A stretch of 64,000 nt of DNA, from the NCBI GenBank assembly GCA_016744435.1, contig JADGEJ010000006.1, forward strand, positions 44,276 through 108,275. The letters are read 5' to 3'. The stretch is from Lentibacter sp. (lineage in GTDB: Bacteria; Pseudomonadota; Alphaproteobacteria; Rhodobacterales; Rhodobacteraceae). The stretch's first letter is position 1; the number at the start of each line of letters is the position of its first letter. Positions 1 through 64,000 of this stretch are shown piece after piece. Position numbers and translations under genes: made by a program. The notes beneath the pieces were generated by a model. It was not told the DNA's origin. It saw only the letters and a program-made list of their open reading frames with translations, and searched no databases.

Positions 1-240
1 CTGTTTCGTGTTCATGCCGAAGACAGGTTGCTTGATTACAACGATCTCGAAACCGCCCTTACGAAAGCCGAGAACATGCTTTGTATTGCCGTTGAGCAAG
101 AAGCGGTAGATGCTGGGGCAGTGGATATTGAGATAACAAAACACCGCGAGCTTCGACAAAGTGAAGTCGAAACGCGCAATGTGTTTGTTGAAGGCTTGGT
201 TACGGTCGAGGCCACAGGGCGGCCCCGAATTGCTGATTAG
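1..240 (+). CDS. C-terminal end of an unidentified protein (5' end outside window)
   Basis: The reading frame is open from base 1 and ends at TAG (238-240), giving about 79 residues of a longer protein. The tail ends in GRPRIAD, and acidic and beta-strand-like stretches precede it. I do not recognise the family. Codon choice in this frame looks coding, and the stop overlaps the grpE stop tail-to-tail (TTAG), which fits a real gene end. The ORF-track start (TTG at 28) is probably internal, because the frame continues upstream. The complementary minus-strand frame is also open but has no start or recognisable motif. Confidence 0.6.
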   Translation: MFRVHAEDRLLDYNDLETALTKAENMLCIAVEQEAVDAGAVDIEITKHRELRQSEVETRNVFVEGLVTVEATGRPRIAD

Positions 241-797
241 GATTTCGGCGTTGACGAAACGCCAACTTGAGCTGGCCGTAAGAGACGATCATGCAACATG
301 AAACCCTCGGCTGACACCTGAATAATGTCGCCAGCTTTTGTGCCGGGCAAAGGCGCTTCAAACATGGCTTCGTGCATGTTCGGATCAAACCTGTCGCCGA
401 CTTGCGGGGAAACAACAATGATACCATGCTTTGAAAATACATTGGTCAGCTCGCGCATTGTCAGCTCGATGCCTTCAAGCAGGGCACCTGCAGCTGCGCG
501 CTGCTCTTCAGTTGCGGCCTCTAGTGCGCGCTTCATGTTGTCATAAACCGGGAGCATGTCGCGAGACAACTTAGAGCCACCGTATTGCTCAGCATCGCGG
601 CGCATTTTATCGCCGCGTTTACGCGCATTCTCGGCATCTGCCAAAGCGCGCATAAATTTGTCGCGCAGCTCGTCGCGCTCGGCACGCAGCTCATCAACTT
701 CGATGGCTTCGTCATCCATCTCGGCCAATTCCGCAGCCTCGGCTTCCTTTTCGAAGGCCTCGATATTGTCCAGGAATTCTTCGTCCTTGGGATCCAT
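237..797 (-). CDS. grpE: GrpE, nucleotide exchange factor for DnaK
   Basis: GrpE releases ADP from DnaK and so drives the Hsp70 folding cycle in the cytoplasm. The 186-residue protein has the family layout: an acidic N-terminal segment, a long helical coiled coil over roughly residues 25-90 (ELRDKFMRALADAENARKR), and a C-terminal beta domain with the signature VGDRFDPNMHEAMFE. It lies 9 bases downstream of hrcA on the same strand, the usual hrcA-grpE heat-shock pair, and is probably transcribed from the promoter in front of hrcA. Its stop overlaps the convergent neighbour's stop by four bases. Confidence 0.97.
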   Translation of the reverse strand: MDPKDEEFLDNIEAFEKEAEAAELAEMDDEAIEVDELRAERDELRDKFMRALADAENARKRGDKMRRDAEQYGGSKLSRDMLPVYDNMKRALEAATEEQRAAAGALLEGIELTMRELTNVFSKHGIIVVSPQVGDRFDPNMHEAMFEAPLPGTKAGDIIQVSAEGFMLHDRLLRPAQVGVSSTPKS

Positions 798-806
798 AGT
801 TCACCT

Positions 807-1871
807 CTAACTTCGGTTGGATATAAGCTTCCCAACCAACTGTGCTGTATAGTTGACGATCGGCACGATGCGCCCGTAATTGAGCCGCGTCGGCCCGATA
901 ACCCCGACAGCGCCGATAATCTTTCGATCAGCGTTCATATAGGGAGAGACAACCAAAGAGGAACCCGAAAGTGAAAAAAGTTTGTTCTCAGAGCCAATAA
1001 AAATGCGAACACCTTCACCTTCTTCAGCAAGTTCGAGAAATTCGACGATATCGCGCTTGCGCTCAAGGTCATCAAACAAGGTTTTGATACGCTCAAGGCC
1101 TTCAGTTTCTTCCGGATCAGCGATGAGGTTTGAGCGCCCGCGCACGATGAGGCGCTCGTTCGTTTCACCCTGTGCTTCCCAAACTGCAAGGCCGCTATCA
1201 ACCAAAGCACGCGCGAGTTGGTCGATCTCCTGACGACGCGTTTTCATTTCACGACTAATGATTGTCGTTAGCTCGGAAAGCGTCCTTCCTTCCGCAAGAG
1301 AGTTAAGAAAGTTGGCAGCCTCGCGCATTGAGCTGGGTGTTGAGCCGAGCGGTGGCGTGAACACACGGTTCTCAACGTGGCCATCAGAAAACACCAACAC
1401 AACGAGGGCCCTGTCGTGCGCGAGAGGGACAAACTCGATATGTTTGATCGAAGCTTCGTGTTTGGGCGCTAGCACCAATGAGGCACCCTGCGTTACACCA
1501 GAAAGAGCAGAGCCGATCCTGTCAAGCAGGCCTGAAACATCACCCGTATTGCTCGACATTGTCGCGTCAATCTTTTCGCGATCGTCCAATTCAGGATCAT
1601 TCACTTCTAGCAAGCCATCAACAAACATGCGCAAACCCTGTTGTGTGGGAATGCGCCCTGCACTGATATGAGGGCTGTTGAGAAGGCCCATGAACTCCAG
1701 GTCTGACATGACATTGCGCACGGTCGCCGGGCTAACTTTCTCGCTCAAGCTACGGGTAAGCGATCGCGAGCCAACAGGATCACCCGTCGCGAGATAGCCC
1801 TCAACAACGCGGCGAAAAACTTCGCGCGTACGATCGTTCATTTCGTCCAGTTGGCTTGGTGTTTCAGTCAT
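807..1871 (-). CDS. hrcA: HrcA, heat-inducible transcription repressor
   Basis: HrcA represses chaperone operons by binding CIRCE operators, with GroEL as co-factor. The N-terminal winged helix is visible (VGSRSLTRSL, SPATVRNVMSDLE), followed by the GAF-like effector region and a C-terminal VIGPTRLNYGRIVP motif typical of HrcA. I chose the ATG at 1871 (354 residues, MTETPSQLDEM). The track's start at 1883 is a GTG adding only MGKC. No strong Shine-Dalgarno distinguishes the two. A sigma-70-like promoter and a CIRCE-like half-site sit just upstream, so self-regulation is possible. Confidence 0.95.
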   Translation of the reverse strand: MTETPSQLDEMNDRTREVFRRVVEGYLATGDPVGSRSLTRSLSEKVSPATVRNVMSDLEFMGLLNSPHISAGRIPTQQGLRMFVDGLLEVNDPELDDREKIDATMSSNTGDVSGLLDRIGSALSGVTQGASLVLAPKHEASIKHIEFVPLAHDRALVVLVFSDGHVENRVFTPPLGSTPSSMREAANFLNSLAEGRTLSELTTIISREMKTRRQEIDQLARALVDSGLAVWEAQGETNERLIVRGRSNLIADPEETEGLERIKTLFDDLERKRDIVEFLELAEEGEGVRIFIGSENKLFSLSGSSLVVSPYMNADRKIIGAVGVIGPTRLNYGRIVPIVNYTAQLVGKLISNRS

Positions 1872-1889
1872 ACATTTGCCCACATATAT

Positions 1890-1925
1890 GAGTGCTATTT
1901 AAGGACCGAGTTGAGCGAAGGTCAA
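1890..1925 (-). promoter_or_regulatory. Putative hrcA-grpE promoter with CIRCE-like half-site
   Basis: Reading the minus strand, TTGACC (1920-1925), a 17-base spacer and TTAAAT (1897-1902) form a good sigma-70-like promoter. The next bases are TAGCACTC (1890-1897), which match the left half of the CIRCE operator (TTAGCACTC). The right half (GAGTGCTAA after nine bases) is absent. The predicted transcript would begin about 19 bases before the hrcA ATG. Confidence 0.5.
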
Positions 1926-1987
1926 TCGGGCTTGTGTTTTGGGGTAACTGGCCTGTATCTCAGAGCCGACACTCAAAAGGATAGATC

Positions 1988-2704
1988 ATGCGACCTTCAG
2001 GAAGAGAACTCGATACAATGCGAGATGTATCGATCGAAACAGACGTAACAAAACACGCAGAAGGCTCCTGCATGATTCGCATGGGCGACACGCATGTGCT
2101 TTGCACAGCTACTTTAGAGAACCGTGTTCCACCGTTTATCAAAGGCTCTGGTCTTGGCTGGGTAACCGCCGAATATGGCATGCTCCCGCGCTCAACAACT
2201 TCACGCATGCGCCGTGAAGCCACGGCTGGCAAGCAGGGCGGACGCACCGTAGAGATCCAACGCCTGATCGGCCGCAGCTTGCGTGCGGGTGTTGACCGCG
2301 TCGCACTTGGTGAACGCCAGATCACCGTCGACTGTGACGTAATCCAAGCTGACGGTGGAACGCGCTGCGCCTCAATTACCGGTGGTTGGGTTGCGCTGCG
2401 GTTGGCCGTTAACAAGCTCATGAAAGCAGGCGATGTTGTCAGTGACCCGCTTGTTGACCCGGTTGCCGCAGTTTCATGTGGCATCTATGCCGGCCAACCC
2501 GTGCTTGATCTTGACTACCCCGAAGACAGCGAAGCCGGTGTTGACGGCAACTTCATCATGACAGGCACCAAGAAGCTTATTGAAGTGCAAATGTCAGCTG
2601 AAGGGCAGACATTCAGCCGAGACCAGATGAACCAGTTGATGGACTTGGCAGACAAAGGCGTTGGTGAGCTTGTTGCAATGCAGGTAGCTGCGACAAGTGC
2701 GTAA
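1988..2704 (+). CDS. rph: RNase PH
   Basis: RNase PH is a phosphorolytic 3'-5' exoribonuclease that trims tRNA 3' ends. The 238-residue length is normal. Family features include [12 protein letters not shown] at the start, the ENRVPPF and [18 protein letters not shown] active-site region, the basic [15 protein letters not shown] segment, and [12 protein letters not shown] with the conserved acidic and Gly residues. It is divergent from hrcA across about 115 bases and overlaps rdgB by 8 bases, giving the co-transcribed set rph-rdgB-hemW. Confidence 0.97.
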
Positions 2705-3305
2705 GTTTGACAGCAAACAGCTGGTGATCGCTAGCCACAACGCGGGTAAATTGCGCGAGATGGCTGCGTTGCTCGCCCCATTCGGCGTCACAGTTACCTC
2801 GGCTAGCGATCACGGTTTGGAAGAACCCGAAGAAACTGAAGACACCTTTATTGGTAACGCCCGCATCAAAGCGCATTTTGCGGCGAAGGCTACGGGCTTG
2901 CCCGCATTGTCTGACGACAGCGGAATTACTGTAGAAGGACTCGGGGGAGCACCCGGAGTTTACACCGCAGATTGGGCAGAGACACCCAAAGGCCGCGACT
3001 TTCCGATGGCGATGGAGAGAGTTTGGACTGAGCTAGAGGCTTGCGACGCGCCTTTCCCCCGATCAGCAGCCTTCAACGCCACTCTTTGTCTTGCATGGCC
3101 TGATGGTCACGACGAGGTGTTTGAAGGCCGTGTTGAAGGCGAGGTTGTCTGGCCTATGCGCGGTGAAAATGGGTTTGGTTTTGATCCAGTTTTTCTGCCT
3201 GTGGGAGAGACAGTTACTTTCGGAGAAATGGACCCCGCAAAAAAACATGCTATGAGTCACCGAAGTGACGCTTTTGTTAAGCTTGTCAGGGGTTGCTTTG
3301 AGTAA
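2697..3305 (+). CDS. rdgB: RdgB/HAM1 non-canonical purine NTP pyrophosphatase
   Basis: This enzyme removes dITP, XTP and related damaged nucleotides by hydrolysing them to monophosphates, keeping them out of DNA. The substrate-binding start [13 protein letters not shown] and the catalytic [25 protein letters not shown] block are clear, as is [13 protein letters not shown] near the C-terminus. The start is GTG at 2697, inside the last codons of rph (8-base overlap), which suggests translational coupling. Length (202 residues) matches the family. Confidence 0.95.
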
Positions 3306-4455
3306 CGACTGGGAGAATGGCGGCTTTGGGATCTACATCCATTGGCCGTTCTGCGAAGCCAAATGCCCTTACTGTGACTTCAATAGCTTTGTGGCGCGCG
3401 AGATCAACCATTCGCGTTGGCTTAAGGCTTATCTGAGTGAGTTGGAACGGTACGCTGCCGAACTGTCCCATCGCGTGGTTTCCAGCATTTTCTTTGGGGG
3501 CGGCACGCCAAGCCTAATGGAACCAGCTGTAGTCGAGGCGATCGTCAGTAAAGTTAAAGAATGCTGGCCTATCGCCAATGACTTGGAAGTTACGCTTGAA
3601 GCCAATCCGAGCTCTGTGGAAGCGACACGTTTTGCTGGCTTCCGTGCTGGCGGTGTAACGCGCATCTCGATGGGGATTCAGGCTCTAAACAACCAGGATT
3701 TGCAAAAACTGGGTAGGCTACATACAATTGAAGAAGCCTATTCGGCCTTTGATGTGGCGCGCAATCATTTTGACCGCGTAAACTTTGATCTGATTTATGC
3801 GCGCCAATCTCAAACGCCAGAAGACTGGCGCCTCGAATTAAAGCGCGCGACGAGTTTGGCCGTTGATCACCTGTCACTCTACCAACTCACGATTGAACAA
3901 GGTACCGCCTTTGGGGATCGCTATAATGTTGGAAAACTTGCTGGCATACCTGACGACGACGATGCCGCTCAGATGTATGATATCACCCAAGAAGAATGTG
4001 CTTTAGCAGGCTTTGAGCTCTATGAAGTTTCAAACCACGCCAAGCCCGGTGCTGAGTGCCGTCACAACCTGATTTACTGGAACTACGGCGACTATGTTGG
4101 CATTGGTCCTGGCGCTCACGGTAGAATTACTGTTTTAAATCAACGTATTGCAACAGAATCCTTCTTGCAACCATCAGCTTGGCTGCAGGCCGTAGAACGC
4201 CGGTCAGGGGAGAAGGAGCGAGAGAATCTAAGCTTCACCGATCAGGCTTCGGAATACCTGTTGATGGGCCTTCGGCTAAAGACCGGCGTAGATGTTGAGC
4301 GATGGGAACGCTTGGCTGGTAAGCCTTTTCGCAGCAGCGCCATATCCGAACTTTCAGAACTTGGTATGCTGAATGTGAACCAGGGTTCGATGAGGGTAAC
4401 TACAAGGGGGCGAATTCTGCTCAACTCTGTTCTTGAAAAGCTTCTGGAAGACTAG
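3298..4455 (+). CDS. hemW: HemW, radical SAM heme chaperone
   Basis: HemW is a radical-SAM-family, heme-binding protein historically annotated as an oxygen-independent coproporphyrinogen III oxidase. The CX3CX2C cluster motif appears as CEAKCPYC, and the following FNSF and the glycine-rich FFGGGTPSLM are typical. The window-track start (GTG 3265) is long. A TTG at 3298 overlaps the rdgB stop by 8 bases and has AGGGG about 6 bases upstream, so I prefer it (385 residues). The HemW-type YCDF rather than HemN-type cysteine spacing supports chaperone over oxidase. Confidence 0.92.
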   Translation: MSNDWENGGFGIYIHWPFCEAKCPYCDFNSFVAREINHSRWLKAYLSELERYAAELSHRVVSSIFFGGGTPSLMEPAVVEAIVSKVKECWPIANDLEVTLEANPSSVEATRFAGFRAGGVTRISMGIQALNNQDLQKLGRLHTIEEAYSAFDVARNHFDRVNFDLIYARQSQTPEDWRLELKRATSLAVDHLSLYQLTIEQGTAFGDRYNVGKLAGIPDDDDAAQMYDITQEECALAGFELYEVSNHAKPGAECRHNLIYWNYGDYVGIGPGAHGRITVLNQRIATESFLQPSAWLQAVERRSGEKERENLSFTDQASEYLLMGLRLKTGVDVERWERLAGKPFRSSAISELSELGMLNVNQGSMRVTTRGRILLNSVLEKLLED

Positions 4456-4809
4456 ATGAGGTTTGTTTGGCTTATCTGCGGCTTAGCGAGCCTTTGTATT
4501 GGGATAGTCGGTATGGTTTTACCGCTTATCCCAACTGTACCCCTTGTGCTGCTAGCCACATTTTGTTTTGCCAGATCATCACCGAAACTACACATTTGGT
4601 TGATCAATCATCCGAAGTTGGGGCCACATATCACTGATTGGACCAATCACGGAGCCATTTCAACTCGTAGCAAAAAGCTTGCAACAGTCTCTATCGTTGC
4701 AGTGTTCGCTATTTCTTTCGCTTTTTCGGTTCCGAAAACCGTGCTTTTGATCCAAGCAGTTACGCTAAGTGCTGTTCTGCTGTTTATCTGGACTCGCCCT
4801 GGTGCTTAA
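4456..4809 (+). CDS. DUF454 (YbaN-like) inner-membrane protein
   Basis: This is a 117-residue membrane protein whose start directly abuts the hemW stop. Two hydrophobic spans near the N-terminus (GIVGMVLPLIPTVPLVLLAT) and two near the C-terminus fit DUF454/YbaN, as does the conserved FARSSPKLHIWL segment followed by a short charged loop. Biochemical function is unknown. Members often sit next to heme genes, as here. Its TAA overlaps the TAA of the convergent parB. Confidence 0.85.
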   Translation: MRFVWLICGLASLCIGIVGMVLPLIPTVPLVLLATFCFARSSPKLHIWLINHPKLGPHITDWTNHGAISTRSKKLATVSIVAVFAISFAFSVPKTVLLIQAVTLSAVLLFIWTRPGA

Positions 4810-5696
4810 CTAAGGCGCTGGCAAAGGTCATCGAGATCATCAAGAGATTTGTAGCTGATAGTCAATTGCCCAGATTCACCGCCCGCGACATGATCAATCT
4901 CTACCTTCATTCGCAAATTGGCCGAAAGATCCCGCTCTATTGCCACGGTGTCAGCATCTTTGCTTCTTTTCTGACGCTTGCTCGACCTACCAGTAGCTGG
5001 GATGGCGGATTGCTTTGCCAAACGCTCCGCATCACGAACTGACAAACCTTTCTTGACTATTTCTCGTGCTAAACGAGAGGGATCTTCCGAAGTAATCAAA
5101 GCACGAGCGTGGCCTGCCGAAAGATCTCCGGCAGAAAGCATCTGTTGAACATCCTTTGGCAGCGTCAAGAGGCGCATTTGGTTCGCGATATGACTTCTAC
5201 TTTTGCCAAGGGCTTGTGCGAGCTTCTCCTGTGTGTGCCCAAATTTTTCGACCAACTGTCGATAACCTGCTGCTTCCTCAACCGGATTGAGATCAGCTCG
5301 CTGTATGTTCTCAATGATAGCGACTTCGAGAACTTCGATATCATTGAATTCTCTAACAATAACAGGGACTTCGTGAAGTTTTACTTTCTGTGCCGCCCGC
5401 CAGCGTCGCTCTCCGGCCACGATCTGGTAAGACCCGTCTGTTTTGGGGTCGGGGCGCACTATGAGCGGTTGAATAATCCCTTTTTCCCGAACCGACTCGG
5501 CTAGGTCAGCAAGTTTAACCGTATCAAAATGCCGTCTCGGCTGTTCAGGGTTTGGAAGAACTCTTTCGATTGGTACACGAAGTTCAGCATTGCGAGGCGA
5601 GTTAGTTGTTCCACCCCCTGCCTCTTCCGGCACTTCGGCCATCAAAGCTGATAGGCCGCGGCCAAGACCTCTTGATTTGCTTTTCTTAGCGTTCAT
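4806..5696 (-). CDS. parB: ParB, centromere-binding partition protein
   Basis: ParB binds parS and spreads as a CTP-dependent clamp to segregate the replicated origin. Domains in order are a basic N-terminal peptide (KSRGLGRGLSAL), the ParB/Srx CTPase core with GERRWRAAQ (about residues 95-105), the helix-turn-helix region around HTQEKLAQALGKSRSHIAN, and a short C-terminal dimerisation domain. At 296 residues it is a normal chromosomal ParB. It lies 9 bases after parA, and two perfect parS sites are within 4 kb. Confidence 0.97.
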   Translation of the reverse strand: MNAKKSKSRGLGRGLSALMAEVPEEAGGGTTNSPRNAELRVPIERVLPNPEQPRRHFDTVKLADLAESVREKGIIQPLIVRPDPKTDGSYQIVAGERRWRAAQKVKLHEVPVIVREFNDIEVLEVAIIENIQRADLNPVEEAAGYRQLVEKFGHTQEKLAQALGKSRSHIANQMRLLTLPKDVQQMLSAGDLSAGHARALITSEDPSRLAREIVKKGLSVRDAERLAKQSAIPATGRSSKRQKRSKDADTVAIERDLSANLRMKVEIDHVAGGESGQLTISYKSLDDLDDLCQRLS

Positions 5697-5705
5697 GATG
5701 GCCTC

Positions 5706-6515
5706 CTACGCCGTGTTACGTTTGTTATTTGTGAGCAGTTCAGACGCGAGCGCTCTGTATGCTACCGCTCCCTTGGAGTTAGAATCATAGTTTAGCACCG
5801 GAAGCGCAAATGATGGCGCTTCACTTACCCGAACGTTCCTAGGGATAACCGTTTTAAAAACCAACTTTCCAAGGTTATCGCGAGCATCAGCTTCAACTTG
5901 CTGAGAAAGGTTATTCCTACTGTCATACATCGTCAGAACGACCCCCTCAATCCGAAGGTCCGGATTGGCGGATGCACGAATTTCACGGATTGTAAGCATT
6001 AGCTGCGAAAGCCCTTCGAGAGCAAAAAACTCACTTTGTAACGGAACAAGAATAGAATCTGCAGCAACCATCGCATTTACGGTTAATAAATTCAATGAAG
6101 GTGGGCAGTCGATCAATATGAAATCAAAGGCAAAAGTGTCGATGTCTTGCTGTTTCAGGGCGTCCTTCAAAAGATAGCTTCGTTTTTCGCTTGAATAGAG
6201 CTCAATATCTGCTGAGCTAAGGTCAACAGTCGCTGGCACGATAGAAATATTCTCTACTTCTGTTGGCTGAACTATGCTCGATATCGAGTGATCATCTAAC
6301 AAAAGCTCATATGTTGTAAGTTTTCGATCAACCACTTCAACCCCGAGACCGGTAGACGCATTCCCCTGTGGATCCAAATCCACCAATAGAACATTTTTGC
6401 CTTTCTCAGCTAGCGCTGCTGCTAGGTTAATAGTTGTCGTTGTCTTACCCACACCGCCTTTTTGGTTAGCAATCGCGATTATCTTTGGGGCCAGTGGGCG
6501 CGACAGGTCAGACAC
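5706..6515 (-). CDS. parA: ParA, chromosome partition ATPase
   Basis: ParA is a deviant-Walker ATPase that forms gradients on the nucleoid and moves ParB-parS complexes. The deviant Walker A KGGVGKTTTTINLA (about residues 19-32), Walker A' LVDLDPQGNAST and Walker B LIDCPPSLNLLT are intact. It is 269 residues, the usual size for a chromosomal ParA without an N-terminal HTH. The start is GTG, embedded in the end of rsmG (8-base overlap), so the two are probably coupled. Confidence 0.97.
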   Translation of the reverse strand: MSDLSRPLAPKIIAIANQKGGVGKTTTTINLAAALAEKGKNVLLVDLDPQGNASTGLGVEVVDRKLTTYELLLDDHSISSIVQPTEVENISIVPATVDLSSADIELYSSEKRSYLLKDALKQQDIDTFAFDFILIDCPPSLNLLTVNAMVAADSILVPLQSEFFALEGLSQLMLTIREIRASANPDLRIEGVVLTMYDSRNNLSQQVEADARDNLGKLVFKTVIPRNVRVSEAPSFALPVLNYDSNSKGAVAYRALASELLTNNKRNTA

Positions 6516-7113
6516 GTGTTATTTCTCCGATTTCGAGCAATACTGCTTCAGCGTTTGTTTTACTTTCTATCGCATTCCAGCGAAAGCGCCATGTCTCTTG
6601 TGCCGCTTTTATCTCTTCTCGCCAGCTTTTGCCTTTTAGAAACAATGCTGTGCCGTCTGATGCGAGATGTTGGTCTGCATAACCTAACAGTTTTGTAAGA
6701 TCTGCTAAAGCGCGAGCAGTTAAGACATCTGCCTTCTGTGGCGGGCTTTCCTCGATACGTTGATTAAGAATCTCAGCCCGTGCATTTGTTTCTCTCAGAA
6801 CTGTGCGCAAAAAGGCAGACTTTCGCTGATCGCTTTCAATAAGTGTTGTTCGCTCAGGGTTTTCTAGCTCTACAGCCACTATCGCAACGACGAGCCCCGG
6901 AAAACCACCCCCACTACCAATATCAACAAGGTGCTGTGTGGAAGGCTTCACACGCGCCAACAATTGTAGAGAATCCGCTATATGACGGTCCCAGAGATCA
7001 TCCAGCGTTGATTTAGCAACCAAGTTTATCTTCGGGTTCCACTTCCTCAATGTCTCCGCATAAACTTCCAAACGTTCGGTTGTTTCACGTGAAACATTCG
7101 TCAAAAAGTTCAT
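6508..7113 (-). CDS. rsmG: RsmG, 16S rRNA (guanine-N7) methyltransferase
   Basis: RsmG (GidB) methylates G527 of 16S rRNA using SAM. The SAM-binding motif [16 protein letters not shown] is clear, and the preceding [11 protein letters not shown] and [11 protein letters not shown] are family signatures. Length is 201 residues. Its first codons contain a perfect parS site, encoding NVSRET. The start ATG overlaps the mnmG stop by 4 bases, placing it in the mnmE-mnmG-rsmG-parA-parB run typical of bacterial origin regions. Confidence 0.96.
7081..7096. promoter_or_regulatory. parS centromere site (within rsmG)
   Basis: TGTTTCACGTGAAACA is a perfect match to the 16-bp bacterial parS palindrome. It lies in the first ten codons of rsmG. 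ParB, encoded about 1.4 kb away, is the expected ligand. Confidence 0.97.
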
Positions 7114-8987
7114 GCGCCCTTACTCCTTCTCGCTTGCCGTAACTTTGCCAACAATAGTGCAATCGCGGCCGGTGTCATGCCGTCAATCCCTGCCGCTTGA
7201 GCCAAGTTTTGTGGCTGAGATCGTGACAGCTTCAATTTCAACTCATTTGAGAGCCCGTCTAGAGCTGAGTAGTCAAAAGAAACGGGGATATGCTGTTTCT
7301 CGTCCCGCTTCATTGCGTCAACTTCACGTTGTTGTCTCTCTATGTAATTGACGTAGAGAGCATCACGCTCGAGCTGCTTCGCTATCGTTGGCGTGATAGA
7401 TTTGAGAGTTGGGTCAAGGGGCAACAGTGTATCAAGCGAAACATCTGGATAGGACAATAACTGAAAGGCTGTTCGCCTAGAGCCGTCCTGATTCACGTTC
7501 ACATTCGCAGCTCTCAACTCCGCAGGTGTAAACGCACAAGAATCAAGCAGGTTTTTCGCGCTCTCAAGGGCTTTTGCCTTGTTATAAAACAGTTTTTTTC
7601 GCTCTTCAGAAACACAACCCAACGATACTGCTAAAGGTGTAAGCCGCTGATCTGCGTTGTCAGCCCGCAAGGAAAGGCGGAATTCGGCACGAGATGTAAA
7701 CATCCTATAGGGTTCTGAAACACCACGCGTAACCAAGTCATCAATCATAACGCCAATATAACTTTCAGCACGGCTAAACAAAACTGGCTCCTGTTCGAGC
7801 ACTGCTCGTGCCGCGTTCAACCCAGCGACCAAGCCCTGAGCCGCAGCCTCTTCATATCCTGTAGTTCCATTAATCTGACCCGCAAGGAAAAGCCCATCAA
7901 TAGACTTGAGGCGCAACTCAAGCGTAAGCGCCCGGGGGTCTATGAAATCATACTCAATCGCATAACCCGGCTGTACAATCTCTGCCTGCTCAAGGCCTGA
8001 TATAGACTGAACGTACTCCTTCTGTACATTTTCTGGAAGAGAAGTAGAAATACCGTTCGGATATATCGTATCGTTGCTAAGACTTTCTGGTTCAAGAAAG
8101 ATTAGGTGAGAAGTCTTGTCAGCAAACCTGACAACTTTGTCCTCGATCGACGGGCAATAACGCGGGCCAACCCCATCAATGTGCCCTCCATACATCGCTG
8201 ATTTATCGAGATTATCCGCGATGATCTCATGAGTCTTTTCGTTTGTATGGGTTATTCCACAAGAGATCTGCCGCGCCTCCGGTTCTTTGGAAAGAAACGA
8301 AAACAAGGTCGGTTCACTATCTCCTGGTTGCGACTCAAGGATATCCCAGTTGATGGTGCGCCCAGACAAACGCGGTGGCGTGCCCGTTTTTAACCTCCCT
8401 TTGGGGAGCTCAAAATTATCCATACGCTCCGCGAGTCGGATAGACGGCTTGTCCCCCATGCGACCACCAGCATAAGAGACATCACCAATGTGAATTGTCC
8501 CGCGTAGAAACGTACCAGTGGTAAGGATTACTTCGCGCGCTGAGATCTCCGTTCCGTCCGCCAATAAGACTCCGGAAACTTTGCCGCTTTTCTCTATGAA
8601 ATCGACTGTTTCGCCCTCGACAATCGAAAGAAGCGGCTGGGCTTCTGTGGCAGCAAGCATTGCGGAGCGGTAAAGAGCTCTATCTTGCTGCGCGCGCGGC
8701 CCCTGAACGGCCGGGCCTTTGCGCCTGTTTAGTAAGCGGAACTGGATACCCGCTCTATCGGAAACGCGACCCATTACGCCATCCATCGCATCAATCTCGC
8801 GAACAAGGTGGCCTTTTCCCAGGCCGCCGATTGCTGGATTGCAGGACATAGTACCAATATCTGCCTTGCGAAGTGTCACCAACGCTGTTCGCACACCCAT
8901 CCGAGCAGCGGCATGTGCTGCCTCAGTTCCGGCATGCCCGCCGCCAACAACAACAACATCAAAATCGAGATGTTTCACGTGAAACAC
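7110..8987 (-). CDS. mnmG: MnmG (GidA), tRNA wobble-uridine modification FAD enzyme
   Basis: MnmG works with MnmE to install the carboxymethylaminomethyl group at U34 of certain tRNAs. The FAD-binding [16 protein letters not shown] is near the N-terminus, followed by [14 protein letters not shown], and the C-terminal MnmE-contact domain contains [12 protein letters not shown]. The track's TTG start (9005) would overlap mnmE. A GTG at 8987 gives MFHVKH, and a second GTG at 8978 has AGGAG eight bases upstream. All candidate starts lie in or next to a parS site. Length is about 625 residues, as expected. Confidence 0.95.
8971..8986. promoter_or_regulatory. parS centromere site (start of mnmG)
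   Basis: This is a second perfect TGTTTCACGTGAAACA, 1.89 kb from the first. It encodes FHVKH at the N-terminus of MnmG, and the central GTG of the palindrome could itself serve as the mnmG initiation codon. Confidence 0.97.
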
Positions 8988-8989
8988 TC

Positions 8990-10276
8990 CTACTTGCCCA
9001 AACAAAAGCTGGAAAAAACTTCATCCAGCACATTCTCTACATCTACACGTCCAATCAACGAGTTAAGCGCCGCTAACGCCTCCCTTAGCTCTTCAGCAGC
9101 AAGATCGGAAAACTCATCACCTCGACCAACCATATCTACCGCCGACTCCAAAGCGCTCAAACACCGCTCCATTGCTGACTTATGCCTTTCACGAGTGGCT
9201 AAACCTGCGCGAGCGGTCTTATTTAGCAGCGCTTCAGAGATTCGTGCAACAAGCTCAGAAATACCGCTCCCAGTAAGACCTGAAACGCCAGCGCTACCTT
9301 CGGCAAGCAAATCAGCTTTGGCAGCTACAATCAAATCCTCGGCACTGGGTTCGAAACTGTCCTGATCACCGGCTTCTACAAGGTAAACTCGCAGATCAGC
9401 CGCACTAGCCCGTTCTAAGGCCCTTGAAACACCAATTTTCTCTACAACGTCATCTGTTTCGCGCAATCCGGCGGTATCAAGCAGAGTAACAGGCAATCCG
9501 GCAAGTTCCATACGTACTTCGATCACATCACGGGTTGTGCCAGCGATCTCTGAAGTAATTGCTGCATCCCGCCCAGCCAATGCATTGAGCAGGGTTGATT
9601 TGCCTACGTTGGGAGCACCAAGAATGGCGACTTCAAAACCCATGCGCACCCGCTCAGCTGCCCCAAACCCTAAAAGTTGCTGTTTCATCCCGGTTTGAAC
9701 ACCAGATACTAAATCCAGCACCTCTGGTTTTACGTCGACAGGGACATCCTCATCGGCAAAATCAATCGTAACCGTAAGCAATGCGCTGGCACGTATCAGG
9801 CTTTCACGCCAACTTGTTGCTAGTTCGCCAAGACCTCCGGAAAACAACCGCAGAGCCTGTTGACGCTGTGCCTCAGTTTCTGAAGAAATCAGGTCCGCGA
9901 GCCCTTCAACTTGTGCCAAGTCTAACCGCCCATTTGCCAAAGCTCGGCGTGTGAACTCCCCTGGCTCGGCAACGCGCAGGCCTTCGTGCTTACCCAACTC
10001 GGCCAAAACCGCCCTTACAACCGCGATAGAGCCATGCGTTTGCAATTCGACAGTTTGTTCACCAGTAAAGCTAGCTTTTTCTTCGAAGCAAAGAACCAGT
10101 GCTTCATCTAATATCTCACCCTTCGCGTCTCGAAGAACACGAAGTGCCGTCTGACGAGCCAATGGCAAAGAGCCAGCGAGCTTTCGTGCAGCATCAAAGG
10201 CACTCGGGCCAGAAATCCGAACGACAGAAACACCCGCTTTGCCCAACGCACTTGCCTGTGCAAAAATCGTGCTCAT
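8990..10276 (-). CDS. mnmE: MnmE (TrmE), tRNA modification GTPase
   Basis: MnmE is the GTPase partner of MnmG in U34 tRNA modification. The N-terminal folate-binding domain ([17 protein letters not shown]), the G domain with Walker [15 protein letters not shown] and G2/G3 TTRD and DTAG, and the C-terminal SSFCLGK with the catalytic Cys-containing FC(I/L)GK tail are all present. The 428 residues are slightly short of the E. coli protein but normal for alphaproteobacteria. It is 30 bases downstream of rho. Confidence 0.96.
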
Positions 10277-10289
10277 ATTTCATAACCTA

Positions 10290-10303
10290 CTGTTTTAAAA
10301 CAG
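10290..10303. repeat. Perfect 14-bp palindrome between rho and mnmE
   Basis: CTGTTTTAAAACAG is fully self-complementary and fills most of the gap between the rho stop and the mnmE start. It lacks a loop and a clean U-run, so it is not a standard terminator. It could be a protein-binding site. Confidence 0.35.
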
Positions 10304-10306
10304 CTA

Positions 10307-11578
10307 TTACGTATTCATAGAGTCGAAGAACTCGCCATTTGACTTGGTTTGTTTAAGCTTTCCAAGCAAGAATTCGATCGCATCAGTGGTGCCCATCGGG
10401 TTAAGGATACGGCGTAGAACGAAGGTTTTCTGCAGGTCTTTAGCATCAACCAGCAATTCTTCTTTCCGTGTGCCCGACTTGAGAATATCCATAGCAGGGA
10501 AGACGCGTTTATCGGCGACTTTGCGGTCAAGCACGATTTCTGAGTTACCAGTGCCTTTGAACTCTTCAAAGATGACTTCATCCATCCGTGAGCCTGTATC
10601 AATCAGCGCAGTCGCGATGATCGTCAATGAGCCGCCTTCTTCGATATTACGCGCAGCACCAAAGAACCGTTTAGGACGCTGCAAGGCGTTGGCATCAACG
10701 CCACCAGTGAGGACTTTCCCTGATGAAGGAACGACTGTGTTAAAGGCCCGGCCAAGTCGGGTAATTGAATCAAGCAAAATAACCACATCACGTTTGTGTT
10801 CTACAAGACGTTTAGCTTTCTCGATAACCATCTCTGAAACGGCTACGTGACGAGTTGATGGCTCATCAAAGGTTGAGGAAATTACCTCACCTTTAACAGA
10901 GCGCTGCATGTCAGTTACTTCTTCTGGGCGTTCATCGATCAGCAGAACGATAAGATAACACTCAGGGTGGTTCTTTTCGATACTATTGGCGATGTTTTGC
11001 AGCAAAACAGTTTTACCAGTCCGTGGCGGAGCAACGATCAGAGAGCGCTGGCCTTTACCGATAGGTGAAACAAGATCAATGATGCGCGCTGATTTATCTT
11101 TGATAGTGGGATCTTCGATCTCCATCTTCAGCCGCTCATCAGGGTAAAGTGGCGTGAGGTTATCAAAAGCAATCTTGTGACGCGCTTTTTCTGGTTCTTC
11201 AAAATTGATCTTAAGAACATCTGTCAAAGCAAAATAACGCTCAGCATCTTCTGGCTGCTTCATATGGCCTTCAATGGTGTCGCCCGTCCGCAAAGAAAAT
11301 TTACGGATCATATCTGGCGAAACATAGATGTCATCGGGGCCCGGAAGATAGTTAGCTTCTGGAGCACGGAGGAATCCGAAACCGTCTTGAAGAACTTCAA
11401 TGACTCCATCACCGCCAATAACCCAACCTTCTTCAGCGCGCTCTTTAAGGATCGAGAACATGATCTCGCCCTTACGCATAGTCGTGGCATTTTCGATTTC
11501 AAGATCTTCAGCCATAGTCACGAGATCTTTGGGATGCATGGCTTTGAGATCAGCCAGATTGATGTTTTCTTGTGTCAT
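10307..11578 (-). CDS. rho: Rho, transcription termination factor
   Basis: Rho is the hexameric RNA-dependent ATPase that ends untranslated transcripts. The N-terminal RNA-binding cold-shock-like part contains [23 protein letters not shown], and the ATPase core has Walker [16 protein letters not shown] and the Q/R-loop segment. I start at ATG 11578 ([11 protein letters not shown], 423 residues) with AAAGG upstream, not the track's extension at 11599. It borders the proposed oriC directly and is followed by mnmE. Confidence 0.97.
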
Positions 11579-11733
11579 GACATAACCTTTCACCCGCATG
11601 GCGAGCGTTTATCGTTTTATCTTGGAAAAACCTATACGCCCGGATGGGCAGGATTGACGTCTAGATAGGCATCAAACAGAATTGAGTCAATGAAAAGGAG
11701 AGGTGAAACAACCAGCACTCTTTGCAAGAAATC

Positions 11734-11742
11734 TTATCCATA
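11734..11742 (+). promoter_or_regulatory. DnaA box (one mismatch)
   Basis: TTATCCATA differs from TTATCCACA at position 8. It is the box closest to rho in the putative oriC. Confidence 0.55.
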
Positions 11743-11816
11743 AGGCCAGCGCTTGGCTCTTCATTAATAAGAAAGAAAGATAGAAAGGATGATGATAAAG
11801 TAGGGACAGCGTTTTC

Positions 11817-11825
11817 TGTGGATTA
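11817..11825 (-). promoter_or_regulatory. DnaA box (one mismatch)
   Basis: The minus strand reads TAATCCACA, one mismatch at position 2. It directly abuts the T-rich run that could be the unwinding region. Confidence 0.55.
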
Positions 11826-11830
11826 TTTTT

Positions 11831-11839
11831 TTATCCTCA
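11831..11839 (+). promoter_or_regulatory. DnaA box (one mismatch)
   Basis: TTATCCTCA has one mismatch at position 7. With the box at 11817 it flanks the T-run on the other strand, giving a convergent pair. Confidence 0.5.
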
Positions 11840-11874
11840 AGTTTCCCGAGAAGAGAAAGCACGGTTTGGAAATT

Positions 11875-11883
11875 TGTGGATAG
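11875..11883 (-). promoter_or_regulatory. DnaA box (one mismatch)
   Basis: The minus strand reads CTATCCACA, with only position 1 off consensus. A weaker ATTTCCACA lies 70 bp further on the same strand (11949-11957). Confidence 0.6.
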
Positions 11884-12101
11884 AAGTTCTTAGAAGCAAG
11901 AAAGCAGTGAATACTTAGGAAAACCTAGTAACCCTAGACAATGGGCTCTGTGGAAATCTCTTGTATAACTCAACACCACTACATTTTCTTCACAAGAAGA
12001 AATTATCCTTCTCCACCGTTGATAGAAACCTTGAAACAACTCCAAACTTGGCCAAGTTATCCCAATCTCCCAGATATGTTGGAATTCATCCACTTTGTGC
12101 A

Positions 12102-12117
12102 TTAAGTGTTCGTTAAC
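12102..12117. promoter_or_regulatory. CtrA-type box TTAA-N7-TTAAC in oriC
   Basis: TTAAGTGTTCGTTAAC fits the full CtrA recognition sequence (TTAA, seven bases, TTAA, with the often-present trailing C). It ends 13 bases before the perfect DnaA box. In Caulobacter, phosphorylated CtrA bound at such boxes blocks initiation. The same role here is inference. Confidence 0.6.
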
Positions 12118-12129
12118 ATTTCAACGGGG

Positions 12130-12138
12130 TTATCCACA
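12130..12138 (+). promoter_or_regulatory. Perfect DnaA box overlapping the maf start
   Basis: TTATCCACA matches the DnaA consensus exactly. Its last A is the first base of the maf ATG, so DnaA binding could also affect maf expression. Confidence 0.85.
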
Positions 12139-12737
12139 TGGCACGGCCAATCATCTTAGCATCGAGCTCTCAGATCAGAGCTGATATTTTGACAGCGGCT
12201 AACGTAGTATTTGATGTTGTTAAGCCTCGGGTAGACGAAGAATCGCTTAAAGCAGCGCTTGATTCGGAGGATGCAAGCTCGCGCGACATCGCCGATGCTC
12301 TTGCGGAAGCGAAAGCGCAGAAAGTGGGAATGAAACACCCGGAGGCTTTGGTTTTAGGCTGCGATCAAGTGCTTAGCTTTGAAGGCAAGGTTATGTCTAA
12401 GCCGCAAGACATCAGTGAAGCGCGCCTCCAGTTGGAACAACTATCCGGGCAGAAGCATACGCTGCTCTCGGCCATCGTGATCTTTCACGATATGCGCCCT
12501 ATCTGGCGCCATGTCGGCCAAGTCAGGTTGCATATGCGCGATATTTCAGATGCATACAAAGAAGACTATCTCGCAAGAAATTGGGACAGTATTAAAACCT
12601 CAGTTGGCGGCTATAAACTAGAAGAAGAAGGGGTACGCCTGTTTAGCAAAATCGAAGGCGACTACTTTTCTGTACTAGGTTTGCCGCTCATCGAGCTGAC
12701 AAACTATCTGACACTCTCAGGAGACCTAGAGGGATGA
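12138..12737 (+). CDS. maf: Maf-family nucleotide pyrophosphatase
   Basis: Maf proteins hydrolyse (modified) nucleoside triphosphates and are linked to septum formation. The N-terminal ILASSSQIRADIL corresponds to the usual LAS(x)SPRR phosphate-binding loop but is divergent. LGCDQVLSFEGKVMSKPQD supplies the catalytic Asp region, and the central GGYKLEEEG is typical of the alphaproteobacterial branch. The 199-residue length fits. It is first in a run of four overlapping genes leading away from oriC. Substrate preference cannot be read from the sequence. Confidence 0.88.
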   Translation: MARPIILASSSQIRADILTAANVVFDVVKPRVDEESLKAALDSEDASSRDIADALAEAKAQKVGMKHPEALVLGCDQVLSFEGKVMSKPQDISEARLQLEQLSGQKHTLLSAIVIFHDMRPIWRHVGQVRLHMRDISDAYKEDYLARNWDSIKTSVGGYKLEEEGVRLFSKIEGDYFSVLGLPLIELTNYLTLSGDLEG

Positions 12738-13570
12738 CATTGAAAAAGATACCACTTGCTGGCGTGATAGGGTCACCCATAGCGCATTCAAAATCTCCTG
12801 CTTTGCACACACATTGGCTAAGAAGTTACGGAATAGCAGGACACTATGTTCCTGTTGATATAGCCTCTGATGATCTAGTGGATGCGATAAAGATGTTACC
12901 GAAGATGGGTTTTGTCGGCGTGAACATTACGGTGCCATACAAAGAAGTAGTGATGAACCTTGCTGATCTGATCACAGATCGTGCGGCGCTTATTGGCTCA
13001 GCGAACACGCTCATTTTCCGCAAAGATGGCAAAATACATGCCGATAACACTGACAGCTATGGTTTTATTCAGAATTTGCGCCAGAAAGCCCCGAATTGGC
13101 AGCCAAAGTCTGGCCCGGCAGCGCTTCTTGGCGCAGGTGGCGCTGCCCGAGCTGTTATCGCGGCATTGCTTGATGTGGGCGTGCCGGAAATACTGATCTC
13201 GAACAGGACACGCTTGAGGGCAGAAAAGCTCCGCGAAGACTTTGGTAGTCGTTTGAAAGTCGTTGATTGGGTTCAGGCCGGCAACATGCTTGAAGAAGCG
13301 ACGACAGTAGTGAACACAACATCTCTTGGTATGCTTGGTAAGCCAGAATTACGTGTTCCGCTTGACGGGCTACAACCCGGCGCTTTGGTAACAGACCTGG
13401 TCTATACACCCTTGCAAACACATTTGCTGAACGAGGCAGAGAAAGCAGGCTGTCACACAGTTGATGGGCTGGGGATGTTGTTGCACCAAGCGGTGCCGGC
13501 GTTTGAGCGCTGGTTTGGAGTGCGTCCAGAAGTAACAGACGAAACGCGCGCTACGGTGCTGCGCTCATGA
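12734..13570 (+). CDS. aroE: AroE, shikimate dehydrogenase
   Basis: AroE reduces 3-dehydroshikimate to shikimate with NADPH in aromatic amino acid synthesis. The substrate motif GSPIAHSKSPALH, the NVTVPYKE strand (here NITVPYKE) with the catalytic Lys, DNTDSYG, and the NADP loop LLGAGGAARAVI are all present. Length is 278 residues. The start overlaps the maf stop by 4 bases (ATGA), and the end overlaps coaE in the same way. Confidence 0.96.
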   Translation: MTLKKIPLAGVIGSPIAHSKSPALHTHWLRSYGIAGHYVPVDIASDDLVDAIKMLPKMGFVGVNITVPYKEVVMNLADLITDRAALIGSANTLIFRKDGKIHADNTDSYGFIQNLRQKAPNWQPKSGPAALLGAGGAARAVIAALLDVGVPEILISNRTRLRAEKLREDFGSRLKVVDWVQAGNMLEEATTVVNTTSLGMLGKPELRVPLDGLQPGALVTDLVYTPLQTHLLNEAEKAGCHTVDGLGMLLHQAVPAFERWFGVRPEVTDETRATVLRS

Positions 13571-14160
13571 CGTACCGCTTAGGCCTGACTGGCTCTATTG
13601 GCATGGGCAAATCAACGACGGCGAAGATTTTTGCGCAGCTTGGCTGTGCCGTTTGGGATGCCGATGCAGGGGTTCACCGACTATATCAAAAAGGCGGCGC
13701 AGCAGTGGCGCCAATGAAAGCCAAGTTTCCAAAGGCGATAGAAAACGAGGCAGTTTCTCGAGAGCGCCTTAAAGATATCATTGCCGAAACACCGCAAGCG
13801 CTGAAAGAAATAGAAGCTATCGTGCATCCGCTTCTAGGCCACGACAGGGCTGCTTTCGTAGCAGGGGCAGGTGCCGATATTCTAGTATTCGACATACCAC
13901 TCTTGTTTGAAACCGGTGGACAGGAACGTATGGATGCAACAGTGGTGGTTACTGCCAGCGCCGACGAGCAACGCCGCCGCGTGCTCGAACGTGGAACGAT
14001 GAGTGAAGCACAGTTTGAGGCCATTAAAGCCAAGCAAATGCCAGATGTAGAAAAGCGCGCGTTGGCTGACTATGTTGTTTTTACTGACACCGAAGAGCAT
14101 GCCAAAAAGCAGGTGAAAGAAATCCTGAACGATATAGGGGCGAAGCTGGCCAATGCGTGA
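13567..14160 (+). CDS. coaE: CoaE, dephospho-CoA kinase
   Basis: CoaE performs the last step of coenzyme A synthesis, phosphorylating dephospho-CoA at the 3' hydroxyl. The P-loop GLTGSIGMGKSTTAKIF is at the N-terminus, followed by the conserved WDADAGVHRLY and the FDIPLLFETG segment. Length is 197 residues. It overlaps dnaQ by 8 bases. The aroE-coaE-dnaQ order is widely conserved beside alphaproteobacterial origins. Confidence 0.96.
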   Translation: MTYRLGLTGSIGMGKSTTAKIFAQLGCAVWDADAGVHRLYQKGGAAVAPMKAKFPKAIENEAVSRERLKDIIAETPQALKEIEAIVHPLLGHDRAAFVAGAGADILVFDIPLLFETGGQERMDATVVVTASADEQRRRVLERGTMSEAQFEAIKAKQMPDVEKRALADYVVFTDTEEHAKKQVKEILNDIGAKLANA

Positions 14161-14848
14161 AATTGTACTGGATACCGAGACGACGGGCTTTGAGCCGGAA
14201 CAGGGCGATCGTATTGTAGAAATCGGCGCTGTCGAGCTCTACAATCACATGCCGACAGGCGAAACCTACCATCAATATATTAACCCGAAACGTGGTATGC
14301 CGCAGGAAGCTTTTGCGGTGCACGGGCTCGGCGATGAGTTCCTAGCTGACAAGCCGGTGTTTGAAAGAATAGGGCAAGCCTTTCTGGATTTCATCGGCAA
14401 TTCCAAGTTGATCATTCACAATGCGGCGTTTGATATGAAGTTTCTCAACGCCGAACTGGGCTGGATGGGCCTGCCGAAACTGCCGATGGATCAGGCGGTT
14501 GATACACTCGAGATCGCACGACGGAAGTTTCCGGGCTCACCGGCTTCACTTGATGCGCTTTGCCGGCGTTTCAACATCGACAACTCATCACGTACTTTGC
14601 ACGGCGCTTTGCTTGACTCTGAAATTCTTGCAGAAGTTTACCTTGAACTGATTGGCGGGAAGCAACCAGACTTCGGGCTGGCAACGGCCAGCGGCAAACC
14701 AACTGCGACCACAGAAATAGACAGTAGCTGGCGGCCAGGCGCACGGCCTACAGCTCTATCGCCTCGCCTAAGCGAAAAAGAAACCGCCGCTCATTTGACG
14801 TTTGTTAACGCAATGGGCGACGGCGCTATTTGGAAAAAATTTAGCTAA
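14153..14848 (+). CDS. dnaQ: DnaQ, DNA polymerase III epsilon subunit
   Basis: Epsilon is the 3'-5' proofreading exonuclease of the replicase. The DEDDh motifs are visible: Exo I LDTETTGFEP with the metal-binding Asp and Glu, Exo II around HNAAFDMKFLN, and Exo III with HGALLDSEI. The C-terminal tail (from about residue 185) is variable and ends near the clamp- and alpha-binding region. Length is 231 residues. It ends one base before the convergent secB stop. Confidence 0.95.
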   Translation: MREIVLDTETTGFEPEQGDRIVEIGAVELYNHMPTGETYHQYINPKRGMPQEAFAVHGLGDEFLADKPVFERIGQAFLDFIGNSKLIIHNAAFDMKFLNAELGWMGLPKLPMDQAVDTLEIARRKFPGSPASLDALCRRFNIDNSSRTLHGALLDSEILAEVYLELIGGKQPDFGLATASGKPTATTEIDSSWRPGARPTALSPRLSEKETAAHLTFVNAMGDGAIWKKFS

Positions 14849-14849
14849 A

Positions 14850-15335
14850 TCAAGCGACGGGCGCTTGGCTCTCGGTTTGACGGCGCTGAAGTTCCTGACG
14901 GTAGAGCGCCAAAAAGTCGATTGTCTCGAGGTTGAGGGGCGGGAAGCCACCATCGCGAGTGATGTCTGATACAACCCGGCGCAAAAACGGGAACAACAGA
15001 CGTGGGCACTCGATCAGCAAGAATGGGTGCAATTGGTCTTCTGCAACGCCTTCGATGTTGAAAAGGCCAACATAGTCAACTTCCAGCAAGAACAGCTTGG
15101 TGTTTTCGTCGCCCTTGTTAGTGGACGTAATGTTAAGTTTGATAGCAACTTCATACTGATTTTCGACTTGGCGTTTCTTTGCATCAAGGTTTACCTGAAC
15201 ATTCACGTCAGGCGTAACTTCGCCATCGACGCCTTTTTGAGCGAGAATATTCTCAAAAGAAAGGTCGCGGATGAACTGGTTGATTACGTTCAGCTTAACT
15301 TGTGGCTGCTCGGCAGCTGCACCATTCTCGGCCAT
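14850..15335 (-). CDS. secB: SecB, protein-export chaperone
   Basis: SecB holds preproteins unfolded and delivers them to SecA. The 161-residue protein shows the family core KLNVINQFIRDLSFENI and the VDYVGLFNIEGV strand, with the SecA-contact FPFLRRVVSDITRDGGFPPLNLETIDF near the C-terminus. I use ATG 15335 (MAENGAAAEQP) because GGAG lies 7 bases upstream. The track start at 15395 and an ATG at 15347 lack this. It is convergent with dnaQ and follows fxsA on the same strand. Confidence 0.96.
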   Translation of the reverse strand: MAENGAAAEQPQVKLNVINQFIRDLSFENILAQKGVDGEVTPDVNVQVNLDAKKRQVENQYEVAIKLNITSTNKGDENTKLFLLEVDYVGLFNIEGVAEDQLHPFLLIECPRLLFPFLRRVVSDITRDGGFPPLNLETIDFLALYRQELQRRQTESQAPVA

Positions 15336-15404
15336 TTTTTTCTCCATCAGAAATAAGTTTGGGCCTGCTTTAACAGGGCGGGCCACAAGCCTCAATGCCT
15401 CCCT

Positions 15405-15887
15405 TTAGTGCTTTGTCCAACCAGAAGGTTTGTGCGTTGGCTGCTTAGGCGGTTCGACTTCTTCAAACTCACCATCAATTACTTCATCCTGAGGAGCGCG
15501 CTGTTGCGGGCCAGAATTATGATTTGCGCTGAAAGACTGAACGGTTATGCGGTTGCGCAGGTATTTGATCATCAAGGTTCGAAACGCCGGAATTAGCAGC
15601 AAGAACCCGACTCCGTCGGTAAAAAACCCGGGTGTAAGCAGGAGTGCGCCTGAGAACAGGATCATTGCACCATGTGCCAGCGGCTCAGTCGGGTCACGCA
15701 ACTCACCAAATGAGCGCTGCAGGTTGCTCAAAGCCAAAATACCTTGAGTTCGTAGCATCCACGTGCCGAGAACAGCGGTGAAAAGGACGATAAATAGCGT
15801 TTGCCAAAGCCCGATCGCTCCGCCAACTTGTATGAAAAGGCCGATCTCGATCAGCGATACAGCGATAAACGCTATCAACAGCAACAT
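15405..15887 (-). CDS. fxsA: FxsA-family inner-membrane protein
   Basis: This is a 160-residue membrane protein with three or four hydrophobic spans and the FxsA signature: an N-terminal IEIGLFIQVGGAIGLWQT, then TWMLRTQGI and LLLTPGFFTDGVGFLLLIP. Family members are named for suppression of F-plasmid exclusion of phage T7, and their physiological role is unclear. The C-terminal 40 residues are polar and low-complexity. It is divergent from the Tim44-like gene across about 105 bases and lies upstream of secB. Confidence 0.88.
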   Translation of the reverse strand: MLLLIAFIAVSLIEIGLFIQVGGAIGLWQTLFIVLFTAVLGTWMLRTQGILALSNLQRSFGELRDPTEPLAHGAMILFSGALLLTPGFFTDGVGFLLLIPAFRTLMIKYLRNRITVQSFSANHNSGPQQRAPQDEVIDGEFEEVEPPKQPTHKPSGWTKH

Positions 15888-15992
15888 TATTTTGGACTCC
15901 TTGGTTCACTTGCGCGTAGTGGACTTGACCACGCCCATCACATACATATGTGCTGAAAGTGCTTATTGCCACGCTCACATCAAGAGGTCTTC

Positions 15993-16649
15993 ATGAATTC
16001 GCCTATTCTTCAACTTCTGGTTCTCGCCGGAATAGCTGTTTTTCTCATTATGCGCCTGCGCAGCGTGTTGGGAACGCGCGACGGCTACGAAGCGCCAAGA
16101 GCGCCCGTGCAAACATCAGATAACCGGAAACCCAAGTTTGAAGTGATAGACGGTGGCCCCGATGAAGACATTACCGATCACGTTGATGAGAACAGTGATG
16201 CAGCCAAAGCCTTTGCTAAGATGAAAACCGCGGAGCCTTCTTTTGGCGTAGGAACATTTCTTGGTGGCGCTCGTGGCGCATATGAGATGATCCTGATGGG
16301 CTTTGAACGTGGTGATCTAGCAGAGATCAAACCGTTTCTTGCTGACGAAGTTTATGACGTTTTCGCACAAGTCGTTGAAGAGCGCGAAAAAAAGGGCCTG
16401 CAAATCGAGGCTGATTTTATTGGCATTCGCGAAATGGCGATTGACGATGCAGATTTTCACGATGCCAGCAGCACAGCTGAGGTGAGCGTGAAGTTTGTAG
16501 CGGAGCTTACATCAATAGTGCGCGACAACAGTGGCGAAGTTATCGAAGGTAAAGAGGGCAAGATTAAAACCCAGAAAGATATTTGGACATTCGAGCGAGT
16601 AATGGGCGCGAATGATCCAAACTGGATACTTGTTGCCACGGGTGAATGA
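15993..16649 (+). CDS. Tim44-like domain protein, membrane anchored
   Basis: This is the alphaproteobacterial relative of the C-terminal domain of mitochondrial Tim44. A single N-terminal span (LVLAGIAVFLIMRL) is followed by a polar linker and the Tim44-like fold from about residue 85 (FGVGTFLGGARGAYEMI, DVFAQVVEEREKKGL, KIKTQKDIWTFERV). I start at ATG 15993 with AAGAGG upstream, not at 15966. It overlaps mltA by 4 bases. A role at the inner membrane is likely. A translocation function is inference from mitochondria. Confidence 0.88.
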   Translation: MNSPILQLLVLAGIAVFLIMRLRSVLGTRDGYEAPRAPVQTSDNRKPKFEVIDGGPDEDITDHVDENSDAAKAFAKMKTAEPSFGVGTFLGGARGAYEMILMGFERGDLAEIKPFLADEVYDVFAQVVEEREKKGLQIEADFIGIREMAIDDADFHDASSTAEVSVKFVAELTSIVRDNSGEVIEGKEGKIKTQKDIWTFERVMGANDPNWILVATGE

Positions 16650-17686
16650 AACGCGCACTTTTAGCAGCTATCTTCGTGGGGCTGGCCATGACCGATCCAT
16701 CAACCGCCACAGAAGAAACAGACTATCGGCTGCTTGAGTTTGCCGAGCTAGACGGTTGGGAAGAGGATGACCACCAAGCCGCCCTTGATGTCTTTCTAAC
16801 CACATGCCGTGATATGAAATCACCCGACTGGCGCGCGCTGTGCAAAGCGGCGGCAAGCCAAACCAACGCAAAAACGTTTTTTGAGTTGTTCTTTAGGCCA
16901 GTCGAAATAGACGATGGCAAAGAAGCGTTGTTTACCGGATATTTCGAGCCCGAGCTCGAGGGTGACACCAAACCATCCAGCCGCTACCGCTATCCCCTTT
17001 ACCGGATGCCGCCAGAGGCCAGAACCAATCGGCCTTGGCTTTCACGGCGCGAAATGGAGGAAAACGGGGCCATGAAAAATCGTGGCCTTGAGATCGTCTG
17101 GGTTGACGATTCAGTTGAGCTATTCTTTTTGCAGGTTCAGGGATCAGGCCGCGTTCGGCTACCGAACGGGCGCTACATCCGCGTGGGCTATGGTGGTGCC
17201 AACGGTCATAAATACCGCTCTATCGGCGTCGAGCTGGTGCGGCGTGGCATCTATAATGCGCATCAGGTTTCTGCACAGGTGATCAAAAACTGGGTGCGGC
17301 GTAACCCTGTCGAAGGCCCAGAACTCTTGCGCCACAATCCGTCATATGTGTTTTTTCGCGAGGTCAACCAAGTGCCCGCCGACAAGGGGCCACTTGGCGC
17401 GATGAACCGCTCGGTAACGACAATGCGCACAGTCGCGGTTGACCCACGCCACACCCCACTCGGCGCACCTGTTTGGGTAGAAAAAGATGGTAAGAACAAG
17501 CTTCGTCGATTGATGATCGCTCAAGATACGGGCTCGGCTATCAAGGGCGCACAACGTGCGGATATTTTCTTTGGAACAGGTGACCAAGCTGGTCGAGATG
17601 CCGGCCGTCTGCGAGATCCAGGGAGGATGGTTGTTCTGATGCCGATTCAACGCGCCTATGCTTACCTACCGGTAGATGCGCAATGA
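16646..17686 (+). CDS. mltA: MltA, membrane-bound lytic murein transglycosylase A
   Basis: MltA cleaves peptidoglycan glycan strands with 1,6-anhydromuramic acid formation. A hydrophobic N-terminal signal (about residues 1-22) precedes the MltA domain with LFTGYFEPEL and QVQGSGRVRLPNGR. The C-terminal 3D domain carries the catalytic Asp in IAQDTGSAIKGAQRADIFFGTG. I see no lipobox cysteine, so it may be periplasmic and not lipid-anchored. It overlaps smr by 4 bases. The anhydromuropeptides it releases feed recycling, and amgK-murU occur elsewhere in the window. Confidence 0.94.
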   Translation: MKRALLAAIFVGLAMTDPSTATEETDYRLLEFAELDGWEEDDHQAALDVFLTTCRDMKSPDWRALCKAAASQTNAKTFFELFFRPVEIDDGKEALFTGYFEPELEGDTKPSSRYRYPLYRMPPEARTNRPWLSRREMEENGAMKNRGLEIVWVDDSVELFFLQVQGSGRVRLPNGRYIRVGYGGANGHKYRSIGVELVRRGIYNAHQVSAQVIKNWVRRNPVEGPELLRHNPSYVFFREVNQVPADKGPLGAMNRSVTTMRTVAVDPRHTPLGAPVWVEKDGKNKLRRLMIAQDTGSAIKGAQRADIFFGTGDQAGRDAGRLRDPGRMVVLMPIQRAYAYLPVDAQ

Positions 17687-18267
17687 GCCGACGTAAACTT
17701 CACAAGGATGAACTTGAGCTTTGGGGACAGGTAGCTGGTACGGCAGTTCCTATGCATCCAAAAAAGAAGGTGAACATCGCGGAGCGTGTAAACAGCAAAC
17801 CACAGCGCTCACGGCAGGCAGAACCAGTAGCGCAGTTCGAGGTTGGTGTTCTTGGGCAAACCTATCAGCCAGCGCATGATATAGCGCCAGACATTCGTGC
17901 GGCCGTCCGCGCGGCTCCTCTGCAAATGGACCATAAAAAGCACGCGAATATGAAGCGTGGCAAGATCAAGCCAGAGGCAAAAATTGATCTTCATGGTCTT
18001 ACAATGGCCGAGGCTCACCCTAGGCTAAACGCGTTTATTATGAGGGCCTATACACAACAGAAGCGGCTTATATTAGTTGTGACGGGCAAGGGCAAAGAGC
18101 GCGACAATGGTGGGCCCATACCCGTGCGCTTTGGCGTGTTGCGCCATCAAGTGCCACATTGGCTTTCGATCCCGCCGCTTGCTCAGGTAGTCATGCAGGT
18201 TTCGGAAGCACATTTGCGGCATGGCGGCGGCGGGGCCTACTACGTTTATCTACGGCGTCAACGCTGA
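17683..18267 (+). CDS. Smr-domain protein
   Basis: This is a 194-residue protein with a basic, low-complexity N-terminal half and a C-terminal Smr domain. The domain's defining IDLHGLTMAEAH and VTGKGKERDNG motifs are present, with the alphaproteobacterial GVLRHQVPHWL. Smr domains can be nickases or RNA endonucleases. The exact role of this short bacterial type is unknown. It ends the Tim44-mltA-smr set and stops one base before the convergent rfbA stop. Confidence 0.88.
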   Translation: MSRRKLHKDELELWGQVAGTAVPMHPKKKVNIAERVNSKPQRSRQAEPVAQFEVGVLGQTYQPAHDIAPDIRAAVRAAPLQMDHKKHANMKRGKIKPEAKIDLHGLTMAEAHPRLNAFIMRAYTQQKRLILVVTGKGKERDNGGPIPVRFGVLRHQVPHWLSIPPLAQVVMQVSEAHLRHGGGGAYYVYLRRQR

Positions 18268-18268
18268 G

Positions 18269-19141
18269 TTAATCCAGCAAGCCAAGCAAATACTGACCGT
18301 ATGAGTTTTTCGCAAACCCTTCGGCGCGTGCTTGTAGCTGTGCAGCCGAGATCCAGCCGCGAGAATATGCTATCTCTTCAGGGCTTCCAACTTGCAGACC
18401 TTGGCGTTCAGATAGCGTCCGAACGAAGTTACCGGCATCAAGTAGAGAGCCATGGGTGCCGGTATCAAGCCAGGCATAACCGCGCCCCATCTGCTGAACA
18501 GAAAGCTGACCGTCGTGCAGGTAGCTTTCAAGAAGAGAGGTTATTTCGAGCTCGCCACGTTCTGACACCTTCACTTGAGAAGCGCGCTGTGGAGCTGTCC
18601 CGTCTAGGAAATAAAGCCCGGTAACAGCGTAAGATGAAGGGGCGATTGTAGGTTTCTCAACAATGGCCTGCACCGTACCGTCGGGGGCAAAGTCAACCAC
18701 GCCGTAGCGTTCTGGGTCGGCGACACGGTAGCCAAACACAGTACCGCCGACATCAACACTGTCAGCCGCCGCCAGCACTTCTGGTAAACCATGACCGAAG
18801 AAAATATTGTCGCCCAGAACCATCGCGCTGGGCGCCCCATCAAGAAAGTCTTCCGCCAGCAAGTAAGCCTGCGCAAGCCCGTCAGGCGAGGGCTGTTCGA
18901 TGTATGTTAGCTTAAGGCCCCACTGGCTGCCGTCGCCCAAAGTGCGCTTGAACTGGTCTTGGTCTTGCGGCGTTGTGATGATCGCGATGTCGCGAATGCC
19001 GCCAAACATCAACACTGACAGCGGGTAGTAAATCATCGGTTTGTCGTAGATCGGCAACAGCTGTTTTGAGATGCCAATCGTGATCGGGTAAAGCCGTGTG
19101 CCCGACCCACCTGCGAGGATGATACCTTTGCGTTTACTCAT
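18269..19141 (-). CDS. rfbA: RfbA, glucose-1-phosphate thymidylyltransferase
   Basis: RfbA forms dTDP-glucose, the first step to dTDP-L-rhamnose for O-antigen or other surface polysaccharide. The nucleotide loop GIILAGGSGTRLYPIT and ISKQLLPIYDKPMIYYPL are textbook, with VLGDNIFFG further on. I start at ATG 19141 ([12 protein letters not shown], 290 residues). The longer track start runs into rfbD. It overlaps rfbD by 4 bases and is the last gene of the sugar-precursor operon. Confidence 0.97.
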   Translation of the reverse strand: MSKRKGIILAGGSGTRLYPITIGISKQLLPIYDKPMIYYPLSVLMFGGIRDIAIITTPQDQDQFKRTLGDGSQWGLKLTYIEQPSPDGLAQAYLLAEDFLDGAPSAMVLGDNIFFGHGLPEVLAAADSVDVGGTVFGYRVADPERYGVVDFAPDGTVQAIVEKPTIAPSSYAVTGLYFLDGTAPQRASQVKVSERGELEITSLLESYLHDGQLSVQQMGRGYAWLDTGTHGSLLDAGNFVRTLSERQGLQVGSPEEIAYSRGWISAAQLQARAEGFAKNSYGQYLLGLLD

Positions 19142-19983
19142 GTTAGCTCTCTTATGACTTCTGCCAATGCGGGTTTCCAATTTGGTTGCATAATACCGAA
19201 ATCTGACGCCAGTGAGGCGCAATCAAGCCGAGAGTTGAGCGGTCTTTTGGCGGGTGTCGGGTAATCGGTTGTTGGGATGCCCGTCACCGTAACCGAGCGG
19301 TTGGCCTGAGAAAAAATCTCGCTGGCAAACTCGGCCCAACTCACGTCAGGGGCACCAGAGAAGTGGTATGTTCCGCTGGTCTTGATGTCCTCAGCGACTT
19401 GAACACAAGCGCGTGCGATGGATGAGGCCGGGGTTGGCCCACCGACTTGATCAGCCACAATACTGAGCGCATCGCGGGTTTCTGACAAGCGCAGCATTGT
19501 TTTAACGAAGTTGTTGCCGTGCGCCGAAAACACCCAAGAGGTGCGCAAGATAGCGTGAAGCGCACCGCTGTTTCGAATGGCATTTTCGCCCGCAAGCTTG
19601 GTTCGCCCATAGGCATTGATCGGGCCGGTCTTGGCCTCGACGGTGCGAGGCTCTTTGCCAGTCCCGTCAAACACATAATCTGTCGAGATATGCACCAAAG
19701 GAACACCAAGTTCAGCGCAGGATTTGGCCATGGCTGCCGGGGCTTGGGCGTTAACAACATCGGCGAGCGCCTCTTCCTCTTCGGCGCGGTCAACCGCCGT
19801 GTAGGCGGCGGCGTTGATGACGGCATCTGGCATATGCTTTTCAATCACCGGAGCGATCATGCTGGGCTTTTCGAGGTCTGCATCCGCGCGCCCCAGAAAG
19901 ACAAAACCATGCGGTGACTGTTCAGCAAGACGCTGAAGCTCTTGCGCGACTTGCCCAGACTTGCCAAACACCAGAATCTTCAT
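19138..19983 (-). CDS. rfbD: RfbD, dTDP-4-dehydrorhamnose reductase
   Basis: RfbD reduces dTDP-4-keto-L-rhamnose to dTDP-L-rhamnose. It is a short-chain extended reductase with the nucleotide loop [20 protein letters not shown], and the catalytic YGRTKLAGE (Tyr-x3-Lys). I start at ATG 19983 ([10 protein letters not shown], 281 residues). The 18-residue track extension lies inside rfbB. ATGA overlaps occur at both ends. Confidence 0.96.
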
Positions 19984-21017
19984 GATTTGCCCAGTCGTGT
20001 GCCAACACCGTCGCGTGCGAGCAAAGGCTTCCACCATGCTTCGTTCTCGAGATACCAGCGCACGGTTTTCTCCAGCCCTTCCTCCACGGTTACAGAAGGC
20101 CGCCAGTCAAGCTCGTCGCGAATGCGCGTTGGGTCAATCGCGTAGCGCATGTCGTGGCCGGGCCTGTCTGTTACATATTCTATGAGGGTTTCATAGGCCG
20201 CGTTGGAGGGCTTCAATCTGTCGAGAATCGAACAGATGGATTGCACCAATTCAAGGTTTGAGCGCTCGTTCTCACCGCCGATATTGTAGCACCGCCCAAG
20301 AGCACCTTTTTCAAGCACCAGCAACAAAGCGTCGGCATGGTCTTCGACATAGAGCCAGTCGCGTATGTTTTCGCCTTTGCCATAGATCGGGATCGGCTTG
20401 CCGTGCAGCGCGTTGAGGATCACCACCGGGATCAGCTTTTCGGGAAAATGAAATGGACCATAGTTGTTTGAGCAATTGGTGATGACCGTCGGCAGCCCGT
20501 AGGTTTCGGCCCAAGCGCGCACCAAGTGATCGGAGCTGGCTTTGGAAGCGGAATAGGGCGAACGTGGATCATACGGCGTTTCTTCGGTGAATTGCCCTGT
20601 GGCGCCAAGCGAGCCGAAGACCTCGTCGGTTGAGATGTGATGAAAGCGGAAGGTTTCCGGCTTGCCCTTTTCTTCCCAATAGGCGCGGGCGGCTTGCAGC
20701 ATGTTGTAGGTGCCCGTGACGTTGGTTTCGATAAACGCGCCCGGCCCGTCGATGCTGCGGTCAACATGGCTTTCGGCGGCAAGGTGCATCACGGCGTCGG
20801 GCTGGTGTTTGGCAAAAACAGTCTCTAACGCTGCGGAATTGCGAATATCTATCTGCTCGAACGCATAGTGCGGGCTGTCAGAAATGCTGGCGACATTTTC
20901 GAGACAAGCAGCATAGGTGAGCACGTCGAGATTGACGACATCGTGTCCGCGTGACACCGCAAGGCGCACAACGGCTGACCCGATGAAACCCGCGCCACCT
21001 GTGACGAGAAGCTTCAT
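19980..21017 (-). CDS. rfbB: RfbB, dTDP-glucose 4,6-dehydratase
   Basis: RfbB converts dTDP-glucose to dTDP-4-keto-6-deoxyglucose using bound NAD. The Rossmann loop [35 protein letters not shown] and the active-site [15 protein letters not shown] are present. The 345-residue length is typical. It sits between rfbC and rfbD with 4-base overlaps, so the four rhamnose genes are stoichiometrically coupled. Confidence 0.97.
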
Positions 21018-21574
21018 GCTGCGCCCTCCCAGATGAACGGGCTGTCAAAGGCAGTAAAGGGCGTCGCCAACTTGTCTTTTTCGCTGAGCTGCGCCGCGCC
21101 GTCAAAGCCCCAGTCAACGCCGCAAGTGTCCCACATTATCGCGCCGTCGGCCTCTGGCGAATAGTAGGCGTTGCACTTGTAGATGATCTCGGTGTCGGGC
21201 GCGCGGGTGATAAAGCCATGCGCAAACCCTTCGGGAACGAACAGCTGTTTGCCGTTTTCAAACGTCAGCTCTTCAGCAACCCAGTGGCCATATGTGGGCG
21301 AGCCTTTGCGAATGTCGACAGCGACGTCAAGCAAGGCACCGCGCCCGCAACGCACAAGCTTGGCCTGTGCATGCGGTGGCGCTTGAAAGTGCAAACCGCG
21401 CACTGTGCCAACGGTAGACGACAGCGAGTGGTTGTCTTGCACGAAGTCAACGTCAACACCGTGCTCGGCCATGCGAGATTTGTTCCAGCTTTCGCTGAAA
21501 AAACCGCGCGCATCGCCAAAGCGTTGAGGCTCGATGATCAGAACTTCGGGCAGGGCTGTCGGTGTAACCTGCAT
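21014..21574 (-). CDS. rfbC: RfbC, dTDP-4-dehydrorhamnose 3,5-epimerase
   Basis: RfbC epimerises C3 and C5 of the dTDP-4-keto sugar. It is a cupin-type protein of 186 residues with [34 protein letters not shown] (catalytic His) and the VPEGFAHGF segment. It begins 3 bases after the kdsA stop, joining the Kdo and rhamnose halves of the operon. Confidence 0.96.
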
Positions 21575-21577
21575 GGC

Positions 21578-22402
21578 TCAGCCTTCTTTGCTGATCGCGT
21601 CATAGCGCGCGAGATTGCCTATTAGGGCTTCCATTTGATCAACGGGGATCATGTTTGGCCCGTCGCACGGGGCATTGTCTGGGTCTTCGTGTGTTTCAAT
21701 GAACAGCGCTGCCACGCCGACAGCCACCGCGGCGCGCGCCAGAACCGGCGCAAATTCGCGCTGCCCGCCTGATGTTGTGCCGTGACCGCCCGGCTGTTGG
21801 ACAGAGTGCGTCGCGTCAAACACCACAGGGTAGCCCGTTTGCGCCATGATCGGCAGGCCACGAAAGTCAGAAACCAGCGTGTTGTACCCAAACGATGTGC
21901 CGCGGTCACAAAGCATGATCCGCTCGTTACCTGTACTGGCGATCTTTGCAGCGACGTTGCCCATTTCCCACGGCGCGAGGAACTGGCCCTTCTTGACGTT
22001 AAGCGCGGCACCCGTTTCGCCAGCGGCCAAGAGCAAGTCCGTCTGACGACAGAGAAATGCGGGGATCTGTAGCACGTCAACAGCCTCGGCGGCGGGCGCG
22101 CATTGCCTGTCGTTGTGCACGTCGGTGATCACCGGGCAGCCAAACTCTTCGCGGATTTTGGAGAGGATAGTCAGCCCTTCCTCCGGCCCCATGCCACGGC
22201 TGTTGCCAAGCGACGAGCGGTTAGCCTTGTCGTAGCTTGATTTGAAAACAAGCTTGGTGCCAGTTGGCTCGCAAGCTTTCAAAATACGCTCGGCCATCAT
22301 GCGGGCATGCTCCAAGCTTTCTAGTTGGCATGGCCCTGCGATCAGCATGAAGGGCTCGTTGCCGCCAACTTTGACGCCGTTGATGTCGATAACTTTGGTC
22401 AT
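21578..22402 (-). CDS. kdsA: KdsA, 3-deoxy-8-phosphooctulonate synthase
   Basis: KdsA condenses arabinose-5-phosphate with phosphoenolpyruvate to Kdo-8-phosphate for lipopolysaccharide. Signatures include LIAGPCQLES, KSSYDKANRSS, CPVITDVHN and VFDATHSVQQPGG. It is 274 residues. The LIAGPCQ cysteine is the position that is Cys in metal-dependent KdsA enzymes. It overlaps kdsB by 4 bases. Confidence 0.96.
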   Translation of the reverse strand: MTKVIDINGVKVGGNEPFMLIAGPCQLESLEHARMMAERILKACEPTGTKLVFKSSYDKANRSSLGNSRGMGPEEGLTILSKIREEFGCPVITDVHNDRQCAPAAEAVDVLQIPAFLCRQTDLLLAAGETGAALNVKKGQFLAPWEMGNVAAKIASTGNERIMLCDRGTSFGYNTLVSDFRGLPIMAQTGYPVVFDATHSVQQPGGHGTTSGGQREFAPVLARAAVAVGVAALFIETHEDPDNAPCDGPNMIPVDQMEALIGNLARYDAISKEG

Positions 22403-23190
22403 TGTTCTGCCAATACCTTTTCAATGCGAGCCACGTCTTCAGGGTTGTTCAACTCCCAGAAGAGGCGGCCGCGCGCGTCAACCTCGACGCATTTTACTGG
22501 AACGCTATTGTAGAGAAAGCGCAGTTGCTCAAGCCCTTCAAGCTTCTCAAGCTGGCATTCCGGCCAGCTGATGTAGGCCTTGAGGGCGTTGGGGCGGTAG
22601 GCGTAAACGCCGACGTGGTGATAGACGGGGATGTCGCTTGCGGGAACTTTGCCCGCGTCGATGTAGGGGAGAACTTCTTTGGAAAAGTAGATCGCCCGGC
22701 CCTCGGCTCCGAACACGGCGGTTGTTCCGCCAACGCGGCCTGCGGCGCGATCTTCTTTGAACATCGCATAAGTTTGCGCGTCGCATTGCAACACGGGTGT
22801 CGCCATTTGGGCGGCTTCGTCAGCGGCCATAGCTGCTATCAAGTCTTCGACAAACCAAGGCGGCGTCAACGGGGCGTCGCCCTGAAAGTTGACGATCAAG
22901 TCAGCGTCAAGCTTGGCAACTTCTACGGCCTCGGCGCAACGGGCGGTACCGTTCTCGCGCTCGGGGCTTGTCATGATAGTTTGCGCTCCGAAGTCAGTAG
23001 CAGCATCGCGAATGCGCGCATCATCTGTCACGACAAATACGTCGGAAACACCGCTGATCTGGCTGGCGGCTTCATAGCTCATCTGGATTAGGCTTTTGGC
23101 ACTACCGTCCTTTTGGCGTAGGGTTGCCAGCGGTTTGCCGGGATAGCGCGTCGATGCGTATCGCGCGGGAATAAGGACAACTGTTTTCAT
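22399..23190 (-). CDS. kdsB: KdsB, CMP-Kdo synthetase
   Basis: KdsB activates Kdo with CTP for transfer to lipid A. The N-terminal nucleotide motif PARYASTRYPGKPL, the VNFQGDAPL stretch and YHHVGVYAYRPNAL are family features. Length is 263 residues. ATGA overlaps with kdsD and kdsA indicate one transcript for arabinose-5-phosphate, Kdo-8-phosphate and CMP-Kdo. A dedicated KdsC phosphatase is not seen in the window. Confidence 0.95.
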   Translation of the reverse strand: MKTVVLIPARYASTRYPGKPLATLRQKDGSAKSLIQMSYEAASQISGVSDVFVVTDDARIRDAATDFGAQTIMTSPERENGTARCAEAVEVAKLDADLIVNFQGDAPLTPPWFVEDLIAAMAADEAAQMATPVLQCDAQTYAMFKEDRAAGRVGGTTAVFGAEGRAIYFSKEVLPYIDAGKVPASDIPVYHHVGVYAYRPNALKAYISWPECQLEKLEGLEQLRFLYNSVPVKCVEVDARGRLFWELNNPEDVARIEKVLAEQ

Positions 23191-24152
23191 GCGACACCTG
23201 CGCGGAGCAAATCGTGAATGTGGACGATGCCAACAGGGCGCTTTGTCTCGTCAACAACCATGAGCGCCGAGATTTTCTTCTCGTTCAGCAGAGCAAGCGC
23301 TTGTGCTGCGAACAAGTCAGGCGTCACTGTGACAGGGTCAATCGTGGCGATCTCACCAGCGGTTTTCTCCATTAAGTTGCCCATATGGCGGCGCAAATCA
23401 CCGTCAGAGATAACGCCAAGCAGCTTGCCGTTTTTGAGAACGCCAGTGATGCCAAAACCTTTTGAAGTCATCGACAGGAGCACTTCAGACATTGGCGTGT
23501 TGGCTTCAACAGTTGGTACGCTTTCACCGTCGTGCATCAACTCAGAAACACGCGAAAGCTGAGCACCGAGCTTGCCGCCGGGATGATTTTTGAGAAAATC
23601 TTCGCTGCCAAAGCCCCGTTGCTCCATGACTGCAACAGCAACAGCATCTCCAAGCGCGAGGGTGAGTGTTGTCGACGTAGTTGGGGCCATACCGATGGCG
23701 CAGGCCTCAGGTAACTTGGGCAAGTTGAGCTTGAAATCAGCGGCCTGCATGAGGGTGCTTTTCAAGTTTGATGAGATCGCAACCATAGGGATGTCAAAGC
23801 GGCGCGTGTGCAAGAGAATATCTCGTAACTCGTTGGTCTCACCGGAGTTTGAGATCAGCAGGCAAATGTCGTCAGCCGATATCATACCCAGATCACCATG
23901 GCTCGCTTCAGCGGCATGCACGAAATACGAGGGCGTCCCCGTACTGGCCAGTGTTGACGAGATTTTGCGCCCGATATGTCCTGACTTACCAACACCAGAA
24001 ATGATGACACGGCCCTTGGTCTTGAGGATCAGCTCAACCACACTGGTAAAATCGGCTGGCAGCTCTTCGATCATTTGCAGCACGGCGTTGGCTTCGGTTT
24101 GTAGCACACGCCTTGCGGAGCGCACTATCGGGAGATCATCGGTTAGCGTCAT
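23187..24152 (-). CDS. kdsD: KdsD/KpsF, arabinose-5-phosphate isomerase
   Basis: This enzyme isomerises ribulose-5-phosphate to arabinose-5-phosphate, the entry to Kdo synthesis. The SIS domain (ISGVGKSGHIGRKI, AAEASHGDLGMI, ISNSGETNEL) covers about residues 30-185. Two CBS domains follow (from SVPTVEANTPMSEV to the C-terminus). The 321 residues and domain order are standard. It is the first gene of the sugar operon, 60 bases downstream of the MFS gene. Confidence 0.96.
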   Translation of the reverse strand: MTLTDDLPIVRSARRVLQTEANAVLQMIEELPADFTSVVELILKTKGRVIISGVGKSGHIGRKISSTLASTGTPSYFVHAAEASHGDLGMISADDICLLISNSGETNELRDILLHTRRFDIPMVAISSNLKSTLMQAADFKLNLPKLPEACAIGMAPTTSTTLTLALGDAVAVAVMEQRGFGSEDFLKNHPGGKLGAQLSRVSELMHDGESVPTVEANTPMSEVLLSMTSKGFGITGVLKNGKLLGVISDGDLRRHMGNLMEKTAGEIATIDPVTVTPDLFAAQALALLNEKKISALMVVDETKRPVGIVHIHDLLRAGVA

Positions 24153-24212
24153 CAGACCTCTTTCACTGTTTATTAAGCGGCTTAGCCGCGCGTTTTACGG
24201 GCTCACTTATTC

Positions 24213-25454
24213 TTAGTCGTCACCCGCCGCATTGACAAGTTGTGCCAGCATAGGCGTCGCTCGACGGACACCAATCCACATAATCACGCTGGAGACCGCA
24301 AAGTAGGCCGCAACGCCAAAATACTGCGCTTCCAATCCGATGCCTGCGTCGATGCCCCAGCCAGTAAGCCCCGGACCGATAGCGGAGCCAAGCACCATGA
24401 TCGCCGCAGTAAGTGCTTTGATCGAGCCGATGTGAGCAGTTCCGTAAAAGTCCGCCCAGAAGGCATTGGGCAAGGTTGAATGCGCACCCGATGTGAGGCC
24501 AAACAGAACGAAGCCAGCAAGCAGTCCCATCGTACCGTCAGTAAAGGCAAAAACAGCGAATGCGGCAACGGCAGGCACATGCATAAACGGGATCAGCCGG
24601 GGGGTGCCAAACCTATCAAGCGCCCAACCAATTAAGATCATCGAGACAGTGGTGACGCCTGTGTAGACAGGGAACATCGCCACAAAAGTCATGTGGGAAA
24701 TCCCTTTGATTTCAGAGAAATGAACTTGATGAAACATCAGTGCTGTCCCAAAGGCGGCGGGGCCAAGAAGGGTTGGCACCATTGCCCAAAAAAGCCAGTG
24801 TTTTATGGCCTGACTGCGTGTCCAGTGGCGGCCATGCATACCATGAGATAGCGAAGTTTGCGCCATAGATTGAGGCGTTCTCTCTTGCTTTAGCAGCCCT
24901 ATAAGAACAGGGATTCCGATGACCGCAATAAGCGCGGAAGCAAGCCAAAGAATGCGCCAATCATACAGCGTTAGCAAAAAGACAAAGAGCAATGGGAGGA
25001 TAGATTCTCCGACCGTAAAGCCAAGCGTGGCGACAGAGAGGGCGCGGCCACGGGTGGCGGTAAACCATCGTGCCATCGCGACAACAGCGATATGGCTCGC
25101 CATGCCTTGTCCGGTTATCCGCAGGCTGAAGATCACGGCAGGCAGGAGCCAAAGAGCAGTGTTGGTTGCCATAAACAAGCAGGCGAAAGCCAATAGGACA
25201 AGCACGGCAGGGCCAAGTGTGCGGACGCGAAAACGGTCAGTCAGTGTTCCAGCCCAGACCATGACAAATGCTGAAATGAGCGTGCCGAGCGCGTAAATAC
25301 CGCCCCATTCTCCGTGGCTTAGGCCAAACTCCCCCATGATTTCACCTGCGAATATCGAGATAAAAAATGTCTGCCCAAAGCACGACATGAAGGTGAGCAA
25401 AGCGCCAGCCGCGAGCCAGCGAGAATTGAGACGAAGGAAGGAGAGCGTGTCCAT
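24213..25454 (-). CDS. Major facilitator superfamily transporter
   Basis: This is a membrane protein of 413 residues (from ATG 25454, MDTLSFLRL) with about twelve hydrophobic spans. The first-loop motif appears as GTLTDRFRVRTLGP, a variant of the MFS GxLaDrfGrkr motif. The EWGGIYALGTLISAFVMVWAG helix and LGFTVGESILPLLFVFLL are typical. Substrate is unknown. The promoter region carries two strong inverted repeats, suggesting a dedicated regulator. It precedes kdsD on the same strand, but the 60-base gap makes co-transcription uncertain. Confidence 0.85.
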   Translation of the reverse strand: MDTLSFLRLNSRWLAAGALLTFMSCFGQTFFISIFAGEIMGEFGLSHGEWGGIYALGTLISAFVMVWAGTLTDRFRVRTLGPAVLVLLAFACLFMATNTALWLLPAVIFSLRITGQGMASHIAVVAMARWFTATRGRALSVATLGFTVGESILPLLFVFLLTLYDWRILWLASALIAVIGIPVLIGLLKQERTPQSMAQTSLSHGMHGRHWTRSQAIKHWLFWAMVPTLLGPAAFGTALMFHQVHFSEIKGISHMTFVAMFPVYTGVTTVSMILIGWALDRFGTPRLIPFMHVPAVAAFAVFAFTDGTMGLLAGFVLFGLTSGAHSTLPNAFWADFYGTAHIGSIKALTAAIMVLGSAIGPGLTGWGIDAGIGLEAQYFGVAAYFAVSSVIMWIGVRRATPMLAQLVNAAGDD

Positions 25455-25518
25455 AAAGCAGCTTTCCCCCATGCCGTGACGAAAGAAAAGCCTGAAGTTT
25501 AGCGCGCACTGTGCGGTG

Positions 25519-25542
25519 CGGTTAACGGGCGATAGTTAACCG
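25519..25542. promoter_or_regulatory. Inverted repeat, candidate operator of the MFS gene
   Basis: CGGTTAAC, an 8-base spacer and GTTAACCG form a perfect 8+8 inverted repeat about 65 bases upstream of the MFS start. On the minus strand the right half merges into a possible -35 (TTAACC), 18 bases from TAAACT, so a bound repressor would cover the promoter. Confidence 0.5.
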
Positions 25543-25562
25543 TGAAACAAATATGCCTACAC

Positions 25563-25594
25563 TATGCAGCTATGTATGCATACCGCAGTGCATA
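25563..25594. promoter_or_regulatory. Nested palindrome built from three TATGCA-type repeats
   Basis: A central 10-bp palindrome (GTATGCATAC, 25574-25583) is flanked at equal distance by TATGCA and TGCATA, all sharing one centre of symmetry. The arrangement covers 32 bp and looks like a cooperative regulator site. Confidence 0.45.
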
Positions 25595-25840
25595 ACGCGT
25601 ACATACGTTTTCGGCAAAAACGTTAACGGGAATTAAGTTAATGGGGCGTTCGTTGCTCCAGAACAGAGATAGAAAATTCCAGCGCAAGTTTGTGGCGTGT
25701 TCAGACAATCTGCACGAGAACTGTGCACGTCTTCCCGCCGAGCTTCGCTGTTTCTCAAAGCGCTTGACGGTGCTGTAATGTTGGGGAAGAACTGCCAGCA
25801 ACAAGGCCTCTCTTTCCAACACATCGTCAGGACATTTGAA

Positions 25841-26725
25841 ATGAGCAAATACGCCCTAACCGTCGCGTGCCAATCAACCCGTGGGATCGTTGCGGCTATC
25901 GCTAACTATCTTGCGGACGGGGGCTGCAACATTACCGACAGCTCGCAGTTTGATGACAAGGAAGCCGGCAACTTTTTTATGCGCGTCAGTTTCGAAAGCG
26001 AGAAGGGTGCTGACATTGCAGCGCTCACAGAGGGCTTCACCAAAGTCGCTGAGGCGTTTGAAATGACATACAGCTTCCATGACGAGACAGAAAAGATGAA
26101 GGTAGTCATCATGGTGTCGCGCTTCGGGCATTGCCTGAACGACTTGCTCTATCGCTGGCGCATTGGCGCGCTGCCGATCGATATTGTCGCGGTTATCTCC
26201 AACCACATGGATTACCAGAAGGTTGTCGTGAACAACGACATCCCGTTCCATTGCATCAAAGTGACAAAAGAGAACAAACCCGTCGCTGAGGCGCAGATCA
26301 TGGCCGTTGTCGAAGACGCTGGTGCTGACCTGATCGTTCTCGCGCGCTACATGCAGATTTTGTCAGATGATATGTGCCAGAAAATGTCAGGCCGGATCAT
26401 CAACATCCACCACTCGTTCTTGCCAAGCTTCAAGGGGGCCAACCCTTATAAGCAAGCTTATGAGCGTGGTGTAAAACTTATTGGCGCGACCTCGCACTAC
26501 GTTACGGCTGACTTGGATGAAGGCCCGATCATTGAGCAAGACATCGTGCGCGTGACGCATGCACAGTCGGCTAGTGACTACGTTTCACTGGGCCGCGATG
26601 TTGAAAGCCAAGTGCTTGCGCGGGCTATTCATGCGCATATTCACCGCCGCGTGTTCTTGAACGGCAACAAGACGGTTGTGTTCCCGGCATCGCCCGGCTC
26701 GTACGCGTCGGAGAGAATGGGCTAA
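25841..26725 (+). CDS. purU: PurU, formyltetrahydrofolate deformylase
   Basis: PurU hydrolyses 10-formyl-THF to THF and formate, balancing one-carbon pools. The N-terminal ACT domain begins MSKYALTVACQSTRGIVAAI, and the catalytic formyltransferase-like domain carries HHSFLPSFKGANPY and GATSHYVTADLDEGPIIEQD with the conserved Asn/His/Asp set. I use ATG 25841 (294 residues), because the 48-residue track extension is not family-like. In Rhodobacteraceae such proteins often support C1 and methylated-amine metabolism. That link is inference here. Confidence 0.95.
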   Translation: MSKYALTVACQSTRGIVAAIANYLADGGCNITDSSQFDDKEAGNFFMRVSFESEKGADIAALTEGFTKVAEAFEMTYSFHDETEKMKVVIMVSRFGHCLNDLLYRWRIGALPIDIVAVISNHMDYQKVVVNNDIPFHCIKVTKENKPVAEAQIMAVVEDAGADLIVLARYMQILSDDMCQKMSGRIINIHHSFLPSFKGANPYKQAYERGVKLIGATSHYVTADLDEGPIIEQDIVRVTHAQSASDYVSLGRDVESQVLARAIHAHIHRRVFLNGNKTVVFPASPGSYASERMG

Positions 26726-26748
26726 CGCTGGGTTTGCATCTGCTGTCG

Positions 26749-26795
26749 GATGCCTCCGGCGGGAGTATTTTTGCTCAAGAAAAAGCCGAAGGCAC
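26749..26795. repeat. Rhodobacteraceae-type intergenic repeat sequence
   Basis: GCCTCCGGCGGGAGTATTTTTGC followed by an A-rich stretch resembles a short palindromic intergenic sequence that I recognise as recurring in roseobacter genomes. It sits between convergent purU and the TPP enzyme. On the minus strand, GCCTTCGGCTTTTTC could act as a weak terminator for the TPP gene. Confidence 0.4.
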
Positions 26796-26804
26796 TTGGG
26801 CGCT

Positions 26805-28427
26805 TTAGATCCGCATGCGGGGCACATCCATCGGATCAAGATGTAGCTCGATGAGCAATGGCTTGTCGCGGGTTTCCAGTGCTTTGAGAGCGACTTCAAG
26901 GTCGTCGCTTGAACGCACTTCAAAGCCCTGCCCACCAAGCGACGTGGCGACGCTTGCAAAAGAGGGCCAGTGAAACTCCGTGAGGCTTGGGTCCATTTTG
27001 CGATCCAAAAATTGGATGTGCTCGGCGCCGTAGGCTGAGTCGTTGGCGACGATGACGATCAGATCGAGGCCAAGGCGAATAGCTGTGTTGAACTCGTTGA
27101 TGCCGCCCATCATGAACCCGCCGTCGCCAGAGAACAGCACAACAGGCCTGTCGGGGGCGGCGACACCCGCGCCGATGGCCTCTTGTAGGCCGATGCCGAT
27201 TGAGCCGAAGTTTGTTGTCGGGACAAAACTGGCCGGATCGGGCACCGAAATGCGCACCCAGGCTTCTGTCATAAAGCGGCCACCGTCTGTTACGAGAATG
27301 CGATCCTGAGGCAGGGCCTCTTCCAGCCGTTCAAGCGCATGGATGTAATTGATGCAACCTTCGGCGGTTTTGTCTGCTCCCTTGGGGTGGTCTGTCAGCG
27401 AGGCGATGTCGAGGTCACGCGTGAAGCCGCTTGAGGGGATTTCGGCCTCATCTAGCCAATAGAGAACTGTCTCAGCCGTCAGCCCAGCGTCGGCCACCAG
27501 CGCTGCGTCGGGGTGCAGCCCGCCGCCGATGGCCGTTGGCGTGATGTCGACTTGCACGATGCGCTTGTCTTTCATCAGCTTGCCTTTGTCTGTCGTGAAG
27601 TCATGCAGCCCGGTGCCAAAGCAGACGATGCAGTCAGACTGTGCGATCAGCTCGTAGGCGGCGGGCGTTGAGAGCGTGCCGAACATGTCGATGTTGTAGG
27701 GGTGATCTTTGAACAACCCTTTGGCTTTGAGCGTGGTGGCCAGCGGCGCTTCGAGGCGATCAGCGAGGCGGATGAGTTGCGCGCGCGCGGTGACGGCGCC
27801 AGCCCCTGCGAGGATAAGCGGGCGGCGCGCCGCGGCGATCATGCCGATGGCTTGGTCAAGAATGTCGCCCTGCGCAACACCACCGGGGGTGCTGAAAACG
27901 CTCAGGACACTGGGCGTGTGCGCGGCCTCTTCCCACATGAAGTCGGCGGGCATGTTGAGCACGATGGGCCGCCGCTCAACTTGAGCGCGGTAGAAGGCGC
28001 GGGCAACATCCATCGCAACAGTTTCGGGCGCGCGCAATTGCTCAAAGCCGGCCCCTGCCGCTTTAACGACTTCGCGCTGGTCAGTGCTTTGCAGGTGGCG
28101 CGGGTTGGAAACGGGCGTGTCTCCCGCGAGCAGCACCATGGGAATGTGCCCGCGCGCGCCCTCTGTGAGCGCCGTAATACAGTTGGTGAGCGCTGGGCCG
28201 TGGGTAACGGTTGCGATGCCGACTTTCCCCGAGACATGGGTGTAGGCGAGGGCCATGAGCACCGAGCTGCCTTCATGTGCGGCGGGAACAAAACGGCCGC
28301 CGCAGTCGCGCACGAAGCTATCAACCATGAACAGGTTTGCGTCGCCCATGAGGCCGAACATCGTGTCAACGCCGTGGTCGCCGACGGCGCGGGCGATGTT
28401 CTGAAAGACGTGGTTTTGTTTGCTCAT
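26805..28427 (-). CDS. Thiamine-diphosphate-dependent enzyme, acetolactate-synthase-like
   Basis: This 540-residue protein has the three-domain layout of acetolactate synthase and benzoylformate decarboxylase relatives. The catalytic Glu is in VPAAHEGSSVLMALAY (about residue 50). The central domain has LILAGAGAV, and the C-terminal TPP-binding motif runs from SGDGGFMMGG to IVANDSAYG (GDG...N). I use ATG 28427 (MSKQNHVFQN) with a GAGGAG ribosome site. No regulatory small subunit (ilvH) follows, which argues against a biosynthetic IlvB. A decarboxylase or degradative role is possible. Substrate is unassigned. Confidence 0.85.
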   Translation of the reverse strand: MSKQNHVFQNIARAVGDHGVDTMFGLMGDANLFMVDSFVRDCGGRFVPAAHEGSSVLMALAYTHVSGKVGIATVTHGPALTNCITALTEGARGHIPMVLLAGDTPVSNPRHLQSTDQREVVKAAGAGFEQLRAPETVAMDVARAFYRAQVERRPIVLNMPADFMWEEAAHTPSVLSVFSTPGGVAQGDILDQAIGMIAAARRPLILAGAGAVTARAQLIRLADRLEAPLATTLKAKGLFKDHPYNIDMFGTLSTPAAYELIAQSDCIVCFGTGLHDFTTDKGKLMKDKRIVQVDITPTAIGGGLHPDAALVADAGLTAETVLYWLDEAEIPSSGFTRDLDIASLTDHPKGADKTAEGCINYIHALERLEEALPQDRILVTDGGRFMTEAWVRISVPDPASFVPTTNFGSIGIGLQEAIGAGVAAPDRPVVLFSGDGGFMMGGINEFNTAIRLGLDLIVIVANDSAYGAEHIQFLDRKMDPSLTEFHWPSFASVATSLGGQGFEVRSSDDLEVALKALETRDKPLLIELHLDPMDVPRMRI

Positions 28428-28530
28428 GGGCTTGCTCCTCTGACGCGCAGAAGAGGTGTAGCCCATGAAGCATGCGTTTGGTGCGCAAACTTGGCGTCTT
28501 TAGTGGGCAAAATGCGCCTGATTGACGAAT

Positions 28531-28548
28531 TTACGCTAGTTGGCGTAA
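28531..28548. promoter_or_regulatory. Inverted repeat upstream of the TPP-enzyme gene
   Basis: TTACGC-N6-GCGTAA lies about 105 bases upstream of the gene start, just after the hslU stop. A second repeat, GTTTG-N5-CAAAC (28476-28490), is nearer the gene. Either could be an operator. Confidence 0.35.
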
Positions 28549-28560
28549 CAGAGACGCATA

Positions 28561-29871
28561 TTAGAGCACATACCCCGAAAGATCTTTTGATTTCATCAGC
28601 TCGCCGAGATGCTCTTCAACGAAGGCGGCATCAACTGTCACGCTGTCACCCGCGCGGTCGGGCGCTGTGAATGACAGCTCTTCAAATACCCGCTCAAGCA
28701 CGGTGTAAAGGCGGCGCGCGCCGATGTTCTCGACAGTCGAGTTTACCTCAGCTGCGATCTTGGCAAGTGCGGCGATGCCTTCTGGCTCAAACGTCACGGT
28801 GACTTGTTCAGTCGCCATCAGGGCGGTGTATTGCAGCGTCAGCGCGTTGTCGGTTTCTGTCAGAATGCGCACAAAGTCTTCTTCCGTGAGAGCACGAAGT
28901 TCAACGCGGATCGGAAGGCGGCCTTGCAACTCTGGCAGCAAGTCAGACGGCTTGGCGATGTGGAAAGCGCCTGAGGCGATAAACAGGATGTGGTCGGTTT
29001 TTACCGCGCCATGCTTGGTGCTGACGGTGGTGCCTTCGATGAGCGGCAGCAAGTCGCGCTGCACGCCTTCGCGCGACACGTCACCGCCGCGCGCATCTTG
29101 GCGGGTGCAGACTTTGTCGATCTCATCGAGGAAGACGATGCCGTTCTGCTCGACGCTCTCAAGCGCCGCTTTGGTGACTGTTTCGTCGTCAAGCAGCTTG
29201 TCAGCCTCGTCCGAAATCAGAATAGCGTAGCTTTCGGCAACAGTGAGGCTTTTGCGCGTGGTGCGCCCGCCCATGGCTTTGCCGAACATCTCGCCGAGGT
29301 TCATCATCCCGGGTTGGTTGCCGGGCTGGCCGGGGATGTCAAACATGCCGCCCATCGGATTTGATGTGTCGGCAACTTCAAGCTCAATAATAGTATCGTC
29401 AAGCTCGCCTGCTTTGAGCTTTTTGCGGAACATCTCGCGGGTGCCTTCGCGGGCATCTTCGCCTGCGATCGCGGTGATGACGCGCTCTTGAGCGGCCTCA
29501 TGGGCACGGGCCTTTACGTCTTCGCGCATGTGCTCACGGGTTTGGATGATCGCGGCATCGACAAGGTCGCGGATGATCTGCTCGACATCGCGCCCGACAT
29601 AACCCACCTCGGTAAACTTCGTCGCTTCGACTTTGAGGAAAGGCGCGCGCGCGAGCTTGGCGAGGCGGCGGCTGATCTCGGTTTTGCCAACGCCTGTTGG
29701 CCCGATCATCAGGATGTTTTTCGGGTAGACTTCATCGCGCAAGTCATCGGCCAATTGCTTGCGGCGCCAACGGTTGCGCAGGGCGACGGCAACGGCGCGT
29801 TTGGCGCCAGACTGTCCGATGATGTAGCGGTCAAGCTCGGAAACGATTTCGCGTGGTGTGAGGTCGGTCAT
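28561..29871 (-). CDS. hslU: HslU, ATPase of the HslVU protease
   Basis: HslU is an AAA+ unfoldase that feeds proteins to HslV. The N-terminal [17 protein letters not shown], Walker [16 protein letters not shown], and Walker B region [12 protein letters not shown] are intact, as is the C-terminal tail ending in YVL that docks in HslV. An I-domain of about 130 residues interrupts the AAA module as expected. Length is 436 residues. It is downstream of hslV with a 114-base gap containing hairpins. Confidence 0.97.
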
Positions 29872-29920
29872 AGGTGTCTCGCTTTAGTTGTTTGCGCCGC
29901 TTTCAGCGTCGCGGTGGGCA

Positions 29921-29970
29921 GGGGCTTTGCCCCTCTTGGCCGTTGGCCAATTCACCCCAGGATATTTGTG
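29921..29970. repeat. Tandem hairpins between hslV and hslU
   Basis: GGGGC-TTT-GCCCC (29921-29933) is followed by TTGGCC-GTT-GGCCAA (29936-29950), then CCAGGATATTTGTGCCAA. Both stems are perfect. The trailing TATTT-TGCCAA segment resembles the roseobacter-type repeat at 26.75 kb. In an hslV-hslU transcript it could act as an attenuator or processing site. Confidence 0.5.
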
Positions 29971-29985
29971 CCAATGAGATAGAGT

Positions 29986-30543
29986 TTATCCCTTGATCGT
30001 TTCGACTGTGAGTTTGCCGTTGGTGTAGACGCAGATGTCTGACGCGATGGCCATTGATTTGCGGGCGATTTCTTCGGCGTTCATGTCGCTGTCCATGAGA
30101 GCACGGGCAGCTGCGAGCGCGAAGTTCCCGCCTGAGCCAATGGCTGTCACGTCATGTTCCGGCTCAAGCACGTCGCCTGCGCCTGTGATGACAAACAGCT
30201 CCTTGCCGTCAGTCACGATCAGCATCGCTTCGAGCTTTTGCAAATATTTGTCGGTGCGCCAGTCTTTCGCGAGCTCAACGCAGGCGCGGGTCAGTTGGCC
30301 GGGTGTGGCCTCAAGCTTGGCTTCAAGGCGTTCAAGCAAAGTGAAGGCATCAGCCGTTGAGCCCGCAAAGCCAACGAGGCAGTCGTGCCCGCCGGGCGAG
30401 ATACGCCGCACCTTGCGCGCTGTGCCTTTGATCACGGTTTGCCCTAGCGAAACTTGCCCATCACCAGCAATGACGACTTCGCCGCCTTTCTTCACGCCGA
30501 TGATCGTTGTTCCGTGCCAACCGGGAAAATCTTTGTCTGCCAT
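29986..30543 (-). CDS. hslV: HslV, peptidase subunit of the HslVU protease
   Basis: HslV is a bacterial proteasome-like threonine peptidase. The catalytic Thr becomes N-terminal after removal of a short propeptide (HG^[12 protein letters not shown]), and [13 protein letters not shown] with the following basic RKVRRI are family features. I use ATG 30543 ([11 protein letters not shown], 185 residues) with a good ribosome site (GGAGG). The extension to 30585 is unlikely. The propeptide of about 11 residues is longer than in E. coli, as is common in alphaproteobacteria. Confidence 0.96.
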
Positions 30544-30638
30544 TGGGGCCTCCTTAGCTTGCAAAGTATATGGCGGCTGAGGCAAGCAAGCACAAGGTTT
30601 GGCTTGTTTGGCAGGCGTTTGCCAGATAGCGAGACGGT

Positions 30639-31532
30639 ATGGATCAAACAGTTACGATATTTCTTGAGGCCGAGATGAAGGCCAGCGCCGAAGCGGGCGA
30701 ACATAACTTTATTGGCAAGGTTGAAGCCGTGCTGCGCGAGGGCGGGCTTGATGTGCGCTACGCCGACGAGGCCACCCGCGATGAGCCGTTTGAGGGCCGC
30801 GCCCTTGTGCACATGTGGCCGCCTATGAACGAGCAAACACTGGTGATACGCCGTGCCTACGCCTACCCGTTCTGGGCGATCGAAGCGTCAGACAAGCGCT
30901 GGGAATGGGACGTGGCCAAGACGCGATTTAACCCAGAGGTCGTCAAGGTAACCAAGGCGCAACGTTTTGCGCGCAACAAGCGCAATAAGCTGTTTCCCGA
31001 TGCTGTCACAAGCCGCGAGGGCTTTGTCTATATCCCGCTTCAGGGGCGCATTTCTGAGCAACGCTCCTTTCAGGCCGCAAGCCCTCTGGACATGATCGAA
31101 GCTGTTTTGAGCGCCGACAAAAACCGCGATGTCGTGATCGGGATGCACCCGAAAGAGAGCTATTCGGAAGGCGACATCACCGCGCTTGAAAAGATCGGGC
31201 AGAGCCATGAGCGTGTTACTGTTGTGAGTGGGCAGATGGAACACTACCTGCCGCGCTGCGACTATGTCGTGACGCAAAATTCGTCAGCTGCATTCTTCGG
31301 ATATTTCTTCCACAAGCCGGCAGTGCTTTTTGCGAAGATCGACTTTCACCATATCGGCGCGAATGTGCATGAGCTTGGTGTTGAAGAGGCACTTGAGCAG
31401 GGCCCTAACTTGACGCCCGAGTTTGAGCGCTACATCTGGTGGTACTGGCAAGAGCAGATGATCAACGCGGGAAGGCCCGAGGCCGAAGCGCAGATTGCCG
31501 AGCGGTTTAGACGCCAAGGATGGCTCAAATAA
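30639..31532 (+). CDS. Putative capsule-type glycosyltransferase (KpsC/KpsS-like)
   Basis: This 297-residue soluble protein has the late GT-B-type features of capsular polysaccharide synthesis proteins (PF05159-like): [14 protein letters not shown], a [13 protein letters not shown] motif, then [15 protein letters not shown]. It has no signal peptide or membrane span. It stands alone, divergent from hslV, and no capsule export genes are nearby. It ends at a strong terminator shared with trxA. The family assignment is by motif memory, and donor and acceptor sugars are unknown. Confidence 0.65.
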
Positions 31533-31535
31533 AAA

Positions 31536-31573
31536 CCCCGCCCAGTTCCGGCGACTGAGGCGGGGCTTTCTTT
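31536..31573. terminator. Bidirectional intrinsic terminator
   Basis: CCCCGCC (31536-31542) pairs with GGCGGGG (31559-31565). A-rich sequence flanks the left arm and CTTTCTTT the right, serving both the convergent glycosyltransferase gene and trxA. Confidence 0.85.
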
Positions 31574-31590
31574 AGCTCGTGAGGCGCGGT

Positions 31591-31911
31591 TTAGATCGCT
31601 TCTTCGATCCAGCTTTGCAGCTGCGCTTTAGGGCGCGCGCCTGACAGGTTTGCAACTGGCGCGCCGTCTTTGAAAACAAACAACGCTGGAATGCCGCGAA
31701 CGCCCATGGCGGCGGCTGAGTTCGGGTTGCTATCAACGTCAACTTTGACGATCTTTACTTTGCCTTCCATCTCGGCTGACAGCTCTTCGAGTGACGGGCC
31801 GATCTGCTTGCAGGGGCCGCACCATTCGGCCCAGAAGTCTACAACAACTGGGATATCGGAATTCTTAACTTCTGCGTCAAACGACGCATCTGTGACAGCA
31901 ACGGTGGCCAT
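31591..31911 (-). CDS. trxA: Thioredoxin
   Basis: Thioredoxin is a cytoplasmic dithiol reductant. The active site [14 protein letters not shown] and the cis-Pro region [12 protein letters not shown] are clear. I start at ATG 31911 ([10 protein letters not shown], 106 residues), which has AGGAG upstream. It follows addA in the same direction, 41 bases on, a placement that is common in Rhodobacteraceae, and may be co-transcribed with it. Confidence 0.96.
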
Positions 31912-31952
31912 TGGGCTTCTCCTATGAAGGGTTTTTAGCAATTGCGCTGAAC

Positions 31953-34900
31953 CTAAGAAGCCGCGGGGGCAACGTCAAGATATGGTGTGTCATCCAGCGA
32001 AGCTATCACAAGATCATGATCAAGCGACATAAGCTCAGCAGTCTTTGTCCAGAGGATCGCTGTAGTGATGCGCTTGTTTGGCCAGATCAGCTGCGCAGCT
32101 TCTGCATAGGCCCCCATTTGCCGCAACAGGCCGAGCGGGGTGTCATCAGGGCGGCTCGGCACGGTGGCGTTGGTTTTGTAGTCAACGATGAGCACCTCGC
32201 CTTCCGTAACAACAAGCCTGTCGACAATGCCATGCAGCCGCGCATCGAAGCGAGCGCTAGGTGCACTCATGGGCACTTCTGACAGGGTGCCTTTGGCAAA
32301 CAGATGTGCAAGGTGGGGCGCTTCAAGAGAGCGGCGCGCTTCTGTGAGCGCAGTAATGTGACCGTCACCCAACAAGCTCTGCGCAATCTGCGCCCAGTCA
32401 GCGCTGGGCCACTCGGGCAAAACCTCAAGCAAACGGTGCACGTCGGTGCCAAACTGCTTGGCTTGCTCCTCGTCTTGACCAGCGTCGCCAGACAGGGCTT
32501 TGGCACCGCCAAGGGCGGAGGGCGACAGCGTTTTGGCGCCTTTCAGATCAGCAGGTGCGGGCAGTTGGAAGAAGGCTTCCAAAGTTACCTCTGAGGTAAT
32601 TTCAGGTGTATTAGACTCTGTTTTCAGAGACTCCCAGTCACCATGCTCGTATCGTTGGAAAGAGCCCACCGTCCCGATGGCTTCTTCGAATTTAAGCGCC
32701 TCTGAGGCGGCAGAAATTTGGTTGTGCCAGCTTTCTTGGTTCTTCACATCGCCCGCTGCAGCCACGATCAGCCACTTCTCGGCGCGCGTCATCGACACAT
32801 AAAGCAAACGCTCACGCTCGGCGGCTTGGGCGGCCTGCTTCTGATCCATGATATGCCTAAGCGCCTCTGGGCTTTCGTCCTTGGCAAGCTTCCAAACGGC
32901 GGTTGAGCCATCGGCGAGCACCATATCCTTTACATCGTTCTTACGGTCGGCGGTGTCTGGCATGATCACTATCGGAGCCTCAAGGCCCTTTGAGCCATGC
33001 ACTGTCATGACTCTGATGCGCTTCCCGCCTGACTCGATCTGGCGCTTGATCTCGGGGTCGTCAGATTCGAGCCAGCCAAGAAACCCAGTGAGCGAGGGCA
33101 CAGATAGCCGCTCGTAAGCCAGTGCTTGTGCAAGAAATGCATCAATCCCGTCTTCGGCTTCATGGCCGAGCCGCTTGAGGAAGTTCTTTCGGCCGCCATG
33201 CCGTGTCAGGATTCGCTCGATCAGCTCGTAAGGCCTGCTAAAGTCGGTTTCGTCTCGCAGATCTTTCAAGATCGCGTGGGTTTCGGCGTGGCTGTCCTTG
33301 GTCTTGCGCAGAGCCTCCCAAAGCCCGGCCTTTCGCCCGTGGGCGAGAGTAAAGAGTTGTTGTTCGGACCAGCCAAAAATGGGCGAGCGCAGCGCAGTGG
33401 CGAGAGACAAATCATCTGCCTCCGTCGTGAGAAAAGACAGCAGTGCAGTGATGTCTTTCACGGCCAGCTCCTCGCCAACTTTGAGCCTGTCAGCGCCCGC
33501 CACATCAAGCCCTTTGGCTTTGCAGGCGCGGATGATCTCGTGAAACAGCGCAGAGCGGCTTTGCATCAGGATAAGGAAGTCGCCCTCATGCACCGGCCGC
33601 GCAAGCCAAGCGTCGTTCTCATCCTTTTTAGTCGGAATCAGAACGCGCTCAGAGATCATCGTAAAAATGCTCTCAGCGATGTTTTCCGCAAGAATAGAGA
33701 CTGGGTCAGCCGGACTTATCAGATCAACAGGGTTGTCCCACGGCACATCATCTGCCGCTTCGCTTTTGCTGATGATAGGCCAAATATCAACCCGCCCGGG
33801 CATGTCTTTGTGAAAGGCAATGTGGTGCTCATTGTCAGAAACGCCGAACTCTTCCTGACTTTCAAACACTATATCAACAACTGAAAGAACAGCGGGAGAC
33901 GAGCGGAAGGAATAGGCAAGGCTGCGCGTCGCGAGCGGCTTGTCTCGGTGCTTCAGCTTGTCGGCAAAAGCGTTGCGCATTTTGTCAAACTCACGACTGT
34001 CGGCGCCTTGGAACGAATAGATTGATTGCTTCTTGTCACCGACAACAAAGATCGTGCGTTCGCCAGCTTCGCGGGTGCCGTCACCAGCCGTAATCTCGCG
34101 GGCGAGTTCTTCGATGACACTCCACTGCGCGGGCGAGGTATCCTGCGCCTCATCAACCAAGATGTGGTCAATCCCGCCATCAAGCCGGAACAAGACCCAT
34201 TGCGCGACTGCCGGATCAGTGAGCAGCTCTTTGGTCTTGAGGATAAGGTCATCAAAATCAAGCCAGCCGCGCTGGGCTTTCTGGGCTTCATACCGGGCAA
34301 TAAAGGCGCGCGCAAAATGGTGCAAAACCAGCGTTTTGGTCGCAGCCGCGAGGGCGATGCGTTTGGAGCGAGCAGCTTCGACACGTAGCATGAGCGCTTC
34401 AAGTCGTGGCATGAGATGTTCGATCGCGCCCTGCGTGGCTTTGGTTGGGAACGAGCCGATCTTGGCCCCAAAGGGCGCTTTCTTGGAGCTGCCGGTGAAC
34501 AACATAACGGCCTCAAGGGCGCGCAGGGCACCTAACCCAACTTGAGAGATTTCAGCGAGCGCTTTGGCGTTTTTTATGTCGGTCGGTTTTCCGGCCATCA
34601 GGGGTGCCTGAAGCTCGCTGATCAGTTCCAACTCGCCGCCTAAGAACACTTCGGAAACAAGGCTGTCTTCGGTTAAAGAATCAGGCAAACCGAACAGCGC
34701 TTTCGCTTCGGCCTCTGACACTTCCTTGCTGAACTGCGCCTTCTTGCCAACAATTTGCTGAGTAAATTTCTCAGCGTCGTTGCCGCCCATAACATGGGCC
34801 ATGTCACGCACAATCTCGGGGCTGGTTTCTGACAGGGTGTCGAGCACGTTTTCGCGCAGCAGGGCAGCTGTGCGGTCGTCAAGCTCGGTAAACTGCGGCG

Positions 34901-35324
34901 TCACGCCTGCCTCAAGCGGGAAGCGGCGCAATAGCGACGCGCAGAACGAGTGGATCGTTTGAATGCGCAAGCCACCTGGTGTTTCGATAGCGCGGGCAAA
35001 CAGGCGGCGCGCCTCGCTGAGAGTTGCAGCATCAGCACCGCCTTCGCCGAGTTCGGCCAGTTCTTCACGCAGCTCGACTTCAGGCTTCATGGCCCAAGCG
35101 CCGAGCCGCCCGAAAAGGCGGTTTTGCATCTCCGAAGCGGCGGCTTTGGTGTAGGTGAGGCAAAGGATATTCTGCGGATTGACCCCACTTAGCAAAAGCC
35201 GCGCGACACGGTCTGTTAACACGCGCGTTTTGCCGGAGCCCGCGTTTGCGGAGAGCCAAGTTGAGCTATCTGGCTGGGCAGATTTTATCTGCGCAAGAGT
35301 TGCTTCGTGGAGCTGTTTGCTCAT
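31953..35324 (-). CDS. addA: AddA, helicase-nuclease subunit for double-strand-break repair
   Basis: AddA is the UvrD-type helicase and nuclease subunit of AddAB, the alphaproteobacterial counterpart of RecBCD. Motif I is [20 protein letters not shown] near the N-terminus, motif [15 protein letters not shown] about a third of the way in, and the C-terminal nuclease has IVDYKTNA. I start at ATG 35324 ([10 protein letters not shown], 1123 residues) with a GGAGG ribosome site. It overlaps addB by 4 bases. The length matches family norms. Confidence 0.96.
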
Positions 35325-38251
35325 GTCAAAACCTCCGGCTCGGCTGTGTCGGTGTCTGACCATTCGCCATAGCGGGCGAGGTGATCATAGTCGCCGCCGT
35401 AGCTAAGCGACTGCACTGCGCGTCGCGAAGCAAAGCCTTTGTCAGGCTCAAGGTAGGCCGCGATCAGCCCGCGCAGACGGGCGAGAACATCGCCGCTGTC
35501 GAGCTCTTCTGGCATAACAATAGTTTCACCGGGCTTGGAGCCAAGCCCAATGTAGGCAGCGCGCTCGGTGTGAAGCGGGCCCATGTCTTTGAAGGCACCA
35601 CTCTCGGCAAGCAATGACGTGAGCGGGAGTTGCTGATCAAAGTGTTTGCGAACACTCTCTGTTGGTGAGGTGCCTGTCTTGTAATCATAGATAGCGACAG
35701 TGCCATCATCGCGCACATCAAGCCTGTCGGCTTTGCCAACAAGCGTGAAAGCTGGCGACCCGAGATCAAAGCGCGCCTCTCGTTCAAGCACACTGTGCGT
35801 GACGCCATTCAGGCGCTTTTCTTCGTTGGCGAGGAAGCCCTCAACGATGGCTTCAAACCGCGCCAGCCACATGAGCCGCGCGGCGGGCCAAGGGACTTGT
35901 TCCTCGGCAACATCACGCGCGATTTGCATCAGTGTATTGCGGTTGCGTAGGTCTGGCTCGGCTTCAGCGCGCTCAACGAAGGCCTCCATGACCGAGTGCA
36001 AAACATTGCCACGCAACAAGGCGTCGGGTAGTTTTTGCAGCGGGCCGAGCGGGCGCAGCTTGAGTACATGCTTGGCATAGATCGCGTAAGGATCACGCGT
36101 TAGGCGCTGAATTTCGGTTATCGAAAGTTGGCGCGGGCGGGCAGAAACAGGCGGGCAAGGAGCAGGGCGCTTGGCCGGTGTTTGGTCACCTGCCCAAGCG
36201 TCGATCAGGCGCGCGCGTGTGAGCCAGTCAGCGCCGCGCTGGCGCATATCTTTCAACGCGGCCTCACCAACCTCATTTGGCAGCCCCGCGAGCAGGTTGG
36301 TGAGCCTGATCACCCAGCGAGAAGGCACTGTTTCAGCGTCATCCGACTTTTGCGAGCGCGTGAGCCAGACCTCTGGTGCGGAGGAGGCTTGCTGAAAGTC
36401 ATGCGCAGAAAGGCCAGTTTTTCGCTCGGGCAAAAGAAGCCCGGCTTGCAAGCGCATCTGCCGGTTGAGCCATGGGTCGGGCGGCAGTGTTTCAGGCCAG
36501 CTGCCTTCGTTGAGCCCCGCGAGGATGAGCAGCGAAACACCCTGCACACGCGCTTCAAGCGTGCCCCAGATGAGCACGCCCGAATGGGGCGTGTCGGCGC
36601 GGCGCACTTCTTGACTCGACATCAAACTCTCAATGAGGTTGGCGTAGTCTTGCACGCTCATGGCGCTGCTGGAGGGCGCGCATGCAAGCAGCTCGGCAAA
36701 GAGCTTTTGGCTTTCAGCGCCACCATTGTGCGCCCAAAGCTTTGCACTGTCAGTTGCTATCGCTTCGATGAGGCTAAGGTGCTGCGTGATGAGGCTCTCA
36801 AGGGGCAGCTCACCAGAAATGCGCTTGTCAAAGAATGCGCCAGAAGCCCAATTTGCCCAAGCAGATTTGCCAGACTCATCCGCCTTTTCGGCCCAATCCT
36901 GAAACGTCTCGGCGTCTGGATGAGGGATGCCTTTCCGGCGTATCAACAGCTCGATAGATCCGGTGTTCAGCAAGTGTTGGCCGCGGCCCTCGCCCATGTG
37001 GCAGAGTGGATGTTTGAGCAGCGTGATCAGCAGTTCAGCGCTCACCTGAGTTTGCATCAGTTCAAGGGCGTGGCGCGTCAGGCGGCCCAGCGGCGTTAGA
37101 TGCAAAGGCTCGCCCGCGCTATCATCGGGCACAATGTCCCAACGGCTGAGCGCGGCGCTGACTTGGCGGGCCAGTGTCCTGTCGGGCGTGATCAGCGCGG
37201 CGCGTTGTTTGTCTTCCACCGCACGACGCAGGCGCAGCGCGATGCTCACTGCTTCCTCGCGGGTGTTCACGGCCTCAAGCAGGGTGATGCCAGCGGTGGC
37301 TTCAGCCACTATCGGCGCAAGTTCGGGGCCCTCAGTGATCCATTGATCGGTGACAGGAGCGGGCCGCAGGGCGAGAGAGATGAGCCTGTCGCGCGCACTT
37401 GTTTCGCGCGTTACGCCGGGCCAGACAGGAACAGCGCTAGGCGCGATTTCTAGCGCCTCCAAGAAGGCATGAAAGCGATACTGCGGGTGGTCTTCCGACA
37501 GCGCGCCTTCTTCGAGTGTGGGCCAAGGGCCGTCGGCAAAGTCATAGTCAAAACCCGGCAACACGACGGCGCCCTGTGGCAAGCGCGCGACGCATTGCAT
37601 GAGCAGCTGGGTGAGCCCGCGAGAGCCTGTTGAGCCCGCGATGATGATCGGATGGTCAGGCGGTGTCTCTGCCCAGTTTTGGATGATCGACTGAACAACC
37701 TTGCGCTGGCGTGCGGCTGCGTCAAAGTTCTCGGCGGTATCGTCAAAGTAGCCCTGCGCGATGTTGAAAAATTCCTGCGCGCGCGCCCAATGGCCTGATT
37801 GGTCGGAAACATCGAGCTTGGCGATCGCCTCTGGTGAAACGCCTTCTTCGTGCATTTCAGCCATGAGCCCAACAAGGCTGTTCGCCAAATCATAAACCGC
37901 CGAGCGCGGCGCGATGCTTTCATCATTGTCGATCAGACGGTGAATCAGCGGCGCGATTTCAAGCTCGCGTTGGATACGTGGAACAGGCTGTTCAAACGCG
38001 CCAGCAGCAGTGAAAGCATCAACCTGTGCTATCAGTGAAATGCGCGGGAGAAGCAGGGCGTTGCCCTCGTCAAACAGCTCTTTCACGCGCCGCTCCATGC
38101 GGCCCGTATTGAGGATAAGGTGAACCTTCGCGAGCTCTTCTGGTGGCTTGCTGGCATAGGCGGCAAGCAGCCCGTCAACCAAGGCTTTGGGGAAATCTAC
38201 GCCAAGTGGCATGCCAAAAACATTGGCGCTTTGGCTTGTGTCAAACAGCAT
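35321..38251 (-). CDS. addB: AddB, second subunit of the AddAB helicase-nuclease
   Basis: AddB is an inactivated-helicase-like subunit with a C-terminal PD-(D/E)XK nuclease, working with AddA to process DNA ends for recombination. The nuclease signature ...VAIYDYKTGTSPTES is near residue 880. The N-terminal region lacks a proper Walker A, as in alphaproteobacterial AddB. The 976 residues fit the family. Its start overlaps the murU end by 11 bases. Confidence 0.92.
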   Translation of the reverse strand: MLFDTSQSANVFGMPLGVDFPKALVDGLLAAYASKPPEELAKVHLILNTGRMERRVKELFDEGNALLLPRISLIAQVDAFTAAGAFEQPVPRIQRELEIAPLIHRLIDNDESIAPRSAVYDLANSLVGLMAEMHEEGVSPEAIAKLDVSDQSGHWARAQEFFNIAQGYFDDTAENFDAAARQRKVVQSIIQNWAETPPDHPIIIAGSTGSRGLTQLLMQCVARLPQGAVVLPGFDYDFADGPWPTLEEGALSEDHPQYRFHAFLEALEIAPSAVPVWPGVTRETSARDRLISLALRPAPVTDQWITEGPELAPIVAEATAGITLLEAVNTREEAVSIALRLRRAVEDKQRAALITPDRTLARQVSAALSRWDIVPDDSAGEPLHLTPLGRLTRHALELMQTQVSAELLITLLKHPLCHMGEGRGQHLLNTGSIELLIRRKGIPHPDAETFQDWAEKADESGKSAWANWASGAFFDKRISGELPLESLITQHLSLIEAIATDSAKLWAHNGGAESQKLFAELLACAPSSSAMSVQDYANLIESLMSSQEVRRADTPHSGVLIWGTLEARVQGVSLLILAGLNEGSWPETLPPDPWLNRQMRLQAGLLLPERKTGLSAHDFQQASSAPEVWLTRSQKSDDAETVPSRWVIRLTNLLAGLPNEVGEAALKDMRQRGADWLTRARLIDAWAGDQTPAKRPAPCPPVSARPRQLSITEIQRLTRDPYAIYAKHVLKLRPLGPLQKLPDALLRGNVLHSVMEAFVERAEAEPDLRNRNTLMQIARDVAEEQVPWPAARLMWLARFEAIVEGFLANEEKRLNGVTHSVLEREARFDLGSPAFTLVGKADRLDVRDDGTVAIYDYKTGTSPTESVRKHFDQQLPLTSLLAESGAFKDMGPLHTERAAYIGLGSKPGETIVMPEELDSGDVLARLRGLIAAYLEPDKGFASRRAVQSLSYGGDYDHLARYGEWSDTDTAEPEVLT

Positions 38252-38930
38252 TGCGCAACATCGTTTCTGCTTGCGTTATGCCTTCTGGCGAGCCGACATC
38301 ACACCATTGGCCCGTGTAAGCCAGCCCGTAAAGTGAGCCGCGCGCGAGGAACTTGTCCCACACGACATTCAGTGAAAAGGCAGCGTCTGGTATGTTGTGC
38401 AGTGCTTCGGTTTTGATAATTTGCGCGCCGGAATACACAACGCCCGCGCCACGCTTGGCTTGGCCGCTGTCACTTATGACAAAGTCGCCTTGGCCCTTAT
38501 GGCCGAGAGCGTTTGCAGGCGGAACGCACATCAAGAGCGCATCCATCTTGGCAGGGTCCCAAGCATCAGCCAAGGCTTGCAGCGGGTTTGGGCCACTCCA
38601 GACAGCGTCGGAGTTAAGCGTGAAAACAGGGCCCTTTCCGAGCACTGGCAAGGCCGCGCGCAGGCCACCGCCCGTTTCAAGAATTTCGGGGCCTTCTGTG
38701 AGTGTGGTAACGCCCGTTCCGGCCAGATGTGCTTCAAGGATGTGCGGCAGATAATGCAGGTTGGCGACGGTTTTGCGCAGGCCAAGCGGGGCACTCAGAG
38801 CGATCGCGTGGTCAATCAGCGGCTTGCCGGAAACCTCAACCATCGGCTTGGGGCGCTCGGCTGTGAGCGCGCCCATGCGAGTGCCAAAACCGGCAGCAAA
38901 AATCATCAGAGCGTCAGGACTGTTCCGCAT
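38241..38930 (-). CDS. murU: MurU-type nucleotidyltransferase
   Basis: MurU converts MurNAc-1-phosphate to UDP-MurNAc in the cell-wall recycling bypass known in Pseudomonas. The N-terminal MIFAAGFGTRMGALTAERPKP loop and VEVSGKPLIDHAI identify the sugar nucleotidyltransferase class. The 25-base overlap with the upstream kinase and the conserved AmgK-MurU pairing support MurU specifically. Length is 229 residues. Downstream, addB overlaps it. Confidence 0.88.
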   Translation of the reverse strand: MRNSPDALMIFAAGFGTRMGALTAERPKPMVEVSGKPLIDHAIALSAPLGLRKTVANLHYLPHILEAHLAGTGVTTLTEGPEILETGGGLRAALPVLGKGPVFTLNSDAVWSGPNPLQALADAWDPAKMDALLMCVPPANALGHKGQGDFVISDSGQAKRGAGVVYSGAQIIKTEALHNIPDAAFSLNVVWDKFLARGSLYGLAYTGQWCDVGSPEGITQAETMLRNAV

Positions 38931-39904
38931 TTTTCTTTCAAATCCCTAAGGAGAGTTTCGCTGGGTTCGGGCAAATCAGCCAAGAGCTGTGTGCGGATCG
39001 GTGCGAGCGCAGGATGCTCGAGATCGCGTAGAAGATAGCCCCAGACCCGTGGGATAAAGTCAACGTAATGTGGCTTGTTGTAGTGCAGCGACAGCCGACC
39101 AAAAACACCAAGAATGCGCAGATTACGCTGAACGCCAAGAAGCGCATAGGCGCGCTCAAAACAGTCTCTATTACTGCCTGAACTGGAAATATAGTGCTTG
39201 AGCATCGCAACCTCAACTGCTGGCGGCACATCACGGCGCGCGTCTTGCAGTAGCGAGACCAAGTCATAGGCAGGGTGGCCAAGCATGGCGTCTTGAAAGT
39301 CAAGCAATCCGACACGGGCGGGGCCTGTACGATCAGGCAGCCAAAGCAGGTTCTCGGCGTGATAGTCGCGTTGGATGAGCACTGATAGATCTGTCACATG
39401 CTCCGCGAGAAGCGCGCGAAAGCTCTCGGTAAAACTGCCCGCTTCTTTACCCGCGTACCAGCGGTGGGCGAGCGCGGCCATGTCGGCCATGACAGTTGCA
39501 TCGTAAGGTTTGAGCGTGCTCGGCGGCGGCGCATTGTGGAGCGTCAAAAGCACATCGGTCGCGGCGGTATATAGCGGCATTTCGAGGCTGGGGTCTTCGG
39601 GAATGGCGCGTGCAAAGAGCGCATCGCCAAGATCTTCGAGCAACAGGAAACCATGGGCCTCGTCAGCGGCAACGATGTTTGGCGCGGACAGGCCGAGACC
39701 AGAAAGATAGCGCGCGACCTCTACGAAGGGGCGCACATCTTCGCCTTTCTCGGGCGGGGCATCCATCAAAACCGCTGGCGCGCCGTTAAGCGAAAGGCGT
39801 TCATATCGGCGGTTAGACGCGTCGCCCGCAAGAGGCGCGCGGCTGGCTTGGCCCCAGCCTGAAGCCTCAAGAAATGCGGTGATTTTGTCAGAGCGGGACG
39901 TCAT
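38906..39904 (-). CDS. amgK: AmgK-type anomeric MurNAc/GlcNAc kinase
   Basis: AmgK phosphorylates MurNAc at C1 for MurU. This is an aminoglycoside-phosphotransferase-fold kinase with the P-loop-like LAGDASNRRYERL, FLLLEDLGDALF, the catalytic loop LIQRDYHAENLL and metal-binding LLDFQDAMLGHPAYD. I start at ATG 39904 (332 residues), whose frame overlaps the tsaE stop by 4 bases. With mltA elsewhere in the window it could recycle cell-wall sugars. The kinase substrate is inferred from pairing with murU. Confidence 0.88.
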   Translation of the reverse strand: MTSRSDKITAFLEASGWGQASRAPLAGDASNRRYERLSLNGAPAVLMDAPPEKGEDVRPFVEVARYLSGLGLSAPNIVAADEAHGFLLLEDLGDALFARAIPEDPSLEMPLYTAATDVLLTLHNAPPPSTLKPYDATVMADMAALAHRWYAGKEAGSFTESFRALLAEHVTDLSVLIQRDYHAENLLWLPDRTGPARVGLLDFQDAMLGHPAYDLVSLLQDARRDVPPAVEVAMLKHYISSSGSNRDCFERAYALLGVQRNLRILGVFGRLSLHYNKPHYVDFIPRVWGYLLRDLEHPALAPIRTQLLADLPEPSETLLRDLKEKCGTVLTL

Positions 39905-40389
39905 TTGGCTGAGGCTTCTTTCACAGGATAGTCTTTCACAAAGGCCCACCGATCAGACGCGCTATGCGCAGTCAGCAGGCGGGTGTCGTCTCCGTCGGCG
40001 AGCTGGAGGCTGAGACTTAAGGCGTTTGGCGGGCAAAGGGAACCCAGCCGATCTGGCCATTCAACGAGACTGATGGCTTCCTCAAAGGCATCGGTCAGGC
40101 CTAGCTCGATAAGTTCTGAGGGATTACCAAGCCGATAGAGATCAGCGTGCCAAAGCTCGCCTTTACGTGTGTCGTAGGTTTGGACGAGTGTGAATGTCGG
40201 TGAGGGCACATCTTCAGGCACTTCGAGCAAGGCTAAGATGGCGGCACGCGCGAGGTGTGTTTTGCCAGCACCGATGCCGCCCGACAGGAGCACAACGTCG
40301 CCAGGCGAGAGGCGCGCAGCGAGAAACTTCGCAAAATCTGCGGTGTCTTCGGGGCTCGAAAGGAGGAGTTCAGATTGGACGTGGACCAT
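39901..40389 (-). CDS. tsaE: TsaE, ATPase of the tRNA t6A synthesis complex
   Basis: TsaE supports threonylcarbamoyl transfer to A37 of ANN-decoding tRNAs with TsaB and TsaD. Walker A is LLSGGIGAGKTHLAR (about residues 34-48), followed by VPSPTFTLVQTY and the ISLVEWPDRLG Walker-B-like segment. Length is 162 residues. tsaD is also in this window, about 12.5 kb away. It lies in the same-direction run regB-PAS-tsaE-amgK, with a 41-base gap upstream. Confidence 0.94.
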   Translation of the reverse strand: MVHVQSELLLSSPEDTADFAKFLAARLSPGDVVLLSGGIGAGKTHLARAAILALLEVPEDVPSPTFTLVQTYDTRKGELWHADLYRLGNPSELIELGLTDAFEEAISLVEWPDRLGSLCPPNALSLSLQLADGDDTRLLTAHSASDRWAFVKDYPVKEASAK

Positions 40390-40430
40390 TGCGAAACGAT
40401 GACCCGAGCCAGCAGGCTCCGCAAGTGGAA

Positions 40431-41975
40431 TCAGTTAACTGACGTCAATTCTTGAAAAGCTTTTCGGGTTGGCTGAGCTGACGTTTTGAATGTAATGATC
40501 GTGGCGGTGCCGTCATGCGTGCGCATCTCGAATGGTAGGTCGGGGCCTTTGCTCAGCGGGAGAGTACCCTTAATCGTACGCACCTCGCGCGGGTTATTTA
40601 GGGCGCGTTTGAACCCATCAAGTTCCGAGCTGGCTGAAAACGTCGTCGCGCAGTGCTTTAGGACTTCTTGCATCGAATGATCGGCTACGAGAGCTTCCTT
40701 GGGCAGGTCGAAAAATTCCTTAAATGCTGTGTTCCAAAATGCGACTGAATCATCGGTGCAGAACACGATGATCGCATCGGAAAGAGTTTCCAGCGCAGTG
40801 TTCGCCAACTCGATCTGGCCTTTGAAACGGCGCGTTAGCGAGATTTCGGCGGTGATGTCTTCGATGAGAATAGCGATTGCGCCATCAGGGTGCGGCCGGC
40901 CGGTGACACGGTAGGTAAGGCCGCTTGGTAAGCCCCAGGTTTCTTGGTAGTCGCCACCAGATGACTTGACGACCAAATCGGCAATCTGACGTCTCCAAGT
41001 AGCGTAATCTTTAGGCTCAGGCATGATCCTGTTTTCGCGCAGCTTGTCAAAAAAGCTCTGCAAGTTGGGTTGCGCTGACAAGAACTGAGCGGGCAAAGCA
41101 GAAAGATCAACCAGCGCTGGGTTGAACAAAACAAGCTTACGGTCTCTGTCAAAAATGGCGAGGCCGATTGACAGTTGCGCGAAGGTTTTTGCAAGTGTTT
41201 GAACAAACTTGCGCTGAGCTGTTTCAGCGGCGATCAGACCGTCAACATTGATCGCGTAGAGCAGAAATCTGCCTTGGTCGATTTCGATCATAGTGATGTC
41301 AAACCAATGTGTTTCATCTCCGGTTTGAGTGCTGGTGAAGGAAACACGATCTCCTTGGCCATGCATAGCGCGCAAGCTGTCAAATTCGAAGACAGTAGCC
41401 AACTCGGCGCCAGCAGGGCTAAGGGCAGAATAGGTTTGGTTGGCCCACTCCAATTGCCCGCCGGCGCCCGTAATCCAAACTGGGTGCGGCACCTTGTTGA
41501 GCGAGGCATACATCTGCTTCCTGTGCGTTTTGTTTGTCATGGCTTTATGTCGATCGACAGCACTCGGAATGACAGGATCAGCGACTCTAAAGAGGCAGTT
41601 TTCTCCGTCGACGCTGAGGTGCAGTTGAGCCATATCGTTGCTCACAGAAGACGATAATATTTCTTCCAAAACCCCTACTTTGCCTTGATCGTCGAGAAGT
41701 GCTTTCAAGGAGTCAAACCGTAAGGAGAGCGTGTCGCAGACCGCTGCATATTGCACGTCTTTAGGGCTGTCTTTGCCAAGAAGCTCAAGCGCGCTTTGGC
41801 TGGCTGCTTCACATTGTTTGCCCAAGAACTGAAAGGAAATGTCTCCGTATCGCTGCTCTTTGGCTTGAGTCGCGGTGACGGATGTAGAGTAACCGAACCT
41901 GACAAAAACCAGAACCGCAGCGACCGTTATCACGCTGACAACAATGATCAGAAAGATATCAATAAGGGTAATCAA
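40431..41975 (-). CDS. Membrane-anchored multi-PAS sensor without kinase domains
   Basis: This is a 514-residue protein with one N-terminal membrane span (about residues 4-26), a linker and three PAS-like repeats: NKVPHPVWITGAGGQLEWANQ (about 155), LSIGLAIFDRDRKLVLFNPAL (about 285) and TLSDAIIVFCTDDSVAFWN (about 400). The protein ends right after the third PAS, with no HisKA phosphoacceptor, HATPase, GGDEF or EAL domain. It directly follows regB, and a CtrA-type box lies about 42 bases upstream of its start. It may modulate a partner kinase. That is inference. Confidence 0.8.
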   Translation of the reverse strand: MITLIDIFLIIVVSVITVAAVLVFVRFGYSTSVTATQAKEQRYGDISFQFLGKQCEAASQSALELLGKDSPKDVQYAAVCDTLSLRFDSLKALLDDQGKVGVLEEILSSSVSNDMAQLHLSVDGENCLFRVADPVIPSAVDRHKAMTNKTHRKQMYASLNKVPHPVWITGAGGQLEWANQTYSALSPAGAELATVFEFDSLRAMHGQGDRVSFTSTQTGDETHWFDITMIEIDQGRFLLYAINVDGLIAAETAQRKFVQTLAKTFAQLSIGLAIFDRDRKLVLFNPALVDLSALPAQFLSAQPNLQSFFDKLRENRIMPEPKDYATWRRQIADLVVKSSGGDYQETWGLPSGLTYRVTGRPHPDGAIAILIEDITAEISLTRRFKGQIELANTALETLSDAIIVFCTDDSVAFWNTAFKEFFDLPKEALVADHSMQEVLKHCATTFSASSELDGFKRALNNPREVRTIKGTLPLSKGPDLPFEMRTHDGTATIITFKTSAQPTRKAFQELTSVN

Positions 41976-42017
41976 CGCTTGGAACTCCTGCTAAGCGACA
42001 GTGTCTTTCGCGAATGG

Positions 42018-42033
42018 TTAATATGTCGTTAAC
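42018..42033. promoter_or_regulatory. CtrA-type box upstream of the PAS gene
   Basis: TTAATATGTCGTTAAC fits TTAA-N7-TTAAC and shares CGTTAAC with the box in oriC. It covers the regB stop codon and ends about 42 bases before the PAS gene start, a normal promoter distance. Confidence 0.5.
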
Positions 42034-43423
42034 TTAGCTCGTTATGAGCAAATGGAGCGGGCCCGTCTTCGCTGCTTACAGTAACAGCGCTGAGGGGCCA
42101 GCGTATGGCGACAACAGCGCCAGTGTAACTGCTTTGGGCATCGTCGCGACCGTTCGAAAAGGCAAGTTCGGCACCGCTGCGTTCCAACATCGTTTTGGCG
42201 ATAAACATGCCCAGGCCCATACCTTCATAGGCAGTCTTGCGGACGCGCTCTTGCGAGTTACTGCGTCGGCGCACAAAGGGATCACCGATGCTGCCAAACA
42301 ACGAACTGGGAAACCCGCGTCCATCATCAGCGATGGACACCATTGCAAAGCGTTCATTCCAGCTGATTTCCACCCAAACGTTCTCGCGAGAGAAATCAAC
42401 CGCATTTTGCACGAGGTTGCGGATACCATGAATGATCTCTGGCTTACGATAGATCTCTGGCTGGGCCAATCCATTCTGGCCTGCCGCAGAAAAGTGAAGC
42501 TTCTTGCCGCGGTCCAAATGGGGGCTGGCAGCTTCTTCAACCACGGCAGAAATAGGCGCTTGGCGCAGGTAAGAATCACCCTTCGCGGTTCGGCCCATTG
42601 AGCGCAGAATGTCGCGACACCGGTCAGCTTGATCGTGGATAAGCTGCACGTCGTCGCGCGCTTCGCTGTCTTGAGCAATATCTTCCAGAAGCTCCGAACT
42701 TGTCAGCTTGATCGTTGCCAGTGGCGTGCCAAGCTCATGTGCTGTCGCTGCGATGACGCCGTCCAGATCAGTAAGTTTTTGCTCGCGCAATAGGGCCATC
42801 TGAGCTGCCTGATAAGCCTGTGACATAATATCGGCTTCCGAAGCAATACGGCGCACGTAAATTCCCAGAAACACAACGGCAATTACGATCGCGGCCCAAG
42901 AGCCGAAAATGAAAATGTCGGGGATGCGCATTATGAAACCCTGATCAGTGCGCAGCGGGAAGTAGAGCTCTGTAAGTACGCTAACGATTGCCACAGCGAT
43001 AACACCAAGGAATATCGTGCTGCGAGACGACAGGACTGCAGCCGAAACAGCCACAGGACCAACGATTAGAATGGAGAATGGGTTGTTCAAGCCGCCCGCT
43101 AGAAACAGGAGTGCTCCCAGTTGTAAAAGATCAAACAGAACAATGAAGAAGTTCTCTCGCTCTGAGAGGCGCCTGTTTTTAGGGAAGATATACATTGATA
43201 CGAGGTTGGCCAGCACAGACGAGCCAACAACAAGATAGAAAAGCTCAACTTCAAGGCGAAGCGCGTAAAGCTGCTGTGCAACGAACAAGGCGCAAAGCTG
43301 CCCCACGATAGCAGCCCAACGCAGCCAGATAACTGTGCGCAACCGAATGAGGCCGCCACGGTTGCCCCCTTCATTCGGATTAAGGCCAGGAAGCTGTCGA
43401 TCGTTTTGCGAGTTGGGTTGCAT
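42029..43423 (-). CDS. regB: RegB/PrrB, redox-sensing histidine kinase
   Basis: RegB senses the redox state of the respiratory chain and phosphorylates RegA. Six hydrophobic spans cover about residues 25-190. The conserved quinone-sensing GGLNNPF motif sits in the membrane domain. The phosphoacceptor is in ATAHELGTPLATIK, and the redox-active cysteine lies in DRCRDIL just after. The ATPase domain shows N, G1 (DDGRGF) and G2 motifs. The 464 residues match the family. It is divergent from senC, with 72 bases between. Confidence 0.96.
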   Translation of the reverse strand: MQPNSQNDRQLPGLNPNEGGNRGGLIRLRTVIWLRWAAIVGQLCALFVAQQLYALRLEVELFYLVVGSSVLANLVSMYIFPKNRRLSERENFFIVLFDLLQLGALLFLAGGLNNPFSILIVGPVAVSAAVLSSRSTIFLGVIAVAIVSVLTELYFPLRTDQGFIMRIPDIFIFGSWAAIVIAVVFLGIYVRRIASEADIMSQAYQAAQMALLREQKLTDLDGVIAATAHELGTPLATIKLTSSELLEDIAQDSEARDDVQLIHDQADRCRDILRSMGRTAKGDSYLRQAPISAVVEEAASPHLDRGKKLHFSAAGQNGLAQPEIYRKPEIIHGIRNLVQNAVDFSRENVWVEISWNERFAMVSIADDGRGFPSSLFGSIGDPFVRRRSNSQERVRKTAYEGMGLGMFIAKTMLERSGAELAFSNGRDDAQSSYTGAVVAIRWPLSAVTVSSEDGPAPFAHNELS

Positions 43424-43454
43424 GTTTGCCTGTGAAGTTTAGATGTATGTCAAG

Positions 43455-43472
43455 CTTCGCAACCATGCGAAG
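43455..43472. promoter_or_regulatory. Inverted repeat between regB and senC
   Basis: CTTCGC-N6-GCGAAG is a perfect 6+6 repeat in the middle of the 72-base divergent region. It is unlike the RegA consensus as I know it (GCGGC-N5-GTCGC), so its ligand is open. Confidence 0.4.
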
Positions 43473-43495
43473 AAAGCTAGAAGAAAGGAAGTCTT

Positions 43496-44125
43496 ATGTT
43501 GCGGATTGTATCATGGGGCGCTGCAGTTTCCGTTGTTGCTGTGCTGGCAGGCACCTATGCCTACACCAAGTTTGCTGGATCAGGAGACAAGTTTGCTGAC
43601 TGTCGGGTTGGCGCTGTCGCTGGCGGCGGAGGGGCAATCGGAGGCCCATTTGAGCTGGTTTCTGAAACCGGCGAGACAGTAACAGACAAAGATGTGATCA
43701 CCGGCCCGACAATTATCTACTTTGGCTATACATTCTGCCCCGACGTTTGCCCGCTTGATAACGCGCGCAACGCGGAGGCTGTGAGCATTCTGGCGGAGCG
43801 CGGTTACACCGTGAAGCCCGTGTTCATCTCGATTGATCCAGAGCGCGATTCGCCTGAAACAATGCGAGAGTTCACCGATGTGATGCACCCCGATATGCTT
43901 GGCCTGACGGGCTCGTCTGAACAGGTGAAAGCTGCAAGCAAAGCTTACCGCACCTATTTCAAAAGGCACGAGCCAGAAGAGGGCGACGAAGAGTTCTACT
44001 TGGTCGATCATTCAACATTCACCTACTTCATGCAGCCTGATGTCGGCTTTGTTGACTTTTTCAAGCGCGATGAAAGCGAAGTGCAAATGGCAGATCGGCT
44101 ACAGTGTTTCCTTGATAAAAGCTGA
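43496..44125 (+). CDS. senC: SenC/PrrC, Sco1-type copper chaperone
   Basis: SenC delivers copper to cytochrome c oxidase and influences redox signalling. An N-terminal membrane anchor (about residues 5-23) precedes the thioredoxin-like domain with the copper site YTFCPDVCPLDNARN (CxxxC) and the third ligand in VDHSTFTYF. Length is 209 residues. It lies between regB and regA as in Rhodobacter, and the start has AAGGA upstream. Confidence 0.95.
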   Translation: MLRIVSWGAAVSVVAVLAGTYAYTKFAGSGDKFADCRVGAVAGGGGAIGGPFELVSETGETVTDKDVITGPTIIYFGYTFCPDVCPLDNARNAEAVSILAERGYTVKPVFISIDPERDSPETMREFTDVMHPDMLGLTGSSEQVKAASKAYRTYFKRHEPEEGDEEFYLVDHSTFTYFMQPDVGFVDFFKRDESEVQMADRLQCFLDKS

Positions 44126-44197
44126 CCATCCCGCATAAGTTTGACGGAGCATTGTGTTCCACGCTATGAATTAGCTGGAAATCAGGGGGGATGGACA

Positions 44198-44749
44198 TTG
44201 TCGGATAAGCAACTGGAAATTGGCGAAGACAAGACCCTTTTGCTGTTGGATGATGACGAACCCTTTCTGCGGCGCTTGGCCAAGGCCATGGAAAAGCGTG
44301 GTTTTGATGTCGAGACAGCGGGCAGTGTTGCTGCTGGCAAGGCCATAGCGACAGCACGCCCACCTGCATTTGCAGTGTGCGACCTACGCCTTGAAGACGG
44401 CAATGGCCTCGATGTTGTTGAAGTGCTGCGCGAAAAGCGCCCTGACAGCCGGATAGTTGTGCTGACGGGGTATGGCGCGATCGCAACTGCCGTGACAGCT
44501 GTCAAAATCGGCGCGACTGACTACCTCTCAAAGCCAGCTGATGCCAACGACATCACCAGCGCGCTTTTGACACCAACCAACGAGCTGCCCCCGCCGCCGG
44601 AAAACCCGATGAGCGCTGATCGCGTGCGTTGGGAGCATATCCAGCGCGTCTATGAGTTGTGTGATCGCAACGTGAGCGAAACCGCGCGCCGCCTGAATAT
44701 GCACCGCAGGACGTTGCAGCGTATATTGGCCAAGCGTAGCCCCAAATAA
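44198..44749 (+). CDS. regA: RegA/PrrA, global redox response regulator
   Basis: RegA is the two-component regulator of photosynthesis, respiration and carbon fixation genes in Rhodobacteraceae. The receiver has LLLLDDDEPFLRRLAKAMEKRG, the phosphorylatable Asp in VCDLRLEDGNGLDVVEVL and the Lys in LSKPADAND. After PPPPENPMSADRVRW comes the Fis-type helix-turn-helix NVSETARRLNMHRRTLQRIL. I start at TTG 44198 (183 residues), with AGGGGGG upstream. The track start at 44141 adds residues not in the family. Confidence 0.97.
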   Translation: MSDKQLEIGEDKTLLLLDDDEPFLRRLAKAMEKRGFDVETAGSVAAGKAIATARPPAFAVCDLRLEDGNGLDVVEVLREKRPDSRIVVLTGYGAIATAVTAVKIGATDYLSKPADANDITSALLTPTNELPPPPENPMSADRVRWEHIQRVYELCDRNVSETARRLNMHRRTLQRILAKRSPK

Positions 44750-45805
44750 GTGACAGACGACGCGACATTGCCACCCAGCCCTAAGGGGGGCTGGTCACAA
44801 TCTGTCGTGACATTGCAGAATGCGCTGGTTGTTCCGCCCGTAAAGGCTGGTGCGCTGGTGCTGGAAACGGGTGTTTTTGACAGTGACGGCGCTTATTGCG
44901 ACCACGCCGCGATGTGGCGGCGCGATGTTGTAATCACGGAAGCGCCGAAGCCTGTGAAGCCAAAACAGGTGCTTGCAGGCAAATGGCTTTGGGGTGGCGT
45001 GCTCTACCATCACTTCGGGCATTTTCAGGTGGAAAGCATAGCGCGGCTTTGGGCGGTGAAGCGTTTTCGTGATGAGATCGACGGGATCATCTTTGTGCCG
45101 CGCGATGTGAAAGCGGGTGCAACGCTCTTGGAGTTCGAGACAGAGTATTTGCAACTTATGGTTGGTGATGTGGCCATCAAGCTTGTGGCTGATCCAAGCG
45201 CGGTTGAAGAGCTTGTCGTGCCGGGGCAAGGCTTTGGGCTTGGCAAAATTGCTGCGGGAACACGGGTGTTCCGCCGGTTTGTTGACCAGCAATTTTCTCA
45301 GGGCATTGTCGCAGACGGGCCAGAAAAGCTGTTTATCTCACGCTCCAAACAGGGCCTTCAGAAGGGCGGGTTTGTGGGCGAAGATGTGCTTGATGCGCGG
45401 ATGAAAGCCGCCGGATACGACGTGTTTTTCCCCGAAGATCACAGTATCGCTGAGCAGATCGCGCGTTACAAAGCTGCCAGCCATGTCGTAGCACTAGACG
45501 GCTCTGCGCTGCACTTGTTTGCGATGGTCGCCAAAAAGCGGCAGGCGGTGGCGATGATCCTGCGGCGCGAGAGGGTTGCCAGCCGCTCGCTTCGGCGACA
45601 TCTGCACAGGTTCATGGCGCGCAAACCGCTGGCCATCAATGCGCTGCGAGGTGCGGATGGCGTCGCGTTTGGCAAAAAGCGGATGATTGATGAGCTAGAC
45701 TTCGAGGTGATCGGCAAACTGCTCAAGCGGCACGGGTTTGTCGACAAGTCGCACCCGTGGCAGGCGCTTTGCGCAGAGGAAATTAACCCAAGCCATAGCG
45801 CATAA
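44750..45805 (+). CDS. GT61 (DUF563) family glycosyltransferase
   Basis: This 351-residue protein starts with GTG directly after the regA stop. The features VLYHHFGHFQVESIARLWA, KLFISRSKQGLQKGGFV and VVALDGSALHLFAMV fit the DUF563/GT61 family, which transfers sugars such as xylose or arabinose in eukaryotes. Bacterial substrates are unknown. In Rhodobacter capsulatus hvrA follows regA, so this gene occupies an unusual position. Its last 23 bases overlap the convergent GNAT gene. Confidence 0.8.
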   Translation: MTDDATLPPSPKGGWSQSVVTLQNALVVPPVKAGALVLETGVFDSDGAYCDHAAMWRRDVVITEAPKPVKPKQVLAGKWLWGGVLYHHFGHFQVESIARLWAVKRFRDEIDGIIFVPRDVKAGATLLEFETEYLQLMVGDVAIKLVADPSAVEELVVPGQGFGLGKIAAGTRVFRRFVDQQFSQGIVADGPEKLFISRSKQGLQKGGFVGEDVLDARMKAAGYDVFFPEDHSIAEQIARYKAASHVVALDGSALHLFAMVAKKRQAVAMILRRERVASRSLRRHLHRFMARKPLAINALRGADGVAFGKKRMIDELDFEVIGKLLKRHGFVDKSHPWQALCAEEINPSHSA

Positions 45806-46238
45806 AGACACTTTCGCCGTCTCGCTTGTAAGGCTCGAACCCGCGTGACTGATAGTAGGCAAGGCCGCCCTCGTTGTAGCTGCGAATGGTGGCGTTGATC
45901 CAGCCGTAACCCAGCGTGCTTGCGGCGTTGCGCGTTGCCTCAAACAAGGCCGAGCCGATGCCAAGTTGTGTTTTGCCGATGCGGGCAAATGTGGCGATAT
46001 CGCAAGCCTCTACCGGCAAGGCCGGGTTTGGCCTGACGTATTGAAACCCAAGCAGTTCCCCAGCGTCGTTTTCTGCGAGATGCCAAGCCGATTGGGCCTT
46101 GTTAGAGCCTATTTTTGCCTTCATATCACCGCTTGAAAGCGGGGTTTGCATAGCCGTTGTGCCACCATGTGAAATGATCTCATTAAGCAGCTCGGCCATG
46201 ATGCGGGCGTCAAGCAAGGCGGCGCGACGAATGTGCAT
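45783..46238 (-). CDS. GNAT-family N-acetyltransferase
   Basis: This is a 151-residue protein beginning MHIRRAALLDARIMAELLNEI, with the acetyl-CoA loop in RIGKTQLGIGSALFEATRNAA and a C-terminal AYYQSRGFEPYK typical of GNAT enzymes. Substrate is unknown. It is downstream of the HD gene with a one-base TGATG junction and overlaps the GT61 gene tail-to-tail by 23 bases. Confidence 0.82.
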   Translation of the reverse strand: MHIRRAALLDARIMAELLNEIISHGGTTAMQTPLSSGDMKAKIGSNKAQSAWHLAENDAGELLGFQYVRPNPALPVEACDIATFARIGKTQLGIGSALFEATRNAASTLGYGWINATIRSYNEGGLAYYQSRGFEPYKRDGESVFMRYGLG

Positions 46239-46843
46239 CAGAGCTGCTCCAGCAAAGCACTATGGCGCGCGGTGAAGTCGTTGCGTGCCTCAACAGGGGG
46301 CCGCAACTGAAGCGACAACCCGTCAAGCAGCGCGGTGTCAGGCTTGCCAAAGAACTTGTCAGATTCCTCAACCGTGAACCCGGCGATCTGCGTCGCCTCG
46401 AGCCAAGCCGAAATCTTGTCAGCTTTCTTGATCTGCTTCTTCACCGCGACGGGGATTTTGGCAGGCAAGCCAAAGCGAATGTGAATGGCCGCAGTGAGGC
46501 GCTCGTCAAGTTCTTCGTAGCCCGGGCCGACGGCGTTTTTTACAGGGCTGATCATGTCACCGATCACATATTCAGGCGCGTCATGAAGCAATGCGGCGAG
46601 CTTCCACTTGGCGGGGGCGTTCGGCACGATCCGGCAAAACAGCGCCTCAACCAGCAGAGAATGCTCGGCGACGGAATAAGCAAAGTCGCCAACCGTCTGT
46701 CCGTTCCAGCGCGCTACAAAGGCAAGGCCATGGGCAATATCTTCGATCTCAATGTCGATTGGCGTTGGGTCAAGTAAGTCGAGCCGACGGCCAGACAGCA
46801 TGCGCTGCCACGCGCGGGCTTGTTTTTGGTGTTGTTTCGCCAT
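46238..46843 (-). CDS. HD-domain hydrolase (YfbR-like)
   Basis: This 201-residue protein contains the HD metal motif in VAEHSLLVEAL, AALLHDAPEYVIGDMISP and a later KADKISAWLEA, close to YfbR-type 5'-deoxyribonucleotidases. The usual YfbR role is dephosphorylation of dNMPs. Substrate here is inferred from similarity only. The promoter side carries a CtrA-type box 14 bases from the start codon, which is very close, so binding would likely repress. Confidence 0.8.
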   Translation of the reverse strand: MAKQHQKQARAWQRMLSGRRLDLLDPTPIDIEIEDIAHGLAFVARWNGQTVGDFAYSVAEHSLLVEALFCRIVPNAPAKWKLAALLHDAPEYVIGDMISPVKNAVGPGYEELDERLTAAIHIRFGLPAKIPVAVKKQIKKADKISAWLEATQIAGFTVEESDKFFGKPDTALLDGLSLQLRPPVEARNDFTARHSALLEQL

Positions 46844-46856
46844 GATTGGTCCTTCG

Positions 46857-46872
46857 TTAACCCTTTATTAAC
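46857..46872. promoter_or_regulatory. CtrA-type box between the HD gene and a secreted protein
   Basis: TTAACCCTTTATTAAC is TTAA-N7-TTAAC. It lies 14 bases upstream of the HD gene start and 135 bases upstream of the divergent secreted-protein gene. Confidence 0.4.
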
Positions 46873-47006
46873 CTAGTGAATTTGCCTCACGCCCTTTTCT
46901 TGCCACATTTAACTCTTATTGTAATCTTTAGGATCAGAAAAACTGACCAAACTAACGGCCACATTAGAGGGCCGACACATTGAGAGTAGAAATCGAGGAG
47001 CTTGGC

Positions 47007-47330
47007 ATGATCGAGCGTATTTGCACAAAGCGCATGTTTGCGTTGTTGTTACTGGCTTTTGGCGCAGTGATGACATCCCTTCCAGCCCATGCTGATAGTT
47101 GCGCCATCCGCGCAGATATCGTGGCAAAGCTGGAAGGCAATTTTCAAGAACAACTGACAGGTGGCGGCCTTCACGGCTTAAGCGCTGTTGTTGAAGTCTG
47201 GACGTCTCCTAAGACGGGCACGTTCACTGTTGTCACGACAGATGCCAAAGGCCTGTCGTGCATTCTGGCAACGGGCACTGATTGGCATGCCGCTAGCCCG
47301 CTCACAAGGGCGTCAGCACAGGCGCTTTGA
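47007..47330 (+). CDS. Small secreted protein of unknown function
   Basis: This is a 107-residue protein from ATG 47007 (MIERICTKRM), with GAGGAG upstream. A clear signal peptide (MFALLLLAFGAVMTSLPAHA-D) suggests export. The mature part is about 77 residues, has two cysteines (SCAIR, LSCIL) that could form a disulfide, and contains EQLTGGGLHGLSAVVEVWTS. I do not recognise the family. It lies 91 bases upstream of ahcY on the same strand, so a shared transcript is possible. Confidence 0.7.
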   Translation: MIERICTKRMFALLLLAFGAVMTSLPAHADSCAIRADIVAKLEGNFQEQLTGGGLHGLSAVVEVWTSPKTGTFTVVTTDAKGLSCILATGTDWHAASPLTRASAQAL

Positions 47331-47362
47331 CGCCACGCGCGACATTGCGCAAATCCTGATGA

Positions 47363-47419
47363 GGTGATACCGCCACTGGCGAAGCTAGGAAACTGGCAAA
47401 CGCTATGAAAAGGTATCCC
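47363..47419 (+). ncRNA. Candidate structured 5' leader of ahcY
   Basis: GG-U-GAUACC (47363-47371) pairs with GGUAUC-CC (47412-47419), closing a loop that contains GCC-ACU-GGC (47372-47380) and GCUAG-GAAA-CUGGC (47384-47397), the latter with a GNRA tetraloop. The closing stem covers the GG of the AAAAGG ribosome site and ends 2 bases before the ahcY ATG. It does not match the SAH or SAM riboswitch consensus sequences as I remember them. Confidence 0.45.
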
Positions 47420-47421
47420 CC

Positions 47422-48813
47422 ATGTCAGACGACTACATTGTAAAAGATATCGCCCTCGCGGAATTTGGCCGCAAAGAGCTTGATATCGCTGAAACCGAAA
47501 TGCCTGGCCTGATGGCTTTGCGCGCCGAATATGGCGAGAGCAAGCCGCTCAAAGGCGCGCGCATTGTCGGCTCACTCCACATGACGATCCAGACAGCTGT
47601 TCTGATCGAAACGCTGAACGAGCTGGGCGCCGATGTGCGCTGGGCATCATGCAATATTTTCTCAACGCAAGACCACGCTGCTGCTGCGATTGCCGCGGGT
47701 GGAACGCCTGTTTTCGCGATCAAAGGCCAGACGCTGGAAGAGCACTGGGACTATTTGGACCGCTCGTTCATGTTCACCGAGGGCGCGAACCTGATCCTTG
47801 ACGATGGCGGCGATGCGACGCTTTATGTGCTGCTCGGTGCGCGCGTTGAAGCTGGCGAGACTGGCCTTATCGAAGTGCCGACTTCAGAAGAAGAAGAAGC
47901 CATTTTTGCACAGATCAAAAAGCGCATGGCGGCTAGCCCGGGTTGGTTTACCAAGACGCGTGCTGACATTCAGGGCGTTTCGGAAGAAACAACAACTGGC
48001 GTTCACCGCCTTTATGACTTGCACAAAAAAGGCCAGCTGCCTTTCCCTGCGATCAACGTGAACGACTCTGTGACAAAGTCGAAGTTTGACAACAAATACG
48101 GCTGTAAAGAGAGCCTCGTTGACGGCATTCGCCGTGCGACTGACACGATGATGGCTGGTAAAGTCGCGGTTGTTATGGGCTACGGCGACGTTGGCAAAGG
48201 CTCGGCGGCGTCACTCGCAGGCGCTGGTGCGCGTGTGATCGTGACCGAAGTTGACCCGATCTGCGCGCTTCAAGCGGCGATGGATGGCTTTCAGGTGACA
48301 ACGCTGGAAGATGTTGTCGGCATGGCGGATATTTTCGTGACGACAACCGGCAACAAAGACGTGATCCGCATCGAGCATATGCGCGAGATGAAGGACATGG
48401 CGATTGTTGGCAACATCGGCCACTTCGACAACGAAATTCAGGTGGCAAGCCTGAAGAACCACAAGTGGACGAACATCAAAGAGCAGGTCGACATGATCGA
48501 GATGCCCAATGGCAACCGCTTGATCTTGCTGTCTGAGGGCCGCCTGCTGAACCTAGGCAACGCCACGGGCCACCCGAGTTTTGTGATGAGCGCGAGCTTC
48601 ACCAACCAAGTGTTGGCGCAGATCGAACTTTGGACAAAGGGCGACGAGTATAACAACGAAGTTTACATCTTGCCTAAGCACCTCGACGAGAAGGTTGCAC
48701 GCCTGCACCTTGACCGTATCGGTGTGAAGCTTAGCAAGCTCGACAAAGAGCAGGCTGATTACATTGGTGTGAGCACCGAAGGGCCGTTCAAGCCCGAGCA
48801 CTACCGCTACTAA
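47422..48813 (+). CDS. ahcY: AhcY, adenosylhomocysteinase
   Basis: AhcY hydrolyses S-adenosylhomocysteine to adenosine and homocysteine, sustaining SAM-dependent methylation. The 463-residue protein has [34 protein letters not shown], the substrate region [14 protein letters not shown]-binding [27 protein letters not shown] (in part) and the C-terminal KPEHYRY. ahcY near regA is also known in Rhodobacter. A structured leader candidate lies directly upstream. Confidence 0.98.
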
Positions 48814-48823
48814 AGGCATGCAA

Positions 48824-49552
48824 ATGTTTCTCAAAGGGCTCCGTTTGGCTGTGCGTCGGACGGGGCTCTTTTTGTTTGTGCTGATTGTAATTGTCGGCAC
48901 ATGGCAGGCTCTAACACACCCTAAAACGCCTCTACCGCGGCAATGGAACCCGATCGAACCCCTGCGCGTGAGTGATCCGTTCACGCAGTTAAGTGCGTGG
49001 AAACTGCGGCGTGTTTTGGCAAGCCCAGAGCTGTGCCGCAGTGTGCTTGCCGAGGCTGGCGATGCGCAGCCGATGGCAGACTTTATCAAGACTGCACAGT
49101 GCCATATCAAGAACCGCGTTAAGCTGAGCCGTGTTGGGAAGGCGCAATTGGCGCCCGTTGAAACAACTTGCGGCACCGCACTCAGGCTCGCGCTTTGGGA
49201 AAGGCACGGTGTTCAGCCCGCCGCCGAGCGCCACTTGGGAGAGCCGATCGCGAAGGTCAGACACTTTTCCAGCTACAACTGTCGCCCGATGCGCACGGGA
49301 ATGGCGGGAGTAACCCGCATGAGCAGTCACGCCACGGCAGATTCTATCGACATTTCCGGCTTCATCAGCAAGAGCGGCAAGAGCATTGACTTGAAGCGCG
49401 ACTGGAGCGGCGACGTAGCAAAGGCAGCCTTTTTGTTTGATGTTAACGAAGCCGCTTGCATGTGGTTTCGCGTGACACTTGGCCCGCGTTACAACCGCCT
49501 GCACGCTGATCACTTTCACTTACAGGGTTCTGGCTGGGGGCTTTGCCGTTGA
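48824..49552 (+). CDS. Extensin-like C-terminal domain protein (LAS-peptidase-like)
   Basis: This is a 242-residue protein anchored by one N-terminal span (LFLFVLIVIVGTWQAL). The C-terminal half fits the extensin-like_C family: FSSYNCRPM, MSSHATADSIDISGF and LHADHFHLQGSGWGLCR. The His-x6-Asp and His-x-His spacing is that of LAS-type zinc peptidases, so a cell-wall peptidase role is plausible but unproven. Of the two candidate ATGs (48818, 48824) the second has better ribosome-site spacing (AAAGG, 7 bases). Confidence 0.8.
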   Translation: MFLKGLRLAVRRTGLFLFVLIVIVGTWQALTHPKTPLPRQWNPIEPLRVSDPFTQLSAWKLRRVLASPELCRSVLAEAGDAQPMADFIKTAQCHIKNRVKLSRVGKAQLAPVETTCGTALRLALWERHGVQPAAERHLGEPIAKVRHFSSYNCRPMRTGMAGVTRMSSHATADSIDISGFISKSGKSIDLKRDWSGDVAKAAFLFDVNEAACMWFRVTLGPRYNRLHADHFHLQGSGWGLCR

Positions 49553-49682
49553 CCACACGGCAACCACAGGGGGAGAATGCGACAAGTTTTCCCTTTGTGA
49601 TATTTTCTACAGACAGTAGGCTTGCCCCGTATCCGAACAAATATTCAACTGGCGGAGACGCCAATCAGGTGGGAGACCGAAA

Positions 49683-50024
49683 ATGGGTAAACGCGACGAT
49701 CTTATCGCTCAGTACGCTGATGATCTTAAAAACAAATGTGGCATGCAACCAGACATGGACCTTTTGACAAAGGTGACCATCGGCTGTGGCCCCGCGATCT
49801 ACAACGCTGATGCGTCAACAGTTGCTGGCAGCCAGCCAAGCGAGCTGGAAACCGTGAAAGTAAACTTCTTGATGAAGAAACTCGGCCTTCCAGACACTCC
49901 CGACCTCATGGCGGCGATCGGCTCAGTGATCGAAACCTACGGCAAATCAGAGCGCAACAAGTACCGCGCCGTTGTTTATTACATGCTGACAAAGCATTTC
50001 GGCAAAGAAGCTGTTTACGGCTAA
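49683..50024 (+). CDS. DUF2853 protein
   Basis: This 113-residue protein begins MGKRDDLIAQYADDLKNKCG and ends in YRAVVYYMLTKHFGKEAVYG, features of DUF2853, a small conserved alphaproteobacterial and bacteroidete family of unknown function. It is helical and soluble, with two cysteines (KCGM, IGCGPA). It stands alone between the extensin-like gene and its own terminator. The 130 bases upstream hold a possible promoter but nothing else I recognise. Confidence 0.85.
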   Translation: MGKRDDLIAQYADDLKNKCGMQPDMDLLTKVTIGCGPAIYNADASTVAGSQPSELETVKVNFLMKKLGLPDTPDLMAAIGSVIETYGKSERNKYRAVVYYMLTKHFGKEAVYG

Positions 50025-50043
50025 GCACCAGCTTATCAGAGTT

Positions 50044-50080
50044 GAGATCGCCCGTCTGTTTAGGCGGGCGTTTCTCATTT
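50044..50080 (+). terminator. Intrinsic terminator of the DUF2853 gene
   Basis: CGCCCG (50049-50054) pairs with CGGGCG (50065-50070), extended by an outer GAGA/TCTC, and is followed by TTTCTCATTT. Confidence 0.75.
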
Positions 50081-50099
50081 GAGATACTTTGTAGGCAGT

Positions 50100-50256
50100 A
50101 AACATTTGCCCGAAGTGCCCGCTTGACCTAACTTACTAAGTGACCGAGCCAGTATGGCTGGGCCCGAAATTATGAATCGCGTGTGGTGTATGGGAGCACG
50201 TGGGGATGAAAGAGGGTTCTGTCTCGTGGTGACGTCAGAACCCTCTTTTACATTTT
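50100..50256 (+). ncRNA. Candidate small RNA between two terminators
   Basis: This stretch lies after the DUF2853 terminator and ends at a second, stronger plus-strand terminator although no plus-strand gene is present. TTGCCC (50106-50111)-N17-TAACTT could be a promoter. Inside is AGCC-AGTAT-GGCT. A 37-codon ORF (ATG 50154 to TAG 50264) crosses the terminator and lacks a ribosome site, so I favour an RNA. Confidence 0.35.
50209..50255 (+). terminator. Strong intrinsic terminator
   Basis: AAAGAGGGTTCTG (50209-50221) pairs perfectly with CAGAACCCTCTTT (50236-50248) across a 14-base loop, then TACATTTTT. The U-rich side favours plus-strand termination. It also lies just past the convergent DUF1761 stop. 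Confidence 0.85.
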
Positions 50257-50651
50257 TAAAATAGCATCAACACCAGCCCGATGGTGGCGCAGGACAGCAC
50301 AGCATAGCCTGCGTCGATGAGCGTTAGTTTCAGCGGCCGCATGCCGTACATGTTGTTGAGCGCGATCCAAGGAGTGATAAAAAACAGCCCGATACCAAGA
50401 CCTGAGATAAGCCCTTTGCCCAGAGTGTTGATCGCTGACAGCTCGAAGACGTGGCGCATCATACCCGCGACGATCAAGATCAGCAGAAACGAGACAACAA
50501 ACATTGCCGGGCTTTGGCCACCTTCTGGCTTGCCATTCTCGTCGCAGCGTATGCCTGACGCTTCCATCCAAGGCTTGCTTAAGACGCCATACCAGACAGC
50601 CCCAAGGATCCAGCCGCAGATTGCAGCTACGATGACAGCGATAACTTCCAA
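50256..50651 (-). CDS. DUF1761 membrane protein
   Basis: This is a 131-residue membrane protein with four predicted spans: IVAAICGWILGAVWYGVL, MFVVSFLLILIVAGMM, GLISGLGIGLFFITPWIAL and AVLSCATIGLVLMLF. The WYGVLSKPWMEASG segment after the first span is typical of DUF1761. Function is unknown. It is 57 bases downstream of the EVE gene on the same strand. Confidence 0.82.
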   Translation of the reverse strand: MEVIAVIVAAICGWILGAVWYGVLSKPWMEASGIRCDENGKPEGGQSPAMFVVSFLLILIVAGMMRHVFELSAINTLGKGLISGLGIGLFFITPWIALNNMYGMRPLKLTLIDAGYAVLSCATIGLVLMLF

Positions 50652-50708
50652 AGTGTGATCTCCCCCAAATTATGAAGAGAGCTTACTACAAAATCCAAAA
50701 AGACACGC

Positions 50709-51131
50709 CTAGTTTTTTGTAACACCAGCCAGCTCGCAAACGATGGCCCACTCTGCTTCAGTAACGGGTTGCACTGAAAGGCGCGATGTTTTGACAAGCG
50801 CCATCTCGGCAAGCCGAGGATCAGCTTTTATTGTGGCGAGCGCAACGGGTGTTTCAACAGGCCGCACCGCTTTGATGTTAACGCATTCCCAGCGGTCATC
50901 GTCGGTTGTGCTGTCAGAGTGCGCTTCAGTGCAGACTTCAACAATGCCAACAACGGCCTTCTCTTTTTGCGAGTGGTAAAAAAACCCGCGATCGCCCAGT
51001 GCCATTTCGCGCATAAAGTTGCGGGCTTGATAGTTGCGCACGCCGTCCCATTCTTCGCCCGCCTCGCCTTTGGCGGCTTGGTCGTCCCAGCTCCAGGTTG
51101 ACGGCTCAGACTTGAACAACCAGTAGCGCAT
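50709..51131 (-). CDS. EVE-domain protein
   Basis: This is a 140-residue single EVE domain (PUA-like fold): MRYWLFKSEPSTWSWDD, WDGVRNYQARNFMREM and DRGFFYHSQKEKAVVGIVEV are diagnostic. EVE proteins are thought to bind modified bases in RNA or DNA. It is linked by a TAATG junction to the YciI gene and belongs to the tsaD-gpsA-yciI-EVE run, whose tRNA-related first gene makes an RNA-linked role conceivable. Confidence 0.93.
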   Translation of the reverse strand: MRYWLFKSEPSTWSWDDQAAKGEAGEEWDGVRNYQARNFMREMALGDRGFFYHSQKEKAVVGIVEVCTEAHSDSTTDDDRWECVNIKAVRPVETPVALATIKADPRLAEMALVKTSRLSVQPVTEAEWAIVCELAGVTKN

Positions 51132-51403
51132 TACCCGATAACCTTTTTCCAGGGCTGGATGCGCACGTCAGAAAAAAGGCCAGCCTTTGCGTAGGGGTCG
51201 TTTGCGGCCCAGTCTTGCGCGTCGGTCGGGCTTTCCACATCGAGAATAACAAGTGAGCCGGCCATATCGCCCGCATCGTCAAGCAGGGGGCCAGCCATGG
51301 CGACAACGCCTGTTTCTTCGATGTAGGCAAGGTGCGCATCGCGGTTGGATTTGCGAACCGCGAGGGCGCCTTGTTTGTCTGTGCAGATGAGGGCGATGAG
51401 CAT
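51131..51403 (-). CDS. YciI-family protein
   Basis: This is a 90-residue ferredoxin-like protein with the YciI pattern MLIALICTDKQGALAVR...R.AHLAYIE, GPLLDDAGDMAGSLVIL and NDPYAKAGLFSDVRIQPWKKV. The family's His-Asp pair is visible (RDAHLAY, LLDD). Catalytic activity is unproven in most members. It starts 1 base after gpsA ends and overlaps EVE by one base. Confidence 0.9.
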   Translation of the reverse strand: MLIALICTDKQGALAVRKSNRDAHLAYIEETGVVAMAGPLLDDAGDMAGSLVILDVESPTDAQDWAANDPYAKAGLFSDVRIQPWKKVIG

Positions 51404-51404
51404 G

Positions 51405-52367
51405 TTATTCTTCCTTTAAGGGGCGTGAGAGGAGGGCTTGGAGGGCTTCAGACACGCTGAGCTTTCCAACTGAAAGAGCGGCGACGGCGGTGCAGATCGG
51501 CATGTCGACACCAAGCTCTTCTGCCCATGCAACAACGGCTTTTGCTGTCGGCACGCCCTCGACGGTTATCGAGGTATCAAACGGCTCTTGGCGTCCAAGC
51601 GCAAGCCCGAAGCGATAGTTGCGCGATAGCTCGGATGTACAGGTAAGCACGAGATCTCCGAAGCCGGAAAGCCCCGTGAGCGTTTCCGGCAATGCACCCT
51701 TGCGCAGAGCGAGGCGTTGCATTTCGGAAAATCCACGGGTCATCAAAGCGGCGCGCGCGCTGTCTCCCATGCCTTCGCCGATGCAAGCGCCACAGGCGAT
51801 CGCGATGACGTTTTTGAGCGCGCCACCAAGCTCGGCACCTGTTGTGTCACTGCTGCGGTAAATACGCAAATTGGGCGTTGTTAGAGCCTGTTGCAGGGCT
51901 TTTCCGGCAGTGCCGTCAGCGCAGGCAAGTGTTAAAGCAGTGGGAAGCCCACGCGCGATATCTGACGCAAAGCTGGGGCCGGTAAGAAGGGCCGGTAGTG
52001 CCGTGGGCACCACCTGCTTGATGGTTTCGATGGGGCCAAGACCTGTTTGCAGATCTATGCCTTTGCACGTGGCGACAAGTTCGCGCTGCGCGAGCTGCTC
52101 GGCGTGCTCGGCCAGAAATCCACGCAGCTTTTGCATGGGAACAGCAATCAGGCAGGGGCCGTTCTTTGCGAGCTGATCAAAATCTTTGATGATTTGAAGG
52201 GACTCGGGGAAGCCAGCGCCGGGAAGGCGGTGCGCGTTCTCGCGACTTGCGAGCATTTTGGCGGCGTGCTCTGGGTTGCGCGCCCATAGGGCCACGGGCT
52301 GGCCGGTGCGTGCGAGCGATATGGCGAGGCTTGTGCCAAACGCCCCAGCGCCGAGAACAGTGATCAT
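51405..52367 (-). CDS. gpsA: GpsA, NAD(P)-dependent glycerol-3-phosphate dehydrogenase
   Basis: GpsA reduces dihydroxyacetone phosphate to glycerol-3-phosphate for phospholipid synthesis. The Rossmann loop [16 protein letters not shown], the catalytic Lys in [13 protein letters not shown] and [11 protein letters not shown] are present. Length is 320 residues. It overlaps the tsaD stop by 4 bases. The tsaD-gpsA-yciI-EVE order is common in Rhodobacteraceae. Confidence 0.97.
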
Positions 52368-53458
52368 GCCTTGGCTCCCTTCTTGCCTGATCCAAGCATG
52401 GCAGGGCTGTTGGTGTCTAGAGGCCAGCGCGGGCGTGGGCTGAGCGAGAAGTCGTCACGTTGGCCTGCTTCAAAAAGCTCTAGGCCTGCGTAAGCTATCA
52501 TCGCGGCATTGTCGGTGCACAGGGCAAGTGGCGGTGCGTTACTTTGTACGCCGGCTTCTGCAGAAACAGTCTCTAATGCTGCGCGAATTGCTTTGTTTGC
52601 GGCAACACCACCAGCAATGGCCATGACAGGCTGCGGCGGGTTTTCAGCGAGATAGACCGTGAGTGCGCGGCGGGTTTTCTCGGCCAAAACATCACTGACG
52701 GCGGCTTGGAAGCTGGCGCAAAGGTCTGCTCTGTCTTGTCGCGTTATTCCGCCTTTTTCAGCTATGACGTGGTCGCGCGCCCTTAGCAGCGCAGTCTTGA
52801 GCCCCGAGAAGGACATGTCGCAACCTTCACGGTCAAGCAGCGGGCGCGGCAGGCGAAAGCGCTTTGCGTCGCCCGTGAGTGCTTCAGTTTCAACGGCAGG
52901 GCCGCCAGGCTGCGCGAGGCCAAGTAGGCGAGCGGTTTTGTCAAAGGCCTCGCCAGGTGCGTCGTCTATTGTTCCGCCAAGGCGAGAAAACTCAGCCGCG
53001 CTACGCACCAGTAAAAACTGGCAATGCCCGCCCGAGACGAGCAGCATGAGATAGGGATAAGCAACAGCGTGGGTCAGCCGTGGTGTGAGCGCATGGCCAG
53101 CAAGGTGGTTAACCCCGATCAGCGGCTTGCCCGTACCTGCCGACAGCCCCTTGGCAAGCATAACGCCCGACATCACCCCGCCAATAAGGCCGGGGCCTGC
53201 TGTTACCGCGATAGCGTCAATGTCTTGCAGAGTGACGCCCGCTTCAGCCAGCGCAGCTGAGGCGCAGCCATCAAGCCTTTCAGCATGGGCGCGCGCCGCG
53301 ATCTCGGGAACGACGCCGCCAAAGCTAGCGTGCAGCGCGTTTTGGCCCAAAACGATCGAGGCGCGGATTTCTGCCGCGCCTGAAGTGCCTTGCACCACTG
53401 CTGCAGCGGAGTCGTCGCAGCTGCTTTCAATGCCGAGTATGAGGTTTGAAGTTGCCAT
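52364..53458 (-). CDS. tsaD: TsaD, tRNA t6A transferase subunit
   Basis: TsaD transfers threonylcarbamoyl to A37 of tRNAs. It is an ASKHA-fold metalloprotein with [29 protein letters not shown] (metal His), GVNHLAGHA and [11 protein letters not shown] use ATG 53458 ([12 protein letters not shown], 364 residues). An ATG at 53470 (MKRLMATSN) is equally possible, and the track start at 53527 would overlap hemD. tsaE is also in the window, so only tsaB and tsaC lie outside. Confidence 0.95.
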
Positions 53459-53505
53459 GAGCCTTTTCATTGCATGCCGTTTTGAGGGCAGGTAACACCG
53501 AAGGG

Positions 53506-54225
53506 ATGAATAAAACAACCGCGCCATGCATTGTTCTTACCCGCCCGAAGGCCGCCGCTGAGCGCTTTGCAAAAAGCCTTCGTGCTGCGCAGCCCAAAGC
53601 TCGGGTGATCATATCGCCAGTGTTGGAGATAAGCTATCGTAAGGATGTTGTCCTCCCGCAGGCTGATCGGCTTGTGTTTACTTCGGTGCATGGTGTTGAA
53701 GGCTATGCGCGGCTCGGCGGGCTTGCTTTGCCAGCCTATTGCGTTGGAGCGAGAACGGCCGAAACGGCGCGCGTTGAGGGCTTTACTGTGCTTGCGACGG
53801 CGCAGAATTCAGACGAATTGGTAGACATGCTGCGCACCCGTGAAAAAAGCACTTTGCTACATGCCCGCGGCGCCTTTGTGGCAGGGGACTTAAGCACTAA
53901 TGTAAAGGGGCTGGCAGAGGCCGTCGTATACGACCAGCCCGTGCGAATGCTGACAAAAGAAGCGCTTCAAGCCCTTTCGGGTGAAACCACGGTGGTTCTT
54001 CCCCTTTTCTCGCCCCGCACCGCAGGCGAACTTGCCAAGCAGAACAGCCTAGCTGCCCCGCTTTATGCGATTTTCATGAGTGACTCTGTCAAAGCGCGCT
54101 TTCAAGGCGTAGATACAGAGAAGTCGCGAGTGGTAGACTTTGCAAGCAATGAAGCGATGCTGGAGGCCACCCTGGAGCTATTTGACGCTGCTTGTGCGCT
54201 TGAGGGTCGCGCTCTGGGCGACTAA
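53506..54225 (+). CDS. hemD: HemD, uroporphyrinogen-III synthase
   Basis: HemD cyclises hydroxymethylbilane to uroporphyrinogen III. This family is weakly conserved. The 239-residue protein (ATG 53506) shows [17 protein letters not shown] at the N-terminus, [32 protein letters not shown], and [16 protein letters not shown]. The position ahead of the Mic60-like gene and hemY supports it. No hemC is adjacent. Only 47 bases separate it from divergent tsaD. Confidence 0.85.
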
Positions 54226-54276
54226 GCTCTCGGAGTTGCCGAGATTAATGATTAGATTCGGGGAGGCCGTGCACCT

Positions 54277-55482
54277 ATGGCACGCAAAAAGAACAAGACC
54301 GAAGAAGCCAAAATAGAGGCTTCCAAAATTGCTGACGACATCATCGAAGCTGAAGTTATCGAAAATGTTGCCGATGAAGCGGCGGAGCCGGTTGATGGCG
54401 CTCTCGTTGATGAGCCTGAAGTTGTCGACGACGAGGAGCCTGAAGAGGACCCCGAAGCAGTTGTCGGCGATGAGACGGTTGGCGAGGTTCAGCCCAAGCA
54501 GGTTGTTGTTGAGCGAAAGGGCGGCTTTGTCCCCATGTTGCTCGGCGGTGTTGCTGCTGCGGCGATAGGCTTCGGTTCAGCGCTCTATCTGCTGCCTGAA
54601 TTGCCCAAAAGCTGGCTTCCGGATAGCGGAAACGATGACGCTGCATTGCAACAGAGACTTGAGGCACAAGACGCTGCTTTGGCGGAAATGAAAGCAGCAA
54701 TAGCGAGCGCGGCGGACGACAAGGCACTTCAAGAGAGTGTGAGTGCCACGCAGTCAAACCTAGAAAAGCTGGCTGGTGATGTTACCACGCTAAAGGCTGA
54801 GCTTGGTGCTATCGGCGCACTAGAGACACGCATGACAGCCTTGGAAAAGGCCCCGATGGCCGATGCTAGCCCAGAAGCAGTAGCAGCCTACAAGCGCGAG
54901 ATGGAAGCCCTTCAAGCTGCCCTGAGCAAACAGCGCGCTGAAGTTGAAGCGATGGCAACAGAAGCAGAAGCGAAGAACGCCTCTGCAGAAATGACAGCGC
55001 AAGACGCTTTGAAGCGCTCGGCAATGAGCCAGATTCTGACTTCCCTCGAAACGGGCTCAGGCTTTGGCGAGGCTGTTGAAAGCCTGTCAGCCACTGGCGT
55101 GAGCGTGCCTGATGCACTCAGTGCACAGGCGGAAGGCGTCCCTACAGTTGATGTGTTGAAAGAGGGCTTTTCAGAGCCCGCGCGCGCAGCCCTTGCTGCG
55201 GCTCGCAAAGCAACAGGCGGCGGTGGAGGCCTCGGTGGGTTTTTGAAAGCCCAGCTTGGCGCGCGCTCGCTTGAGCCACGCGAAGGCGACGATGCGGATG
55301 CTGTTTTGAGCCGCGTTGAAGCTGCTGTGAAAGAGGGACGTTTGGGCGACGCACTGGCAGAGGCCGCTGCCTTGCCTGACGAAGCACAAGCACCGCTAAA
55401 AGACTGGACAGACGCCGTGAAGGCACGCCAAGCAGCTGTTGAAGCTGCCGAGGCACTGAACCAGCAAATAAATTCGAACTGA
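54277..55482 (+). CDS. Mic60/mitofilin-like inner-membrane protein
   Basis: This is a 401-residue protein: an acidic disordered N-terminus (about residues 1-80), one membrane span (FVPMLLGGVAAAAIGFGSALYLL), a coiled coil of about 130 residues rich in Ala, Glu and Leu, and a C-terminal mitofilin-signature region from about residue 290. Alphaproteobacterial Mic60 shapes intracytoplasmic membranes. The hemD-mic60-hemY order is conserved in the group. Membrane-shaping function here is inferred. Confidence 0.8.
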   Translation: MARKKNKTEEAKIEASKIADDIIEAEVIENVADEAAEPVDGALVDEPEVVDDEEPEEDPEAVVGDETVGEVQPKQVVVERKGGFVPMLLGGVAAAAIGFGSALYLLPELPKSWLPDSGNDDAALQQRLEAQDAALAEMKAAIASAADDKALQESVSATQSNLEKLAGDVTTLKAELGAIGALETRMTALEKAPMADASPEAVAAYKREMEALQAALSKQRAEVEAMATEAEAKNASAEMTAQDALKRSAMSQILTSLETGSGFGEAVESLSATGVSVPDALSAQAEGVPTVDVLKEGFSEPARAALAAARKATGGGGGLGGFLKAQLGARSLEPREGDDADAVLSRVEAAVKEGRLGDALAEAAALPDEAQAPLKDWTDAVKARQAAVEAAEALNQQINSN

Positions 55483-55492
55483 GGGTTAATTC

Positions 55493-56965
55493 ATGCTTTG
55501 GTCACTGATTAAAATAGTTCTGTTCTTTGTCGTTGTTGCAGCGGCCAGTTTTGGGGCGGTTCAACTTCTGGCGCTCGACGGCAGCGTGCGCATTGCTTTT
55601 GGTGGGCAAGAATACAGCCTGACGCCGCTTACCACGGTGATTGCTTTGGTTGTCTTGGTCATCTCAGTTTGGCTGTTGATCAAGCTCGCGGGCTTTCTGC
55701 TGGCTGCGTTCCGGTTTCTCAACGGCGACGAGACAGCCATCTCGCGTTACTTTGATCGTAACCGCGAGCGCAAGGGCTTTCAGGCGCTGGCCGACGGGAT
55801 GCTGGCGCTGGCTTCGGGCGAAGGGCGGCTGGCCATGGCCAAGGCCTCACGCGCCGAGCGCTACCTTGACCGCCCTGACCTGACCAATTTGCTAAGTGCG
55901 CAAGCGGCCGAAATGGCAGGCGACAAAGGCAAGGCAGAGGCCGCTTACAAGAAGCTGCTCACAGAAGACCGCACGCGGTTTGTGGGTGTTCGCGGGATTA
56001 TGAAGCAACGCTTGGCGGCGGGTGAAACTGACAAGGCGCTGAAGCTGGCCAAGACAGCCTTTGCCCTCAAGCCTGCGCATGAAGAAACGCAAGACACGCT
56101 TTTGAAGTTGCAAGCTCAGGAAGCTGATTGGAGTGGCGCGCGCGAAACACTGAACGCCAAACTCAAACACGGCAGCCTGCCACGCGATGTGCATAGGCGC
56201 CGTGACGCTGTGCTGGCCCTTTCGGAAGCCAAAGATGTGATCGCAGAAGACAATGGCATTGACGTCAAGGAACGCGCGATTGAAGCAAACCGCCTCTCGC
56301 CAGACTTGGTTCCAGCCGCTGTTATGGCCGCGCAAAGCTATATCGAGAAGAGTCAGCCACGTTACGCAACACGGGTGATCGCCAAGGCATGGGACGCGCA
56401 ACCGCACCCTGACTTGGCCGCAGCCTTTGCCGCGATTGTGCCCGACGAAACACCAGCGAAACGTGTGAAGCGGTTCCGCAAGCTGACCAAGGTTCACGCT
56501 GACAATCCTGAGACAAAGATGCTGCTGGCTGAGTTGCATCTTGCGGCGGAAGACTTCCCGGAAGCGCGCCGCGCGCTGGGTGATTTGGTCGAGACAAATG
56601 GCGACGCGCGTGCGCTGACAATTATGGCCGCAGTTGAGCGTGGCGAAGGCAAGTCTGACGCTGTTGTAAAAGGCTGGCTCGCCAAAGCGCTGAGCGCACC
56701 ACGGGCTGCGCAATGGGTCTGCGATAACTGTCAGCACATTCACAACGAATGGTCGCCAACCTGCGAAAATTGCCACTCGCTTGATACGCTGAGCTGGAAG
56801 CGCCCGCCGCAGTCAGACGTGAGCATGCCAACTGGCATTGCCATGTTGCCTCTGCTTGTTGGATCGCTTGAGGACCAGTCAGAAGATGCTGTGGATGAAG
56901 CTGAAGTTGTCGAGGTTATCGAAGCAACCGAGGTTGAAGCTGTGCCTGAAGAAGAGGCCAAGTAG
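55493..56965 (+). CDS. HemY-type membrane TPR protein with C-terminal zinc ribbon
   Basis: This 490-residue protein has two N-terminal spans (about residues 5-25 and 45-70), then HemY_N features (AISRYFDRNRERKGFQALADGMLALASGEG) and TPR-like helical repeats. A four-cysteine cluster (CDNCQHIHNEW, CENCHSLDTLSW) near residue 410 looks like a zinc ribbon. It follows mic60 by 10 bases. It is related to the E. coli HemY of unclear role and is not a protoporphyrinogen oxidase. The acidic tail ends in PEEEAK. Confidence 0.85.
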   Translation: MLWSLIKIVLFFVVVAAASFGAVQLLALDGSVRIAFGGQEYSLTPLTTVIALVVLVISVWLLIKLAGFLLAAFRFLNGDETAISRYFDRNRERKGFQALADGMLALASGEGRLAMAKASRAERYLDRPDLTNLLSAQAAEMAGDKGKAEAAYKKLLTEDRTRFVGVRGIMKQRLAAGETDKALKLAKTAFALKPAHEETQDTLLKLQAQEADWSGARETLNAKLKHGSLPRDVHRRRDAVLALSEAKDVIAEDNGIDVKERAIEANRLSPDLVPAAVMAAQSYIEKSQPRYATRVIAKAWDAQPHPDLAAAFAAIVPDETPAKRVKRFRKLTKVHADNPETKMLLAELHLAAEDFPEARRALGDLVETNGDARALTIMAAVERGEGKSDAVVKGWLAKALSAPRAAQWVCDNCQHIHNEWSPTCENCHSLDTLSWKRPPQSDVSMPTGIAMLPLLVGSLEDQSEDAVDEAEVVEVIEATEVEAVPEEEAK

Positions 56966-57014
56966 CCAACTGCGCGCGCTCGACAGACGCGCGCGGCAGT
57001 GCTAACCCCTCGAT

Positions 57015-57497
57015 ATGGCCAGTGCTAACAAAAAATCGGATCCAAATTACAAGGTGATCGCCGAGAATCGGCGCGCACGCTACGATTATGCCATCGACGA
57101 TGACATCGAGTGCGGCATAATTTTGGAAGGCTCCGAGGTGAAGTCGTTGCGAGAGGGCGGTAGCAACATTGCCGAGAGCTACGCCACTGTCGAAGACGGC
57201 GAGCTGTGGTTGGTGAACTCCTACATCGCGCCTTATGCCCGCGCTAAGACGTTTAAGCATGTTGAGCGTCGTCGCCGGAAGCTGTTGGTGTCGCGCAAAG
57301 AGTTGGCGAACCTTTGGTCAGCAACCAACCGCAAAGGCATGACACTGGTGCCGCTGGTGATGTACTTTAACCATAAGGGTTTTGCGAAGCTCAAGATCGG
57401 CATCGCTAAAGGCAAGAAGAATCACGACAAGCGCGCCAACGAAGCAAAGCGCGACTGGGGCCGCCAGAAGGCGCGCCTGCTACGGAACGGCGACTAG
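57015..57497 (+). CDS. smpB: SmpB, tmRNA-binding protein
   Basis: SmpB binds tmRNA and brings it to stalled ribosomes. The 160-residue protein carries [31 protein letters not shown] and the basic C-terminal tail [24 protein letters not shown]. The N-terminus ([23 protein letters not shown]) is normal for alphaproteobacteria. No tmRNA gene is visible in the 140 bases that follow or elsewhere in the window. Confidence 0.97.
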
Positions 57498-57635
57498 TTC
57501 GGGGGAAACCCGCAGTATATTTCCCGTTTCGTGAATTCCTTAACACGCGTTAACCTCTTTACGACCAAAGCGAGCCTCCTTGCTTTGGCACATAACAGTG
57601 GCTCGGACAGGGGCTGCACGGGGAAGGAAACGAAC

Positions 57636-57926
57636 ATGGAACTTATTATTGGTCTGATTTCAGGCGCAGTTGGCGGTAACGCAGCGGGCGGCCTTTTGAA
57701 AAACCTCAACCAAGGCACGCTGATTAACTCGATCTCGGGCATCGTTGGCGGCGGCCTTGGTGGCACATTGCTGGGCATGATCGGCGCGCCTGACATGGCG
57801 GGCGTTGCTGGCGAAGCGGCTGGCCTCGACATCGGTTCGATCATCGGCCAAGTGGCTGGTGGCGGCGTAGGCGGCGGCGTTGTGCTGGCCATCGTCGGTG
57901 CAGTGCGCAACATGATGAACAAGTAA
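57636..57926 (+). CDS. Small glycine-rich (glycine-zipper-like) protein
   Basis: This is a 96-residue protein from ATG 57636 with a GGAAGGAA ribosome site. It is about a quarter glycine, with repeated G-x3-G spacings (GAVGGNAAGGLL, GIVGGGLGGTLLG, GQVAGGGVGGGVV). Two to three segments could insert in a membrane. I do not recognise a named family. It is monocistronic, between smpB and a strong terminator. The upstream frame from 57531 is probably not translated. Confidence 0.65.
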   Translation: MELIIGLISGAVGGNAAGGLLKNLNQGTLINSISGIVGGGLGGTLLGMIGAPDMAGVAGEAAGLDIGSIIGQVAGGGVGGGVVLAIVGAVRNMMNK

Positions 57927-57953
57927 GCTGTATAAATAGCTTAGACGTTAAGA

Positions 57954-57985
57954 AGCCGGGCGAGGGAAACTGCGCTCGGCTTTTT
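57954..57985 (+). terminator. Intrinsic terminator of the glycine-rich gene
   Basis: AGCCGGGCG (57954-57962) pairs with CGCTCGGCT (57973-57981) with one G-U wobble, followed by TTTTGC. Confidence 0.85.
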
Positions 57986-58018
57986 GCTTTTGAGCAAGGT
58001 ATTGGCAGGTTCTGCTGC

Positions 58019-58762
58019 CTATAGCTGGATATGAATATGATCGTCATGGCGGGCAGCGCGGCAGCCTTGAAAACGGATTTTGGCACTGCCAGCAGAGAAA
58101 CGCTGCTTTAAGTGTGGCTCAATGAAGATCTTGCCAACGCGCGGGTCGGCAACAAGCGAGCGCAACGCGGCCTGCATCCGAGGTTCATCAAGCTGGTAGT
58201 CTGGCCAGAGGCTCTGCAGCCAGCCCATATCCCACCTCAGGCTTGGAGACGTTGACGAGCAATCTGTCGGACCATCTTCAAAGGCAAAATAGCCAATGAA
58301 AGACCTCGCCGCGCCGGGCAGATAGCCGCTTTTGTCTTGATAGTAGAACGCAAGATCAGCCTTGCGGCCGTCGTGATGCGAGAGGTGAGGCAAAAGCGGA
58401 AAGCCAACGAAGAAGGGAAAGTTGGCATCCAAGACCCGCGTTTGTGTGCCCGGCAGTTGCTCCGCTATCTTTGCAGCGTGGTCGTTCAACACGCTTGAAA
58501 GCTCGGGCACGACATACTGCCTGTTCAACATGCAAAACAGCGGTGACTGCATCTGCAAATGATCGCCTTGGATACAGGGCAATGCCGTGCGCCCGAAATG
58601 GGGCGCAACCCAAAGCGCCGAGACAGACAGCGCAACATAGGCCAGCACGAACGCGGCGACACGACGTCTAAAGCCGAGCGCTACAAGCCAGGCCAACCCG
58701 CCGAGCTGCGACAGCAGGGTCAAGACGACAACAATAAGCAGATGAGAAACAGCTTTGAACAT
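58019..58762 (-). CDS. Membrane-anchored LAS-type (MepA-like) peptidase candidate
   Basis: This is a 247-residue protein with two N-terminal hydrophobic spans (about residues 7-50) and a periplasmic C-terminal domain. PHLSHHDGRKADLAFYY supplies His-x6-Asp and the end ARHDDHIHIQL supplies the His-x-His and preceding Asp, the zinc and catalytic pattern of MepA-type LAS peptidases. Cysteines are scattered (about five). No family name is certain. Cleavage of peptidoglycan cross-links is a reasonable guess. Confidence 0.6.
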   Translation of the reverse strand: MFKAVSHLLIVVVLTLLSQLGGLAWLVALGFRRRVAAFVLAYVALSVSALWVAPHFGRTALPCIQGDHLQMQSPLFCMLNRQYVVPELSSVLNDHAAKIAEQLPGTQTRVLDANFPFFVGFPLLPHLSHHDGRKADLAFYYQDKSGYLPGAARSFIGYFAFEDGPTDCSSTSPSLRWDMGWLQSLWPDYQLDEPRMQAALRSLVADPRVGKIFIEPHLKQRFSAGSAKIRFQGCRAARHDDHIHIQL

Positions 58763-58866
58763 TGAATGGTTCTATCGCAGAAATTTCCAGTTTGACAGCT
58801 TGAGCTCGGCCTTGCTCATCGGGGCTGCGCGCGCTAGAAATTTGCCAACAGATATGCGAGGCTATC

Positions 58867-59724
58867 ATGGCGCAGGACGACCCCAAAACACTGGTATCAA
58901 CAGAGTGGCTCGCCGCTCACATCAAAAACCCCGATTTGCGGGTGCTTGACGCGACATGGTTTATGCCCGACGTCGAGGCAGATGCCGTGGCGGCTTACAA
59001 CGAGACGCACATTCCCGGCGCGCGGTTTTTTGACATCGACGAGATCAGTGATCTCCGCTCTGAGCTTCCGCACATGGTTCCTTCTGTTGAGAAGTTCATG
59101 AGCCGGATGCGCGCCATGGGCGTGGGTGACGGGCACCAAGTTGTTGTCTACGACCAGCAAGGCGTGCGGTCAGCGCCGCGTGTTTGGTGGTTGTTCAAGC
59201 TTATGGGCCAAGACAACGTTGCCGTGCTTGACGGTGGCTTGCCCAAGTGGCTTGCTGAGGGCCGCGAAACCGAAGACATGGCCCCGATCATCCGCGACCG
59301 CCACATGACGGTGCGCCGCCAAAACCACCTCGTGAAAGACGTGACGCAGGTTTCTGCGGCTTCAAAGCTTGGCGACTACGAGATCATCGATGCGCGCTCG
59401 GCTGGGCGCTTTACGGGAACCGAAACTGAGCCTCGCGAGGGCCTTCGCAGCGGGCATATCCCGGGCTCTAAGAGTGTGCCGTTTCATGATCTGATCGCTG
59501 CCGATGGCACATTGCTTTTGCCCGACGCTCTGCGCGGGGTGTTTGAAAGCGCAGGCGTTGATCTCGCCAAACCCGCTATCACAACCTGCGGATCGGGCAT
59601 CACAGCTGCGATCCTGTCGCTCGCATTAGAGCGGATCGGCAAGACAGACCACGCCGTCTATGACGGTTCATGGACAGAGTGGGGCGCCTTTGCCACCCTG
59701 CCTGTCGCAACAGGAGAAGCCTGA
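58867..59724 (+). CDS. sseA: SseA, 3-mercaptopyruvate sulfurtransferase
   Basis: SseA transfers sulfur from 3-mercaptopyruvate to thiol acceptors or cyanide. Two rhodanese domains are visible: LRVLDATWFMPD onward and EIIDARSAGRFTG...GLRSGHIPGSKSVPFHDL. The active-site loop is TTCGSGITAAIL (CGSGxTA, typical of mercaptopyruvate and not thiosulfate enzymes). Length is 285 residues. It overlaps the aminotransferase by one base, which fits cysteine transamination to 3-mercaptopyruvate followed by desulfuration. Confidence 0.94.
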   Translation: MAQDDPKTLVSTEWLAAHIKNPDLRVLDATWFMPDVEADAVAAYNETHIPGARFFDIDEISDLRSELPHMVPSVEKFMSRMRAMGVGDGHQVVVYDQQGVRSAPRVWWLFKLMGQDNVAVLDGGLPKWLAEGRETEDMAPIIRDRHMTVRRQNHLVKDVTQVSAASKLGDYEIIDARSAGRFTGTETEPREGLRSGHIPGSKSVPFHDLIAADGTLLLPDALRGVFESAGVDLAKPAITTCGSGITAAILSLALERIGKTDHAVYDGSWTEWGAFATLPVATGEA

Positions 59725-60908
59725 TGTTTAGCAATCTCAAAAAGCAGCCCACCGACAAAATCATGGCGATGATGGGCAAGTTCCGCGCTGACCCGCGTGT
59801 TGGCAAGATCGACCTTGGCGTTGGCGTTTACAAGAACGCCGAGGGTGTCACGCCGGTGATGCGTGCTGTGAAAGCTGCCGAGCATAAGCTTTGGGAAGAA
59901 CAGCAGAGCAAAGCCTACGTTGGGCTTGTCGGCGACCCTGCTTATGCCGACGCGATGATCGGGCTGGTGCTTGACGGCGCAGTGCCTCGTGAGAACATCG
60001 GTGCCGCAGCCACACCCGGCGGAACGGGCGCTGTGCGTCAGGCGTTCGAGATGATCAAAATGGCGACGCCTGAGGCGCGGGTGTTCGTGAGCAACCCGAC
60101 TTGGCCAAACCATATCTCTATCCTCAACTACCTTGGCATCGAAGTTGTTCCTTATCGCTACTTTGACAGCGAGACACGCGGTGTCGACTTCGCGGGGATG
60201 ATGGAAGACCTCGATGGGCTGAAGGCCGGCGACGTTGTGTTGCTGCACGGCTGTTGCCACAACCCGACTGGCGCAAACCTGAACCTCGCGGAATGGCAGC
60301 AAGTTATCGACGTGCTTAACACCAAGAGTGCGATCCCGATGATCGACATCGCCTATCAAGGCTTTGGCGATGGGCTGGCAGAAGACGCGGCCGCGACGCG
60401 GCTTGTGGCCTCAAGTGTGCCAGAGTGTCTGATCGCGGCGAGTTGCTCAAAGAACTTTGGCATCTATCGCGAGCGCACTGGTTTGCTCATGGCTGTGTCG
60501 CAAGACGCTGGTGCGAAGGCTTTGACGCAAGAGAACCTCGCCTTCCTCAACCGCCAAAACTATTCCTTCCCGCCTGACCATGGTGCGCGCTTGGTCACGA
60601 TGATCCTGAACGACGACAAGCTGCGCGCTGATTGGCAGAATGAGCTGGAAGCTGTGCGCCTTGAAATGCTTGGCCTGCGCGAACAGCTTGCGGATGAGCT
60701 TCAGCGCCTGTCTGGCTCTGACCGATTTGGCTTTCTGGCGCAGCACCGCGGCATGTTTAGCCTGCTTGGTACCACGCCTGACATGGTGGAAGTCTTGCGC
60801 GCCAACAACGCGATCTACATGGTGCCGGACAGTCGGATGAACATCGCCGGGCTCGACACCGCAACAGTGCCGATCTTGGCGAAAGCCATAATCGACGCAG
60901 GCATCTAA
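59724..60908 (+). CDS. tyrB: Class I aromatic/aspartate aminotransferase
   Basis: This is a 394-residue PLP enzyme with TyrB/AspC features: IDLGVGVYKNAEGVTPVM, GGTGAVRQAFE, SNPTWPNHISIL, the HGCCHNPTG loop and the PLP lysine in ASCSKNFGIYRERTG. I start at ATG 59724 (MFSNLKKQPTD), which overlaps the sseA stop. The track start at 59670 is inside sseA. Aromatic and dicarboxylic substrates are expected, with cysteine possible given sseA. TyrB versus AspC cannot be settled by eye. Confidence 0.92.
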   Translation: MFSNLKKQPTDKIMAMMGKFRADPRVGKIDLGVGVYKNAEGVTPVMRAVKAAEHKLWEEQQSKAYVGLVGDPAYADAMIGLVLDGAVPRENIGAAATPGGTGAVRQAFEMIKMATPEARVFVSNPTWPNHISILNYLGIEVVPYRYFDSETRGVDFAGMMEDLDGLKAGDVVLLHGCCHNPTGANLNLAEWQQVIDVLNTKSAIPMIDIAYQGFGDGLAEDAAATRLVASSVPECLIAASCSKNFGIYRERTGLLMAVSQDAGAKALTQENLAFLNRQNYSFPPDHGARLVTMILNDDKLRADWQNELEAVRLEMLGLREQLADELQRLSGSDRFGFLAQHRGMFSLLGTTPDMVEVLRANNAIYMVPDSRMNIAGLDTATVPILAKAIIDAGI

Positions 60909-60927
60909 CTTGATCACATATGTGCTG

Positions 60928-60956
60928 AAAAACCCGGCTTCGTGTCGGGTTTTTTT
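60928..60956 (+). terminator. Intrinsic terminator after tyrB
   Basis: AAAAACCCG (60928-60936) pairs with CGGGTTTTT (60946-60954) across a 9-base loop, with the T-run continuing. Confidence 0.88.
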
Positions 60957-61050
60957 GCTTTTGCCGAGTAATGATAGGTCTTTTAGCAAATATTTGATAA
61001 TCCGAATGGCTGAGCTGGCTTAAAAGCGATCAACTGCAGGACAAAACCCT

Positions 61051-62463
61051 ATGAAACGCTACCAAAGAAACATGACAGGCTACGGGCCGAACGCGCCTGA
61101 TGCAGCTTGGCCCAACAGCGCTAAAGTCGCTGTTCAGTTTGTGCTGAATTATGAAGAAGGTGGCGAGAACTGCATTTTGCACGATGATGCGGCCTCTGAG
61201 GCGTTCCTGTCTGACATAGCCGGGGCCGCCCCGTGGCAAGGCAAGCGCCATTGGAACATGGAAAGCATCTATGAATACGGCGCGCGAGCTGGCTTCTGGC
61301 GGCTGCACCGCTTGTTCACGGGCGCTGGCATTCCGCTGACTATCTACGGCGTGGCGACGGCTTTGGCGCGCTCGCCCGAGCAAGTTCAAGCGATGAAAGA
61401 TGCTGATTGGGAGATCGCTTCGCATGGCCTCAAGTGGGTTGAACACAAGGACATGCCCGAAGACGAAGAGCGCGCGGCAATTGCGGAAGCGGTGCGATTG
61501 CACACTGAAGTTACCGGCACACGCCCACGCGGTTGGTATACGGGGCGTTGCTCTGAGAACACCGTGCGGCTGGTGGCGGAAGAGGGCGGGTTTGACTACG
61601 TCTCTGACACCTACGACGACGACCTGCCTTATTGGCTAGAAGTCGGCGAACGCGATCAGCTTGTTATCCCTTACACGCTTGAAGCCAACGACATGCGCTT
61701 TGCGACAGCGCCCGGCTACACAGACGGTGAGCAGTTTTTCACTTACCTGAAAGACGCGTTCGATGTGCTTTACGCTGAAGGCCAAGAGGGCGCGGCGAAG
61801 ATGATGAGTATTGGGCTGCATTGTCGCTTGATCGGGCGGCCCGGCAAGATCGCTGGGCTGAAGCGGTTTATCGACTACATCAAAGGCTTCGAGGGCGTTT
61901 GGACGCCGCGGCGCTTGGATATTGCCGAGCATTGGGCGCGCAACCATCCGCATGAGCGCCGCGAGCGCCCGAGCCAGATGAGCTTCGCGCGGTTTGTTGA
62001 AAAGTTCGGTGGGGTGTTTGAGCATTCCGCGTGGATCGCCGAGCGCGCACATGCGCTGGAACTTGGACCAGCACACGACACAGCGGCGGGTGTTCACAAC
62101 GCTCTGGCGCGGATGTTTCGCAGTGCAAGCCACACCGAGCGGCTAGGCGTTTTGACGGCCCACCCAGACTTGGCGGGTAAGCTTGCAGCAGCCAAACGGC
62201 TGACCGCCGAAAGCACGAGCGAGCAAGCCGCAGCCGGGCTTGACGCGCTGACAGACGCTGAGCGCGAGCGGTTTACCGAGCTGAACACAGCCTATGTTGA
62301 CAAGCACGGCTTCCCTTTCATCATCGCGGTGCGCGACCATGACAAGGCCAGCATCATCGCGGCGTTTGAAGCACGTATCAGCAACGCAACTGAAGTTGAG
62401 TTTGAAGAGGCTTGCAAGCAAGTCGAGCGCATCGCGCAGATCAGGCTGGAGGATATCGTATGA
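61051..62463 (+). CDS. puuE: Fused allantoinase (PuuE type) and OHCU decarboxylase (UraD)
   Basis: Residues 1 to about 305 form a polysaccharide-deacetylase-fold allantoinase (YEEGGENCILHDD, WNMESIYEYGARAGFWRL, EIASHGLKW, GWYTGRCSENT). From about residue 310 (MSFARFVEKFGGVFEHS) the UraD domain follows, with AHPDLAGKLA and FTELNTAYVDKHGFPFIIAVR. The fusion combines two consecutive steps of urate degradation: OHCU to allantoin, then allantoin to allantoate. Length is 470 residues. It heads a run with allE and allA overlapped by ATGA. Confidence 0.95.
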   Translation: MKRYQRNMTGYGPNAPDAAWPNSAKVAVQFVLNYEEGGENCILHDDAASEAFLSDIAGAAPWQGKRHWNMESIYEYGARAGFWRLHRLFTGAGIPLTIYGVATALARSPEQVQAMKDADWEIASHGLKWVEHKDMPEDEERAAIAEAVRLHTEVTGTRPRGWYTGRCSENTVRLVAEEGGFDYVSDTYDDDLPYWLEVGERDQLVIPYTLEANDMRFATAPGYTDGEQFFTYLKDAFDVLYAEGQEGAAKMMSIGLHCRLIGRPGKIAGLKRFIDYIKGFEGVWTPRRLDIAEHWARNHPHERRERPSQMSFARFVEKFGGVFEHSAWIAERAHALELGPAHDTAAGVHNALARMFRSASHTERLGVLTAHPDLAGKLAAAKRLTAESTSEQAAAGLDALTDAERERFTELNTAYVDKHGFPFIIAVRDHDKASIIAAFEARISNATEVEFEEACKQVERIAQIRLEDIV

Positions 62464-63278
62464 GCTATGCTTTCCCGCCCGGCGGCTTGCCTGAGCAAAG
62501 CGTAAATCCAGAAGGCGCGGCTGTCTTTACCGAGGCCTATGCCTTCATTCCCGCGATCACAATGCGCGACATCGTGACGAGCTTTCTGCCCGGATGGGAG
62601 AAAACCCGCGCTTGGATTATTGCGCGCCCGATGACTGGCTTTGCCGAGACCTTCGCGCAATATGCTATGGAAGTTGAGGCCGGTGGCGGCAGTGAAACGC
62701 CCGAACCTGACGCAGGAGCCGAGGCTGTTTTGTTTGTCGCGCGCGGGCGCGGAAACCTTGCGATTGACGGCACCCAGCACAAACTTGTCGAAGGCAGTTA
62801 CGCCTACATTCCAGCTGGTGCGGCGTGGGCATTGCGCAACGATAGTGACGCTTTGTTGCAGTTTCACTGGGTGCGCAAACGCTACGAGCCAGCGCCGGGT
62901 TTGTCCGTGCCTGAGGCTTTTGTCACACGCGAGCAGGACGAGAAGCTGAACCTCATGGTGAACACCGACAAGTGGGGCACCACCCGGTTTGCCGAGCCGA
63001 CAGATCTGCGCCACGACATGCATGTGAACATTGTCACGTTCCAACCCGGCGGGCTTATCCCCTTCGCGGAAACCCATGTGATGGAACACGGGCTTTACGT
63101 GCTGCAAGGCACGGCGCGATACTTGCTCAACAAAGACTGGGTCGAGGTTGGCCCCGGTGACTTTATGTGGCTGCGCGCGTTTTGCCCACAAGCCTGTGTA
63201 GCAACGGGCGATGAGCCGTTCCGCTACCTCCTGTACAAAGACGTAAACCGCCATGTGAAGCTGGGGTTGGGCGAATGA
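62460..63278 (+). CDS. allE: AllE, (S)-ureidoglycine aminohydrolase
   Basis: AllE deaminates (S)-ureidoglycine to ureidoglycolate. It is a bicupin of 272 residues: TFAQYAMEVEAGGGSETPEPDAGAE in the first cupin and FQPGGLIPFAETHVMEHGLYVLQG with the metal His, Glu and Gln-type ligands in the second. I start at ATG 62460, overlapping the puuE stop. The track start at 62412 is inside puuE. Allantoate amidohydrolase, the step between the two, is not in the window. Confidence 0.94.
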   Translation: MSYAFPPGGLPEQSVNPEGAAVFTEAYAFIPAITMRDIVTSFLPGWEKTRAWIIARPMTGFAETFAQYAMEVEAGGGSETPEPDAGAEAVLFVARGRGNLAIDGTQHKLVEGSYAYIPAGAAWALRNDSDALLQFHWVRKRYEPAPGLSVPEAFVTREQDEKLNLMVNTDKWGTTRFAEPTDLRHDMHVNIVTFQPGGLIPFAETHVMEHGLYVLQGTARYLLNKDWVEVGPGDFMWLRAFCPQACVATGDEPFRYLLYKDVNRHVKLGLGE

Positions 63279-63760
63279 GCGAGATCATCGCACAGCCGTT
63301 GACTGTCGAGGCTTTCGCGCCTTATGGCGATGTGCTCGAAGCCGTGGGCGAGCCTGACAAGACCATCAATGCGGGTTTCTGCGGGCGCTGGCATGACAAG
63401 GCCACGCTCGACTTTGGCCCCGACGGGCGCGCGGGCATCAGCGTGTTTCAGGCCGAGCCGCGCACGCTGCCCTACACGCTTGATCTGGTCGAGCGGCACC
63501 CTGACGGCAGCCAAGCTTTCATTCCGATGAGCCGTGACAGTTGGCTTGTAACTGTCGCCGATGACGACGGCGGCAAGCCTGTCAACATCAAGGCGTTTAT
63601 CGTGCGGGCTGGTCAGGCCATCAACTTTCATCGCGGCACATGGCATGGCGTTTTGACGCCGCTCAGCGCACCAGGGCTGTTTGCCGTGGTTGACCGCATC
63701 GGCGACACAGTAAACCTAGAAGAATTCAGGCTCGATCCACCCATCGCGGTGAGTGTCTGA
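63275..63760 (+). CDS. allA: AllA, ureidoglycolate lyase
   Basis: AllA splits ureidoglycolate into glyoxylate and urea, the last step of the pathway. The 161-residue cupin has QPLTVEAFAPYGDVLEA, VFQAEPRTLPYTLDLVERHPDGSQAF and NFHRGTWHGVLTPL. It overlaps allE by 4 bases and ends about 60 bases before the permease start. Confidence 0.95.
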   Translation: MSEIIAQPLTVEAFAPYGDVLEAVGEPDKTINAGFCGRWHDKATLDFGPDGRAGISVFQAEPRTLPYTLDLVERHPDGSQAFIPMSRDSWLVTVADDDGGKPVNIKAFIVRAGQAINFHRGTWHGVLTPLSAPGLFAVVDRIGDTVNLEEFRLDPPIAVSV

Positions 63761-63821
63761 TCAAAAGACCTGCCAACAAGAAGCAGGCACCAACGGGACT
63801 AACCCAACAAGGAGGGACAAG

Positions 63822-64000
63822 ATGTCTTCAAGTTCAATCGGGACGCCAGAGCAACTGCGCGACCCAAACTACACCCCACCGATGGCTCAAGCCGTTCCAC
63901 TGGGGATTCAGCATGTGCTGGCGATGTTCGTATCAAACGTTACGCCTGCCATTATCATCGCTGGTGTTGCCGGCTTCGGCTTTGGCGCGCCGGGGGCTGA
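63822..64000 (+). CDS. NCS2-family purine/pyrimidine permease, N-terminal part
   Basis: Sixty residues of a longer protein are visible after GGAGGG and ATG 63822. MAQAVPLGIQHVLAMFVSNVTPAIIIAG is the hallmark first helix of NCS2 (UraA/UapA/XanQ) permeases. The rest is cut by the window end. Next to allA it most likely imports urate, xanthine or a related ureide precursor. Confidence 0.85.
   Translation, partial: MSSSSIGTPEQLRDPNYTPPMAQAVPLGIQHVLAMFVSNVTPAIIIAGVAGFGFGAPGA

Follow-up and report, generated by a model that had tools for sequence, protein, structure and literature searches.

A CtrA-type site overlapping a weak DnaA-like box in the putative replication origin of a Lentibacter chromosome

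Results

The rho-maf gap and its DnaA-type boxes

In the window, i.e. the whole stretch of 64,000 nt of Lentibacter sp. DNA that was analysed, we considered as putative oriC the gap (positions 11600-12137) separating rho, on the minus strand to its left (10307-11599; recognised from its open reading frame and translation, and syntenic in relatives), from a maf-like gene on the plus strand to its right (12138-12737; an open reading frame with homologues in 95 of 101 relatives). This gap is a good origin candidate because the GC skew flips from negative to positive at about 10-12 kb of the window and parA and parB are found 5-7 kb away. DnaA-type boxes and blocks conserved in the genus are also present in it. 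The location of the origin proposed in an earlier note on this DNA thus agrees with the skew change, with parA/parB and with the DnaA boxes and, the evidence being good but indirect, the gap is likely to be the chromosomal origin. An Rfam scan of the whole window returned no matches.

The gap contains one perfect DnaA box and several near ones, of which CTGTGGATTA, GTTATCCTTnTCCAC and the box at the maf start are kept in the 8 genus members. The last of these, TTATCCACA (12130-12138, plus strand), is the perfect one; it overlaps the maf start codon, is nearly invariant across the genus and is frequent in the family. Invariant blocks of the 8-member genus alignment include GTGCAnTAA (8/8) and CTGTGGATTA. 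Motif searches together with this alignment also gave a conserved DnaA-like box, TAATCCACA, at 11817-11825 on the minus strand, and a conserved block with DnaA-like motifs, TTATCCTTCTCCACC, at 12003-12017 on the plus strand.

The CtrA-type box at 12102-12117

Read directly in the sequence, the rho-maf gap holds a full CtrA-type box of the strict form TTAA-N7-TTAAC, TTAAGTGTTCGTTAAC, at 12102-12117 on the plus strand, which was recognised by motif match and conservation. A motif scan of the window confirmed this site as it had been described earlier, and the perfect DnaA box does lie downstream of it, at a distance of 12 bases rather than the 13 bp given. Directly to the left of the CtrA-type box is TTTGTGCATTAA, which read on the minus strand is TAATGCACA (12096-12104), a DnaA-like box that departs from the consensus TTWTNCACA at its second base and has 3 bases in common with the left half of the CtrA-type box. 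Given this overlap, the CtrA-type box starts within a weak DnaA-like box and stops 12 bases before a strong one. Binding of DnaA to TAATGCACA is a prediction.

The presence of the CtrA-type box exceeds chance. Precisely, TTAA-N7-TTAAC occurs at 3 places of the 64-kb window against 0.25 expected (the 3 places give 5 motif rows since GTTAA-N7-TTAAC matches both strands), and at about 13 places in the 3.25 Mb of the whole genome. When dinucleotide shuffles were made from the 550-base gap, 1.25% of them contained the full site, and 11600-12149 has a single site matching 7 or more of the 8 CtrA bases.

The genome encodes a CtrA protein that is 75% identical to Caulobacter CtrA and, within the C-terminal DNA-binding region, fully identical to it from residue 147 to residue 202 (both values against a hand-entered Caulobacter reference sequence). 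A ChpT domain was also found in the genome, with scores over the cut-off.

Conservation in the genus and in the family

Among the 8 genus members the strict site is present in 4 (G000, G005, G001 and G003), occurs with one mismatch in 2 (G006 and G004) and is lost in the other 2 (G007 and G002). The right half of the box decays within the genus and GTGCAnTAA is the invariant part, so that the DnaA box alone could account for the invariance. Outside the genus, strict sites were found at a similar offset in four genera (G016, G398, G102 and G292), where the full CtrA site occurs without the TTAATGCACA DnaA-like box, and sites with one mismatch in G059, G117, G315 and G298; in the genus and in the other genera the offset from maf ranges from -31 to -37.

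A pattern search for the strict site followed by a TWTCCACATG box at maf gave six known cases among 397 family genomes, this count covering the located matches (G422, G186, G320 and G106 fall outside it) and leaving uncounted the matches in G219, G111, G328 and G054, which have neither maf nor rho nearby. The strict site seen here is missing from nearly all of the 397 genomes in this search. Conservation in relatives, which the earlier note had made a test of its reading, was consequently partial: the site is retained in half of the genus and recurs in four other genera, and is lost in two genus members and absent nearly family-wide.

In an MnmG tree G398, G117, G016 and G059 form one group, and G102, G315 and G298 group with G235, apart from the G398 group. 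Clustering of the strict label on this tree was not significant among the rows listed, which were partly picked for having the site, and for this reason we used the tree only as information on which genera neighbour each other.

Spacing-specific enrichment in the family

AT-rich origin DNA can produce false sites of this type, as in Y. pestis, whose AT-rich origin has two CtrA-type sites in a bacterium without CtrA (PMC10225481). In rho-maf gaps we counted TTAA-Nx-TTAA with either C after it or G before it, for x from 2 to 13. In the first 111 genomes the count was 10 for N7 and 0-2 for the other spacings. The prediction of enrichment was written down before 60 held-out genomes were fetched, and these agreed with it, with 3 for N7 and no more than 1 for each of the remaining spacings. 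When the whole gap was considered in 163 genomes outside the genus, strict TTAA-N7-TTAAC was found in 11, whereas each of the other spacings gave 0-2; in shuffles the mean was 0.6-1.0 and the largest value 5. In register outside the genus, at least 7 of the 8 bases were matched at N7 in 8 of 103 genomes (1.9 expected), and at spacings other than N7 in 0-3 of the 103. As a positive control we considered Caulobacterales-like loci, in which N7 sites were upstream of maf in 26 of 31. CtrA-type sites with the N7 spacing are specifically enriched in the rho-maf gap of the family. This spacing control answers the objection about false sites in AT-rich DNA for the family, and does not answer it for the single site at 12102-12117.

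Besides the sites close to maf, strict N7 sites form another zone farther upstream of this gene, at a distance of about 226-284 bases, in AT-rich DNA and not obviously on DnaA boxes; this second zone was seen in genomes G042, G164, G308, G031, G273, G250 and G286 (loci L030, L111, L149, L268, L228, L107 and L234, respectively).

The same overlap at a second DnaA-like box

In three further genomes (G144, G207 and G304) the strict site is more than 300 bases from maf and lies on the other conserved DnaA-like box, i.e. the one corresponding to TAATCCACA, which is of the same kind as TAATGCACA. The composite in these genomes is GTGGATTAA-N7-TTAAC, and its overlap is identical to that at 12096-12117. 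The gaps of genomes outside the genus hold 19 GTGSATTAA boxes; TTAA follows at N7 in 3 of them and at any of 19 other spacings in none, where the 3 composites were counted genome by genome, irrespective of the kinship of the genomes. Searched in 397 whole genomes, the composite gave 15 matches, 5 in the rho-maf gap and 10 outside it. Since such a DnaA box provides the left half-site for free, a repeated origin of the composite would be easy. A pair of DnaA boxes was also considered as an explanation of the N7 spacing and was rejected, because the usual reverse-forward pair of the family is TGTGGATTAnnnnnTTATCC-like and has a shorter spacing.

Discussion

Proposed role of the box

The likeliest reading of these data is a CtrA-DnaA overlap like that of Caulobacter, which may have evolved or moved repeatedly. 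At the locus itself, we favour by a little the interpretation that TTAAGTGTTCGTTAAC is a genuine CtrA-binding element of the origin: phosphorylated CtrA would bind at 12102-12117, covering the weak DnaA box of the minus strand (12096-12104) and excluding DnaA from it; it might perhaps also be an obstacle to DnaA at the perfect box, 12 bases further downstream. Initiation would be tuned as a result, in the way that CtrA tunes it in Caulobacter. A direct competition between CtrA and DnaA had been suggested for this place. The strict site, the presence of CtrA and ChpT, the enrichment of N7 and the identical overlap at two places support this reading in part; the overlap, however, is with the weak minus-strand box, which had been missed, and not with the perfect box, and the competition is deduced from the anatomy of the site.

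Binding by CtrA is likewise a prediction, as is an effect on replication, whatever its direction and size. In Dinoroseobacter shibae, the loss of ctrA leads to fewer, and not more, chromosomes per cell (PMC4046655); a simple repressor role does not fit this result, and the sign of the effect could be positive or indirect. Moreover, the Rhodobacterales studied can do without ctrA (PMC8116508). Also against the favoured interpretation are the poor retention of the right half in the genus, the scarcity of the site among the 397 family genomes, and the presence of a single box where Caulobacter has five. More tentatively, as an idea that may well prove wrong, we propose for the Rhodobacteraceae a composite switch in which TTAAC was added 7 bases from a reversed TAATSCACA DnaA box, repeatedly and at two origin boxes, so that a CtrA dispensable for growth would set origin firing in certain states.

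Alternative explanations

The main rival, which we judge unlikely, is that CtrA binds the box and controls the transcription of maf, or a transcript running into the origin, and not DnaA directly. In such a case the box would overlap the -10 or the start region and CtrA would act mainly as a repressor, as it does in Caulobacter from sites over -10 regions (PMC6180460). The position of the box, 21-36 bases before the maf start codon, is suitable for this, and members of the genus have a TTGAAA/TTGATT-like hexamer about 15-17 bases before GCATTAA; nevertheless, a consensus scan gave no sigma-70-like promoter at the site, and if the site were at the -35 of a maf promoter the transcript would start inside the gene. 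The composites of G144, G207 and G304, which stand on a different DnaA box at more than 300 bases from maf, also speak against the control of this gene. A second rival, which we consider even less probable, is that the conserved element is the DnaA-like box TTAATGCACA alone, with a right half that is neutral or a chance neighbour and a CtrA that is inactive here. The invariance of GTGCAnTAA in 8 of 8 genus members, beside a variable right half, is what this reading would require; against it, three other genomes have right halves beside such boxes at N7, whereas 19 other spacings gave no case, and G016, G398, G102 and G292 retain the full CtrA site in the absence of this DnaA-like box.

Least probable, in our opinion, is that the box is either a chance match in AT-rich origin DNA or the site of another regulator, e.g. 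a LexA-like GTTC-N7-TTTC that partly overlaps it. A full site in about 1% of the gap shuffles leaves some room for chance, but the N7-specific enrichment seen across the family speaks against this explanation. As for LexA, 7 of the 8 letters are readable at 12108-12122, and this candidate was rejected because in the genus alignment it fails in most members.

Relation to known systems

Going back to the favoured interpretation, i.e. binding of CtrA over a weak DnaA box, the closest known system is the origin of Caulobacter crescentus, Cori, which also has full TTAA-N7-TTAA sites in a genome with CtrA and ChpT (PMC4468827). There, CtrA sites cover or adjoin the two G-boxes of moderate affinity, both of which carry a T to G change (PMC4468827); the box considered here is a candidate for a similarly weak DnaA box, altered at one base, the second of TAATGCACA, and overlapped by a CtrA-type site. 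The two systems differ in that Cori has five CtrA sites and the gap described here one, in that the Caulobacter origin is in the hemE gap and not between rho and maf, and in that ctrA is essential in Caulobacter and dispensable in the Rhodobacterales studied. Furthermore, the action of CtrA at Cori is known, whereas here there is a motif from which binding and function are predicted.

Outside Caulobacter, a CtrA ChIP-seq peak adjoins the origin of Hyphomonas neptunium (PMC7200025), a stalked budding bacterium, so that CtrA at the origin is there documented by ChIP-seq, and in our case, in a different family, by a sequence motif. For the origin of Rickettsia prowazekii, sites for CtrA and IHF have been proposed (Brassinga 2002, as cited in PMC4468827); this lineage is distant, and the likeness considered is in the presence of CtrA-type sites at an alphaproteobacterial origin. 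Dinoroseobacter shibae belongs to the same family as the genome studied here, and its CtrA phosphorelay affects chromosome number, the loss of ctrA giving fewer cells with more than two chromosomes (PMC4046655); in the available part of that paper we found no mention of a CtrA site at the origin.

A 2015 review described CtrA sites as unseen in origins other than that of Caulobacter, with the possible exception of Rickettsia, and reported independent use in some marine caulobacters (PMC4468827). We found no report of CtrA sites in Rhodobacteraceae origins in the literature searched, from which most subscription papers were excluded. As the sites in the origin gap recur far above chance in a minority of the family, CtrA may control replication in this family as well as in Caulobacter, from which such control is mainly known. 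If CtrA binds here, such control would be more widespread and evolutionarily mobile than the review states, and there would be a route to explaining the change of chromosome number in Dinoroseobacter CtrA mutants despite the dispensability of ctrA. The composite also offers a point mutation by which CtrA binding could be separated from DnaA binding.

Other CtrA-type boxes of the genome

The other two places of the window with the strict motif are palindromic. The box at 42017-42033 (GTTAA-N7-TTAAC) is just upstream of a PAS-domain gene on the minus strand (40431-41975), which resembles the kinase-less DivL of Rhodobacterales, and suggests a feedback of CtrA on its own relay. The box at 46856-46872 precedes an HD-domain (YfbR-like) gene on the minus strand (46238-46843) by 13 bases and an ahcY-like gene by about 550 bases. 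Overall, the 64-kb window, close to the origin, holds 3 of the approximately 13 TTAA-N7-TTAAC places of the genome (binomial P about 0.002).

A further strict CtrA-type box, at 1501-1517 of locus L184, is upstream of a small open reading frame and of a regulator with a LuxR-type autoinducer-binding domain, a setting reminiscent of luxR2I2 in Dinoroseobacter shibae with its CtrA sites. Both DivL-like and LuxR-type genes are kinds of CtrA target predicted in Rhodobacterales (PMC2877005, PMC4046655).
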